This document shows, piece after piece, positions 1 through 64,000 of a DNA stretch of 64,000 nt. The translations under genes were made by a program, and so were the position numbers. The notes beneath the pieces are model-generated. The model was not told where the DNA came from. It searched no databases and saw nothing but the letters and a program-made list of their open reading frames with translations. Each line of letters opens with the position of its first letter. Position 1 is the first letter of the stretch. The DNA comes from Astropecten irregularis (Eukaryota; Echinodermata; Asteroidea; Paxillosida; Astropectinidae), in the NCBI GenBank assembly GCA_963971285.1, contig OZ020246.1:9159217-9223216 (forward strand), in the 5' to 3' direction.

Positions 1-198
1 ATTTCTATGCTGAGCAAAAATTATCTTTGACTGTATAGTCGCAAGCACTTTTATACATCATGCGGCCAAACATTTTGTGCTATAAGCAGATCCAATCTGA
101 TCAGCATTTCCACGACATTGGCTCCAGTCTGTTAGCTGGTAAGCACTTCAAGATATTCATGATTAAATAACCGAATGATGAATTTACTGATTCCCCAG

Positions 199-1332
199 TC
201 AGTGGAAGAATTGATAGGAGTCTCCGTCACTGGAAAGATTCACTGGTTCCCAGGCACCGGTGCGATTGGAGTCTCGAATAGCATCCAAGACAGTCTGGAC
301 GTACACGGCATCCTCAAATGTAGCAGCCAGAGCTACAGGCTCCTGCTCCCAGCTCAGTCGCTCTTTCTTCCTCTCAAAGGATTCCTTGAGGGCATCGATG
401 AGCTTCAGCATTCCCTTGAGGTACGGCAGCGGGACCTGGTTGGTTGGGATGCCCTGCTTCTGCCTCTCAGTGATGTGCTGGATGTCCGCCATCAGGAGTT
501 GTTCCCTCGGCATCCCGCCTACCTGGCCGTAAAGGTCCGCCTCCTTGATGGTCAGCCTGCCTTCTGAGCCTACCACGAGGATCTCCTGTTTGAATTGTCC
601 GGGGACGTGAGTGTTCAGTGTCACAGAGACACAAACTTGGCGGCTGAGCTCCATCTGGAAGGAGCAGAAGTCATCACTGGTGATGTGCCTGATGCCGTTG
701 ATCTTGTCTGTCTGCCGGACGAATGTCTTCAGCATGCCTCGTACACGGACGGCTTTCTGTCCTGTGATGAAGGTGATGATGTCGATCAGGTGGGAACCAA
801 ATGTGTTCAGAACTCCGCCTCCCATGTTCTCATCACACATCCAGTTGTACTTGTCCCTCAGCAGAGACCCGCAGGTGACCTTAACATCACACAGGAAGAC
901 CTCTCCAATCTCCCCGTCTTGAATCATGCGCTTCAGTCGGATGAACGCAGGCAAGAATCTCAGGCAATGATTCATGATGGACATGAGGGAGGGGTAATAC
1001 TGAGCCGCCGTCACCATCTTATAGGCATCGTTCTTATTCAGCCCAGCCGGCCGTTCGCAGAGTACATGCTTGCCGATCCCGAGTGCCTTGGATGCGACCT
1101 GAGCATGCAGGTGGGGTGGAGTGTTGATGCAGACCAGATCAACTTCTGAATTGAGCAGGACGTTGTCTATCTGATCAGTGTGGAAGGAGATGTTGAACAG
1201 CCTAGCCAGTTCCGCAGCCTTGTCCAGCGTAGGACCCCAGAGGGCCACTATCCTGATTCCTACGGCCTGAAGAGTAGGAATGAGGATCCTTGCCAAGGAA
1301 CCCGTCCCAACCACTCCAACTCCCTCAAGCAT
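199..1332 (-). CDS. GFOD1/2: Glucose-fructose oxidoreductase domain protein (GFOD1/2-like)
   Basis: A single uninterrupted coding exon of 377 codons plus TGA. The family (GFO/IDH/MocA) has an N-terminal NAD(P)-binding Rossmann fold and a C-terminal alpha/beta domain; the substrate of animal GFOD proteins is not settled. Visible signs: the N-terminus MLEGVGVVGTGSLARILIP carries the GxGxxA dinucleotide loop, followed by DLVCINTPP, ALGIGKHVLCE, YNWMCDENMGGG and DLYGQ, all in the places expected for vertebrate GFOD1 and GFOD2 (390 and 385 residues). Similarity is mixed (the start and the YVQTVLDAI tail lean to GFOD2), so it is probably the pre-duplication copy. The frame stays open upstream to 1443, but a splice acceptor (TTTCTTCCAG, exon from 1361) and family alignment place the start at 1332. 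No AATAAA lies in the 198 bases downstream, so the 3' UTR leaves the window. Confidence 0.93.
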   Translation of the reverse strand: MLEGVGVVGTGSLARILIPTLQAVGIRIVALWGPTLDKAAELARLFNISFHTDQIDNVLLNSEVDLVCINTPPHLHAQVASKALGIGKHVLCERPAGLNKNDAYKMVTAAQYYPSLMSIMNHCLRFLPAFIRLKRMIQDGEIGEVFLCDVKVTCGSLLRDKYNWMCDENMGGGVLNTFGSHLIDIITFITGQKAVRVRGMLKTFVRQTDKINGIRHITSDDFCSFQMELSRQVCVSVTLNTHVPGQFKQEILVVGSEGRLTIKEADLYGQVGGMPREQLLMADIQHITERQKQGIPTNQVPLPYLKGMLKLIDALKESFERKKERLSWEQEPVALAATFEDAVYVQTVLDAIRDSNRTGAWEPVNLSSDGDSYQFFH

Positions 1333-2089
1333 CTTCCTGGAATGTTGGTCGTCGGCAGCTACTGGAAGAAAGTCACTGAGAAAAATAAAATAAAACATAG
1401 ACAGCAAATTACTTCTCTTGTTTTTAACAAAGCAGACTTCCATGTTTTCTTCAGGTGCCTGGGCTATTTTAGCAAAGATTAGCCAAAGCTTTTGAAAAGC
1501 ACCATGGAATGGTAAAGAAAGTTAAATAAATAGTAAATCCATGTGCTTCCTTGTGAATTAGTCTACAACATGATGAAATACATCTCCAGCACAGAGTCAC
1601 AGTATCAAAGTTCCACAGACCACCAGCATACATTACAATCACAATCACAGTGACCATGGAGGTAGGAAAAGACTAGCATTATTAACACTCACTCACTAAA
1701 AAGACACAGCCTCACACACACACTTGTCACAACAGGGCATAAGTGAAGAAACCGTAGGGCCTAGTCCTAGGCAGGGACGAATCAATTTAACTTACCTTTT
1801 CTCCTCCTCCTATGTGTGAACTTTGCTGGTCAAAAGTTACCTATTTTCACATGCTTTCTGTGAAAACACGGGCCAAAAATCGATCAGTTCATGGACGAAT
1901 ATGCAGGAAATTAAGACAGTGGCCATTTATTGATGGAATCTAGTCTACCCAAACAACAGAGGGCGCCGTTGAAAGTTGAATGACCTTCGGCAAGATAAAC
2001 ACTATCATGTGTGTACGTGTACAAAGAGTACGAACTGCGATGTAAACAGTAGGCAAAATGCTGGATAAAACGGTTTAATCAGTACTACA
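1333..2089. promoter_or_regulatory. Shared head-to-head promoter region of GFOD and IMPACT
   Basis: The two start codons face away from each other across 757 bp. The GFOD side holds a probable 3' splice site (acceptor AG at 1363-1362, minus strand), so a noncoding first exon of GFOD should lie further right. No TATA box is obvious. A short CACACA run lies near 1710. A bidirectional promoter is inferred from geometry only. Confidence 0.5.
2007..2078 (+). promoter_or_regulatory. Upstream ORFs before IMPACT start
   Basis: Three ATGs lie just before the IMPACT ATG (2090). The ATG at 2007 opens a 12-codon ORF ending in TAA at 2043-2045. The in-frame ATG at 2040 is directly followed by that same TAA, giving a start-stop element. 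A separate ATG at 2058 gives a six-residue ORF (MLDKTV) ending at 2078, 11 nt before the main start. They matter only if transcription starts upstream of 2007, which the sequence cannot show. Confidence 0.45.
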
Positions 2090-5000
2090 ATGGCTGAAGA
2101 AGACAATCTTACTAGACAGGTGAACACTTGTTTCTAAATGGGCGTACAGAAACTGAGGGTGTAGTTTGTAAAAAGGGGATTTCGGTGCCCGGAAAAACCG
2201 GCGAAAACCGTACTTGCGAACCTACTCGTCGTACTGACTATTTGTGGGCGTGGTGACTTAATTGGACCCCACCATTGTCATCATTTTAGAATTATAATTT
2301 CATCGAAAACGATTTTCATCAGTAAGTACTAAGTAGGCAAAACCCACAATACTATCCAATCTCACTCACCCACTTTTGTTCATTTAGATGTGTGCATCTC
2401 CTTTCTATTTTTTGTTTCTGCCAGGTGGATGAGATAGAAGCATTGACAGCAATCTATGGTGATGATTGGTGCGTTGTTGATGAGTCTAATCGCATTTATT
2501 GTATAGCCATAAACCAGGATAAAACCAATGCAACAAGTGAAGACCTCAAAATCTGTCTACAGGCAAGTATTTATACATTCATTATTATTTGTCATCCCTG
2601 GTGGTACAAGAGATGTATAGTTTATAACACAAAGAAGAAAATCTGTTGGTTTTGTTAATTAGCTAAACTCTTCTTTTCATTTTGTTCCAGGTTTCTCTTC
2701 CTTCAGAATATCCAAGTGCAGTGCCTCCACTTTATCAAATAAAGTAAGTGATTTCATTTCAACTTTATGTGCATATCAGATCAGAAAAGCAGGAGCTGAA
2801 TTTATAAGATAAAACTAAGCATATAAAAGTACATCTTATTTCATCAATCATTACTGCAAAACAGTTTTATGTTTTTCATTATGATTTTGTTGCTTGTATG
2901 TTACCATGGTGATTGTATCCCAGGGTGATGATTGTATATTTTTCTTTGTAGCGCCCCATGGCTGAAAGATGTAGAGAGGCAAACAGTGGTCCAGAATCTG
3001 GAGCAAGTGTGTAGGTGAGAAGATAATGTATCATATAAACACATGATGAGGAATGAATAGTCCCATCATCATTATCAATGGATCGATCCAGTGTGCCCCT
3101 TCCACTGCACACGTGAGCAGTGAACACATGTTCCTCTCCTATGCTTCACTCCACATTCCTGTTGCGCAAACGTACGTGCGCACGTACATTTGTCGGACTT
3201 AAGTGAATGCATGTCGGACATAAATCACGACTGTGATTGGTCAGAAATAAATGGGGCGGGGCTTAATGGATCGGTGTATTGTTTGCAAGGCAGGTGACCA
3301 TAAAGTTCCTCCATCCAACCCTATTAGCAGCGAGTCTGGCTTTTGTTCCATAATTATGCAAGTAATGCAACTTTGTCATAACCAAAATGATGAAGCTAAA
3401 ATCAATATGTTTTCCTTTATTTCAGCGAGAATTCCGGGGAAAGCGTCCTTTATCTGCTGATCGAGGAACTCAGGGAGCATCTTGCAAAGAGGAAAGAGAA
3501 GCCACGCCCGGATACTGGCAAGCATCAAGGTTGTTCTCAATACTGTGCCCAAGTAGAGATTTCTTTAGTATATTTAAAATAGAAAAATACAAGTAGCACT
3601 TTATTGACTAACTAGAGTTAAAAATAAATATTAAATGATTTTGGTCGGGAAATAGATAATAGAGTTTAAAATGTGCATAAGCTTTTGTAGCAACAACTAC
3701 TTCATCAGAGGCAATGAAGTGGCATCATCAGGCAAGGTATATATATGGGGGCCAGTCTGTGGTCTAGACAAAAAGTAATGATGAGTCACTTATGTAGTTA
3801 TTATTTAAATTATAATTTTTTTATTTTAATTTTAATTTAATTAATTTAATTAATAATTTATTTTAATTTTGCCACTTCATTGCATCTGATGAAGTAGTTG
3901 TTGCTACAAAAGCTCATACACGTTTTAAACTCTAGTATAATAGTCAATAAATGGATCTTGTATTTTTCTATTTATATTGTTATCTGACTGACACGGCTAC
4001 CCACCATTATATTTTGTATATTTAGAAATTGCATGAAAATTGTCAATGGTTTGGAAGTGATCCTAGGAAATTTCATCAGTGGAACTCTAGTGATATAAAA
4101 AAAATTATGATTATCGAAAGCAAAGTCTTGTTTACTGTGTCTAGTGTTTGGATGAGAGAGCTTTCTTGATATAGATGGCTGTCATGAGGCTGACTGAAAT
4201 TATAACCACCATATTGTTTCTTGCAGCTGATAACTCTGTACATGATGGCCAGACATCCTTGCCATCCAGTGAAGACTCCAAGTTTGTCCATGTATTGTCA
4301 GACATAGGCTATGAGATTCCAGACATAAAACATGGTGACACTATCACTGACCGAAGGAGTACATTCCAGGCTCACTTGGCTGCACCTGTCACTACTGTCC
4401 AACAGGTGAGTGGCTGAATGCTGTATGTGGTCTGCAGAAATACTTCACTCACCAAGAAACAGGTGGATGAACCCATGGACCCTTCCGGCCTGTCAATCAA
4501 ACTGTGTGCATTGACCAATTGGAGTCGTTGTCATCCATTACCTCGGTCAAACTCGGTCACATGGTATGTTTAAAACACGTGGCCTTGCTATAGGTGGGCG
4601 GGGCTTAGGAGCAAAGCCGGAACGGTCCATACCATAGTGGTATACTAATGGGAGACTTTGGAGAACCGGTCTTCAAGTCAACAGTGCACGCCGAAACAAC
4701 GCGCGCATGCTCACAATTGTGCGCGCTGTTGACTTGAAGACCGGTTCTCCAAAGTCTCCCTTTCCTCACACATGTTCTGTATGTTCTGTAAACATGTAGA
4801 GAAAGCAGCCTTTCATTTCACATTGAAACAAGATTGATCTCTAAACATTACGCATAGGACTGGAATGGGACTACAGAAAGGCAGTAATTGATGCTTGCAC
4901 CCCATTGGAGTGGAGAAAAAGTCCCTCAAACTGGAACAAGCCTGATGGTCTCTTCACAGTACAAATAGAACTGAGAGGGGTACCTAGTCAACAGCAAGGC

Positions 5001-7025
5001 AGCAACCTATGCTTCTGCCCATTTGGTGTCCCACATTCAAACAGGACTGATGGTCTCTTTCCAGTACCAATATGTCTGGAAGGAGTGCATAATCCACAGC
5101 ACAAATTGGTGCTTCAACCCATCATTACAGTCCAGTATTTGTCAATAACTGTCAGTACTATAAAGGGATCATCCAGTATTAAAAAAATGATTTTGCTGCA
5201 GTGTTTTCATACATATATATATTTTTATGTTACAGGTTGCACAGGTTCGACGGACCCTGCTTGAAAACAGAAAGATAGCTAATGCAACACATAACATCCT
5301 GGCATACAGGTATTACCTAGTAGCTGCATGATGCATGCAATAATCAATGACAATCATTCATTATCCACTACCAGGCAGTCTTATGACATTGGGATAGTAT
5401 ACTTATTTATGTATGCATGTTCTTTGGGCTTGGTGGAAAGATATGGGCATCTGGTATCTCCTAAGCAATAATTTCTGCTTAACATCACTTTCTGCATATT
5501 TTCTGTTATTGAAGCATTATTTCTCATGCAATAATTTCTGCCATTAAACAATATTATTTTACTACACATGCAATATTTTCTGCCAGGCAGTATTTTCTGC
5601 TAAGCAATTGCTTTTAGAAATTATTTCTGCTTAGCGATAATTATTTTCGGCTATTTGAGGTGTCATTTTTATTTACTTGCAGGATTTACTGTGAGGACCG
5701 TGGATCTTTCCTGCAGGATTGTGACAATGATGGTGAGGCAGCTGCCGGCCCTAGACTTCTCCATCTCCTTGAGGTACAGAATCTAAGAGGCCCATGCAGG
5801 TCACAAACCTGCTTAGCAGAAAAATAATTGCTTACTGAATTTGTATACTAACCAAACATCAGCAGTCATTGACAAGTGAAGAAATAAAAAATTGATTGAA
5901 AGATCCTGCTAGGATTGAAACGTGCCAGGCCCTCCTAACTGTAAGCATTTGATATATTTCAGGTCATTTAGTCTGATGAGCAGTTTGCAGCAGTTTATTA
6001 CTTGTAAAAAATTGATTGGAGCGGAATTTGAATTTGGACCCAGGAATACTGAACTGGTGCTCTACCAACTGAGCTATCCAGCCATATGTTGGTGGTGTCC
6101 TAAAAAGTAAATTGTCTTTGTTCGTTTGGCAGTCAGAAGCCATGAAACCACTCACATACTGCTATATCATACATTCAACATAAGCAAGTAGGGGATAAAC
6201 ATTTTTTACAAACCAATTTAAAATCTTTGTTTTATTTTCATTTTGAAACATGTATTTCCTCTTCATAACATTATTTCTTTTGTTTTACTTTCAGATTTTG
6301 GATGTGCGGAACGTAATGGTTGTCGTATCGCGTTGGTACGGCGGTATAATGTTAGGACCGGACAGATTCAAGCACATTAACAATGCAGCACGAACCATTC
6401 TAGAAGCACAAGGATATATAGAGAAGGTAAATATATCTGTACAAAATAATAAACTCCCTGGGCTCGATTTCACCAAACTCATTGTAACTTACTATCAATC
6501 GTAGGGTGTAGGATGCAATGCAATAGGGCTACGATAGGTTATCCTTTGTAACTTGAGTTGCGATCGATCGTAGGGCTTTGTGAAATCAACCCCTGGGGCC
6601 AATTTCACTAACGTTTTGCGATCATCGTAAAGCCCAAATCCATCGCTAAACGGAAAATTGATCGCTACTTTGTGTAGGAATTTTCCGTTTAGCGATGGAT
6701 TTGGGCTTTACGATGATCGCAAAGCGTTAGTGAAATCGACCCCAGGTCTCTCTGAACCCCCCCCCCTTGTCCTGATTCTCTCATCCATTTATTTGTATCT
6801 TTACTTGCATGTTCTTGTCCTCTTGTCATTAAGCCTTCGATAAAGATCCTGCTAGGATCGAAACGTCAGGCCCTCCTAACTCCAAGCTAATTATATCTGT
6901 CAAAGATTATCCATTTGTCATTCACCTCGAAAGTTTGACAGACACATCTTGAAATGTTTCTGATTTTGTATCTTTCTTAGGATGAGCGAGGTTCCAAGAA
7001 GAAAGGAAAGCACAAAAGCAAGTGA
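2090..7025 (+). CDS. IMPACT: IMPACT, GCN2 inhibitor (RWD + UPF0029 domains)
   Basis: Ten coding exons: 2090-2119, 2425-2562, 2691-2743, 2952-3014, 3426-3529, 4227-4405, 5236-5309, 5683-5773, 6295-6426, 6981-7025; 302 residues (human 320). IMPACT binds GCN1 and so limits activation of the eIF2alpha kinase GCN2 during amino-acid shortage; it is cytosolic. The RWD domain spans about residues 11-118 (EIEALTAIYGDDW, then SEYPSAVPPLY). The ancient UPF0029/YigZ-like domain runs from about 165 to 285 (ITDRRSTFQAHLA, NATHNILAYRIYC, VVVSRWYGGIMLGPDRFKH). The tail is short and lysine-rich (GSKKKGKHKSK). Introns are GT-AG except intron 2, whose donor is CAG|GCAAGT (GC-AG); the alternative GT three bases on breaks the frame. 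Introns 5, 8 and 9 are crowded with repeats. Confidence 0.96.
3661..3935. repeat. Inverted repeat with hammerhead-like arm, IMPACT intron 5
   Basis: Two arms of about 65 bp (3661-3724 and 3871-3935) are near reverse complements around an AT-rich centre. The right arm reads CTGATGAAGTAG, then a short loop, CTACAAAAGC. That is the order of a hammerhead ribozyme core (CUGAUGA, stem II, GAAA) with the G of GAAA changed to A. Penelope-like elements are known to carry such motifs; the assignment is inference. A stretch just left of it (ATTAAATGATTTTGGTC, near 3632) recurs at 38970 and 39224. Confidence 0.5.
4647..4760. mobile_element. Palindromic MITE, family C (copy 1)
   Basis: Near-perfect inverted repeat with ends AATGGGAGACTTTGGAGAAC and GTTCTCCAAAGTCTCCC around a GC-rich centre (GCGCGCATGC). 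Related copies begin at 14263 (decayed) and span 19607-19747. No coding capacity. Lies in IMPACT intron 6. Confidence 0.8.
5455..5645. repeat. Cryptic simple repeat, IMPACT intron 7
   Basis: Degenerate reiteration of TAAGCAATAATTTCTGC-like words (at least six), with no constant period. Probably slippage-derived; no gene here. Confidence 0.5.
5903..6005 (+). repeat. Penelope-like/hammerhead-like repeat fragment (family P, copy 1)
   Basis: Contains GATCCTGCTAGGATTGAAAC, then CAGGCCCTCCTAACT and, about 35 bases on, CTGATGAGCAGTTTGCAGCAG. The same blocks recur at 6835-6885, 16938-17065, 26744-26803 and 44418-44570. Function unknown. Confidence 0.55.
6009..6155 (-). mobile_element. tRNA-derived SINE (Thr-like head), decayed copy
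   Basis: On the minus strand the head reads GGCTGGATAGCTCAGTTGG (A box). The B box is decayed. Its flank TTCGTTTGGCAGTCAGAAGC is shared with the copy in the fucokinase gene near 60905. Further copies lie at 30334, 34656, 34725, 36200, 49167 and 60733. Confidence 0.7.
6455..6745. mobile_element. Two abutting palindromic MITEs, family D
   Basis: Copy one (about 6455-6595) runs from CTGGGCTCGATTTCACC to GTGAAATCAACCCCTGG. Copy two (about 6595-6745) is an almost perfect hairpin whose arms contain AAGCCCAAATCCATCGC and GCGATGGATTTGGGCTT. A third relative is at 19319-19472. All share the (G/T)TGAAATCGACCCC-type end. They fill much of IMPACT intron 9. Confidence 0.75.
6835..6885 (+). repeat. Family P repeat with stem-loop and GAAAC (copy 2)
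   Basis: TTCGATAAAG precedes a perfect six-base stem GATCCT-GCT-AGGATC (6845-6859), directly followed by GAAAC and GTC. A stem II next to GAAAC is the 3' half of a hammerhead core; the CTGATGA half is decayed to TCGATAAA. Inference only. Confidence 0.5.
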
Positions 7026-8160
7026 TGATATGCAGGCAGGGGACACCATTCCTGGTGGTGACGAACATTACAAAATGCTGGTACCAACAGGATCTCCCAT
7101 GGGTTTGTCATTGCGACAAAGATGTGGGGACCAGCCAAATTACCTCGTTCCTGGAGTTTGTGGATGAAAAATCGAGAAGCTGAACAGAAGAAGACAGTTT
7201 TTTTTCCATGATATTCCAATCTATCAGGGGCTTTACTTTTATCACTCATTACATCAAGAGCTTTTTAAGAGTGAAATGATTTTTCTTACCGGTAATCCAA
7301 CTATGACAGCCGTCAGAACTGATTAGCAGAGGTCAAAAGAGGGCGGTATATATTTGTGTTTTACTGAGCATTTCAATAATTTTCAAGTTAACATAATTAT
7401 TTAAAACCATATTCTGTGATTTTATTATAAATATTAATTTTTTTTAAGTAAAGAGTGCCAAATTAATGAAATCATTCACTAAAACAAAAATTGTACATGA
7501 AATGTGCTATATGATGAAAAAAAGTTGCAGGGTATTTGTCACCAAAGATAGTACAGTGCAGCTTGCAGTGCAAGAAAGCCTACTCGGCCCAAAAAGTGAA
7601 GTACCAGTCAGCCGCCATTTTAGTAAGCAACAGAGTTATTTCTTGATGTTATATTAACGTCAAATTCAACTGTTGTAAGACGAACCTTTCACCTGAACAA
7701 TTATTATTATCATTTTTGAAGCCTATTATTATTATTTATTATGACAGAATCACACACCACGCGAAAACAGTAAATTTTGCTTACTAAAATGGCCGCCTGT
7801 GTGTACTTCCACTGATTGTGCGTGATTTTGAATGAGTAGGCTACAGGAACTTTGGTTTTCACACTTATCTTCCTGTGGGAAAAAGAAGTCGTTACTTATC
7901 CTGGAAAGTAAATACCATTGTATTCATAAAGTGGATAGTTATTACAGTTGTACAGATACAAGCTTGTTTGTTTTACAAAAAGAATACAATCAGGAAACAA
8001 TAGGACTCCATTAATATATCTCATATGGCATGCATCGCATTACATAATTTATTTCTCCATGTGCCTTTGTATTTAATAATAAAGAAAATTTTCCAAGAAA
8101 ACTGAAAAAAAAAAGAATAATAAAAAAAAAGAAATCTGTAAAGAACTATAAACAATAAAC
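7026..8160 (+). other. Probable IMPACT 3' UTR and poly(A) region
   Basis: AT-rich, no conserved coding. Candidate AATAAA signals lie at about 8078-8083 and 8153-8158. The pair ATGGCGGC-like/GCCGCCATTTT near 7610 and 7787 suggests an old inverted repeat in the UTR. Confidence 0.45.
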
Positions 8161-8690
8161 ATTTTGTTTGTTTATTCTACAGGCTTTTCCGATGATTTGC
8201 ATTTAAATTTTGTGAAGATAATATTACAAGGGGACGAGACTTTTAGCCCGTTTAATACATTGATATGGTTATTACATCTATAGCTACAGTTTCACTACCT
8301 GAACTACAAATACATTATTACATGTACAGGTATTATATATACACAATGGATTGGAACATTATAACAAGCATATTATTACATCTAAACAGCAATCCTCCTC
8401 CGCTTCATATAGTCAGACCAGCCATTCCATTCAGTTTCACAAGAATTATTTCAAAAAGACCACCAGAACAACAAAAAACCCAAAAAACAAATCCACGTCT
8501 CTTTTTCCTAAGTCCTGGCTTCATTTCCAAGCAGAAAAAGATTTTTTACAACCCTTGACGTTACTTTCATTATAGCACGCCAATTTCTCTCAATAAAGCC
8601 CCTTACCACTGACGTAAAGACTCAATTTGATAACTGCATTCAATATGTGAATTCCCGAATAGACATAGTTGATAATGATAGACATAATAC
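8160..8690. other. Intergenic DNA, nothing recognised
   Basis: AT-rich sequence with stop codons in all frames and no motif that I recognise, apart from an AATAAA near 8594 that could be a distal poly(A) signal. Confidence 0.5.
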
Positions 8691-8692
8691 GC

Positions 8693-9035
8693 ATGTTCAC
8701 ACACACCAAAAAAGCGCGACTTTTTGGGTCGCGATTTGGAGTGGATTTGTGTGTGGACACAAATAATCGCGATTTGGAGCGCGATTCAAAACACACTAAT
8801 AGTGCATCTTTTTGCAAATAGTTGCAATTATTTGCTGTGTGAACTGTGCACCAAATATCCCATCATGCAAGGCGGGCCCGCGAGTTTAGCACAGGATGCA
8901 TGCCAACTTCACGTTTACTGCGTAGTTTGATAGAAATCATACCGGTGCTATTTGGGTCGCGCTTTTTTGCCTGTGTGGACACAACGAAAGCGAGACTATT
9001 TGGGTTGCGATTTGGAGCGCAACCCAAATTGTGTG
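8693..9035. repeat. Inverted-repeat element with internal GGTCGCGATTTGGAG words
   Basis: The left side has CACACCAAAAAAGCGCGAC and the right side has the opposing GTCGCGCTTTTTTGCC. The word TCGCGATTTGGAG(C/T)G recurs at about 8728, 8769 and 9008. Looks like a decayed MITE; ends are not exact. Confidence 0.5.
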
Positions 9036-9039
9036 ACTC

Positions 9040-10931
9040 CAGGGCAAGCTATCCTGCATAGCAACCTCCTGCCCTAGATTAGTCTGGCGCCTTTGTGCCC
9101 ATTCACACCAAAATACATATCAAGAGATGGGCACCTACACTGTTACTATGCAAAAGTATGCACCCCACTGCAACACGGCAGCATTGTTCTTATAATAGTC
9201 AGGGGAATTCAAATATGCAATGCACTAATTACAACCAAACGAGTCAGAGTTCTAGACATACTTACAAATTCAACTTGCAAAAGGCTTTGTGAAAAAATGC
9301 ACACTTTTTGGAAGGTTTTCGACTCGTCAGTCCCCCCCGAAACCTGCTTATTTCCCATAAATTGCACATTATACACTTTTACGACATGATTATTAGCAGC
9401 AAGCATTTTATGATCTGAGAATAAGGTACGACAAAATCATTGAAGACAAAAATAAACAAACCTTTGAAATGAGGTAAAATAAATGTTTGTCAAAATTACA
9501 AAAAATCAGACCCCAGACCCAGACTAGTCCTTTCATTTGTCAAACTACCGAGAGTGCATTATTTCTGCTTGTATCACCTACAAATCGTCCTTTTGGTTAA
9601 ACTTTGGTCTGTCAAGATTGAATAGAATTTTCAAGATGGGGCGGGAGGAGTTGACTAACAACAGTTTCATCTCATCTTGAAGATGAGATGTCGTAAATTT
9701 TCCACTACGTTGCTCTAAAAAGAACTCTGTGAGTTTTGTTCATCGCTACAACCTTGTATAAAGCTGCCTTACTACACAAGCCTTTTCCGAAAAAAAAAAT
9801 TTGGTCATTACAAAATGTTGTGTGTTTTTTTCTTTAAACAAAAAACAAATACAAAAGAAAGCTCAAAATAGACACAATGGCAAAAAATGGCACAATTTCT
9901 TTTCTAGGTTTTATAAAAAAAGAAAAGGGGGAAAAGAGAGTGTTTAGGGACCCAAAAGATTTGAATTCTCTTCAAAAGGAATTTGTTTCTCTCTGCTATG
10001 AAGGACGAAATAATGAGAGTCGCATCTCAGAACTTCAGCTGAACCATGTAAAAAAAAATCAAAATCAATCAAGCAAAATTAACCAAATAACAATTACCAA
10101 ACAGAATTTCTTTTCATTGTCAAAAACCGCATTTGCTACATGAGCTGTTTTCTGAGCTAAGATCAGTTGTTCTTGTCCCATGGCTTTACCCTAACCCTCT
10201 GCGCTTACCACACAAGACAACAGCTGCTTACCACACATTACCAGTCTCCTCCTGGAAACTGGGATCATAAACCACACATTACCACGCAAACCACATTGTG
10301 GTGTGGTGTGGTATTAAGGATATCACACTTACCACAGGAAACAAGAAATGTAAGGTAAACAGTGGTATACAGGTGGGTTAGGGTTAATGCATGTATTTTT
10401 TTGACTTTAGTTGTTGCAATGTAACAGTGCTGTGTTACAAATGACAAATGTGACAAGCTGAGCTTTGTCACGTTTTGAGTGTGTTCTTTCAACAGTTTGA
10501 GACAAATTCTACCTGTCCCCTGAAAATAAATGAATTGTCGATGAAGCAAAGAAACAAACCTATCCAACCATTAAAAGATCATTTCAACAAATCTGCAGAA
10601 AAAAATATCTCAACACTCTCAGTAAGTGTTGAACTTTCTGAATTTTCCCCAAAGCCTCGAAGTTCCCAAATTTTTAAATGAAATTAATAAAATGGGGGAA
10701 AAATGGATGGCAATTGAATGTAAAAATTGGAATTTTGCAAAAAACTTAAATATGAAACAAAAACAAGGAGGAGTTGGAGTAAAAAAACAGACTCTGCATT
10801 CTACTTCTGATAGCGTGGCATTTGCGAACCCTCACCACAGCCAAAAACCACAAATCTTTTGATAAAAAAAAAGTCTATGTGCGTTGATCAATAATGTGAC
10901 GAATTCATTTTTTCAAATGTCAAATGCCTTA
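9040..10931. other. Intergenic DNA between IMPACT and dynein gene
   Basis: No exon-like conserved stretch on either strand. A local hairpin (CATCTCATCTTGAAGATGAGATG-like) lies near 9670. ACCACACATTACC words repeat near 10220-10330, and A- and T-runs are common. Open frames here have low-complexity, lysine/asparagine-rich composition and look spurious. Confidence 0.5.
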
Positions 10932-11163
10932 AGCCCACCGCACACTATACGATCCGACTACGACACGACTGGTTTTTGGAAGGATCGCAAAGCATTCTGG
11001 GAGTCTTAACCGCGATTCGACAGTCGAATCTTGCCGACTGGCCATCAGAGTGGGTCTGCGACTGGGAACAATCACGGTTAAGACTCCCAGAATGCTTTGC
11101 GATCCTTCCAAAAACCAGTCGGGTCCTAGTCGGAATGTCGGATCGTATAGTGTGCGGTGGGCT
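10932..11163. mobile_element. Palindromic MITE with TTA target duplication (PIF/Harbinger-like)
   Basis: Ends AGCCCACCGCACACTATACG and CGTATAGTGTGCGGTGGGCT are perfect inverts and are flanked by TTA at 10929-10931 and 11164-11166. The arms extend inward (AAGCATTCTGGGAGTCTTAA and its reverse). A three-base TWA duplication is the hallmark of PIF/Harbinger elements; the superfamily call is inference. Confidence 0.82.
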
Positions 11164-11483
11164 TTAGAAATACAAAAAAAACCTGAACCTTTTAATTGGA
11201 ATAATTTAAAATAGTTAAATATTTTTTGTTCTGTCATCGCCAAAAAAACAAAAGGGTCTCATCAAGTTTGAACTGCCGCTAATTAAATAAATTAAGAAGA
11301 AAGCGTTAGTGTAACAAACAAAAAATTTGAATCAAATGTTAACGCATGTTACGAATGTCTTCAAGATGACTAGCAAAATATTTTGTCATGAAGGAATTTG
11401 TAAATAGACCTCTCAAATCCTCCCACCAACCGATAACAGGCAGCATCCAATTTGATCACCAGGGGCCAATTTCATGGAGCTGC

Positions 11484-11858
11484 AATACGGGCGTTTCACA
11501 ATTTAGAGCGCCACCAACAGGACAGCAGGGAGAGGCCGATTTATGCGGTACATGATGGGAAATTGTCAACATTGGAGATTTTTCCCCTAAACATTCAACG
11601 TTATTTTTGCTAATTCTTGGGTCGTTTTTGCTAATTCTTGGGTCGTTTTTCACATGTTATCACAATGGTTTATGTTTGCGGATGCACAGCACACACATCC
11701 AAACTGGAAAACATTGAGAAATACCCATGTACGGCGAAGACAATTGAACGTATAGGGGAAAAATCTCCAATGTCGACAATTTCCCATCATGCACTGCGTA
11801 AATCGGCCTCTCCCTGCTGCCCTCTTGGTGGCGCTCTAAATTGTGAAATGCCCGTATT
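11484..11858. mobile_element. Long-arm inverted-repeat element (375 bp)
   Basis: Ends AATACGGGCGTTTCACAATT and AATTGTGAAATGCCCGTATT, with arms of about 115 bp (CAGCAGGGAGAGGCCGATTTA and its reverse). The centre contains a tandem pair of the 21-base unit around GCTAATTCTTGGGTCG. It begins beside a fragment of family A (11461-11482). No transposase. Confidence 0.75.
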
Positions 11859-11927
11859 AAGGAGAGTGGGCTCAAAAGTTCCTCAAGATTTGCTCTTTGC
11901 ATCTCCAGTATTCTGAGCCTTCTGAAT

Positions 11928-11998
11928 GGTCCTAGAATATGCTGACCGTTCAGCGAGTATGCTGACCGTTCAGAGAGTACACTGACCAGTTCAAGATG
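11928..11998. repeat. Short tandem repeat
   Basis: About three copies of a 21-base unit around ATGCTGACCGTTCAG, the third diverged. The rest of 11860-12757 holds nothing recognisable except a TTTATT at about 12155, a possible poly(A) signal for the dynein gene on the minus strand, and a T-run near 12615. Confidence 0.55.
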
Positions 11999-12757
11999 CC
12001 ATGCCACCACGTCAATGCTTTACTGGGTGGGTGGTTGGATGGAGGAGTATAAAATGTAACCAGGCCTGGTCAAGTCTCAAAACAGTGAAAGTCTGTATAA
12101 CATCCACGTTAACCACTCATTATGTTTAGCAGCTACAGTGTGCAAGTGGCTTCATTTATTGTGTTGCGAGTGATTTGAGCAAGCAGAGTGGCCGCTATAC
12201 AATGACTGAATTGGGCTTATTATCCTTATCAGGAGGATTGGCAACATGAAGCAAAGTCCAATGGAACAAAGTGGCATTATATCCAACAATTAAACACCAG
12301 CAATGTGATGAACATCTGAGACATACATGTGGCCTTCAGCCATGTACACAAAAACATGGAGTTCAATTGGGCACTGTCCCGTAACTTCTGGTGCCATTTG
12401 GCTGACTGCTATATGCACCATTTTGATGCGCAGTAGTTCGTTACATTTGTACTGCACCATGCAAGTGCTGAACATCACACTCCTCCTTCATAAGGAGGAA
12501 TAAGTGGAAGTCTTCCCACGGAGCTGGCCTAGGGCTTGGTTTTTTGACTCCTACTTTTGGCAAGTATTTGCACAATCCTCTAGAAACAGGCACAGGAATA
12601 ATAGACTCGTTCGTTTTTTTTTTTTTTTTTTGCAATTATTAAGCAACATCTGTTAAGGAATATTTTTTTTTCTTCTTCAAAGATTCATATAACATTTACA
12701 CCGACAGTCCGTTTCCTTGGTACTACGGTTTCCCTGGTACTCAACCTCACCTCGTTA

Positions 12758-15700
12758 CTATGCGCTGGTTGAGTTTTGGCCGGGTACCGACTTACGGCCC
12801 CTCGTCATGCGATCTAATTCTGCTGCTGCATCACTACGTACTGATTTGTCTCCTGGAAATACAAAATAAAACAAAAGAGAACAAATCCTTATGATCAAAG
12901 CACTAGTGCTGGGCAAAATCGGGTCATTTAATTTCCAGTTACGGATTTCAAACAAAATTGGGTTAACAGTTAACCTGGGTCCAATTTCATAAAACTGTTA
13001 AGCACAAAAATTTGCTTAGCACAAACATTTCTTACCCAATAAAACTAACCACAATTAAAAATTCCATTTGACATTCATGGTCAGCGAACAACAGCCAAAG
13101 AACAACCACAAGTGATACACAACACATGGAAATTTGGTTGTTAACCCTGTTTTTATTAAGACAGAAATGTCATGTTTAGCAAATTGTTGTGCTTAACAGT
13201 TTTATGAAATTGGCTCCTGTTTAATCACGAGAGAGCACAAGCATGGCATGGTCAGTAAGTGTCACAACTGCGTACGATATTACTCAGTTTTTAAAGGTTT
13301 TTGGCCTCCAGCAACAGTAATTTTACAATGAATTGTCTCTTCAGTCAATCATCAACATTTCATATTGGAATCAATAAATTTGACAAATTATGTGTTAAAT
13401 CAATAGAATTTTATGTTGTCAGTCCTAAAAAATCAATTTTCCGTTTCCAGGAGCTGATTCCGTGAATTCCGTCCGTTTTCCGCGATCGCGGAAAATCAAT
13501 GGCCCTAAAATTTGTAGTTTTCTGAAACATTCCAAACAGATTGAACATTTCTGGATGCCAGAAGATACAGTAAAAGTAATCTGTGAAAATTTCAGTCCCA
13601 TACGGTGCCAACTTTTTGAGAAAACAGTGAAAAATGGCCACAGTATTTCTTAAGTCTTTTCTCTTTTATTTTGATCTTTTAAAAGATCAAATAATTATTC
13701 TCATAACTCATAAACTGCTTTAACCAATCAGCTGTGTGTATCAGAAACGTCTGTTTGTTGCTATGTTAATTATTGCAAATACTGACCTGGCTTGGGACTG
13801 GCTGGTGACCCTGGCGACCCTGTCCCTGTCTTCTTAGTGAGTAAACTGTTGAAGAAATTTGCTAATACGCCCTCATTGGTGGCCCCTGGCTTTCCAGCCT
13901 CCATCTTGAGAGAATAAACAGAAAAACAGAAAAGCACAAATTTATAATCCTCACTTCTGAAACCATTTTTCAAAGAACAAGAGCAAGTATATACCGATAA
14001 TATAAAATGCATGCAACTTGGACTTAACCAAAAAATGAGGAAATTCCAGTCTTTACCATATTTTGTACAGTGTTTTTCACTTTTCAATGGCATATGACTG
14101 AAGTGAAAAAAAAGAGGAAATCAGCTGATCCGAGGAAAAGTTGCATGCCGGATTTGTAATACTGGATTGGCTTTCTGCCTCTAAGAGTCCGTGGAAAAAA
14201 ATTCAAACAAAAACGAACAAAACCAAACCCATAACTTCCTATTTCTTGGGCAGAGATCGTACCAATGGGAGACTTTGGAGCTGGGTCTTCAACTTGATAG
14301 CGCAAGCGCACAACAACACACACATGCTCACAGCAATGCATGCATGCTCAGAGCTAGCAAAAGAGAGACTTCAGTCTGCTGCTGCCAACGTCTCAAAAGT
14401 CCAAAGACCACCAAGCTAGCTGGTTTCCAAAGAGGATACTGTCCATAGTGACCGACTGACCTTTGCTTTGCCGGACGCTGTAATGGGTGATACACTGGCT
14501 ACATTGGTCTTCCTCTCTGGTGTTCTCATGCCCATTGGTCTCTGTGGAGATTCCTACAATATACAAATACCGATAAAAACAAATTGGTTACCAATAAGTT
14601 TCATCCTGTGAATCATCCATTCTGCAGATTAATCCTTAACACAGGGATGTAAGTGACCGATGAAGCCAATAAATTCCTTGACCGAGGCGAGTTTAAAGTT
14701 TGCACTTCTATCCATTTATTTGCATCAATGGTTTGGGTATCTTGTCCCTTGTGAATGTCTCGATCTTTCTATTTTATATGTGTGGTTGCTATTTCGATCG
14801 ATGTAGGCCAATCTGTATGACACATGTCCATGCCAGTCGGAGAGTGGCTTAGTAACCACATCCCAATGTATTCATTAACGCAACAAAAATTATATGGAAC
14901 CCGACTATTCAGTTTGATAGTCAACAGAGGGCGCTATCGGTAAGGTCTGCTTCCTGCCCTATTTAGCCCCATTTGAACATGTATACACAAAACACGGAGC
15001 TAGACGATATGATTTATTATTGTTTTTTACTCTCAAAATGAACAAGTGCAGCGCGCTGGCGCAGCGAATTATTGCAGTGCCGTGGAAAACAACATTTTGT
15101 CATTTCCGGAAAATTATTTTTATTTACACCATTTCCGGAAATCTTACACCCCTGACACACACATAAGAGTGTCAGGAGGTGCAGACCGACAGATTTTATC
15201 AAGACTAACCTGTTGTTTAGCTGGAGGGATGTTCTTACTCAGCATAGCTTGCTGCTTCATCAGGAAGACCTGTTCATCTTCGGCTGTCACTTCTTTACTA
15301 TCTTGTAATGGCTGCGACAAACAAACAGACAAGGATAAACAGATTGCAATTGAGTCTTACTCAAGAGACATAATGGGGTGCACTAAGGGCCTGGGTCAAT
15401 TTCATGGAGCTGCTAAGCACAAAAATTTGCTTAGCGCAAAAATGTCTTGCCCAATAAAATAAACCAACATTAAAAATTTAATTTGATGTTCATGGTCAGT
15501 GAACAACAGGCAAAGAACAATCACAAGCGATACACAACACATAGAAATTTGGTTGTTAACCCTGTTTTTATTAAGACAGAAATGTCATGCTTAGCAAATG
15601 TTTGTGCTAAGCAGCGCCATGAAATTGGCCCCTGTTTGTTTCAGGCATGCGATCAGTGATTCACCGCACAAAAGCTGCTCTGGATCGCTTTTTAGCGTAT

Positions 15701-18700
15701 CCTGCCTGCGACGTGGATTTACAAGATCAAATATGGCGACCAAGATCCACGGTGAAAATAAACAGGCCCATACTCTGTATGGACTTGGAATACTAGTGTG
15801 GCATGGTTCTAGCCCAAGGGAAATCAAAGCATCTTTTACACACCCTGTTAACTGTTTGGGTACCCAAATCTCATGAGGAATTTACACGAAGAGGAACAAC
15901 TTACCTAAGATTCGACACACTCATTTTAGATATCATGACTTTATGATAAGTTTTATTCGTTGAGTAAATCTTAACGGTTTAATTAATATAAAGAAAACCC
16001 AATAACCAACCTTTCTGACAGAGGGTTTGGCTATTACATCTCCAAATGGTTCCTGGGGATTAATGTTGGGCATGTTCTCGTACAGAATGCCTATCTTCTG
16101 AAGGTTGTCCCAACCAGAAGGCCTATGAAGGGGGAAAAAAGCAAAAATAGTACCTCAAGGTAACGTCACACTAATTTTAAGGTAACTGCACGGTAACTGC
16201 AGAGTAACTTCAGGTTAACTTCAAGGTAACTACAGGGTAACTTCAGGATAACTTCAGTGTAACTTCAAGGTAACTTCAGGATAACTTCAAGGTAAATGCA
16301 GGGTAACTTCAGGGTAACTTCAGGGTAACTCCAGGGTAACTTCAAAGTAACTTCAGTGTAATTTCAGGGTAACGTCAGGGTAACTTCAAGGTAATTTCAG
16401 GTAATTTAGGGGAATGTTCGGGATAGCTTGAGAGAAAAAATACCTGGGTTACCTCAGAACAACTTAAAAACAACTTGACAAATTCAGAAATATTTCAAGG
16501 TACCTTTCAGGGTAAAGACAGAGGTATGGCAGCAGAAGGATCTGTAACATTAAAATAACTTGTGGATTTTTTCCGGGACAACGTTCCAGTAAAATTCAGG
16601 GTAATTTTAGGGCATTCAACTTACACAAACAAGGCGTCCTTTTCTACGACTAGTGCAGGCTTATGGAAGGGAAAGTCATATATCCTGTGCAGCAGATATT
16701 TATAAAGTAGATCACAGTTCTTGCCTTCCTTTACCGACGTGTAGAATAATGCGGCACCATCTACGCGACAAAAAACTTAAGGAACAACAATTGTGAAAAG
16801 AACCTGGAACTCCGAACAAAATTCTATATTTGGTTGTCTTTTCAATGAAATTGCAAAAATATTCATTGATACGATGTTCTCCTCTTAAAAAATCAAAACA
16901 TGTTGGGGTGCAAGACACATCATTCATTAATAAAATATACAAGTAATAAACTGCTGCAAACTGCTCATCAACCAAAATAATGACCTGACATTTATAAAAA
17001 TGCTTGGAATTAGCAGGGACTGACACGTTTCGATCCTAGCAGACCCTCCTAACTCCAAGCATTTATAAAATATCCTCAAAATCTCAAAATCCATCATGTT
17101 TTTACGACGCTTGGATTGGTTAAAGTTACTATGGTTTTCTGCACTCTCTGGACCTACAATGCGCATTTTTGCATTCGAAAAACATTTTTGTTCAAATGAA
17201 ACATGACTTAATTATGTCCAGATGGGATAAGGATACAGTTCAGGCAGAACTTTCTGATGTGCTGTTGGATAAAATCTAAGTGTTCCATCTTAAAGTCCTG
17301 GTCCTTCTCCAGACTTGAAATGGCATCGGACTGAAATAAAGCACAAACATTTAAAAATTACAGATCCATGTCAATAAAAAACTAAATGGTTCTGTCAACA
17401 ATACACTTTTATTTTGCCCCCAACATCCAGGCGAACCTACATACAAAAACATGTCTACTCATAAAAAAAAATGACACCGAGACATATTGATAAAAAATAA
17501 ACTGAATTAGATTAAAAGTTAAATGCACAAAGATACATACATTCGTCCTTCACATACTATCCGAGGGCATTGTGTTTTCTACTGTCCCTGCACTTAAATA
17601 AACTCCCATAGACAAAGCATACATGAGTGTGCAAGTGTACGTCCGAAAAGGATTTTGAATAAAAAGAAGTCATACTTTGGTAAGACACCCAAACAGACAT
17701 GTATATACGTATAACTTGCAGGGTATGATGATATTACCTTTAAGGGTTTTTCAAAAATGGACAAGACGTGTTTGTCATAACGTACCTTTGTAACTACCAC
17801 AATAATTGGTATTCCCAGGTTATGTGTGAGAGTGGTCTCTCCTAGGGGCAACAGGACCTTCTCATCCTCACCGCCCACTGTTCCTGGAGCCGTCGTTCTC
17901 CTCGGTGACTTAGGCTCCGCCCCTTCCTCGGGTTCAACGTACTCTTGGAATTCTTGCACCACTATAGTCAAGGAACAAAAAGACAAAAAGACAAGGAAAT
18001 TAAAGCACATACATGTAGCTGACAAGCTTTCAAGTAGTGGGTAGAATTTGTGGAAATTTGTAAGATCAAATATGGCGATCAATATCCAGGGCGAAAACAA
18101 ACGTGCCCTAAATGTCTTTTTAAAGGTAATATCATACTTTGGTTTTTATCAAAGAAATACAGATTCATGGGTAAAAATATCAAAACAGATACAGTAACAG
18201 TCATCTGTGAAAATTTCAGTCCCATACGGTACCCACTTTTTGAGAAAAAAAAGTGAAAACAGCCACAGTATTTCTTAAGTCTTTTCTCTTTTATTTTTGA
18301 TCTTTTAAAAAATCAAAAAGATTTTCGGTCGTTGTTTTACTAATTACTGGATAAATACACCATTTCAGGTGGACAAATTTTAACGGTATGTTTCTACCAC
18401 CACCATCTTCATACCCTCTAAGTTATACGCAAATCTGTGAACATTTGTGTTTTGGTTTCTTACCAAAGTATGATACTACCTTTCAAAAAAAAAGAAGAAG
18501 AATTCACTGCATTGAAACAATGAATATCAGATGATGTCTTTCCGCTATATGGCCTATTCCATGAATTGATCTGAATGATTTGAGTTTAATTTAATAATGG
18601 TAGCCGACTCATCTTTGGCAGCACGACGGGTGATATCTTGTCAACTGTCTGCCATCTTCCCAGCTTCAACGGGTCGTGCCATTTTACCTTTTTTTAATTA

Positions 18701-21700
18701 GCCTCCATGTGACCGGCCTTGCCAAGTCTCCATATGTCTACGCATGTTATAATTGCTGTGTGGGCTTCACTGCACAATGTCAGTCCCCACTGGGCATAAT
18801 CGTGATCGGCTCACCACCGTTTCACCACCAGAGGGCGCTGATCGCGTGTGATGCAGATTAAACACATGCTCGCTATGCTATCACAGATCCTCCCTCATTC
18901 AATACCAGCGGGTTAAACTGGGCAGCCGTGTAATCCAATAATGGTCCGTATCAAGATTCTATGGCTATAACAACATATTGGCATACTGTATGTAAAGGTA
19001 CATGTACGAGTATTAGTAAACGTACATGTACATACATACGTGTACTATGTGTACTACATGTATGTACTGTACGTTGTACATGTACATTGTGTAATACATA
19101 CATGTACATGTACATGATGTACATTACATGCAGAAGCTATACAGTTTCATTCAAATGTTTGTAAAAATCAATCACGACAAATTGTCCATATAATTTTACA
19201 TGTTGTGCGAATGATTTCCATGATTTCATTGATTTTCTTTTTACGAGAGTAACGAGACCAGTGGTGGCCAACTTGTCAGCTGAAGGCAACTAGTTACAGA
19301 AATTAAAATACAACAGCCCAGGAGTCGATTTCACAAAGCCCTACGATCAATCGTAACTTGAGATACGAAGGATAATCCATCGTATCCAGGGAGTTCTACG
19401 TGGGGCTGCATTGCATCATAAGTCCTACCATTGATAGTAGGTTACGATGAGTTTGGGTGAAAACAACCCCTTGGTGCTTAGGGCCTGTTTGTTTAATGCA
19501 AAGGATCCCAGATTTAGAGATCCACGTCCTATGCAGGGAACGCTAAAATGGGATCCGGATCAGCAAGATTCGTGATCCTGTGCATTAAACAAACAGGTAC
19601 AAAATTAATGGGAGACTTTTGAGAACCGTTCTTTAAGTCAACGTACGTGCACGCAATTGTGAGCATGCGCGCGATGTTTTGCGCCTGTGATGTTGTGCGT
19701 GTGCGTATGCTGTTGACTTGAAGACCGGTCCTCAAACGTCTCCCATTGCAAGAAAGAGGCATTTTTCTTCCCAGCTGCACATTTAATGACATGTGGGAAG
19801 ATTACTTGTACTCTTCCTGGATGTCTGATGCAATTACAATATAGGTTTTCATACCGGCCGAGTTGTATCCTAATTGGGTTACAGATTTGATTTCTGTGAG
19901 CCTAGGGTTTTTACAAGCAGACTATGGGGGAATTCCATCACAGCATGGGGAATGAGTGTAAAACGTATTACGTATTACTGTAACAAATGGAATAAATAAA
20001 CAGTTCCGGGAATGAAAGCACTCAATCAACACTACAAATTTAAAATGGGTTTACACAGAGACACACATTTTTCAAATTAATTGCTTGCCGAGATCAATCG
20101 TTTGCAATTTGAATGATTGAACGGTTTGCAAACTACAAGTGAAATAACAACACGACAAATGCAGTACGTACATGTAATGATAGGGCTCATAAATTATTGA
20201 TTTGTGTGTGACTGCCCTGCGCAGGGATATGTGCGTACATGTACATGTACAATCACAACAAGAACACACACACGTGACATGGGATTTTGTTTCACGTATG
20301 ACATATGTAAATTATGCACACAATCTTCGTCATAAAAACGGCTGTGGGAAATATATGAACCAATAGACTGTGTGTGCATACTGCGTATGTACATATGTAC
20401 AGTGCAGCCTACAGGCTTCTAGTTATACAATGCACAAATCCAATGGATTATCATGATAAACGTCCAATCTGTCTAGCTGCTACCACACTGGACTAAAACA
20501 CAGGCAGATGGAAGGCAGTACACTGTATACACTAGTACGTGTGAATCACACCACTTGGCCAGTATTGATCTGATTATTAACCCACATTATACACAGAATC
20601 AGTGTCATCTTGCACAATTGCACATTTCTACCCATGGCTCAGTAAACTGCCAGGGTCGGGAACGTCCGACTCACTGCTGCGCGCGAATGATAACGATCGC
20701 TTTAAAATTACCCGGGGATTATTGCAAAATCCTATCAAAAGAATTCTGTCTACTTTGTACTGTCTCTTTTCTGTGCTAATATTGGATATTTGTTTTTTTG
20801 TCTCAGTAAGGTATGATAATGATAATGATTAATTTTTCATGGATTTTTCCATAATTGTTTTTTTTTTTCATTTTAAAAAGGGAAAAATTTTCTTTCCATT
20901 TCTCACAACCTTTCACAGTGACTGTTCCTTCAGCCATTTTTCTGGTTGCATACAATAACAGTGGATCAGTGAATCTTTTGTTTTGTAACAAGAGGTCGCA
21001 ATATTTTCCCTTATTATGTAAAATCACATAAACACAAATCGTGTACATTATGAATACATAAGTTGTAAAATTATATCAAAAAATGTTTTTTCCGTCAGAG
21101 ATTTGTTGTATTTCAAAAACACAAATAAGTTTTTCCTGTATTTTGGAAGGGGGCAGGCCTGGGTGACATCATTGACATATGACATTTTTGTTTCATTGTT
21201 TGTTTGTTTTTTTGCTGAAGCTTGTACAGGTGTATACTGTACATCAGTAAACATATTAACCAGTCTGTGGTTGAATACACTGCATTATTACTGTACCAAC
21301 ATTGAACTCTCAAATAAAAAATAAAAGAATTACCTACAGGTGACGGCAGAGTAAAGAATATATTGTAATTATACAAACTGTGAATCACAGCCGCCTGATA
21401 ATTATGGCCATCTGTTGACAGATTCAACCCCAGATGAGAAATGCTCTGTTGTTATTTTATGTACATGTACAGCATTTGAAACCTGTCACTCAAATGTACA
21501 GGGTGTATGTTTTTTTTTATTAAAACCCTGCAACAGACAGTTTATAAAATACACTGTAGTTGTCTTCGATGTTTTATTTCTATTTTATGTCCCCTTAATT
21601 TATGCAAAGCAAATTAATACCAATTTCTAGAATAAATTATACTGGATTCATAAATTGAAATTCCGCCAACAAAGTACATGTAATTAAAACTATAATACGA

Positions 21701-24700
21701 AATTGGTTAGGTTCATAGACATTATGTGATTGATCATTTGATTTTAGACAAAGAAGAAAGCACCGTACACTGTAGATGTTTTGTAAATGTACAGTTTGAG
21801 CCACCATAAGTCTTTCACCATTTACACATTAGGGCCTTAATCCCACCACAAGCTCATGGTAAGGTTTCTGCTCTGTCATCTAAAAGCTGGTGACACAGCT
21901 TGCTGTTGAAGCTCTGTTTTCTTGTTCAAAACAGAGTATCTACTTCAATTCCGAAGCACAAAGCCTCTGAATGGATTTTGATACTTCTTATATGCGATAC
22001 AAATGGACAAAATGGAGGCAGGGCCAAAGCTGAAGTTCTGAAGAGGATCATATTGTATTCACCATCTAGTATTGAATAAATCAAGGTTATCATACCAGTA
22101 CATGTAACTAAACATGTACATGTACAGCTGAGTATGCCTCACTGTACCAAGCTGGGGTGTGATTTTCATAGTGTCCTTGTACTGTACATGTACACGTATG
22201 TGATAATAGCAAACATGTACCATTCTATTATACGTTCATTATGACTCAGCCTAATTAACACTGAGCTGTATTTCCCTTCAATTTAATTCAAGCAGCACCT
22301 GTATTTGTCTACTCATTAGAAGATAAATAAAACGGTACACGTTTGCTGATGTTACGTGGACACCACTAATACAAAGCAATCCCCAACTTGTGAAATGAAT
22401 CACATACTGTACTGTACAGTGCATGCATGTTATCTATGCAATACATGTAAAGGTGAGTAAATACTTGCCAGGGACAAGAGGTGGTTTTGATAGAACCAGA
22501 GGTATAAAAGTTCTTCATATTCTCATAAGTTACACCTATTAAGGCAGTATGAGCCTGCCGGCTGGGACTATGAATTTAAACACACCCGGTAATTTCAGAA
22601 CCACAAATTGCCTTGTTCCAGAAGATTTATTCCAATGTTTAATAACCTACCGGTCGTCTCAATATTTTAGAATATCTTTATGAGATTCTACCAATAGCAC
22701 TCCGCACTTGCGCTAAAAATAGCACACCGGAACTCATACAAATTACATTGCAACCATGCAAACGTGTGGTATGTGCGCGTGCAAGCAAGGTGTACACTAC
22801 GTGCGTTAGTCAATGTTTGTCTGACATCCGGGGACTCATGTGAAGTCATTAGTGCGGAGCGCTACTGGCATTTTGTTTATACATGTACTTCAAATACCAT
22901 TTTATTCTCCCCCCAAAAAAGAACATCGGCTATTCTGGCTTTCACTCCGGTCTATATTCTGATAATACAAGATCATCTTTAGAGAGAAAATGACAGAAAT
23001 TCCTATCGATTTTCACTGTACATCAACTTTTTAATGCCCTAGAACTAAACAAATAAGCTTCAGTGACTTATGACTCATTTTGTCAAGTCAGATCACATTT
23101 TACAAAGATATATATTGAAAGGAATCTTCAAACTTACATCTCTCTTCCAGTTCTCGTAGCCTCTCTGGCGGTAAGCGCAATGTGTCTATGTGCCTTCTCA
23201 GGATGCCCACCCACTTGTTGAGTGTGTCCATGATGGTCCAAGGTTGGGACATGTCTACCATCATGATGGCTAGGAAGTGTTGCAGGCTGGCCGGGGTCAG
23301 GGCAAACTTGAGCAGCTCGGAGTGCTCCTGTTCACCGCCTAGGATCCACACTCCGCATCTTGTGCTGTCTGAAATCACACGGGAGATTAAAAAACAAAAC
23401 TGGCTTCAGAAGCACAATCAGGCTTAAAATGACCTCTCTAGACAGTAGTGGATTTGGGGCGATTCAAGCAGTTCCCTGGCCAAAAGGTTTGGTTACATGT
23501 AATTCTATGCACGAATGAACACTGACATCACATGATGAGCTGCGAAGTCAGTAAGGAAACGTTAACCCTTACAAAAATTACTCATAGCTCCCTTTAATAT
23601 GTAGAATGGTTCATATTTCATTTTCCACTCAACCGAGCAACGTTTGAAAATCACTTTTAACCCATAAAATCCATTTACCATTGACAGGTTGATATATAAA
23701 ACCACTTTGGCATGTTTGAGCCTTGAGTGTGCAAAGGCGACATCGTGTTGACTTACATGTACATGTGTATTAATTACCTAATGGCATGTACTGTCTCAGG
23801 TTTCAAGAGACAAGAAACCTCTGAACCGGAAATGTCTGTTCCAGGACAGTCATTCCAGCATTATAAGTAGACAAATATCTATGCAACTATTCAATTCAAC
23901 TACTGTGCATGTACTGCCAATATACATGCATATGTCTCATTGGTAAGGGTCAAAGTTTAAGCTCATTCTGGTGATCAGGGAGTAAGGCACTACTGCTGCC
24001 GGTAAGAAGCTGGTAATAATTGCAATTGCCTTTTATCAGCCTACAGAGCTAACCACTAGCACTGTGCACATGCTGGGGCAGTGCTGAATGATTGTATTCA
24101 GTTGATTACAGTTTGTGATGTGGTGCCGCAGGTTGCCAGACGGCAGTCGGTCGGTCGGCAGACCATGAAGGAAAGGCATCTCACTCACTCCCAATGGAGG
24201 TGGGAAGAGTGTCAAGGTTGAAGGAGAAAGCTGCATGAGGGCTTGGGTCTGGATAGGGTGTTACTGTGCATTATTTACAGCTGAACCTCTAAAGGTTTAA
24301 GAACATTGTTGCCACAATGGCAGTCATTCTAATTAGGACTTGTGTCAAACGTGGCCATTTTCATTGGAACAACCTGACATTGCCACTTGACCATTTGTGG
24401 CCACCAGTCTACTCTTGCCATCCCACTGTCATTGCCTACTAATTATTGTGGATACCAGATTAGCATGTCCACCTGCCCACTCTGGCCACTTCATTATTGT
24501 GGGTTGTGATCCAAGACCGCTTTCACGGTTTGGCCATATGATCATTGTGGCTGCCTCAAAATGATCTTACTTGCATTCGTGTACAGTGGAACGGCACTAT
24601 AACACACATCTGACCATACCTGGCTATTATAGCCCACCTGTCTCTTATGACACCTGTCTATCTATCATAGCCGCATGGACACCTGCCCATTGCATGCACT

Positions 24701-27700
24701 TAAGAATCCATTCATGCTTTATGTAATCTACATGTACATGTACATGTACATGTATGTAAAATCCAAGTCAATGTCAAATCAATAGTCCATCATGTCCATT
24801 GGCAAACATGGTATCTCACCTTAAAGGGATGGTACAGAATTGGTAAGACAAAATGCACTTCAAGATCACAGATTCACTTAAAACATACACAGTATAATGG
24901 TGATGATAGGAAAAAACATCCCATGAAATGTTTTTGTCTGAAATGCCATATTCGTTGAGAAATAAATGAAACTTTTTCCGATTGGAATAAAACGCTTCAA
25001 AGCGTTTTATTCATTCTTTGAAATGTGTAAACGGGTTTTCACTATTTTCTCGTGACCCAGATGGCTGATTGACCTCAAACTTCTACAGGTTTGTCAGTTA
25101 CAAGGTACTGTATATGATGGATTACATAATGTGCTTTCACTGTCGGCAATGGTTTTGTCGCAAAAACAAGTTCTGTACCATCCCTTTAAAAGATACACAA
25201 CAGTGTTTCTATGGGCCTGTTTGCTTAATGCACGGGATCCCAAAATTGCGGATCCACGTCCTATGCAGGGTACGCTAAAACAGGATCAGCAAAATCTGTG
25301 ATCCTGTGCATTAAACAAACAGGCCCTATGTCACACGATGGATACATTTGTAGGCCCCTGACTTTCTGTTATAGATGTACTTAAATTTTCAGGAACATGC
25401 ATGTTTGAGTAATGCACACGATGGACTTACTTGGATTGACATTCTAGCCTGAGGAATCTTTATTTAAAGTATCATGGATGAGGCTGCACTGCACATTTTA
25501 TAATCATATGCACAGTTGTAGTCAGAATTTGGAATGTATGTGTCTCACCTGGCCATACAATGAAAATAAGTGACTAAATCTTGTAAATAATTCCAATATC
25601 TTATTAATTGCAGATGAAACAAGGAGTAACATCTGAAAAACTGGGAATTCCAGAGTCCCCCCAGACACCCTTCAGGCTGACAAAAATCCTGATGTGCAGT
25701 ACATGTGCTTCAATTATTTATGCCACTTGAAAAGACAGGAACAACTACCTACATGTACTACTGTACAATAATTCCAGATTATCACCGCTGATGCTGTACG
25801 TATACATAGGCCTATACCAGTAGTGGCACAGCCATGAATCATTCCTGTACAATTATGCAAATGTACACTACGTAGGCCTACACGTATTGTTTATATGTAT
25901 CCATTTACTAACTGTGCATTGTCACTACAATCGTGGTTCTAACCATGGAGAAATAAGACATGTTCTAACCAATGAGTCTACATACAGTATGTTTTGATTT
26001 TTCTTGAATTAAAGACAATGTACGTGTGACAGTGACTACACAGTACAATCCAGCTTAATGAATTATAACATCTAGAAACAAGGAGATTTAGGCACAATAT
26101 GGAAACAAAATAAGGACTGTTTGTGGCCTTTAAATGCAGTGTATTGTTAACAAATGTCTGACTGCGACTGTGAACATGGTGAAAGACATGTGCAATGCAT
26201 GCACACTTCCACAGTGAACATGTTATATGTACATGTAAATCAAGAACATTTTGTACACTACAGTGTACGCTCAGAATTGCAAATGGTTTCTGCCCTGGTA
26301 AATGTATGCGGTGAATTATGTTAATATTTTACATATTACTTGTAAATTTGACAATATTAGTCTGCATTCTGACAGGCAGCAATATATTTATAATGACACA
26401 GTACTACCCAATACTGTGCATTACATGTACTTGAAAATGCAATTTGTTTTCAACCAAAAATAACAACTGTGCAAATTACTAACTTGGAAACACTTTTTGT
26501 TTTCATCCAAAACAAAAACAAAAACCAGAAGTGAATACCAACGGTCTAAAAATGCAGGATTTCCTTCCAAATGAATGTCAATGTACAATTGTACATTAAG
26601 TCAGTGAGTTTGTGAAATCTGGAAGGAACAAACAAAAAAGAGCTCGGCTAATTGTATAAATAATGCAAGTAATAAATTGTATCTTGACTATACATGTATG
26701 TTTGACCTACATGTTTACATACATGTTTGTTTTTGTCACTTTGCCTTTGATAAAGATCCTGATAGGGTCGAAACGCTTCAGGCCCTCCTAACTCTAAGCG
26801 TTGTATAAATAATGCACAATTAACTGTTCATTAATTAATAATGCGCACAACTATTATTTACGGGCTACTAGTATATCCAATGTAATGGGGCCAAACAAAA
26901 CCAGGAACATTTTCTTTTTGCACTTTCCATGAAGCAAAAGGAAAAAAAAGGAACCATGACCTATTTAATTATCTTTTTTATGGTAGATTTACATGTTTTG
27001 AAAACAGTCATCAATTTCTCATCATTTTGTTTGCAGAAGAAAGGCTACCCAAACAGATCTAATTGCAATCATTGAAAGCATTCTCAATCGAAACTTTGGA
27101 GGATAAAAAAATAATTGTTTAAAATTGAGAAAGACGGGAAAAATTGAGTGGAGATGAGAAACAAGGATATTTTTCAATATGGCCTTGAATACAAACAGGT
27201 GTATTGTTTTTAGATTCCCATTATTGCACATGATTCATCATTTTGCGACGCTAACATATGTACATAAATACATAGCAATAGCATACACAGTACACATGTT
27301 TCTACTAATATGCCCCAGCAGGCAATAAGGTCATATTCAACGTACGCCTACTTATCACCTGACTACTGAGTTTTTCCTCCTTTTTCCCAGACATAATGAG
27401 AATCAATGACAGACAGACACAGTTGTATCAAATGCAAGTGACAATGTACAACACACAAGCCCAATGCAATCTCCCATACATACATACATGCATGTACATG
27501 TATACACCATCCCGCATCATGTAGGTTAATGGCAGCATTTATCAATAGTCCTTACACATATCTATGCCAAATACTTAAAAATCCATTGATTTTGTGAACA
27601 CTTCATGACCACATGTTATTGTTTAAACATAAATGAAAGTGAAATGTATGTGACAATATTGAACACGGTATAATCTGTCTGCTAAGCTGGGACTGTCCAA

Positions 27701-30700
27701 ATAATATTTTACTCTTTAAATATTTATACTTTTACTTTAACGGTTTCTTTATTTCTTTTAATGAGGAAAATAAAGTTACATATTGAAAGCTTCAAAACAA
27801 ATGGCAGCTTTCAATATTGTCTGAACGGTCCATGAATTTATTCTGACATTCTTTTTTAGAGTGGAGAATTAATATTTGAAATCCATAATCAGCATTTATC
27901 ATTACTGCCCCATTACCTGTCACATTTCATCGTCTTCTTTTCAGAGAGGTTTCTTTATTTCTTTTAATGAGGAAAATAAAGTTACATATTGAAAGCTTCA
28001 AAACAAATGGCAGCTTTCAATATTGTCTGAACGGTCCATGAATTTATTCTGACATTCTTTTTTAGAGTGGAGAATTAATATTTGAAATCCATAATCAGCA
28101 TTTATCATTACTGCCCCATTACCTGTCACATTTCATCGTCTTCTTTTCAGAGAAGTACATAATTCTGTTATAATTTGCTTACCCCTCAAAGGTACATGAA
28201 TAAAGGATTGCAAATTTTATTTTGAAATAATGTAATTCAATTTTTATGCTCTTTTGTCATCAGCCCTTGAATGATGTTGGCTTCTGTTGTGAAAATGATT
28301 ATGAATAATAATAAATTTTGTCAAATAAATAATCAACGGTCATTCATAATCATTACTCATTAAAATAATACTACTGTAAATGAACTTCTTCCGGAACTAA
28401 AAATCTGTTTATGTTCTTCAACAATTTGTTTTCATTACAAACAAAATTTTGTCTGGAGCAATCGTCTGAATAGTCACTTCAAGTCTGTACGACCGAACCT
28501 TCCGAGCGGTCTCTAGTCAATTTTCACAGGTTTGCACAGCCCTTGGAATGCAGTAATTAAATGCTTACTTTTACGACCAACCTGTTTTGTATTCAAACAA
28601 ACATGAACATACTTTTATGCATTTACACACCCCAGGTATTGTGTCAATATGCTGGTAGTGAGAGAGTGCGGTGGCCGTATTATTATCAACTATATTGGGC
28701 TTTGACATTGACAGGACTGTATAATTTATAATGCAAGTATGATGCTGAGTGAGTGCGTGTTATAATGAATAATAAATCATTCTTAGTGCTGGCTCTGTGG
28801 CTTTCTATGTAAAAGAGTCATTTCATCAAAATTAGACAGGATAATATCCACGTCAAAGCATCAGCTTGCATCTACACTAAAATGTGCAAATGATGCTTGC
28901 ACATTAGGGAGGTTTCGCATGTGAACGGATACGCATACTCGTTCTTTTAGATATCCGTAAACGTCAACACTCAACAGCCGATCCGGTGTTTCGCAATAGT
29001 GAAGACTATTTCTCACAACGTAGAACCACTTTTGTACCTGACTTTGAGGCAAATTTGGTCTTATTCTGAAGTTTTGAAATGCATAGAAATTACATATTCA
29101 TGTTCAGCAAATAGTTTCTTTTTTATCTAATCATACACATGACCTGAAATGAACAGAGAATTACGAAAATACTGATATTCGCTACGCAACACTTACGCGT
29201 ATCAAGCAAGATATCCGTGCCTTAAAACGTACAACGGATAGCGGAAAAAACGTGATGTCATAAGTACCCAAATACTGGTGACGTACATGTACTGGTGACG
29301 GTCCCTTGGGAAACCTCTCTATTAACATACATGAGTATTCAGTTTTCCTCAGATAAGATATGACAGTGCTTTAACGCTGTACACTTAAACAGTTCTAGAC
29401 GAAACCATGCAAGGGGATATGCCTATGCATAACTGTGGTAAGACTAAGAGGTACCAAATCAATGATCAGGGTCAATGAAACTATTGTCTCTACTGGCATC
29501 AACGCAATGGTCATAATGCCATCATGAAGTTCACGCCCTAGACATAGCCACAAAGAGGAGCACCAAGGCATGACGAGGATTACGAAGACCAGGGGCACCA
29601 AGGCAATAATAATTATATAGCGCATAATCAAAGATCTCTGTGCACTTTACATATTATTATCCCTGGTCATCGGGCCATAATTTACATTCCTGAAACCATC
29701 TCAACTCCCCGGGGAGCATACAGCCCCGGCAACTTTAAAGCGCACAGAGACTAAACAAACCACAAAGTCATCTCTACTCTCACAGGTACCCATTTACACC
29801 TGGGTAAAGAGGAGCAATATGTGACAAAGCGTCTTGCATAAGGACGCAAGCACCACTAGCCCATGGCTGGATTCGAACTCACAATCTGTAGATTGACCAC
29901 AAGACTTTGAGTTTGACACGCCAGACCACTCAGCCAAGGTACCCCACAATAAACTGTGGTACCAAGGAATTCATCTCCATGCCCCAATAATGTTCTTGTC
30001 CTGATCATTCTCCCATCAATCAATGTTTTATTTTGTTGAGCACTACTCACCGTCTTGATCTTCGTCCTGAACATCAAGGTATAGATATTCCAGTCCATGG
30101 CCTTTCTTAGGGTCATCGGTGCCCTGAAGCCTTGATATAAGAGTTGTCTTGCCACATTCATCTTCCCCTGTGAAAAAAAAAAAATTGAAACAGCTAGATA
30201 TAATTTAATTACAACCATTTATGTTTAAAGCAGTCCTTAATCACTCTTTTATCACTTCATCAAGTTGGGCAATGGGCATGATAGGTGAAGTGTGTGTGTA
30301 GCATTAGTAACATTTGATTGACTAGTATTAAGGACACCACCAACATACATGTAGGGCTGGATAGCTTTAGAGTGCCTATACGATATTCTGGACTCTGGAG
30401 GTTGCTGGTTCAAATCCTGCTCCAGTAATTTTTTCTTTGTTCACTTTTCAATGACTTTAAATTCAGTCAGTTTCCCTTGTGATTATTTGATGACATTTGA
30501 TGGTTTTAGTGAGAGACTTACATGTGGAAGTTTATTACATGAAAATTCTGTTTTATGATTGCGACCAATTTTTGAAAAAAGTACAAAAATGTGTTTCGTT
30601 AAAATATATGGAATCTTGTGGAAAGAGGGCAGGGCTTTGATTTTTGAGGGAAATTTTAGAAGATTTCAATTCATGACCACACAGACGGCCGCAGACGAAA

Positions 30701-33602
30701 ATAGTCTGGTTTCCGCTCTCATTTTGAAGAATCTTGATCTGTTTGGTCTGGTTACCAGACTAACCAGGCTTCCCGCGGCTGGCAGTGGCACTTTAGTGGC
30801 ACGTTGTTGTCAAGTTCGCAACAAGCGGGTTAGAAAATGTTATCTTTACATTGATATATTGCAGATATTTCTTCAAGCTAGGGTTTTAAGGACTTGGCAA
30901 CCTTTGATGAATATCATTTTGGAGCAGTAGAAAGATATCAGGTTGTTTTCCTTTCTGTTAGTGTTAGTTTGGGGCCCCACATGTCATTGTATAGCTATGT
31001 TAGTCGAAAAATTTTCTTTTAGGAAAAATATTAAAATTATACATGAAATTAAAGCTCTTGATGAGAGAAATGCGATGGTGAAAAAATTATTCCAATCGGT
31101 GCTTCCATTCACAGGTTATGGCTCCTTAAAGGTGCACAATGCATGGAACTGTTCTGGCGCAATTCTTGGAATTTTAATTGTCTAGTCATTTGATTTATTT
31201 TTTTGTCTGATATTATCAAGGTATATATCAAATTGAAGCCCTTGATGTGAGCAATGCAATGGTGCAAATATAATTGAAATATACCTCCAGTCAAAAGTAA
31301 GAGCTTCTTAAATTTGTCTAAATGATGAACTCTTAATGGATATTTTAAACATTTTATTTAATGTACACTCTAGTTTAAACTTCAATTAAACCAAGACAAA
31401 TTGTTCTCAGTAAGTGGAATGCAAATGTTTAAAACTGATTTGTAATTGTAACCTAGTTGTGATGTTCCCCAAAAAATGAGATATTTGACCATTAAACCTG
31501 AATGTTTTCACTATTTCTCAGTCTTCTTCTATCACTAGGTCTCCAGCGGAGTCCAGCCTCAAGATCTTCTGGCAGTGTGTAGGTGTACCCAGTGTTTGGA
31601 GATCTTCATACAAAATGTTGAGCCACAGTGGATAACTGTTTGAATAATTCAAGGAAACTACATTCTGGAACCAAATGATTATGTCATGAAAAACTACAGC
31701 TACATGTACACGTATCCATACGAAGTGAATTTTACCCTGCAGCTCACAAGACTTTACAAATAGGACTCATGTATTATGTTGAAATCACATTTTGGAAGGG
31801 AAATGTGTGACAGCTATCGCTATTTGTTATTGCCAACACTCCCACTCAGACAAGATGAATAAGGAATAAATTACAAGAGGAGGAAGAATATTAACAGATA
31901 TTCATTACACGCAATGTTGGGGATGGCTGTGATGACTCCTGATCTGACTAGTGATTGAGGAATAATTTTAAAGAATATTACAAGACGAAGAAAGAAAATG
32001 ATGAAGATGACTGGGGAGGAGAGCAGGAGCTTTCTCATAATTATGTTGATTATATAACAATGTATACTAATAAATGGAAGCAAAAGAAAAATACTTGTTG
32101 ATCTTATTAACAGTGTAATGTTCATTTGAAATTAATGTAAAAGACAACAAAAGTTGATTAATTTCATGTTTTAATTTAAACCAATATTGCCATCACCAAT
32201 TTAACAAGTGCAAAACCAGATTGAAAACAAATTAAACTGTACTCTGACACACAGAATTATAGTATTTATCCATAGTAATTAATAATAATTATTTCTAATC
32301 AATTAATAATTTCCAATTTTGTCCACCTGCCTACATGATCAATCAGAATTTTTAATAACACCATGGATAAAACTTAACAAACCTAGGGCCCCCTCGCCCC
32401 CCAAAAAACCCATTAAATATGCCTCTGCGCCACACCCACCATTCAAAGTGCACAGAAAAGACGCAATGCACGCCGTCCTGGCAAAGCACCTTCGTTTTCT
32501 TTTGGTTTATTTCGCATTGAGCGAAATGGATTTCGGCATAGAATTTTTACTTTCTAGGCATAAAATGACTCACTGAATCCATTTATGGCCATACAAACGG
32601 CGTCCCCTAACATCTTACCCTCTAAAAACCGTAAAAACTAGATGAAAATTATCATATTCTGTGAAACAAAATTTGACGTAAGTTTTCGGAAATTAATCCA
32701 TCGATTTTCACCGTTTAACCTGCTTTTGTAAACAGAACAGCTCTTTAGGTTGACATCTGACCTTTTAAAACAAGTATAAAGGTCATTTTAACCGGAAAAT
32801 ACGTCATTTTTTGGACCACCTTCAACCCCCATCTTCCGGGTCATTCAAGTAAAAATGGCGACCGCGAGTTTGGCCACGGAAAATCGATGGTCTGAAAAAC
32901 TCATAAAAGTCACTTTTAACCTCCATAATGTCAAAAGAATCTAACATTAACACAATTCTGAGATAATTCTACGTAAGTTTGGAAAGTTTAGGGGCAAAAA
33001 ACTGGAAGGTAAGTGTTTTAGAGCCTTTTAAAATCCGGCAATTTTACGTGCGACCAGAATAGCAAATGTCATTTTCGCGACCCCGTTGACATAGCTACAT
33101 TGTAACATTGACACTTGTAATTTTTGTATCCTGTTTTAGTGTTTATGAAATTATGTACCAAATTTGGTCTGAAGTTAATCAATGAAAATACATTTGTAAG
33201 ACCATGGAGGTAGGAAAGTCTTATTTTTATTTTCAGACAGGCTGTTCCAAATTGCAGTGTATGATTATCAAACTTTGACAGAACCAGTCTAGACTTCGAC
33301 AGTTTCGCTATCAATGTAAATCCACAACAAGGTGGGCTGGGCAGAGCGGTTGGGTACACGACTTACCAAGAACCAGGATGTTTTTGCACGACGGCAGCTT
33401 GGAACCGGAGTGCGACGCAACTTCGCCTAAAATTGACGACCTGAAAAGATGAAAAACGACAGTATTGAGGGAGGGATACAACACTGGCTGAAAATGCATA
33501 TTCTGGTCATGAAAAGTAAACTTACCACAAGTTTTGCGACTCATCCTCGCCGTTCGCCATGCCCGCTGATCGACCTCCGCTTTTTTCGCCGATCGGCGCC
33601 AT
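12758..33602 (-). CDS. DYNC1LI: Cytoplasmic dynein 1 light intermediate chain
   Basis: Twelve coding exons (5' to 3'): 33602-33526, 33440-33367, 30167-30051, 23368-23138, 17961-17786, 17330-17237, 16760-16625, 16122-16011, 15311-15210, 14553-14461, 13904-13787, 12852-12758; 474 residues (human LIC2 492, LIC1 523). LIC is the dynein subunit whose Ras-like domain binds the heavy chain and whose tail binds cargo adaptors. The P-loop GEDECGKT is at residues 51-58, TKSD at 224-227 replaces the guanine-specificity motif, and [17 protein letters not shown] follows. The disordered tail keeps the adaptor-binding amphipathic helix [16 protein letters not shown] (residues about 413-428), alone in exon 11. 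It is equidistant from LIC1 and LIC2, so a pre-duplication copy. All introns are GT-AG and phases close; introns 3 (6.7 kb) and 4 (5.2 kb) are the largest. Confidence 0.96.
12977..13217. mobile_element. MITE family A (copy in dynein intron 11)
   Basis: About 240 bp with inverted ends GGTCCAATTTCATAAAACTG and AGTTTTATGAAATTGGCTCC; the interior has GACAGAAATGTCATG. Same family as 15392, 41660, 45682, 46236, 61473 and a fragment at 11461. Confidence 0.85.
13560..13712 (+). mobile_element. Family E fragment (TTAA-type MITE)
   Basis: Shares AATTTCAGTCCCATACGGTG and TTCTTAAGTCTTTTCTC with the full copies at 18121-18483 and 39609-39969. Both terminal repeats are missing. Confidence 0.75.
14009..14149. 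mobile_element. Family M MITE (copy 1)
   Basis: Ends GCATGCAACTTGGACTTA and GAGGAAAAGTTGCATGCC. A reverse-complement copy sits in the fucokinase gene at 58748-58880; both include TGAAAAGTGAAAAACACTG. Confidence 0.75.
14263..14350. mobile_element. Family C MITE, decayed copy
   Basis: Starts AATGGGAGACTTTGGAGCTG, then TCTTCAACTTGATAGCGC; the right arm is degraded. In dynein intron 10. Confidence 0.6.
15392..15632. mobile_element. MITE family A (dynein intron 8)
   Basis: Left end GGGTCAATTTCATGGAGCTG, right end CGCCATGAAATTGGCCCC, with the usual interior. It begins about 80 bp downstream of exon 9 acceptor. Confidence 0.85.
16150..16430 (+). repeat. GGTAACTTCA minisatellite in dynein intron 7
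   Basis: About 25 imperfect repeats of an 11-base unit (AGGGTAACTTC and variants with TGC or CAA), decaying to the right. Lies just upstream of exon 8 in transcript direction, between the acceptor at 16123 and donor at 16624. Confidence 0.85.
16938..17065. repeat. Family P repeat, inverted arrangement (copy 3)
   Basis: Contains AGTAATAAACTGCTGCAAAC, CTGCTCATCAACC and ACGTTTCGATCCTAGCAG on this strand, so the reverse complement has the GATCGAAACGT block. The words TGCTTGGAATTAG and CTAACTCCAAGCA form an internal inverted pair. Confidence 0.55.
18121..18483. mobile_element. Family E MITE (full copy)
   Basis: About 360 bp with ends AAAGGTAATATCATACTTTG and CAAAGTATGATACTACCTTT. Other copies: 39609-39969 (full), 54285-54610 (lacks the left end), 13560-13712 and about 48365-48590 (fragments). 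The other copies are bounded by TTAA, suggesting a TTAA-targeting (piggyBac-like) source; inference. Confidence 0.82.
18485..19318. other. Dynein intron 4, TGTACATG-rich stretch
   Basis: No exon seen. Between about 18995 and 19135 the palindromic words TACATGTAC and GTACATGTA recur densely. The same words are scattered through 20230, 21470, 22110-22200, 23755 and 24730. Confidence 0.6.
19319..19747. mobile_element. Cluster of three different MITEs (families D, B, C)
   Basis: D copy at about 19319-19472 (AGTCGATTTCACAAAGCCC start). B copy at 19482-19598 (GGGCCTGTTTGTTTAATGCA and TGCATTAAACAAACAGGT ends). C copy at 19607-19747 (AATGGGAGACTTTTGAGAAC and CTCAAACGTCTCCCATT). Only about 10 bp separates neighbours. 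Confidence 0.78.
19750..22680. other. Dynein intron 4, no gene seen
   Basis: AT-rich sequence with scattered TACATGTAC palindromes and poly-T. I found no conserved coding stretch on either strand. Confidence 0.5.
22690..22880. repeat. Repeat shared with the DNA upstream of fucokinase
   Basis: Carries CCGCACTTGCGCTAAAAATAGCAC, CAATGTTTGTCTGA and TCATTAGTGCGGA in the same order as the reverse complement-related block at about 57365-57500. Likely a dispersed element with GC-rich ends. Confidence 0.5.
23450..24820. other. Dynein intron 3 (5' part), no gene seen
   Basis: Mixed sequence; near 24330-24700 words like TGGCCAC and CACCTGTC recur loosely. No exon recognised. Confidence 0.45.
24821..25189. 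mobile_element. Family F MITE with TTAA ends
   Basis: 369 bp; ends TTAAAGGGATGGTACAGAA and TTCTGTACCATCCCTTTAA are perfect inverts. The inner palindrome AAACGCTTCAAAGCGTTT is at about 24990. The TTAA may be the target duplication. Confidence 0.85.
25213..25325. mobile_element. Family B palindromic MITE (copy 2)
   Basis: GGGCCTGTTTGCTTAATGCA opens and GTGCATTAAACAAACAGGCC closes. 24 bp to the right of family F. Siblings at 19482 and 41147. Confidence 0.85.
25330..26740. other. Dynein intron 3, no gene seen
   Basis: AT-rich intronic DNA with scattered ACATGTAC words. Nothing recognisable. Confidence 0.45.
26744..26803 (+). repeat. Family P repeat (copy 4)
   Basis: TTTGATAAAGATCCTGATAG, GGTCGAAACG, then CAGGCCCTCCTAACTC. 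The stem bases have compensated weakly, with one mismatch (GATCCT/AGGGTC). Confidence 0.55.
27742..28153 (+). repeat. Recent 206-bp tandem duplication in dynein intron 3
   Basis: Two head-to-tail copies with a period of 206 bp (27742-27947, 27948-28153). I see no difference between them by eye. Each contains AATGAGGAAAATAAAG, GCAGCTTTCAATATTGTC and CATTTCATCGTCTTC. Either very young or an assembly artefact. Confidence 0.9.
28160..28912. other. Dynein intron 3, no gene seen
   Basis: AT-rich; nothing recognisable on either strand. Confidence 0.45.
28913..29325. mobile_element. Candidate MITE with imperfect ends
   Basis: Left end TTAGGGAGGTTTCGCATG, right end TGGGAAACCTCTCTATTAA, roughly inverted and both bounded by TTA(A)-like bases. 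Single copy in this window, so weaker than the others. Confidence 0.5.
29603..29946 (-). mobile_element. tRNA-derived SINE, Leu-like head, ATT tail
   Basis: Read on the minus strand: head GTACCTTGGCTGAGTGGTC (A box), then an ACTCAAAGT anticodon-like loop, GAGTTCGAATCC (B box), an unrelated body, and the tail GCGCTATATAATTATTATT. This is the usual plan of invertebrate tRNA SINEs with a microsatellite tail. Confidence 0.8.
30334..30500 (+). mobile_element. tRNA-derived SINE (Thr-like head)
   Basis: CACCACCAACATA, GGGCTGGATAGCTTTAGAG (A box), GGTTCAAATCCTGC (B box), then the family body CTTTGTTCACTTTTCAATGA and CCCTTGTGATTATTTGATGA. Confidence 0.8.
30500..33366. other. Dynein intron 2, no gene seen
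   Basis: AT-rich. Some short frames (for example 30559-30930) look random. A run of C at 32393 and GGTCATTTTAACCGG near 32785 were noted; no repeat family recognised. Confidence 0.45.
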
Positions 33603-33609
33603 CTTGGAT
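33597..33609 (-). promoter_or_regulatory. YY1-like element over the dynein LIC start codon
   Basis: Minus strand CCAAGATGGCGCC contains the start ATG. It closely matches the known YY1 core (AAGATGGCGGC), often placed just downstream of transcription starts in housekeeping genes. It would put the transcription start within tens of bases. Confidence 0.5.
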
Positions 33610-34261
33610 TCGTGGAAAGTTCCCGGATGAATCCTCACGTCATTTTTAAAGGAAATTTAGGGAGACTGAGGGCGCCCTTACAGATTAACGGTGAAAAATA
33701 AAAATAAAGTCGTATCAAAAAAGTGTGCTATCTATGGAGACCGTACGCGTAAAATACCAAAATTTGTAGAGATTTTATTGTAATTATCCTTATATTTAAT
33801 GATTATCTTGATATCTTAACAAAAAAACCGGTTTTGCTTAGAAAATGTGTTATTATAGCTGAATAGTGTAGGCTAATGTGATTTTCTCTTCAGACAATTG
33901 TGAGGGCGCTATACAGTTTTTATGGTGGGTGTTGGAAAAATTAAAAGTAAGTCGGCTTCGATTTTCTACTAGCGTGACACCGTTAAAACTGTATGGCGCC
34001 CCCAATATAGCATCCACAAATTTCTTATTTTTATGGGTCCAGTGAATGATATTGATAATAATTAATATCCGAGTTTACTGGCTTCAGAAGACATTTCTTT
34101 AAACTTTCAAGTATTAGGGAAGTCCACGCCAAAAACTGAACACCAATTCGGCCTAGGAGACTGAACGAATGCAGATCATTTAGAAGTTAGACCGTGCGAT
34201 TTTTACCGGCCATAGTACAGCCACAGAGCCGCGGGAATTTCAAGTCAATATAAAGCTCAAC
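33603..34261. promoter_or_regulatory. Head-to-head promoter region of DYNC1LI and SHCBP1
   Basis: 659 bp between the two start codons, on opposite strands. It contains TCACGTCAT near 33637 and an imperfect inverted pair: GAGGGCGCTATACAGTTTTT (about 33902) with ACTGTATGGCGCCCCC (about 33990). The former also occurs near 52576, so it may be a small mobile element. Bidirectional activity is inferred. Confidence 0.55.
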
Positions 34262-37200
34262 ATGGCAGACGACGAAGCTTCTGCAAGTGACAACGACACT
34301 AGCTGCCAGCTTCCAGCCTTGAAGATGCCAGAAGTTTTCGATTTTTCGAATCTGAGCTACGACCAGCGTCTCGATGATCTGTATGACAAGTTGACTGACG
34401 TCAAGCCTGCCGAGGTACACTCGGCATTCATGTGTCATATCGATGAAGCAGGGGATAGTCTGCGAGGACGTCAGGCTGTCTGGCGATCGCTGGATCTTGC
34501 TTGTGATATCTTGGTTGAGGTGGGTAATCATATTGAAGGCATTCCTGGAGATAACTCCTCTCAGGTATAGCTGGAACCCATGGGTCTGGGTACCAGTTAA
34601 GTGGACTAATCTCCAGGAATGCCAATTGGAAATCTCCATCTAGGCCTACCTTGGAATTTGTCAATTCAGTGAACAGAGAAAAATTGACTGCCAGAGTGGG
34701 ATTCGAACCAGTGACCTCCTGAATACCGTACATTCAGGAGGTCGCTGGTTCAAATCCCGCTCTAGTAAATTTTTCTTTGTGAACTCACTTTTCACTTTAA
34801 TTTAAATCAGTTCCCCTTGTGGTTGTTTGATGATTACCTTGTAAATTTAATCCCTTGAAAAATACTTCATTATGGTCTATGATCTGAATCTTCCACTTAT
34901 TCCAGATGAAGCGTGTGGGCAACACCTTCCCCATCATGGTTGAAGTAGAGTTAGTGGAGCCGTTCTACTGCCAACCAAGCTCTAGCACCCTCGGTGGTGC
35001 CATCATGCAGGAACAGATTGCATCTTATCTGAGGTATCACTGGAATGAAGTGGATGTTGTGGAGCTGTTTCCTGTCCATGATGAGTCTGGTGAACTGGAT
35101 GCAGCTGCATTGGCCATCGAACAGACCAGGTATATGCCAAGTCCCGGACCCACTAGCTGGGGCACTGTGCTCTCTTTTTTAATTTTGGGAATCGACAGTT
35201 GTACTAGCTGTCGAGTCCCAAAAAGCGCCCAGTGACTGGGTCTAGTCAAGTCCAATGCTTGTCCAAACCTTGTCCTCTTTTACAGGATCTTAGTATATTT
35301 CTAGATCTCTTGACAAGTTGTTCCCACCATTATCACCGTTCTTCATGTTATTCTTACAAGCCACATACAAAGTTGATGTCTTTCCGTACTTACCCAGTAC
35401 TTATAGCAAAGTTCTGCATGCTTACTGCTAAACCTGCTTATTGGATTGAGAAATAACTCTTTTAGCAGAGAATTAGCACTGTATTAATTAACAAAACACA
35501 AAATTAAGCTCAAAGCTTGCTTATGTCAGTGAAGGTCTCTTTTTTATCTTTTTGTCCCATATTTTATTTAATAAGTGAATGTCTGCCTCAAATTTGTATT
35601 TCATTCAGAGTTTTTGTCAAGCTTCACTTAATACCCAGCAACTTAATAACATTTCAAAATTCCTAACCTCCATAGAGTGTAATGGGTGTTCATTACACAA
35701 CCTCTCAAGTTAAGTAGTGGTGAATTTAGCTTAATAGCCAGTATTGATATTATATAATTGAAATTGTGTTCAGAAACACTCATGACAAAGTCAGGCCTTT
35801 CTACTTTTACATTTGCTGCAGGTTCTTCTATGACTATATTTGGCGCTTTTCTGATGAAAATGATTGTGGAGACTATTATTTTGCTCCTAGCCATCTCAAA
35901 CCCAGACTGAAACTGTAAGTTGTCAAACTTTTTCTGTCAATTTGTGTCATTAAGATTTGAAGAACTGAGAATAAGCTCTCATTGTGAATTGTGTATGCAT
36001 ACATCCCAATGCCCAAGCTTGTGGACTTCCCTTTCCAATCCACACAAACTCCAACGTATAAATTGTGGTCTTCCTCTCAAAATTCCCTCCTGCATCATGT
36101 ACTCCATCCTAAGAGCTCATAATCTGAAGGGAATCTTTGACCCTCCAAAGCCTGCAAATCAAACTCACCTCTCTCTTTAAAACTAACCTAGCACTACCTT
36201 AATCATCAAATAGCCACAAGGGAAACTGACTGAAATTAAAGTCATTGAAAAGTGGACAAAGAAAAATTGACTGGAGCGGGATTTGAACGTACCGGCGACC
36301 TCCTGAACACCGTACAACCTTATGTCTCCAGAATCCAGAAATCCAGACCCACTTTTAAAATTGCCAACTTTCAATTTGTCTGACATTCTGTTCTCTCCGT
36401 AGATATTATGATGCTGCTGACAAAAAGGTCTCTCCTGGACTGGCACTGAAATACCACGACACCATCTCTGAATACCAGACCAAGTTGAGACTGCTCCGCA
36501 AGAAGCAGGCCCTCTTCGACAGTGACGATGACGATGACGATTACAGTGACGATGACAACAACACAGGCAGTGACACAGAGAAGAGTAATGGTGACAATGA
36601 CAGTCAGAAGGACAAAGACCATGACAAAGATTCTGACGTGGATGGTGAGAGTGATGACGAGGATGGGGCGACGGTCGAGAAACGAAGAAGGATGAATGAA
36701 TTGGATGCGATTGAGATGACCCGACTGTGGAAGGATATCGCTCTTCTCGAGAAAAACCTAGAGGTGTTGGAGCATCCTGTCATGAGGTAAGCATATTGTA
36801 CAGTGATAATGCAACAATTGCTCACCGAATGCCATACATCTTACTCCCTGGAGGCAACACTTATTCCCCGAGTGCTCCATGATTACAATACTCACTCCTT
36901 GGTATTGTAACCACTTGCTTCTTGAACGCAACACTTACTCAATGCAGTGGCGGATCTAGGGGGGGGGTTTAGGGGGTTTAAACCCCCCCTTGGGTTCCCA
37001 TTTTTTTTTTTTTTTTTTTACCCCAAAAAAATAAAAAAAATTCACAAGTCAAATTGATAAAGCTCCCTAGCTCCCGATTGACCAAATGGTCTTCTCAACA
37101 CATAATACAGGGTGTACCTCAAAAAACACAACACTTGTATCGTGAACTATTATATAAAAATGAAACTGTTTATCAGAGCAGAATTTGACTTAAATTGAGT

Positions 37201-40200
37201 GAAAAAACTAAGACTGAATTACCCAACCTCAAAACCTGATTTTCATCTTTCTCTCATACACATTAAGTGTGTATTGACCACTATGCGCATTATCCTTGCA
37301 AATTTGTTTTTTAGGAGTACTCTTTCAATTGGTCATATTTTCACTAATTCCAGCCCAAACATGCTTAAATTCTACATGGTGATACCCAAGACATGGTTGT
37401 ATACATATCTGAATCTTGAACTGATAAACAGTTTAATTTAAACATAATGGGTCCCGACACAGTGTTGCGTTTTTTTCTGGGACACCCTGAATACACATCA
37501 ATGTTTTCTTGTACACTGTACAGATATCTGACAGAATCATCATCTGGACGCAAGCGGAAGCGCAGCTCAGTGGCAGGGATGCAACAAATGCGCCTGCACA
37601 AGGAGCCCGTCACACACCTCGTTGCTGAGAAAATTACCCTGGGTATGATAGAGGTAGACAGCTGATTCCATTTCTCCTTCCATGTTTGTGTTTTTAGATG
37701 AATCATTTGATAAGAATAAATATCTTTTGTGCAATATCTTGTGGTATCATTCTATTCTAGTAAATGTCATCACATTTAGATCTTTTGGAGAATGATGTGG
37801 CATGATGACCGTTCATGGCCACCGTCCCTCCTTGAGCCCCCCCCCCCACCAACCCAACCCAACCCAACAAGAGGTTACATTACAAATAGCCATGTGAAAA
37901 TACAATGAATTTAAATATTAAACTGTATATATTACAAGCTTAAAATTTCAGTTTCATTTGTCAATTGGCAATTACAGCACCTGCAGTTGCCATTGGATAC
38001 CGTTGTCCAGAGCTACACCACCCCAGCATCTGCTCTGGCCAGTTGCTATAACAACGATAAAGTCTTCATCTTCCCTGGCCGATACTCAGGAGAAGGCTTC
38101 AGCTTTTTGAAAGTCTCCGTCACAATACAAGGTACATATCACATGATCATCAAGGTTTACCCTAATTTGTAATTCAAAAGAATATACGATTTAATTACTT
38201 GGGTTGGGCAGGATTTGTGTTTGATGTCCCCTTGTAATGTAGTTAAATACACTATCAACCTTTCTGCTTTATTTTATGGTCAGTCACCCAGTTTTGCTAA
38301 GGGAGATGCTCAACAGCTATGTGAAATTGGTCCAACGTACGTTTCACTTCTTTAAACAAATATAACAGATCCCACTTCTGACACAATGTCATACATTTCA
38401 TACGGATACAATACAAACTCATAAAGGGTTCAATACTTTACTTATTGTAACATCTGGTTTGTGAATTATATCACTACACAATTTGAACTTGTGATTAGAA
38501 ATACCCTGAAGGTGGCCATTTTATTGACCTTTTTTTTCTGTTTCTTCAGGTGTTGGGAAGCCTGAAGATGTCACCATTGTGAACCATCTAGGATCAGCCG
38601 AGATCCACAACCCTTTCATCGGCTGCCACGCCGGAAACATCAGCATCACCAATCTGACATTTCTGGATGAATCCGGCACCAAGAAGGGAGGTGGGGGCCG
38701 TCGGAGAAAGAGAAGCTCTGGCTCGGATGATCCCAGGCTCGGAGGGATTCTACGAGTGAGCTGGGGCACCGCTAACATCTCCAACTGTCGGTTCATCTGC
38801 AGCTCCACTGGACTGACAGTGGAAGACTGTGGTCTCAGCATGGACAACTGCGAGATATCAGGGGCACAGGTTGGTCAAGGCAGAGTTTAACTAACTTTCC
38901 TTATAGCGAAGGTTAAGTTCTTAAGTTCATGATATTCTCTTTCACCTGTTTTATAATCTGTTTCATGATGAATATTAAATGATTTTGGTCGGGAGATAGA
39001 TAATATGCAAATTAGGCTTGCCCTTAACCGACTTGGATGAGCACTGTAATACTCAGTGCTTGTGAGTGCACGTGAACAAATCACGTGCTGGCTCAGGTGG
39101 GATTCGAACCCACGGCCTCCTGCTTACTAGTGCAGATGCCATACCGCTAGGCCACAGAGCTAGCTGGGGTCAGCGGGATGAATCGAATCCAATATCGCGG
39201 TGGGTACTGCAGGTTATCATGAATATTAAATGATTTTGGTTGGGAGATACTAGACAATCAAAATCATTTCATATTCATGATTAACAAAAAACATTTCTGC
39301 CTCCCCCAGAAAAAAAGTAGTAAAAAGTGCAAACTTCTTTGACTACGCTTTCCTTCAACCACAGGGTCCTGGTGTGTCACTATACAGTGGATCAAAGGTC
39401 AACATAAAGACCTGCTACATCCATGACTGTGGGAAGAAGCCACCTGCAGCATCAAGTCAGGAGATGTGTGGAGTCTTCATCATGGTACGTATCAAATGGC
39501 TAAAATTATCATGACCAGAAAAGAGCATTGAAGAGGTAAAGGATAAAAGAGGAAAACAATTTCAGTGGCTCAGGATGTTGGCTGAAACGTAGCAAACGTT
39601 TTGAATGTTAAAGGTAGTATCATACTTTGGTTTTTGTCAAAGAAATACAGTTTCATGGGCAAAAATATCAAGGAAGATACACTGAGTAACAGTCATCTGT
39701 GCAAATTTCAGTCCCATACGGTGCCCACTTTTTAAGAAAACAGTGAAAAGTATTTTTTTTAATCTTTTCTCTTTTATTTGTGATCTTTAAAGGATCAAAA
39801 ATAATTGTGATGATTAGTTTGACTCTTTTCTGGATAAATACAGCATTTCAGGCAGAAAATCTTTAACAGTATGTTTCTACCATCACCATCTTTATACCCT
39901 GTTAGTTATAAGTAAATCTGTGGAGATTTCTTTTTCATTATATGCTACCAAAGTATGATATACCTTTAAGCATGGAATGGGTCATTTGTTCACAGATATA
40001 TCTTTTTTGTTTTTATTGTAATGTTTATTAGCATATCATCCATACAAACTGACAATTAAAGGTCTATTAATTAGTTCTTGATCATTCAGCAGCTTGCTCC
40101 AAATTCAATCATAAGCATCATCTCTAATATAATAATTAGTCAGCAAACCAATTTGAATGATTGTCATGGGTGAGGTTTCTCAGATTATAGAATCTGATTT

Positions 40201-40657
40201 TTTTTTTCATTTAAGATCTTTTTCCTCACAGGCTGTGTACAAAAGTATAGGAGATTTTCAGATTTAAGACTTTTTATCATTGGTCAATCTCATATCCCTG
40301 GATTGTATATGTATTTTTAAATGTGGCCCTTGTTTTTGTCTTATTTTATTGAATCAGTCGCCACAGAGCCTCGAGAATGAAAGGTCAAAGGTCAGCACAT
40401 CGGTGAAGATCCGAGCTTGCAGAATACAACGCAACACCGGGCCGGCACTGCATCTCCAAATCTACTCCCCGGAGAAGCAACAGGAAGCAGAGGTCATTGA
40501 CCTGGATGACCTCTGCACTCTGACCTGTCGTGACCTCCGGGTCAGTGACAGTGACCTCAGCGGTAACGACAAAGGAGTGGCAATGGTGTCTTGGACCAAA
40601 TTCATTTTTGTCAAATCCAGCCCTTCTCCAAAACAGCCTTTGCTGTTAAGTTCCTAA
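34262..40657 (+). CDS. SHCBP1: SHC SH2-domain-binding protein 1 (SHCBP1/nessun dorma family)
   Basis: Nine coding exons: 34262-34564, 34906-35129, 35822-35914, 36403-36786, 37524-37653, 37978-38131, 38550-38869, 39365-39484, 40358-40657; 675 residues (human SHCBP1 672). The family acts at the spindle midzone and midbody with centralspindlin during cytokinesis. The N-terminal part matches at YDQRLDDLYDKLTDVKPAEV, RQAVWRSLDLACDILVEV and ELDAAALAIEQTRFFYDYIW. A very acidic linker is at residues about 246-295 (runs of Asp). The C-terminal half is a right-handed beta-helix (FIFPGRYSGEGF, NPFIGCHAGNISITNLTF, GVSLYSGSKVNIKTCYIHDC). The join of exons 5 and 6 is least sure: donor GAG|GTAGAC and acceptor TTACAG keep phase 0, but an acceptor 9 bases on also does. 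SHCBP1L is the alternative paralogue. Confidence 0.92.
34538..34623 (+). other. Hairpin spanning the SHCBP1 exon 1 splice donor
   Basis: A perfect 15-base inverted pair, GGCATTCCTGGAGAT (34538-34552, coding) and ATCTCCAGGAATGCC (34609-34623, intron), encloses the donor CAG|GTATAG at 34565. A weaker inner pair (CTGGAACCCA with TGGGTACCAG-like) extends it. In pre-mRNA the donor would sit in a bulge or loop. Confidence 0.7.
34656..34845. mobile_element. Two SINE fragments head-to-head, SHCBP1 intron 1
   Basis: A minus-strand fragment (34656-34722; GGGATTCGAACCAGTGACC) faces a plus-strand one (34725-34845; GGTCGCTGGTTCAAATCCC), both of the Thr-like family. They meet at GAATACCGTACATTC. Confidence 0.75.
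35146..35244. mobile_element. Small MITE related to the 46.7-52.1 kb element
   Basis: 99 bp; ends GGACCCACTAGCTGGGGC and GCGCCCAGTGACTGGGTCTA. The right end is nearly the terminal repeat of the big nested element (TAGACCCAGTAACTGGGGCG). It starts 17 bases after the exon 2 donor. Confidence 0.65.
36200..36322 (-). mobile_element. tRNA-derived SINE (Thr-like), SHCBP1 intron 3
   Basis: Minus strand: GGAGGTCGCCGGTACGTTC-like decayed B box, AATCCCGCTCCAGTCAATTT and body CACTTTTCAATGACTTTAAT. 5' part of the head lost. Confidence 0.75.
36787..37523. other. SHCBP1 intron 4
   Basis: Contains GGCGGATCTAGGGGGGGGG followed by AAACCCCCCCTTGGG and a T-run (36952-37020), a pattern often seen at the ends of some invertebrate repeats. 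No exon seen. Confidence 0.5.
38965..39260 (-). mobile_element. tRNA-like SINE flanked by direct repeats, SHCBP1 intron 7
   Basis: Minus strand 39170-39093 folds as a tRNA-like cloverleaf: A box TGGCCTAGCGG, a perfect T arm GTGGG-TTCGAAT-CCCAC and an acceptor stem with one mismatch, but an 8-base anticodon loop (ACTAGTAA). Flanking it at about 38966 and 39220 is the 30-base repeat beginning ATGAATATTAAATGATTTTG, also found near 3625. Read as a SINE, not a working tRNA gene. Confidence 0.6.
39609..39969. mobile_element. Family E MITE (full copy) in SHCBP1 intron 8
   Basis: Ends TTAAAGGTAGTATCATACTT and AAGTATGATATACCTTTAA, bounded by TTAA on both sides. Interior TTCAGTCCCATACGGTGCCC. Confidence 0.85.
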
Positions 40658-41066
40658 AACAAAAGAAAGCCAAAAGAACCTTATTTTACTAATCCAACTC
40701 TCGAATGCCCGAAAGGTTTCCTGCAAGTTTAAGCAGCTTTAATGTTCCTCTTTGATGTACAGTTGTGCCTATTTTCTTTTTGGCAAACCTGCAATTTATC
40801 TTTTTTGACCGTTAAGATTTCAAAAAACAAAATTAAGAAAGAGAAACAAAATTTGTTGGCAATCTAGAAATGAAATCAATCTTCTAGCATCTGATATTAA
40901 GGCTAATAATAATGTACATTCATCTTCATTGAATTTGATACATTTATAAATTTTGTATGCTATTTACAGTTTTTTGCAGAAGTGTAAAATTTGTTTTGTA
41001 ATTAATATGCTTGCATTGAAGGCTTTTTTCTGATGCTGGTTTTGTATTTTGTTTTGTGGAAAAGTT

Positions 41067-41072
41067 AATAAA
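41067..41072 (+). terminator. Poly(A) signal of SHCBP1
   Basis: AATAAA 410 bp after the stop codon. It supports the last exon ending transcription here, before the convergent ceramidase gene. Confidence 0.6.
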
Positions 41073-41146
41073 ATATGCATTTTTTGCGTTATACCTATAT
41101 GCATGTATTATACTCAGGCTTCTAGCATTTTGATTTTGTTAATCGT

Positions 41147-41270
41147 GGGCCTGTTTGTTTAATGCAAAGGATCCCATATTTAGGGATCCACGTCCTATGC
41201 GGGGTACGCTAAAATGGGATCCGGATCAGTAGAATCTGTGATCCTGTGCATTAAACAAACAGCTAGGCCC
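41147..41270. mobile_element. Family B palindromic MITE (copy 3)
   Basis: GGGCCTGTTTGTTTAATGCA opens and TGCATTAAACAAACAGCTAG closes. Interior GGGATCCACGTCCTATGC is as in the 19482 copy. Confidence 0.85.
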
Positions 41271-41659
41271 CATGTGTCTGGTAAAAAAAATTCAAATATT
41301 CTATATTTACACAATTAAAGAGCGTAGACCAGTTTTTGCAAAAAAAATATAAACAATATTGACAGCGTTTATCCTGAGGAATTATTGAGTTATAATGTAA
41401 GAGAAAAAGCATAAAATCTATTTTGTTTAATACAGACATTTCAAAGCTAGCAGTCATTCAGATTGGAAACTATAAGCAAGTTTCTTTCCCCATCTTTCTT
41501 AACTGAAAACTAGATTGGGATAAAATCATCATAAACTGCTGGTGATTTCTGTAATTGTTGAGATCACGGATAACCCTATAACCATCTCAAATCCATAAGA
41601 AAATGTAAGAAAATATAGGGTTTTCAAGGACTCTGATGAATAGGCCAGGCACCATATCT

Positions 41660-41901
41660 GGGGCCAATTTCATAGAGCTGCTTAGCACAAAAATTAGCTA
41701 AGCATGACTTTTCTGTCTTAGTAAAAACAGGATTAACAACCAAAATTCTATGTGTTGTGTTATCACTTGTGATTGTTCTTTGGCTGTTGTTATTCGCTGA
41801 CCATAAATGTCAAATGGAATTTTCAATGGTAGTTTGTTTTATTGGGCAAGCCATTTTTGTGCTAAGCATTTTTTTGTGCTAAGCAGCTCTATGAAAATGG
41901 C
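41660..41901. mobile_element. MITE family A, in the ceramidase 3' flank
   Basis: Ends GGGGCCAATTTCATAGAGCT and AGCTCTATGAAAATGGC. It lies 113 bp downstream of the ceramidase stop; the minus-strand AATAAA (TTTATT, about 41838) inside it could serve as that gene's poly(A) signal. Confidence 0.8.
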
Positions 41902-42013
41902 TTGCTGTCCCAGTTGAAAAGAAATGTACCATAGCAATGCACAATAGAAATTACATATTGCTCTACAGAAGGTTTTAAGTGTTTGAAACTGTGTCCACTG
42001 ACTTGGTCATCAG

Positions 42014-44994
42014 TCAGTCTTTGGGTTTGGTAGACACACACTTGAAGGCCACGTAGGGCAGGCCAAAGTTGGTATAGCTGTCCCTGGGCCAGTAGCGCAG
42101 CACGGGACCCATCTCCGGACACTCATTGACCACGTCGAAGTAGACAAAGAGAGCCAAGGTGAAGTAAGAAGCCACCAAGACGAAGACGTGCCAGAAACTG
42201 TGCAGGTAGGGGAAGGACACTAGGAGCCAGAAATCGCACAGTGTACGGTCAGCAATCCAGACTGAGATCGAGACCACCCAGAGGATGGTACAGATCTTGC
42301 TCAGATGAACAACTTGCATGCAGTGCATCCTGTCAACAAAGTGACAAGAACTTATTCATTAATTTTTGTCAGTTTTTGTTTGCTATCCTTTGTCCTCTTT
42401 TTGGCATTTTTGTTTACTGTTCTGTTTGTTGTTGTTTTGTTTGTTTTTGGCTTGCTTGTTTGTTTATAGTTAAAGGGTCTCTGCAATAGGAATATTATGG
42501 CTTGAACATGTGCCAAAAAGCAACTGTTTTATGGGGCCTGTGATTTTAACCACTTCCCCACACTGTTTCATGGTTAACAACAGCTAATTATAATTTCCAT
42601 ATTCATGAGCAAAACTGTGATGTCATCTGGGTAACTGAGAGCAGTAACCCAATTGATCTGTGCACAAAAAGTTTGGGTGATTTTCTAGGTTTTTTGGCAG
42701 ACCTTTTCCTCCTCAATGGATTTTATTGTGCCGAATATGTTCCTTTCACTCAACTGGTGGTGTAATTTTTTGGCCAGACAATTTCTGTGGGTCAAGTTTG
42801 CCTCTTAATTTTTTATGTTTTTTCATTACACTTTTGCCATTGGTTCCCTACATGAGTATGCATGAAAATCTCCCATTTTGCAAAGCCATTCAAAGTTAAA
42901 CCAAATGCTAGTTTGAAACAAAAATAAGACTTGCCATTCATTATCTGTCAGTATATTCTCTGTATAAAAGCAATAAAATAGCCTAACTGAATAAAAGCAC
43001 TGCAGGAATCCTTTAAAACTTTGTTTCCATGTTCGGCTAAATGGTCTATTTCAAACGGTATCCATCAACAGCCTCGTTTTAAAGCCGGCTACTTTAAAAA
43101 TAAAAATGTACTAAAATGTGGCTGAAGCCGTAGCCGAAGCCGTACTTTACCTCTTAATCTCCACATGCACTGTCAAGAAGCCAGGAATGATGAAAGCCAT
43201 TAGGAGAAATGAATTCATCCATGGCTTGATGAAAGCAAGCATCGTACCCACTAGCGTCAGCACAAATACCATGCTACGGAAGAGCTTTCTAATGGACAGA
43301 GAAAATGGACAGATAGGCATTCAAAATTACTGGGCTGGACTGAGCATTAGGCCCAACGAAAATATAAGCTCATACACTGGTAATAAAAACTGTAGTAAAT
43401 TGTCTATAAATATGATATATACGATTCTATCGGCTGTTTCGTTTTTTCATCAATTAATTTTTGTTTTCAATAGGCTCATATTGGTGATGTAACTCAGGCA
43501 GGGGCGGGACATGCAGTACCCCTCCCTTTTTGGCAGGTCCTATAATAACGTTCGTTTTTCTAACAAGCAACTTTTTTGTCCGAATTAAAAAAGCCGAATT
43601 TTGGCTCACAACTGCTCGCCCCGTCTAATTATTTGGAAATTGTTCTACCATCATCGACTAGACAAAGTTATGCTCAGATTCATATAGCAACAGAATTTCT
43701 AGAGAAAAGGGAAAAATGCCCACGGTCTCTGAACGCTGGGCAAGTAATAAGGAAGGCCCAACCCCCGCAGCAAGGTGAGCCAAAGGCCGTGCGGTCGTCA
43801 GCCCGTGCGCCTGCACGCGTCCGACTACCAAATTGTGGCAGCAGCCATTTTGACTGTCATTATATGTCACTGACCTGTTTCCTTTCAGCATCTCAGGATA
43901 CAGTCTCCTTGGAAACCACAGTGCCACGCCCAGGGACAACGCCCAGAGGATGGCTACTTCGTCCAGTAGTTGACCAACAAGGCTCAGCGTGCTGTGGAAG
44001 TAGGCGGAACACGCCCCTACCACCATCATCAGAAACCACATCAGGTTAATGGAGGGGTTGACCAGGCGAGCGTATTCTTTGAACATCGCCGCCATCAGGG
44101 GCGGGAACACGAAAAAGAGGGCGTTGCTAATCTGCAAAAAAAAACACACAAAAAAAATACACGGAGGAAATTAAGGGTGGAACATACATGTAATGGAATT
44201 GTGTATTGATCGGATCATTCCCTTCCATGGGGTTAGGCCTAATAATCCGGAGTATGAAAGCAACTGTGGCGAAGTTAATGCTGAAGATCGAACCATGGGC
44301 ATCATTTTGATGATAGACAATCATACAGGCAGGAAAAACTCCTTCATTCTAAACTGCTTTACGGATGCGACGGACTGGTCCTATTAGACTATCGAAAAGG
44401 TAATAACTTAAATTTAATCAATACAAGTAATAAACTGCTGCAAACTGCTCATCGGTCAAAACAATGTTCGATCCTAGCAGGATCTTTATCGAAGGCTAAA
44501 ATTTTAGCTTTCGATAAAGATCCTGCTATCGAAACGCGTCAGGCCCTCCTAACTCCAAGCAACTTAAATTTAGCAATTTAAAATCTAATTTTGATATCTG
44601 ACAGTGCATCGCTAAGACACTTAAATGTATGTAGGCCTACGATGGATTCGTTCCTCTTTCATGTTTCTGATTGTCTCGGTCCACTTTATACAATTACGAC
44701 ATCGTTGTTTTGCAGCATAAAGAAACTATTATTAACCATACTTTTATAATCGTCTGCCTAAATGAAAACAAAAACCGCCATGCAGTTTTATGACGGTAGA
44801 TTTTTATTAATATTAAGAAAAATGAAATATTAGGTCTACTGGGCAATGCAAGTTTGCGTTGGGTTTAATTTCTCGCCAAAAGACAATTAATAGTTACTTA
44901 CCGTGTTGTAAAACTCGGCGATAAACGGCACTATCGAGTAGTTGCTTTCACACCAGTCTACCTCGGCTGTGCCGGGACTAAACTCCCTGAACAT
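42014..44994 (-). CDS. ACER1/2: Alkaline ceramidase (ACER1/2-like)
   Basis: Four coding exons (5' to 3'): 44994-44902, 44131-43875, 43288-43151, 42329-42014; 267 residues (human ACER1 264, ACER2 275). A seven-pass ER/Golgi membrane enzyme that hydrolyses ceramide to sphingosine and fatty acid. Catalytic zinc ligands known from ACER3 are present: His77 in YFHSTLS, and His206 and His210 in FPYLHSFWH, with Asp88 in GQLLDE. The calcium site is intact too: Asp13, Trp14, Glu16, Asn18 (DWCESN) and Glu27, with the same spacing as in ACER3. [16 protein letters not shown] near the end is like ACER1, while other stretches lean to ACER2. All introns are GT-AG and phases close. Tail-to-tail with SHCBP1. 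Confidence 0.95.
42470..43016. mobile_element. Family G element (copy 1), ceramidase intron 3
   Basis: About 550 bp from TTAAAGGGTCTCTGCAATAG to CTGCAGGAATCCTTTAA. A reverse-complement relative lies at about 55690-56104, sharing GACTTGCCATTCATTATCTG and ACATGAGTATGCATGAAAAT. Confidence 0.75.
44418..44570. repeat. Family P repeat, back-to-back pair (copy 5)
   Basis: GTTCGATCCTAGCAGGATCT (minus-oriented) faces GATAAAGATCCTGCTATCG (plus-oriented) across TAAAATTTTA. It is preceded by the AGTAATAAACTGCTGCAAAC block. In ceramidase intron 1. Confidence 0.55.
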
Positions 44995-45680
44995 GATGGT
45001 CAGGCAAAAGTCAAGGACACGTTTCGGTTAAAAAGCTTCAATTCCAGCCAGCATCAACGATCGTGGAATAATTAGCTAAGGTGCTAATGAAACAGTACTT
45101 GTACGAAGCACTGGAGTTCGTCCAGTTTATTATTTACCAGGCTGGCAAAAAAGGACAGCAGGCAAGCCCTGTGTCCAGTTAATGTTGCCACAATGTTGAT
45201 GACAACTTCAAACAGTAGTTATATAAATATAGGTGACGCTGCTGCTATGGCGCTTTCCCGCGCAACTGGTAAGGCGCTCAATTCATATCGATTTCTTGCT
45301 CGCCTCTCAGCTGGTGTAAGACGCCCGTGTGAAGCTATTTGGGTTCCCAGCTCATCCTTGCTACTGCCCGGCTTTAACTCTCAAATAAATTATTCACGGT
45401 GAAATGTGGTCATTGTGACACACATCTATCTATGACATATAAACATCTTAATTGAAAATGTGAACGGCCAGTGGAGCCAAGGTTTCGCCGCATACTATTG
45501 CGGTAAATGAATGTTGCTACGTACGTTATGTCAATATTATGTATTGATCGATTATGTAATGACTTCATTCATTCTGTTGGTCTTTTCCCAGAGGTACCAT
45601 TGGGAATTCCGATTTCGTAATACAACTCGCAGTGTCACATAGTAAATGTTTGCTTTGAATATTGATTGGTTGCCACAAGC
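44995..45680. other. Ceramidase 5' flank / promoter side
   Basis: No further exon or repeat family recognised. A 5' UTR probably occupies the first part; CGTGGAATAATTAGC near 45062 shows no known motif. Confidence 0.4.
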
Positions 45681-45681
45681 A

Positions 45682-46487
45682 GGGGCCAATTTCATAGAGA
45701 TGCTTAGCACAAAATATTGCTTAGCACAAAAATGGCTTGCCCAATTAAACAAACCACCATTGAAAATTCGATTTAATATTCATGGTCAGCGAACAACAGC
45801 CAAAGAACAATTGCAAGTGGTACACAACACATGGACATTTGGTTGTTAATCCTGTTTTTACTAAGACAGAAATGTCATGCTTAGCTATTTTTTTGTGTGC
45901 TAAGCAGCTCTATGAAATTGGCTCCTCAGCTAGGAGTAGCTCTCACGGGTGAAGCTGGTTTTCTCATTCAAAACGGAAATAATCTTTATGTGGTTTCCTT
46001 CTCTGATTTTGTTTGTCGTTAATCGTATTTGTCCGAATGTAAGCCTACTCTCCTACGTTTTGCTAGAACTAGAAATAACAAATTCAACCTATAGGCTATA
46101 CGTATACGTAAACTTATAAGTGACCCTGCATTGGTGGTGTGTTCAAGCCGCGCGCGGCATTTAACTCACAAGCAATCTGATTGGTCTGCCGTTACGTCAT
46201 ATTTTCAACCATAATAATAATGACAGATTCACAACGGGGGCCAATTTCATGGAGCTGCTAAGCACACAAATTTGCTAAGCATGACATTTCATCAGTCTTA
46301 ATAAAAACAGGGTTAACAATCAAATTTCCATTTGCTGTGTATCACTTGCAATTGTTCTTTGGCTGTTGTTGACTGGCCATGAACATCAAATGAAATATTT
46401 AACTGTTGTTTGCTTTTAGTGGGCAAGACACTTTTGTGCTAAGCAAGTTTTTGTGCTTAGCACTTAGCAGCGCCGTAAAATTGGCCC
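45682..46487. mobile_element. Two family A MITEs (45682-45925 and 46236-46487)
   Basis: Each has the GGGGCCAATTTCAT(A/G)GAG left end and an inverted right end (TATGAAATTGGCTCC; CCGTAAAATTGGCCC). About 310 bp of ordinary DNA separates them. Confidence 0.85.
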
Positions 46488-47225
46488 AGACCAAAACAGA
46501 ACAAAACTACGGTGCTCTAGAAGTGCCATCCATCTTGAGACCAAGATAATAATTTATGCTCCAAGACTCCAAGAGTCAAAATAGAAACACTCAGCAATGT
46601 CGGTGTCAACTTCCTGAAATAATTTGTCACAAGCCAAACAATCCTTCTTTTGCTAAAAATAATTTCATTCTGTTGGGAATTGGCTCCTGACCATTGGGGT
46701 CAAGTAGACCCAGTAACTGGGGCGCTGAACTCCCTTTTTGACTTTTGGGGTTGACGGTCGGTCTAGCGCCCCAGTGATTTATATTGGTTGAGATGTGTCG
46801 TACACAGGAAAAACAAAATTTCACGGCACTTTCGCCGAAAATGTCCCCAAATTACACCAAAAACATCACAAACAGAATTGAAACTCGCTCCATTGCTTCT
46901 ACGAAAGTTAGATATGAAATGCAGCATATTCATTTGTACTCACGATTATTCCTTTTGATGAAAATCGACCTTTTCTGACGAATGTCCAGACGAGAACGTA
47001 AAAAACGGAATTTAATTTGTGTGGCTCTGCTCCACACAAAATGGCGGTCCTACGTCATCGCATGAATATTCATTTTGGTAATTTCCATACTAAGCGGACG
47101 TGTCGATACGTAGATCACTTTGCCTCGGCAAAATTCCCGGTCCCATAACAACAGTGCCGTTTGTGACAAGCGCCGCGCTGATTGGTCAATGCGCAAGGCA
47201 GTGCTCGTGACGTCACAGAAACCAT

Positions 47226-47814
47226 GTGCTGGCCATAGTCTGGTTCCCGGACCCCAAAAGCGCCAGACTATTGTCTGTCAAATATAGGGTCCGGTATCGG
47301 CTACGTGTACTGGAGGGTCACGTGACCAAAAAGACCAAGTTTTGGTCTTTTACGGAAAAATCCGAATGATTACGAACTCGTTTTCGTTCAACTTCGGATA
47401 GTAACGTTGACTTTCGGCTATTTCCGACAGGTCACGCGAGGTCACGTAGTTCAGGAAAAGACACGTCATGTAAATATGTTTCATTCCGGCTACAGTTAGC
47501 CCAAATAGAGCATAATTATTGTTCACATACAACAGAGCACTTTTCCTATTATGCACTTTTGAGGAGTTTGTTGTATGGTTTTTTTCCCACCCTTTGATTT
47601 CTTATTCTGTCCAGATAAAATTGCATGTGCTTACAAAAGTGCAAAAATGAATGCTAAAATTGATTCTCGGTAAACGCTAAAACTAGCTTCCGCGCCTGCG
47701 CAGACATGACAGCTGTGTCATTTTCTATTTTTAACCGTAGCCGATACCTGACCTAAGATTTTTAATAAGAGTCGTCAGGGAATCTTTGGGCAGGGAACCA
47801 GACTAGTGCTGGCC
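47226..47814. mobile_element. Inner element 1 (TAGTCTGGTTCCC ends)
   Basis: TAGTCTGGTTCCC at 47236-47248 and GGGAACCAGACTA at 47793-47805. Flanks read GTGCTGGCC on both sides (47226-47234; 47806-47814), a 9-bp duplication. The interior has GGTCACGTGACC. Confidence 0.75.
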
Positions 47815-49166
47815 ATAGAGTTATATTAAGAAAACTAGAGTGCGCACTCACCGTGCCGTGTGTGACGCGCTCTCGGCAACACACGGGGAATCAAAGATGG
47901 CGTCTCTAAGTGGGCAAAACCGTGTAAAATGCCCGGATGTGCTTATTCTTTTACACAGTGCGCTCAGAAAACGCATTACTAAAAGTCGATTTTCTCCAAT
48001 CTTTTTGGGAGTTTCGGCCTTATCGTCATGAATACTACTCATCAATAGTTTGTTTTTGGTATAAACTAGTGCAATTTGAAAAAAATTGCAATAATTGACA
48101 CAAACTCCTTTACATTAAAACTGCCCCTTTCCACTCGAATTCAGCTTTAGTTTAGGATATGCCACTTTTCAAGTCGAGGGCCGGTCATAACTCGATTGCG
48201 CGTCGATAATATCGTTTCTTTAATTGTCAGTCTTAATCTGAAACAAGGAGGGTATCGGGTTTTTATATCTTGGGTCACGTGCATGTATAGTTTAGAGAAA
48301 TGTGGGATGGAACTGAGGCGTAACCGCTATTTGTTGTACTCGATTACAACTACGGATCCAAGTAATTAAATCAGCCACAAACTTGAAACAATACGGAAAC
48401 TTGCGATTTTCGACTTTTCTGCAAGTTCTGAATCAATATATTGAAATACCGTGTGCATTTTTTCCACTGTTTTCTCCAAAAGTATAGTCACCTTATGACA
48501 CTGGAAATTTTCACAGATGACTGTTGCTGTTTCTTTCTTGATATTTTTGCCCACGAATACCTGCATTTCTTTGACAAAAACCAGTTTTTATAAATTATAT
48601 ACATTTAAATAAATAAATCTAATAATAACAAACTAATATGCTTCTGGAGTGGCCAAAATGACATACGGACGGACAGACGGAAGTCGGTATATTAACTCGC
48701 ACTGCTTCGCAGCACTTCGCCAAAAAGCAAGTGCACCTTTAACTGAACTGCGAAACAGCTAATTATTTACAGTATTACTTGCTCTTCACAGTTAATTAAT
48801 TTAACATGTCGAAACAGTATTATGAAAGATCAACACACTGGGAAAGAACAAACTTTTTTGACAAGCTAAAAATGTAAATAAGTAATCTCAGCAATGTTTA
48901 CATGTACATAGCTCTATGTCCATGAATACAGACACTTTATAATTATGTACCGGTAATTGTTTTAGCTCACCAGTACAAGGATTAATTCACTAGGCCTATG
49001 TGTTTACATTGATGAACTTTGTCAATTCCTGTTTTCGTACTCATACTCGCACTCATGGAAAAGTGCTCAGGTACTCGCACTCATAATATTCGTGGTAAAG
49101 TTCGTTCTCATGCCTTCTCACTGCCAAATGAACAAAGATAATAGACTACAAGAGATGAACAAGAGA

Positions 49167-49330
49167 TAATTAGAGACACCATCAACGTAGGGCTGGAAGG
49201 CTCAGTTGGTAGACTAGAGCGCCTGTATGGTATTCAGGAGGTCAACGGTTTGAATCCCGCTCCAGTCAATTTTTCTTTGTTCACTTTTCAATGACAATAC
49301 ATTTTTTGTAAAATCTAGTTAGTAGTTATT
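49167..49330 (+). mobile_element. tRNA-derived SINE (Thr-like) inside the nest
   Basis: CACCATCAACGTAGGGCTGG, GGCTCAGTTGGTAGA (A box), GGTTTGAATCCCGC (B box), then CTTTGTTCACTTTTCAATGA. Confidence 0.8.
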
Positions 49331-49584
49331 TCTTTAAATCTTGCATCTGAGTGACATCTTGCATCATGAATCTTGAGTCATGTCGCCATTCCTGAAATCT
49401 GGACCTGTATTCTTGAAGGAGAGTGCTAAAAAATGAAATTGAAAAAAAGAAAATGGATTTCATCTTTTGGTAGTAATCAACAGACTTGAATATAAATCTC
49501 TTTTGGGATAATTTGGTGGTCCTGAAAAGGGCCATTTTGTTGGTGGTGGTAGCCCTGAAGAATCTTCCATCTTGAAACGTCGAT

Positions 49585-49690
49585 CTTGGATCTTGAATCT
49601 TGAAACTTGGATCTTGAAACTTGGATCTTGAAACTTGGATCTTGAAACTTGGATCTTGAAACTTGGATCTTGAAACTTGGATCTTGTATC
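49585..49690 (+). repeat. 14-bp tandem repeat
   Basis: Seven copies of GGATCTTGAAACTT, nearly perfect, preceded by looser CTTGAATC words. Confidence 0.9.
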
Positions 49691-49811
49691 TTATCTTTAA
49701 TTTTGCATCTGGAATTAGTAAAAATAAAATTGTAAAAAGAAGTTAGTTTAATAAAGAATTAGTTACAACGAATGAAATACGGTAGTCCATGCGATGTTCC
49801 GCTTCATTGTG

Positions 49812-50590
49812 CCGGTGTCATGCCAAAAGGTGTCCGTTGCCAAATAGTGTCCGCTAATTAGCATACTGGGATTTGATTGGCTATGCATCGTTGACGTCAT
49901 ATAATTATGCAAGCTTGCTAAATAGTGTCCGCACTTAGCGTGCGTCCTATGGACTCTTCAAGACTTGCAAGACGTGTCCAAGTTTTTCATTCAAAGTTTG
50001 TAAAAAAAAAAAAAGAGACCACGTTGTGGCTTATAATTTATATCGACGAAATCATCATGTGAAATCTACTAGGGCAGTTAAAAATGATCGGGCTGACATC
50101 AAACTTGGCAGATAGTTTAAGAATAGTGTTCCAATTTCCAATGACGTTATTTTTTATAGAAAGGAAAGGGTTAGCTCGCGGTAGATACAGATAAGGGAAA
50201 ACAAGTGATTAAAGTCACGCAATGTCCTGTTGTTGTTTTTTATCGTAAATGAAAGTGCCTTGTATGTTTTTATTTGTTTATAGCATGCGTATTGTGCTGT
50301 TTGTTTTAACTTCCTGCAAAATATGTATTATTCATTACACCTCTCTATAGGCTCCCTGCAATATAAGGTAGGGCCTACACTGACAAACAATCAGAAAGGA
50401 TCGAGAATAGTACTTATACGTACGCGGCCTACTTCAAATGCACCATGTGCGTACGCATGGGATGTGCTCGGACACTATTTGGCAGCGGACACTATTTGGC
50501 ATGTATATACATGCCAAAAAGTGTCCAGTGTTCACTGCGCATGCTCCGCGGACACTATTTGGCAACGGACACCTTTTGGCATGACACCGG
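49812..50590. mobile_element. Inner element 3 (CCGGTGTCATGCC ends)
   Basis: About 43-bp perfect inverted ends, CCGGTGTCATGCCAAAAGGT and its reverse, at 49812 and 50590. The word GGACACTATTTGGCA is repeated inside near 50478 and in the palindrome GGCATGTATATACATGCC. Target duplication not clear. Confidence 0.8.
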
Positions 50591-52139
50591 TAAAGTGGCA
50601 ACACTATGAGGAAGGTGCTGGTGCCGGTTGCAACTTTTCTAGGATGATCTGACCTGTTTCTTTCATTATTTGATAATTTCCTGAAGTTACCTGGATGATT
50701 TCAACCTCTGACATGATGCGGGAACCAGCTTTGCCGGAGTAAACATCCAGACCTAGATCCAGATCCAAATCCAGATCCAGAGTCGACTAACTTTAATAAA
50801 ATACAAAATATAGCAGCACAAATTCCTATAGCCTTTTTATAGGCCTAACTTAATATTAAAGTAACGTTAACCCCTTCTTACTCCATGAAAAATCGACTAA
50901 ATTTAATGATACATGTATTTTGGTTAGACTAAGCAATACTACTCACTTATGGAATGAAACGTTGTTGGTCTTATTGCTCCGATTCCTGCAGCCAAAGGCT
51001 GCGCAATTTTTGGGCATATCAAGCCATAATGCAAACGTAACACACGTAAAACGCGAAACGTAAACATAAACCCCAAATTAAATGCCCTCTTAGAAAATGG
51101 CGGCCAATTCTTCAATTCGTGACGCGACAAATCAGAGGTGCGCCCTCTAGTTTTTTAATATAACTCTATGGTGCTGGCCCAACTCGTTACGCACGCACGC
51201 AGGGCCGTTGCAGACACGTACGGAGCACGCATTACTCGATGTGCCTATTCAAGCACACACGGTGTACGACTACGAAACGACCAACGGTCGGCCGTACGAC
51301 AACTTGGGCGACCATGCACAACCAACAGACCCGGCCCAACACATGTTGCTATGAATATTCAACGACCTACAATCACGCTCAGATGGTGGCGCAGTTTCGC
51401 GGTAAAATGGCAACTAAAGCTGACCAAAGTTAATATAGAACGACTGCGGAGTCCGTGAGTTCTCGAACATCGGCGCGGCGGGTGACACCACAAAAAATGG
51501 TCAAAAGGTCGTTTTTGGTTCCATTCAAAAGATCGTGGCGAGGTCTGTCAATGATTCGAGTTGCTGAGTATGTGCCCATGCGCGTCAGTTTCATTCATGA
51601 AAACTTCCATTTTTGGTCAGTGCGATGACGTCACATAATGAGATGATCGCGACGCCCTCTTTTGGCCGTTTCGTGCCAATTCGTGTAAGGGATTTTTCGC
51701 TGTGCGCGGAGGCAAAGTGATCTACGTATCGACACGTCCGCATAGTATGGAAATTACCAAAATGAATATTCATGCGATGACGTAGGACCGCCATTTTGTG
51801 TGGAGCAGAGCCACACAAATTAAATTCCGTTTTTTACGTTCTCGTCTGGACATTCGTCAGAAAAGGTCGATTTTCATCAAAAGGAATAATCGTGAGTACA
51901 AATGAATATGCTGCATTTCATCTCTAACTTTCGTAGAAGCAATGGAGCGAGTTTCAATTCTGTTTGTGATGTTTTTGGTGTAATTTGGGGAAATTTTCGG
52001 CGAAAGTGCCGTGAAATTTTGTTTTTCCTGTGTACGACACATCTCAACCAATATAAATCACTGGGGCGCTAGACCGACCGTCAACCCCAAAAGTCAAAAA
52101 GGGAGTTCAGCGCCCCAGTTACTGGGTCTAGGGGTCAAG

Positions 52140-53367
52140 TTGACGGGCGTTTATACCTCGCAGCATAAAAAATACTTTCATTTAGTTTTGGTCTAAAAAC
52201 TAAAACAGAGTGGAATCTCTGAAATGCTTTAATATTTCAAAGAACTGCACTTGAAAACCTTAATCAGTTTCACTAAATTATCTTGAAAGTGCCCTGAGTC
52301 AGCAAGTAAAATAAGACAAAGTGCTTTTCATTTTCACAAAAACTGTGTACACCAAATTTGTTAGCAGGCAAGTTTAATTTAAGTTTAATTCAAATGGCAA
52401 TAAAATAATGCAATTTTAGGTTATCGTGCAGGATGTTGACACATTGTCTGTTATTACTTGCATGTCATCATACTAAAATTATCTCGGTTTCTCGGTTAGT
52501 CGGATGGAACTTCTAGAGCACCGTACAAAATATTATTGTTTTTCTTGAAAATACAACCGCCACGAGAAAATTAATGAGGGCGCTATGCAGTTTTTATGGT
52601 GCAAGAGCGTAGACTTGTTACAAGTGACACAGCTGAATGGGTAGCATGCACTGTATGTGTATACTGTCAGTACTAGTACTACACACTTTAAACACGCACA
52701 CCCCCATACGTACACTGGTCATTCGGCACGTGTACGTGTGATGACATTCTGCTGCAGCTTGGTGCTAGAACTTTGCCTTATTCGGTAAGTTTCTGTATTT
52801 GTTTGTTCTGTCAATTGGCCATCACATAGGCTATACGAAGGTGTGCCCCTATCCATGACAATGGATCAGGGTCATCATGACCATGCTATGCAGTACTTTT
52901 TGTCTAGATTTCGAAGATGAGTCGATCTTCGAATAAAAACAGCAACATTCCTACCGGGCGTAAGGGCGTAGGGCCTATCTCCATGGTTTACAACAACAAG
53001 TCATTGAGGGTTAGGCCTAGGCCTAATATGAATCCTTTGCTCTATTCAATGTTCTGTTCATTGAGTTCACTGAAGTGGAGAGTCCAATAAGTGGATCCAG
53101 TTGGTTAGGCTTGGGCAGTATGTAAGTAGGCCTATTACAGCATTAGTCAATAGCTACGTGTTTTTTTTTTTAGATAGGGCCTACTGAACAATACCGACTA
53201 GGCCCGCTACTGAGTATATGGCATTAGCCTACCAATTAGGCCTACTAACATTTTTTACATGTACACTAGGGCCTAACCCCTGACTACCGTAGTTAACTAC
53301 TGTATTGTACATGTAAAAAAATGTGTAGGCAGTTAAATACAAACGGCAGTGCTTATTATGATTAAAA
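52140..53367. other. Intergenic DNA, nothing recognised
   Basis: Contains GAGGGCGCTATGCAGTTTTT near 52577, shared with the DYNC1LI-SHCBP1 promoter region, and scattered AGGCCTA words around 53000-53280. No gene. Confidence 0.45.
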
Positions 53368-54050
53368 GTCAACTCGCCCCCTGGCCGGCTCGCCCCTAAT
53401 ACTGACTCGCCCCTTACCAACTCGCCCCCTGGCCAACTCGCCCCCTAGTTTATACAGAAATGGGATGCAAAATGTGAAGATAATTATGCATCATAATGAA
53501 TACCCAAATGCTTCTGACCCTTTTGTATACAGTGTTTATGTCGAACATTTTATAATTAAGTACGAAAAATGCACAAAGTCCACACGTATACAAACTCCTG
53601 GTTCTATTGTATTGCAGTTCAAGCGATTTGATATTTCTTTCGCTGAACCAAAAACATAAAAACTTTAAAAACGCAACTTAAAAACAAGAAAAACAAGTCA
53701 ACAACAACACCCAAAACAAAACAAGTAAAGAAAAAACATCATAGAATAAAACAAAAAATAGTTATTATATCTGAAAGAATAAAAAAAACCCTCAAAATAT
53801 CGTCATGACAAAAACACAAAAGTCGATGAGGGGGCGGTTCGGGGAGGGGGCGAGTCGGGGAGGGGGCGAGTCGGGGAGGGGGCAAGTCGGGGAGGGGGAG
53901 AGTCAGGGAAGGGGGCGAGTCGGGGAGGAGGCGAGTCGGCCAGGGGGCAAATTGATAAGGGGCGAGTCGGGGAGGGGGCGAGTCGGGGAGGAGGCGAGTT
54001 GGGGAGGGGGCGAGTTTGTAAGGGGCGAGTTGGCTAGGAGGCGAGTTGAC
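53368..54050. mobile_element. G/C-rich inverted-repeat element
   Basis: Left end GTCAACTCGCCCCCTGG with several CTCGCCCC repeats (to about 53452). The right arm (53820-54050) is made of GGGGGCGAGT repeats ending GGAGGCGAGTTGAC. The two arms are reverse-complementary in unit, separated by A-rich DNA. Flanks share TTATTATGA. G-runs could form quadruplexes. Confidence 0.75.
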
Positions 54051-54284
54051 CTGTTACCCTTATTATGACTAGTAAAAGGACCCATTGAAGGGAGCATATA
54101 GGATTTGCAAGGCCTCCAAAAAACAATTATCGAGTTTGAGACAGAACATGGGCTCAATAGTTCGTAAACAGTGCAAACAGTCACCATGGGAAATCTTGGT
54201 TCATCAGATGCTGGGGTTTTCCAGCAAATCGAGATTTAGTGTCTTTTCCAAAGATCATTCTTCCGAACGTTAAATTCAAGGCTT

Positions 54285-54610
54285 GGATTCATGGGCAAAA
54301 ATATCAAGACAGATACAGTAACAGTCATCTGTGAAAAATTCTGTCCCATACGGTGCCCACTTTTTGAGAAAACAGTGAAAAACAGCCACATTATTTCTTA
54401 AGTCTTTTCTCTTTTATTTTTGATCTTTTAAAAGATCAAAAAGATTTTTGGTCGTTGTTTAACTAATTTCTGGATAAATACACCATTTCAGGCGGAACAT
54501 TTTTAACGGTATGTTTCTACCACCAGTCCACCACCATCTTCATACCCTGTAAGTTATAGGTAAATCTGTGGACATTTCTGTTTTGGTTTCTTACCATGAT
54601 ACTACCTTTA
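54285..54610. mobile_element. Family E MITE lacking its left end
   Basis: Begins ATTCATGGGCAAAAATATC and ends ATGATACTACCTTTAA. Internal AGAAAACAGTGAAAAACAGC as in other copies. Confidence 0.8.
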
Positions 54611-55113
54611 ACCCATTGATCATGAGCTTCAACTACTGTATCAATTATGAATTCCCACGGTCACCATTAAAAAATGTACAATTGTATGTATTACACTAGA
54701 TTGGTAATCCTAGCTAGGTAAATAATGGATTGCTAGAATCCTATTATTCACTGCAACCATTCATCTTGTTATGTTAATTTCCCACTGGGGTACACTGCCC
54801 ATAGTTCCACATCATTGATTTCTTATTCATTCTCGGTAAATGCATCATGTAGGCAGGCAGATTGCGTTGCAGTGCATTATAGAATAAATTGTGCTGTTCA
54901 GTTCACTGCAGTTTTGAGAATAACAAGCATGGATATAACGGAGACCACGTAGGCCATGCATGACCTTCGTTGCCCTGGGTTCTTGGCCTTTGTGCCCCCT
55001 TCAAATGTTTCCATAGACATTATGATTTTCCAATGGAAGTGCCCCTTGCAATGAAAAAATTGGTCTTGCCCTCACCAAACTTTATTTCCAGCCCTGGGAT
55101 AACACTCTTGTTC

Positions 55114-55375
55114 TGGACCACACCACTGATCTATGCAAACTGGATAGGTCGCGCTGCTCTGCAGGTGAAGCATCCGTGCAGCCATTTTGGGATATTCAAT
55201 ACATTGGCAGGCACGGCAGGGGGCGTATACAGAGAATTGCTGCACTGCATGCTGTGCAGTCATGCAGTACAATGAGTATTGTGCTGAATATCCTAACATG
55301 GCCGCTGGTGACTTCACGGCTCGTCACTGCACCCACGACCTATCCAGTTTGTATATCAGTGGACCACACCCTCAG
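55114..55375. mobile_element. Inverted-repeat element with ACTGGATAGGTCG arms
   Basis: Left CAAACTGGATAGGTCG (about 55138) and right CGACCTATCCAGTTTG (about 55336), plus GGGATATTCAATACATTG and ACAATGAGTATTGTGCTG-type inner pairing. Single copy here. Confidence 0.6.
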
Positions 55376-55689
55376 TTACACATGGACTCACACATCCATG
55401 GATACACACACATACCCTTAATGTTATTTTTTTGTTTGACACCCTTTTCTGAATTTGGAGTTTGAGGAATTTGGAGGAGATGGGGGGAGGGGAATAATGT
55501 AACGTGAGGGTGCAGGAGGATTTATTGTCAGATGTCAATTGTACTGTCCATAGATTATGTGTACCTACATTATGATTGTACCCAGGGTTAGGGAACTTCC
55601 ACCCACGGGCATAAAGGTTGTTATGTGTGTATGGTACGGTATGGTTGTACATTAAGGCATGGTTGTCTGCCTTAGTGAAATGACTTTTA

Positions 55690-56104
55690 TAGGGTTCATG
55701 CAGTGCTTTTTTCAGTCAGGTTATTTTATTGCCTTCATACAGAGAATATATACTGACAGATAATGAATGGCAAGTCTTATTTTGGTTTCAAACCGGCATT
55801 TGGTTTTCTTTTGAACGGCTTTGCAAACTGGGGGATTTTCATGCATACTCATGTAGGGAACCAACAGCCAAAATATAATGAAAAAACATACATTGTCAAC
55901 AAATGAAGAGGCAAACATGACCCACAGAAATGGTTTGTCAAAACAATTACACCACCAGTTGAGTGAAAGGAACATATTCAGCACAATAAAACCCATTGAG
56001 GGGGAAAGGTTTGTCAGAAAACCTATAAAACAACCCCAACTTTTTGTGCATAAAGCAATTGGATAACTGCTCTCAGTTATCCATATGACGTCACAGTTTT
56101 GCTC
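55690..56104. mobile_element. Family G element (copy 2, reversed)
   Basis: Reverse-complement relative of 42470-43016, ending near CATATGACGTCACAGTTTTG, which matches CAAAACTGTGATGTCATCTG there. Confidence 0.7.
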
Positions 56105-57360
56105 TCCGTCCGAACCCGAACGATTTTTGGAACAAACATTAAAGTAAACTATTCTTCATGTTTTATAAGAAAAATCGAGTCTGGTTTTCGCTATTTTCTC
56201 GTGAATCAGATTTCAGATTGAGCTCAAATTTTCACAGTTTCATTATTTCATGTACTGTACATGTTTGATTGGACAAAGTATTAGTGCAGTCCTGTGACCT
56301 TTACCAATCATGTATTGTACCTTAAGAGTGAAAGGCTGAAGCCAATGAAAGCACATCAACTGAAAAAGAGATTATGCATTATGCAACCAGCCTCTCCCCA
56401 TTTGCTTTCAATAGTGCATTGAATGCTTTGTAATTCAGTGATCACATAACATTACATCTTACACAAAGTTACAGTTACAGTATGCTGCACTGCATATGTA
56501 TGTTATTGAACATACAAAGCACCTCTTGTAATGTTGTATGATGAAAGGTAAAATGACCTTGCCATGAGTTGTTCCAATACAATCTATACTTAAGCCATGA
56601 AGAAATAGGTTTCTCCATGCTTGAGCTTACAAATTTAGCAAAATATAAAAAATTCTGTCTGGATATTTAAAACAAAAAACAGGATTATGGAGTTTGTTTG
56701 CCAAACGATTCACAAAGAAGTTGGGTTGGTATTAAGCTTCACGACTTTCTGGCACTTTTTCGGGAATAAAAGTGGAGACAAAAAAAACAGTGGGAGACAA
56801 ATATAGTTTTTAACTTATTATGTTAAAGACTAATTAAAAATCACATGAAAGAAAAAAAAAAAAACCTCCAACAAAATCTGCAAAATCATGGCAGCCTTTG
56901 TCAGGCCAAGTTAATAAAAATGAGGAGAGCTGCAAATCGCTCTCCTTAAATCAACATCTACGAAGAGTGATTTGCTCTCACTAACAAAAACCAAGTTTGA
57001 GCTGCAAATCCAACTCCTTCAGTCAACATAGGGGTGTCAGAAAAAAAGAAAATGAAAATGTTTGCTTGTCCTGTTGAACAAGATTATAAAAACATAATTA
57101 CTATTTTTGTATTTTCCATAAAGGGTAAAATGTCAGCTGGAAAAATGTATGTGATGTTTTGAAGAAAGGCAGCTCTCCTTAAATTGTTAAGGAGCTCTTT
57201 TTTTCACTCTCCTTGGAAAACATTAAGGAGAGCGGAGGAGAGTGATAACTCAGTCACTCTACTTAAAAAGCAAGGCCTGCTTTGTGGACAAATCAGATAG
57301 GTTATAGTAATAGGCCCTAATATACATTTTGATAATACATGTATGTTTCCATGCAAATTT
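56105..57360. other. Intergenic DNA upstream of fucokinase
   Basis: AT-rich. CTCTCCTTAA words recur on both strands between 56930 and 57260, suggesting a decayed inverted element. No gene seen. Confidence 0.45.
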
Positions 57361-57719
57361 CAATAGTTTTCCGCACTAATGACGTCACACCACGCGCGAA
57401 GCGCACACATACTTCCACTCACCACACGTTAATTTGCATGGCCACGTTGCAATGTTTGTCTGAGGTTCGGTGCTATTTTTAGCGCAAGTGCGCAGCGCTA
57501 TTAACATGCAAGTCATAGACTTGTGTAATAATCCGGGAATGAACATCTGTGAGACTCGGCCTGAAATTGCTGACATTTTGGAACAGCTGTCATAATGCAT
57601 GCATTCTATTTAAGGTAATCACCAACCCTTTACATTGCATCCAGCTTATCAATTTTGAATATCATGTACAGTATATGTAATACTGCATGCATACTGCATA
57701 ATTTTGTTTTTTTTTGTAG
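57361..57719 (+). promoter_or_regulatory. Probable fucokinase promoter and 5' UTR
   Basis: GC-richer block with AATGACGTCACACC (CRE-like) and GCGCAAGTGCGCAGCGC (NRF1-like). Part of it is repeated at 22690-22880, so it may be transposon-derived. A splice acceptor TTTTTTTGTAG ends at 57719, so an untranslated first exon should lie upstream. Confidence 0.45.
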
Positions 57720-57744
57720 GAGTTGAGGTATAGTTTCAGTCATC

Positions 57745-60700
57745 ATGGGTGATAACCGGCCGACCAAGTGGACGGCCATCATTGTGACCTGCACAGATGT
57801 GACTGCAGTCCAGCCACTTCAATATGGTGAGGGACCATTCACAATCCTGTACCCAGAATATCCCATTACTTGTAATACACTGCCGATATGTCACACCCAG
57901 AATATCCCATTACTTGTAATACATTGCTGATATGTCACACCCAGAATATCCCATTACTTGTAATACATTGCTGATATGTCACACCCAGAATATCCCATTA
58001 CTTGTAATACATTGCTGATATGTCACACCCAGAATATCCCATTACTTGTAATACATTGCTGAATGTCACACCCAGAATATCCCATTACTTGTAATACATT
58101 GCTGATATGTCACACCCAGAATATCCCATTACTTGTAATACATTGCTGATATGTCACACCCAGAATATCCCATTACTTGTAATACATTGCTGATATGTCA
58201 CACCCAGAATATCCAATTACTTGTAATACATTGCTGATATGTCACACCCAGAATATCCCATTTGATGAAGTACATTTCTGATATGTCACACCCAGAATTT
58301 CCCATATCCACATATCCAAGGATGTACCATATGACTGGAACATCACTCGATCTTATATGAACCCATATCTTATCCCCAAACCTACGACGTCCAGAATTAA
58401 GAAAATTCTAAACAAAATGCAAATTTAAATTGTTTCCATCTTTAATGTTGAAGTAATTACAGGAATATGTTTTCACCAGTAATGTCCGTCTCTTTTGTAT
58501 GGTTATAATACAGAACTGGAAATTCGTCAGAAGAAAGGTTTCATCGATAAAGATGTTCTTCTCCTGACGACCGAGGACCCGCATTTAAGGGTTGGATCAG
58601 GGGGCGCCACTCTTAATGCACTCCTGGTGGTGTCTGAGCATCTAAGCCAACGGCAGGGTTACACAGTAAGAGCCCATTATAGTTACAGTAGGCCCACCCA
58701 TTTTGTTGGCAGTTCAGATTTGGGGGCATTCTGAAATGCATTTTGCAGGCATGCAACTTTTCCTCAGATCAGCTGATTTCCTCTTTTTTCACTTCACTCT
58801 TGTGCCATTGAAAAGTGAAAAACACTGTACAAATTCTGGGATTTCCTCTTTTTTTTGTGTTAAGTCCAAGTTGCATGCCTGATTTTGAACATTATGAAAA
58901 AAAAAGTGTTTCAATACCCAATGAAAATAACCATATGAACACAATTAAAGTATGAAAGATTTAAATGCCTGTATTTTGGCCAAAAGATTACAAAAGAGGT
59001 GGGTTTTTTTTAGCAGACAAATTCAAAATGGTTGTGTGTTTGTGAAGAATGAACAAATTTAAATGTCAGAAACTGTTTATGTTTCAACAGACTTCATTCT
59101 GATTTTTAGAGACATTTTTAAAATAGTTTGCTAATTTTAAATTTATTAATAATTTCTGCCTTACCTTTCATCACAGGTTGTGAATGCGGACGTCCTCCAC
59201 AATTCCTACATTTTAATTCTCCATGTGGTATGTTTGACAAATTCTTCGCGTCCTGTAACGAATCATAGATTTATAAGTTTTAGTTAATCTTTTCTTTAAA
59301 AGTTGAATAAGTTCAATTCAATTTCATTTGACAATGACGTGGATCCTTGAAAATCTTGAAAAAAGGTTTCAGATAGATTTTGGAAGAGATTGGAGGGTTA
59401 GGAAAAAGGATTTGAGACAAAGATTTGATATTTCTGCAGCAGACAAATTTAGAAAGGTTACATGTTTATTTTGCAAACTTTTTTAAACAAAACATTGAAG
59501 TGTTGATCTTCAGAAACAAGTATTTTTTAATTAAACAGACTGATACACTGGTTTTTGTTTTTGGTCAAGGTATGAAATAAATGCTTATAACCATCCCACT
59601 CTTGTAAAATGAGCATTTAAAAAAATGAATCTATATTTTGGATATGTACCAGTTTGTTTGATTTTTAGTCTATTGCATTCAATATCTCCCAAGGCCATCT
59701 TCTGATGAAATTTCAATGCAATCCATTCATGCATCACTGAGCAATTACTGATTATGTGGAATAGTCCATTTTGCTGCCATTGACAATGGTATCGTTTTTG
59801 TTTGGGGGGGGGACACACTGTAGAATAATGAATTCTTTCCCGTTTGTATTCTTTTTCCAATAGGGGACCACGTATCCCTTTGAAGCCTGTGGACGAGCGT
59901 TTGTGAGTCTACCTGCCAAGCACTCATCTGGCTTAGAGAATGGCTTTGAGGGCTTGGTGACCAACTTTGACCATCTTCTTCACTTGGCCACGGATAAGGT
60001 ACACCAGAGTCAAGTCCAAAGATTATATAGCGCTACACGCAAGATGGATAACTGACCATAGAGCGCGTGGTAATTGGCACGGAGGCCGCCATTCTCTATA
60101 CAGATTATACACGATCCGCCATGTTGGTGTGCCAATAGCGAGTAGTTTGGACACGGGACATATGGGAGCTGGGAGATTTATCAAAGAAAAGGGGAGTGTT
60201 AGGCAAGATTTTGGCCCGAATTTGATTGTAACTTATTGTTTATTGTAAATAGAAAAATTTGACATTGGTATGAAGCAGCTGAATATGAAAACGGCAATTT
60301 TTTTGTGGTTTTTTGGACCTAATTTTGCAAGTATCGCACACATCATTCATATCATTTCCGGACGCGGAGAGCCAAAATGGCGCCCATGGCGATTATGTGT
60401 TTCAGGGAGAGTTCCACATCTTGCGCGTAGCGCTATATAATCTTTTGTCAGGGCACCAGACAGATTAACCATGATGGTATTATATCATTCACATCAGTTT
60501 GCAGTAGGCTTATTAATTCTTAATTCATGTGTATTTTATTTGCAGCTTTCCGTTGGGTGTCCCCCTGGTGTTTGGGTCTGTAGCACTGATATGTATCTCA
60601 CTGTGCCCTCACTACCCAAGATGAACTGGGAAGGATTTGACGGAGCCTGTGTCATCGCTGTGCCTGCAACGCAGGAGTATGCTCGTAACCATGGTGTCTA

Positions 60701-63700
60701 CCAAGTCAACAAAGAAGTAATTAAATCCAGCAATTCATTAGTCTGGTTGATAAGCATTTTGTCATTGTCATTGAAAAGTGAACAAAGAAAAATTGACTGG
60801 AGCGGGATTCGAACCGGCGACCTCCTGTATACCATACAGGCGCTCTACCAACTGAGCCATCCAGCCCTACGTTGGTGGTGACCCCAACAGTCAATTATCT
60901 TCGTTCGTTTGGCAGTCAGAAGCCATGAAACCACGCACACACCGTCATACCCCAAGGATCATTTCAATGATACACGCAGCAATGCTGCAACCTGGGAACG
61001 GTACATGGGGGATCGCTCAAAGAGGATACGGCATTTTGTATTGAAAAAGAATATTCCGGTGACTACCGAATGGTTTCTTTCTCATCACCAGGGCGTAGTG
61101 CAGGATATTTTCTTCCATGGCGGTCCAACCGTTATGAAGATGTGTGCGCTGCGTGATGGAACGACAGAAAATGTATCGGACTGCATGGTGCCGTTGGTAG
61201 CAGGCATTGTATTCCTCAGTTCTAGGTGAGTTTATTACCATTCTCAAACTCTGCCGAGCACAGGACATTAGATGTGATAACCTTCACACAGGTTACCAAC
61301 TAGCATTCTGCACAATGCATATTTGCTGTGACTGGTACCCTTCATGATTTGCCTTGAAAAATTGCGGCTTTGTGAAGTCGGATGCCCCTCGGTACACAGG
61401 TAGAGTTTTGAACACAAAGGTCAAAGGTCACTATTGTCATTTAAAGTACAACTGCACAATCGCTCATGACCAGAGGCCGATTTCGCAGCACTGCTAATTA
61501 GCACAGAAATTTGCTAAGCATGACATTTCTGTCTTTAAACAGGGTTAACAACCAAATTTCCATGTGTTGTGCATCACGTGTGATTGCTCTTTGACTGTTG
61601 TTCGCTGACCATGAATATCAAATGGAATTTTAAATGGTGCTTTGTTTTATTGGGCAAGACATTTTTGTGCTAAGCAATTTTTTTTGCTTAGCAGCTCCAT
61701 GAAATTGGCCCTTTCTCGAGTTGTAACGGCAAAAAGAACAGACGTATTTGAATGAAGTATGAATGTTTTTTTGAATGTCTTTTCTTTTTAATTTTTTGGT
61801 ACTCTGCAGAGCTGCCGAGAAATTTCTGTTTCTTCACCTTTTGCCAGGGTTGGATGCCTGTACGTACATTGGCCTGGACAGTGGAGTCAAGCCCATAGAG
61901 GTACATGTCTTGAGAGATATGCACAAATCTATCAGTATCAGTTTATGCCATTTTGGGTATTACAGAGACTTTGTGCATGAGAATATATTGTGTGCATCTG
62001 ATAAACGCTGAATTTTATGCAAATTGGTCCTCATCAGCAATGGCTTCAACTGCATTTCACGAGTTGTGAACAACAGCAAGAATAACAGACGTACATTGTA
62101 TTTGTATTTAGGTTGAAAAGTTGTTTAGTTTGTCATTACTTTGATTGCATGTTTAGGCTAGCTATGAATGACACAAGAAGGATATCATAATCCTCCTTTC
62201 CGATCCATTCGTCTATGCATTCATTTATCAATGCTTTTTTAGATCAGGTTTCAGTTTTGTAACTTATTGAGAACTACTTCGGCAGTATAACTCCAAACGT
62301 GGCACAGGATCTTGTCTTGATTCTCCTGGGATTTGTGGCTGATAAAGTCAAAAGTCAAAGTCGTTAACATCCCACAGGGCCTCTGTAGGGTCAACATACC
62401 TTGATGTTATGATACATTTTGCTCATTTTTCTTGTCTTCCCAGCTGTCTCTCTTCTTTGACATCCTTCTTTGTCTTGCCAAGGACGTCACCCGAGAGGAA
62501 TTTGTGTCCGGTGAAAAGGGCAAGCCATACAATATTGCCCACAACAGGAAGGAGTACGAGCAAGGCATTGTCCGCAACGCACGGGCACGCATGTGGGACA
62601 ACCTCCGCGGAATACCATTGAAAGCCAGTGGGTATACACTCTGTGCTGTTCGTACTGGGTACTTTATAACTGGTGCCCTTGCTCAGGGATGCGCTTATTG
62701 AGGATTAAGCTCTCAATGTTGAATACCGATGAAAGCTAGTGGGTACACTCTGTGCTGTTCATACTGGGCACTTTATAACTGGTGCCCTTGCTCTGGGATG
62801 CGCGTATTAAGGACCAAGCTCTCAGTGTTGAATACCGATGAAAGCTAGTGGGTACACTCTGTGCTGTTCATACTGGGTACTTTATAACTGGTGCCCTTGC
62901 TCTGGAATGCGCTTATTGAGGACCAAGCTCTGTTGAATACCGATGAGAGCTAGTGGGTCCACTCTGTGTCAATGTAGCTGAGTAATGATAACTGGTGCCC
63001 TTGCTCAGGGATGAACTTATTAAGGACCAAGCTCTGTTGAATACCGATGAGAGCTAGTGGGTCCACTCTGTGTCAATGTAGCTGAGTAATGATAACTGGT
63101 GCCCTTGCTCAGGGATGAACTTATTAAGGACCAAGCTCTGTTGAATACCGATGAGAGCTAGTGGGTCCACTCTGTGTTAATGTAGTTGAGTAATGATAAC
63201 TGGTGCCCTTTGCTATGATGCAGAATACCAATGACACAAAAAACTTTTCTTAATTCGCATGAGGACTTAAATTCACGTCTCTGAGAGGTTTTCGTCAATT
63301 TTGTCCCTATGTGAAATGGTGATGACATTGATCTGTCACACCAGTGTCATCTTTGTTTGTCCTTTTTATATAGTAATCATTGAAGATGGGACGTATGATT
63401 ACATGACGACATCCCCCAAGGAGTACCATAGACATGTCACATCTTGCCCTATTCGCGTTGGAGATGACAGTTACTACAAGTGGTCCAATGTGACACACTC
63501 CGATATCCAGGTTTGTGAAATGTTTAGATTCCTCTACAGTCCTGCCAATAAAGTAACCTTTAGCTTCCTGTCCCAAAGTGTGCTGGATGCAATGAAAGTT
63601 TGGCCATTCTTCACACAGTACTTCCTGTTTCGAATGGCCGGATGGCATTCTACTTACAGAGAGTAAGGCCGTGTCCCAATTCTCTGGCTGCGACTGCAAA

Positions 63701-64000
63701 TAACGCACAAGTCTATGGAAATGGCTGCAGTCACTGGCTAGTGGCTGCTATAGGTACATGCGTAATTTGCAGCCGCAGCTAGAGAATTGGGACACGGCCT
63801 AATAAGTGTCCACCCCATGTAGCTTTTTACTGCAATTTCCTTCTTGTTTTTCTCGGTGAGTTATGGGATTCTCTGTTAACTTCTGATCCATGTATTTGAA
63901 TTGCAGGATAGCTGTACAGTGCATGAATCGACAACAGTAACCAACAGCATCTTGGAAGGTGGGGTGATTGTCGGGCAAAACTGTGCAATCTCACACTGTC
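57745..64000 (+). CDS. FCSK: L-fucokinase (5' part; continues beyond window)
   Basis: Ten coding exons seen: 57745-57826, 58514-58665, 59177-59227, 59864-59998, 60546-60716, 61092-61225, 61810-61900, 62444-62627, 63374-63510, 63907 onward; about 410 residues of a family near 1,080. Fucokinase phosphorylates L-fucose to fucose-1-phosphate in the cytosolic GDP-fucose salvage pathway. Only the N-terminal fucokinase/pyrophosphorylase-like domain is here: [13 protein letters not shown] (residues 53-65), [80 protein letters not shown]. The GHMP kinase domain is beyond the end. Exon 6 starts at GGC 61092 after TTTCTCATCACCAG; an open frame running further upstream is intron and SINE. Exon 8 donor (A|GTGGGT) is set by phase. 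Confidence 0.95.
57851..58318 (+). repeat. 44-bp satellite array, fucokinase intron 1
   Basis: About ten copies of a 44-base unit containing CCCATTACTTGTAATACATT and CTGATATGTCACACCCAGAA, with few changes; the last units are diverged. Confidence 0.92.
58748..58880. mobile_element. Family M MITE (copy 2)
   Basis: GGCATGCAACTTTTCCTC opens and AAGTCCAAGTTGCATGCC closes; reverse complement of 14009-14149. Confidence 0.75.
58890..59863. other. Fucokinase introns 2 (3' part) and 3
   Basis: Apart from exon 3 (59177-59227) this is AT-rich intron DNA. The sequence carries loose TTTAGAAAGGTT/ATTCAAAATGG words, GTTTTGTTTGGGGGGGGG near 59800 and no repeat family that I recognise. Confidence 0.45.
60018..60446. 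mobile_element. Inverted-repeat element, fucokinase intron 4
   Basis: AAAGATTATATAGCGCTACA opens and GTAGCGCTATATAATCTTT closes; arms of about 30 bp including GCAAGATG/CATCTTGCG. 429 bp, no coding. Confidence 0.8.
60733..60945 (-). mobile_element. tRNA-derived SINE (Thr-like), best copy, fucokinase intron 5
   Basis: Minus strand: GGGCTGGATGGCTCAGTTGG (A box), a CCTGT-ATGGTAT-ACAGG anticodon arm (GGT loop, Thr-like), GCCGGTTCGAATCCCGC (B box), then AATTTTTCTTTGTTCACTTT. It fills more than half of the 375-bp intron. Confidence 0.85.
61473..61711. mobile_element. MITE family A, fucokinase intron 6
   Basis: GAGGCCGATTTCGCAGCACT (diverged left end), CTCCATGAAATTGGCCC right end; usual interior. 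Confidence 0.8.
62610..63215 (+). repeat. 104-111-bp tandem repeat seeded from exon 8/intron 8
   Basis: Units begin at 62610, 62721, 62830, 62935, 63039 and 63143. The first unit starts inside exon 8 (GGAATACCATTGAAAGCCA) and includes its donor GTGGGT. Later units keep GAATACCGATGA(A/G)AGCTA plus GTGGGT, so five decoy copies of the exon end and donor lie in the intron. Confidence 0.88.
63667..63799. mobile_element. Palindromic MITE with TAA duplication (Harbinger-like)
   Basis: GGCCGTGTCCCAATTCTC and GAGAATTGGGACACGGCC ends, flanked by TAA (63664-63666; 63800-63802). In fucokinase intron 9. Confidence 0.85.

Follow-up and report, generated by a model that had tools for sequence, protein, structure and literature searches.

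Positions 46696..52139 of the 64-kb stretch of DNA analysed here (the window), corresponding to C9:9205912-9211355 of the assembly, contain four nested transposons. An outer element holds a second element, el2, which in turn holds el3, and el1 lies at the junction between the outer element and el2. The outer element extends from TAGACCCAGTAACTGG to CCAGTTACTGGGTCTA (46705..52130) and is 1481 bp long without its inserts. It is flanked by flush copies of the 9-bp target duplication GGGGTCAAG (46696..46704 and 52131..52139), as the initial annotation had described. Its left arm (46705..47129, + strand) and right arm (51706..52130, - strand) are inverted partners of 425 bp each with four differences between them; over the first 422 bp there are three, in agreement with the earlier count.

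El1 is 570 bp long (47236..47805, + strand), begins with TAGTCTGG and ends with CCAGACTA. The duplication at its two ends had been read as 9 bp, but it is the 10-bp GTGCTGGCCA, at 47226..47235 and 47806..47815. El2 extends from CATAGAGTTATATTAA to TTAATATAACTCTATG (47814..51170, + strand), has CATAGAG ends and measures 3357 bp with el3, or 2582 bp once el3 and a single CCGG are subtracted. Its right 8-bp duplication is GTGCTGGC (51171..51178). El2 contains, as previously noted, an inverted-repeat element and a SINE. The former is el3, 771 bp long, TGTCATGCC...GGCATGACA (49816..50586), between two copies of CCGG (49812..49815 and 50587..50590). The latter is tRNA-like and occupies 49170..49303 on the + strand, its outer limits being approximate. 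Similar SINE copies are present elsewhere in the window, and one SINE-like copy, at 60794-60866, is read by ARAGORN as tRNA-Thr.

Each constituent was compared with its copies in the same 476-Mb assembly. For the outer element, the best 40 of 1526 first-look candidates were scored and 42 matches listed. Among other outer copies, 10 of 18 script-paired end pairs have a perfect 9-bp flush duplication and 8 have none; at least one of these 8, L014, was mispaired, and its other right end, at 3038, gives a matching GTATAGGCC. One locus, L023, may be an outer-in-outer nest, with a run of N between its two copies. For el1, the best 40 of 1314 candidates were scored and 43 matches listed. Among these, 31 other insertions (34 rows minus the window copy and two end cross-pairings of L013, with L049 being the same place as L013) have duplications of 9 bp in 24 cases, 10 bp in four and 7 bp in one, and none in two. 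The el2-type elements have 8-bp duplications of different sequence: GTGCTGGC in the window, CCAAAAAT in L021, GATTCCAA around a sister of el2 at C21:2703029-2705610, and GTCCTATC around a hairpin in L043.

The duplications of the nest are not due to chance, because flush matches are very rare when positions of the window are paired at random (12/199,676 for 8 bp and 3/199,676 for 9 bp). With several repeat families adjoining one another inside 14 bp, a rearranged cluster could be imagined, in which template switching or repeat recombination produced three copies of GTGCTGGC that are not insertion marks. However, the boundaries of the outer element, el1 and el2 are the termini of independent copies with duplications of the same length class, and the sites of el1/el2 and of el3 are cleanly empty in other copies. 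Rearrangement is thus largely refuted and extremely improbable. The same recurring ends and empty sites support the nested transposons originally proposed, and the nest is real.

The empty site for el1 and el2 is a joint one: in L002, L005 and L006, position 47234 joins 51171 directly, and the GTGCTGGC site is unbroken in these and other copies. The el2 sister on C21 has its own flanks and is identical to el2 at 990 of 991 compared bases. The SINE is present in it at the corresponding position (100/101 bases), so el2 brought the SINE along, and the SINE was not a late local arrival. The sister also has an exact el3 empty site with a single CCGG, and el3 is likewise missing from L021. El3 therefore entered later than the split between el2 and its sister.

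That the duplications give a readable order of insertion, as the initial annotation held, is correct in principle, with the outer element being the first; the order of el1 and el2, in contrast, is probably reversed, as judged from a single base. GTGCTGGCC occurs at 47226, 47806 and 51171, and these are its only occurrences on either strand of the window. In the outer sequence beyond el2 it is followed by C, not A (51180). El2 begins with CA, and the last base of GTGCTGGCCA, the A at 47235, matches the start of el2 rather than the outer element. As this A lies in the el1 duplication and would come from the end of el2, el1 appears to be the later arrival. The first eight bases of the left duplication would then be the former left duplication of el2, with the last two (CA) copying the start of el2, and the right duplication overlaps the el2 left duplication and the first two el2 bases. 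The A is not part of the el1 terminus, because the base preceding TAG, the start of TAGTCTGG, varies among copies (C in 13, A in 6, G in 6 and T in 4, in L030-L058). A true terminus ATAG is ruled out on the same ground; since the pattern used to locate the copies itself started with TAG, this test covers the base outside TAG and not TAG itself. Had el1 come first, the A would need to be an untemplated base, while a flush 10-bp duplication over the CA of el2 needs nothing extra.

Two parallels are consistent with el2 having preceded el1. In L043, el1 is inserted into the left end of an el2-type hairpin of 30 bp, and its duplication CTATCCATA includes the CATA of the hairpin. In L019, this site of the outer element is occupied by an el2-type element, without el1. 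The exact intermediate, an outer element with full el2 in the same orientation and lacking el1, was not found among the copies read. The order first proposed was the opposite: el1 would have entered the outer element with the 9-bp GTGCTGGCC, and el2 would then have entered the right duplication of el1 with the 8-bp GTGCTGGC. Nine base pairs is indeed the commonest el1 duplication length (24/31), with 10 bp being a minority (4/31), which counts against an el2-first order; the 8-bp duplication of el2 also fits within GTGCTGGCC, and L019 suggests that GTGCTGGC is favoured by el2-type elements. An untemplated A is conceivable as well, because imprecise el1 ends occur: L042 apparently has four extra bases at one end (1/31). 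Nevertheless, an el1-first order leaves the A at 47235 unexplained, given the variable base preceding TAG and the C of the outer element in the window. One other outer copy, L027, does have A there, but the window copy does not, and L043 shows el1 landing on a pre-existing el2-type end. The el1-first order is thus unlikely, and the one base together with its parallels indicates that el1 probably entered after el2.

The near identity of the outer arms had been taken as a sign of a fairly recent start or of gene conversion, but arm identity is a poor clock here: of the three comparable differences, those at 46843 and 46913 are private to the window copy, and that at 47093 is common to L002 and L005 (the fourth lies at 47127). 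The outer element has 5 private changes in 1481 bp. El1 has a single difference from the family majority, common to other copies, and 0 private changes in 570 bp; it is a young insertion. These counts of private changes fit the order of insertion proposed here.

By its duplications of about 9 bp and long terminal inverted repeats the outer element appears to be Mutator-like. According to the text available on Tm1, a Mutator/Foldback family of root-knot nematodes, 45 of 53 elements have duplications of 8-10 bp, most often of 9 bp, and one Tm1 copy also contains a second, unrelated element (PMC3169594). As far as the available accounts go, the outer element shares with Tm1 (PMC3169594) and maize Mu (PMC2774946) the 9-bp class of duplication, the long inverted arms and the existence of non-autonomous members; in contrast, the terminal sequences of the window elements differ from theirs, and no transposase is seen in the window. 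El1 may be Mutator-like by duplication length (24/31 at 9 bp, 4/31 at 10 bp), although its inverted ends are short, not long as in the Mutator-like elements of the available text (PMC3169594).

El3 resembles Ginger1. In the part of their description available, Ginger1 elements have a CCGG or CCGT 4-bp duplication, TGTNR ends, inverted ends of 40-270 bp and a full length of about 2.6-7 kb (PMC2836005). The CCGG duplication of el3, its TGTCA end, which fits TGTNR, and its inverted ends of about 40 bp, at the lower limit of that range, suggest a Ginger1-like element; it differs from the Ginger1 elements so described in being 771 bp long, with no integrase-like gene noticed by eye (PMC2836005). 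The inverted ends match exactly over 43 bp, including a few flanking bases, and over 50 bp at 94%, and contain 17-bp repeats. The 4-bp length rests on one insertion, and the same bases could be read as a 2-bp duplication (CG) around an element with the ends GTGTC..GACAC.

El2 may be of the P or the hAT type, both of which fit its 8-bp duplication. hAT-type elements, with 8-bp duplications, short inverted ends and deleted miniatures, are the alternative likeness. The same three features, the internally deleted miniature being that of L019, link el2 to P-type elements as far as these are described in the available texts (PMC7776569, PMC10983969); el2 differs from them in yielding no transposase among its Pfam-scanned pieces and in having one candidate subterminal 10-mer. 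This 10-mer pair, beyond the terminal repeat, compares with subterminal inverted repeats of 11-12 bp in the P type.

No transposase was recognised, in keeping with the initial annotation, in what is a thin test: of seven peptide pieces, five lying inside el2, one crossing its right boundary and one taken from el1, none reached the curated Pfam cut-off. No autonomous copy was encountered among the copies compared. A THAP-like N-terminus of el2, considered for a short cysteine pair near 47929, was dropped for want of a Pfam match. Of the open frames of L009 beyond an outer left end, the longest, 622 aa from stop to stop, does not resemble a transposase by eye. Presumably the elements were moved by enzymes supplied in trans. 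A literature search for the element termini as text gave no match.

The GTGCTGGC site itself may be a hotspot for insertion. Among the matches listed, 26 other outer copies have a readable site (overlapping loci were counted once, giving 26 places including the window, with L026 added separately and two copies without it, L020 and one in L025, left out). The site is unbroken in 23, three of which have a nearby substitution (L016, L027 and one in L017). L019 carries a reversed el2-type miniature at GTGCTGGC, a 215-bp internally deleted form, and L015 and L026 have 6 extra bases exactly at the insertion site. Possibly, el2-type elements repeatedly dock at GTGCTGGC and depart from it, and el1 in its turn has a preference for el2-type termini, in which case nests would be built up in a favoured order; this proposal is doubtful. 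A site of no special attraction is quite plausible, though short of probable: L019 and the window would share an old insertion or coincide by chance, outer copies inheriting features from their source copies, and tandem slippage would account for the 6-bp changes, which read as an exact tandem duplication in L026 and as a near-exact one in L015. The numbers are small. Against this stand the opposite orientation and 215-bp deletion form of the L019 insert, and the position of both 6-bp changes exactly on the insertion site.

The nest is very probably a stack of cut-and-paste DNA transposons, entered in the order outer element, el2, and el1 across their junction, with el3 inserted into el2 and the SINE being earlier. 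The SINE would first have entered the el2 lineage. The Mutator-like outer element would then have inserted into the host DNA with its 9-bp duplication, followed by el2, with the SINE already aboard, at GTGCTGGC with an 8-bp duplication. El1 would have entered across the junction of the outer element and el2, its 10-bp duplication copying the first two bases of el2. El3 would have entered el2 at CCGG after the split from the C21 sister, and may have preceded or followed the landing of el2 and the arrival of el1.

Nested transposons are commonplace, and this nest is ordinary in kind. It illustrates cleanly how one base next to an insertion can overturn an inferred order, and nests should be interpreted against other copies of each constituent element. 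The hotspot, if true genome-wide, would provide a direct test of nest growth by preferred stepwise targeting. If GTGCTGGC does serve as a docking site, one mobile family would create the place where the next one lands, and nesting would be non-random.

The nest consists of four genuine elements of ordinary kinds: a Mutator-like outer element (46705-52130), el1 (47236-47805), el2 (47814-51170) with its CATAGAG ends, and el3 (49816-50586) inside el2. The nesting proposed in the initial annotation is upheld by the target duplications, by the ends of other copies and by empty sites. The insertion order which it read from the duplications has to be changed in one step, that of el1 relative to el2, and in the assignment of the SINE.

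The outer element is flanked on each side by perfect 9-bp copies of GGGGTCAAG. The assembly searched comprises 168 contigs and 475.7 Mb, with the window at C9:9159217-9223216. A search of it with window positions 46600-47200 listed 42 matches (40 scored of 1526 first-look candidates). With the exception of the window and two short matches, all those listed start at query positions 94-107, around 46705 (query position 106), and the terminus is therefore real. Perfect flush 9-bp duplications are present in 10 of the 18 end pairs assembled by script from fetched copies. Alignment of twelve copies to the window's own, minus its inserts, shows divergences from it of 0.8-3.2%, the closest being those at loci L002 (0.8%) and L005 (0.9%); the window copy has five private substitutions in 1481 bp. 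Its arms (46705-47129 and 51706-52130, 425 bp each) carry four differences. Three lie in the first 422 bases, in agreement with the 422-bp arms and about three differences reported before, and the fourth is at 47127. As two of the three (46843 and 46913) are private and one (47093) is common to L002 and L005, the arm-versus-arm comparison is a weak clock. The likeness of the arms stands, but it is weak ground for a recent start or gene conversion.

In L002, L005 and L006, position 47234 runs directly into 51171 with nothing between, which is the empty site of the joint el1/el2 insertion. This point is unbroken in 23 of 26 readable outer copies besides the window (the count leaves out two further copies, both without the site) and filled in one, L019. 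The remaining two, L015 and L026, have six extra bases exactly at this point; those of L026 are an exact tandem duplication of GTGCTG. These 6-bp changes could be departure scars or plain slippage.

The el1 family, with termini TAGTCTGG and CCAGACTA, gave 43 listed matches (40 scored of 1314 candidates), 40 of which run end to end at 99-100% identity. Flush duplications at 31 insertions besides the window's measure 9 bp in 24, 10 bp in four (the L013 outer copy, L018, L051 and L056) and 7 bp in one (L055); two (L042 and L058) have none, and in L042 a 9-bp duplication seems to be offset by four extra bases at one end. The base preceding the TAG of el1 in L030-L058 is C in 13, A in six, G in six and T in four. 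El1 was previously assigned a 9-bp duplication, later hit by el2. The flush duplication in the window is GTGCTGGCCA, 10 bp long. Past el2, the outer sequence reads GTGCTGGCC and then C, and therefore the outer element is not the source of the last A of GTGCTGGCCA, while el2 starts with CA, the last two bases of the el1 duplication. The simplest reading of these junctions is that el2 was present before el1 arrived, the reverse of the proposed order. On a rough weighing, 10-bp el1 duplications occur in 4/31 insertions; extra end bases occur in 1/31, and would need to be a single A here. L043 shows a parallel to el1 landing on an el2-type end as in the window: its 9-bp el1 duplication, CTATCCATA, reaches four bases into the start of a 30-bp el2-type hairpin, which has its own 8-bp duplication, GTCCTATC. 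The window el1 insertion is young, because its sole difference from the family majority is also found in other copies. Another nest, L013:5199-7842, is an outer element with el1 inside (10-bp duplication CTGAGCGTGA), and that el1 itself contains a second el1 (9-bp duplication GTATCGGCT).

A search with the 5' 627 bases of el2 listed 40 matches (40 scored of 122 candidates). Besides the window, only one match listed, C21:2703029-2703655 on another contig, is identical over all 627 bases. This sister copy lies in sequence unlike the window's flanks, between 8-bp copies of GATTCCAA, and ends exactly where an el2 copy without el3 is expected to end; it shows one difference in the comparison, which covered 991 bases or 38% of el2 minus el3. 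The tRNA-like SINE (49170-49303) is at the matching place in the sister (100/101 bases), so it was part of el2 before el2 reached this locus. The SINE is indeed held by the CATAGAG element, as first noted, but as cargo brought in with it. L021 has another el2 at a different place in another outer copy, with the duplication CCAAAAAT. About 756 bases of that el2 copy (L021:4376-5131) are without a match to the window el2, and window positions 48728-49524, containing the SINE, are without a match in it. Candidate superfamilies for el2 are hAT and P; a Pfam scan of seven peptide pieces (five in el2, one across its right end and one in el1) gave none above the curated cut-off. Positions 48443-48583 inside el2 have four diverged relatives (79-82% alike) elsewhere in the window, a dispersed repeat of its own. 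The window, of 39.5% G+C, also holds minisatellite arrays at 57851-58305 (44-bp unit, 10.4 copies) and 62610-63176 (104-bp unit, 5.3 copies), and a tandem pair of 206-bp units at 27742-28153 (100% match), which either duplicated very recently or is an artefact of assembly.

El3 is 771 bp long with CCGG on each side. The C21 sister reads through this site as TGTGCCGGTAAAG, with a single CCGG against two in the window, and so provides the empty site; L021 is also without el3, with small differences close to the site. The CCGG duplication of el3, its TGTCA end and its inverted ends of about 40 bp agree with the features given for Ginger1 (PMC2836005). By the ends of this one insertion, el3 appears Ginger1-like. 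It inserted later than the split of the window and C21 el2 copies, either before or after el2's landing here.

In the L019 outer copy, the GTGCTGGC that the window el2 entered is occupied by an el2-type element of 215 bp. Its opposite orientation makes an independent insertion the simplest reading. The outer copies were chosen for their similarity to the left portion of that element, irrespective of el2 content. They hold three el2-type insertions (window, L019 and L021), two of them at one place among about 1470; by our arithmetic, which assumes even targeting, the chance of this is roughly 3 in 1470. Possibly, then, GTGCTGGC in the outer element is a hotspot for el2-type elements, the coincidence being unlikely by chance, though the numbers are small. 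In L034 and L044, el1 has entered copies of one other repeat (ATTCATTACCCGCTACC) at points separated by a few bases, which is a further hint that el1 goes back to the same targets. The nest gives a modest lead on targeted nesting.
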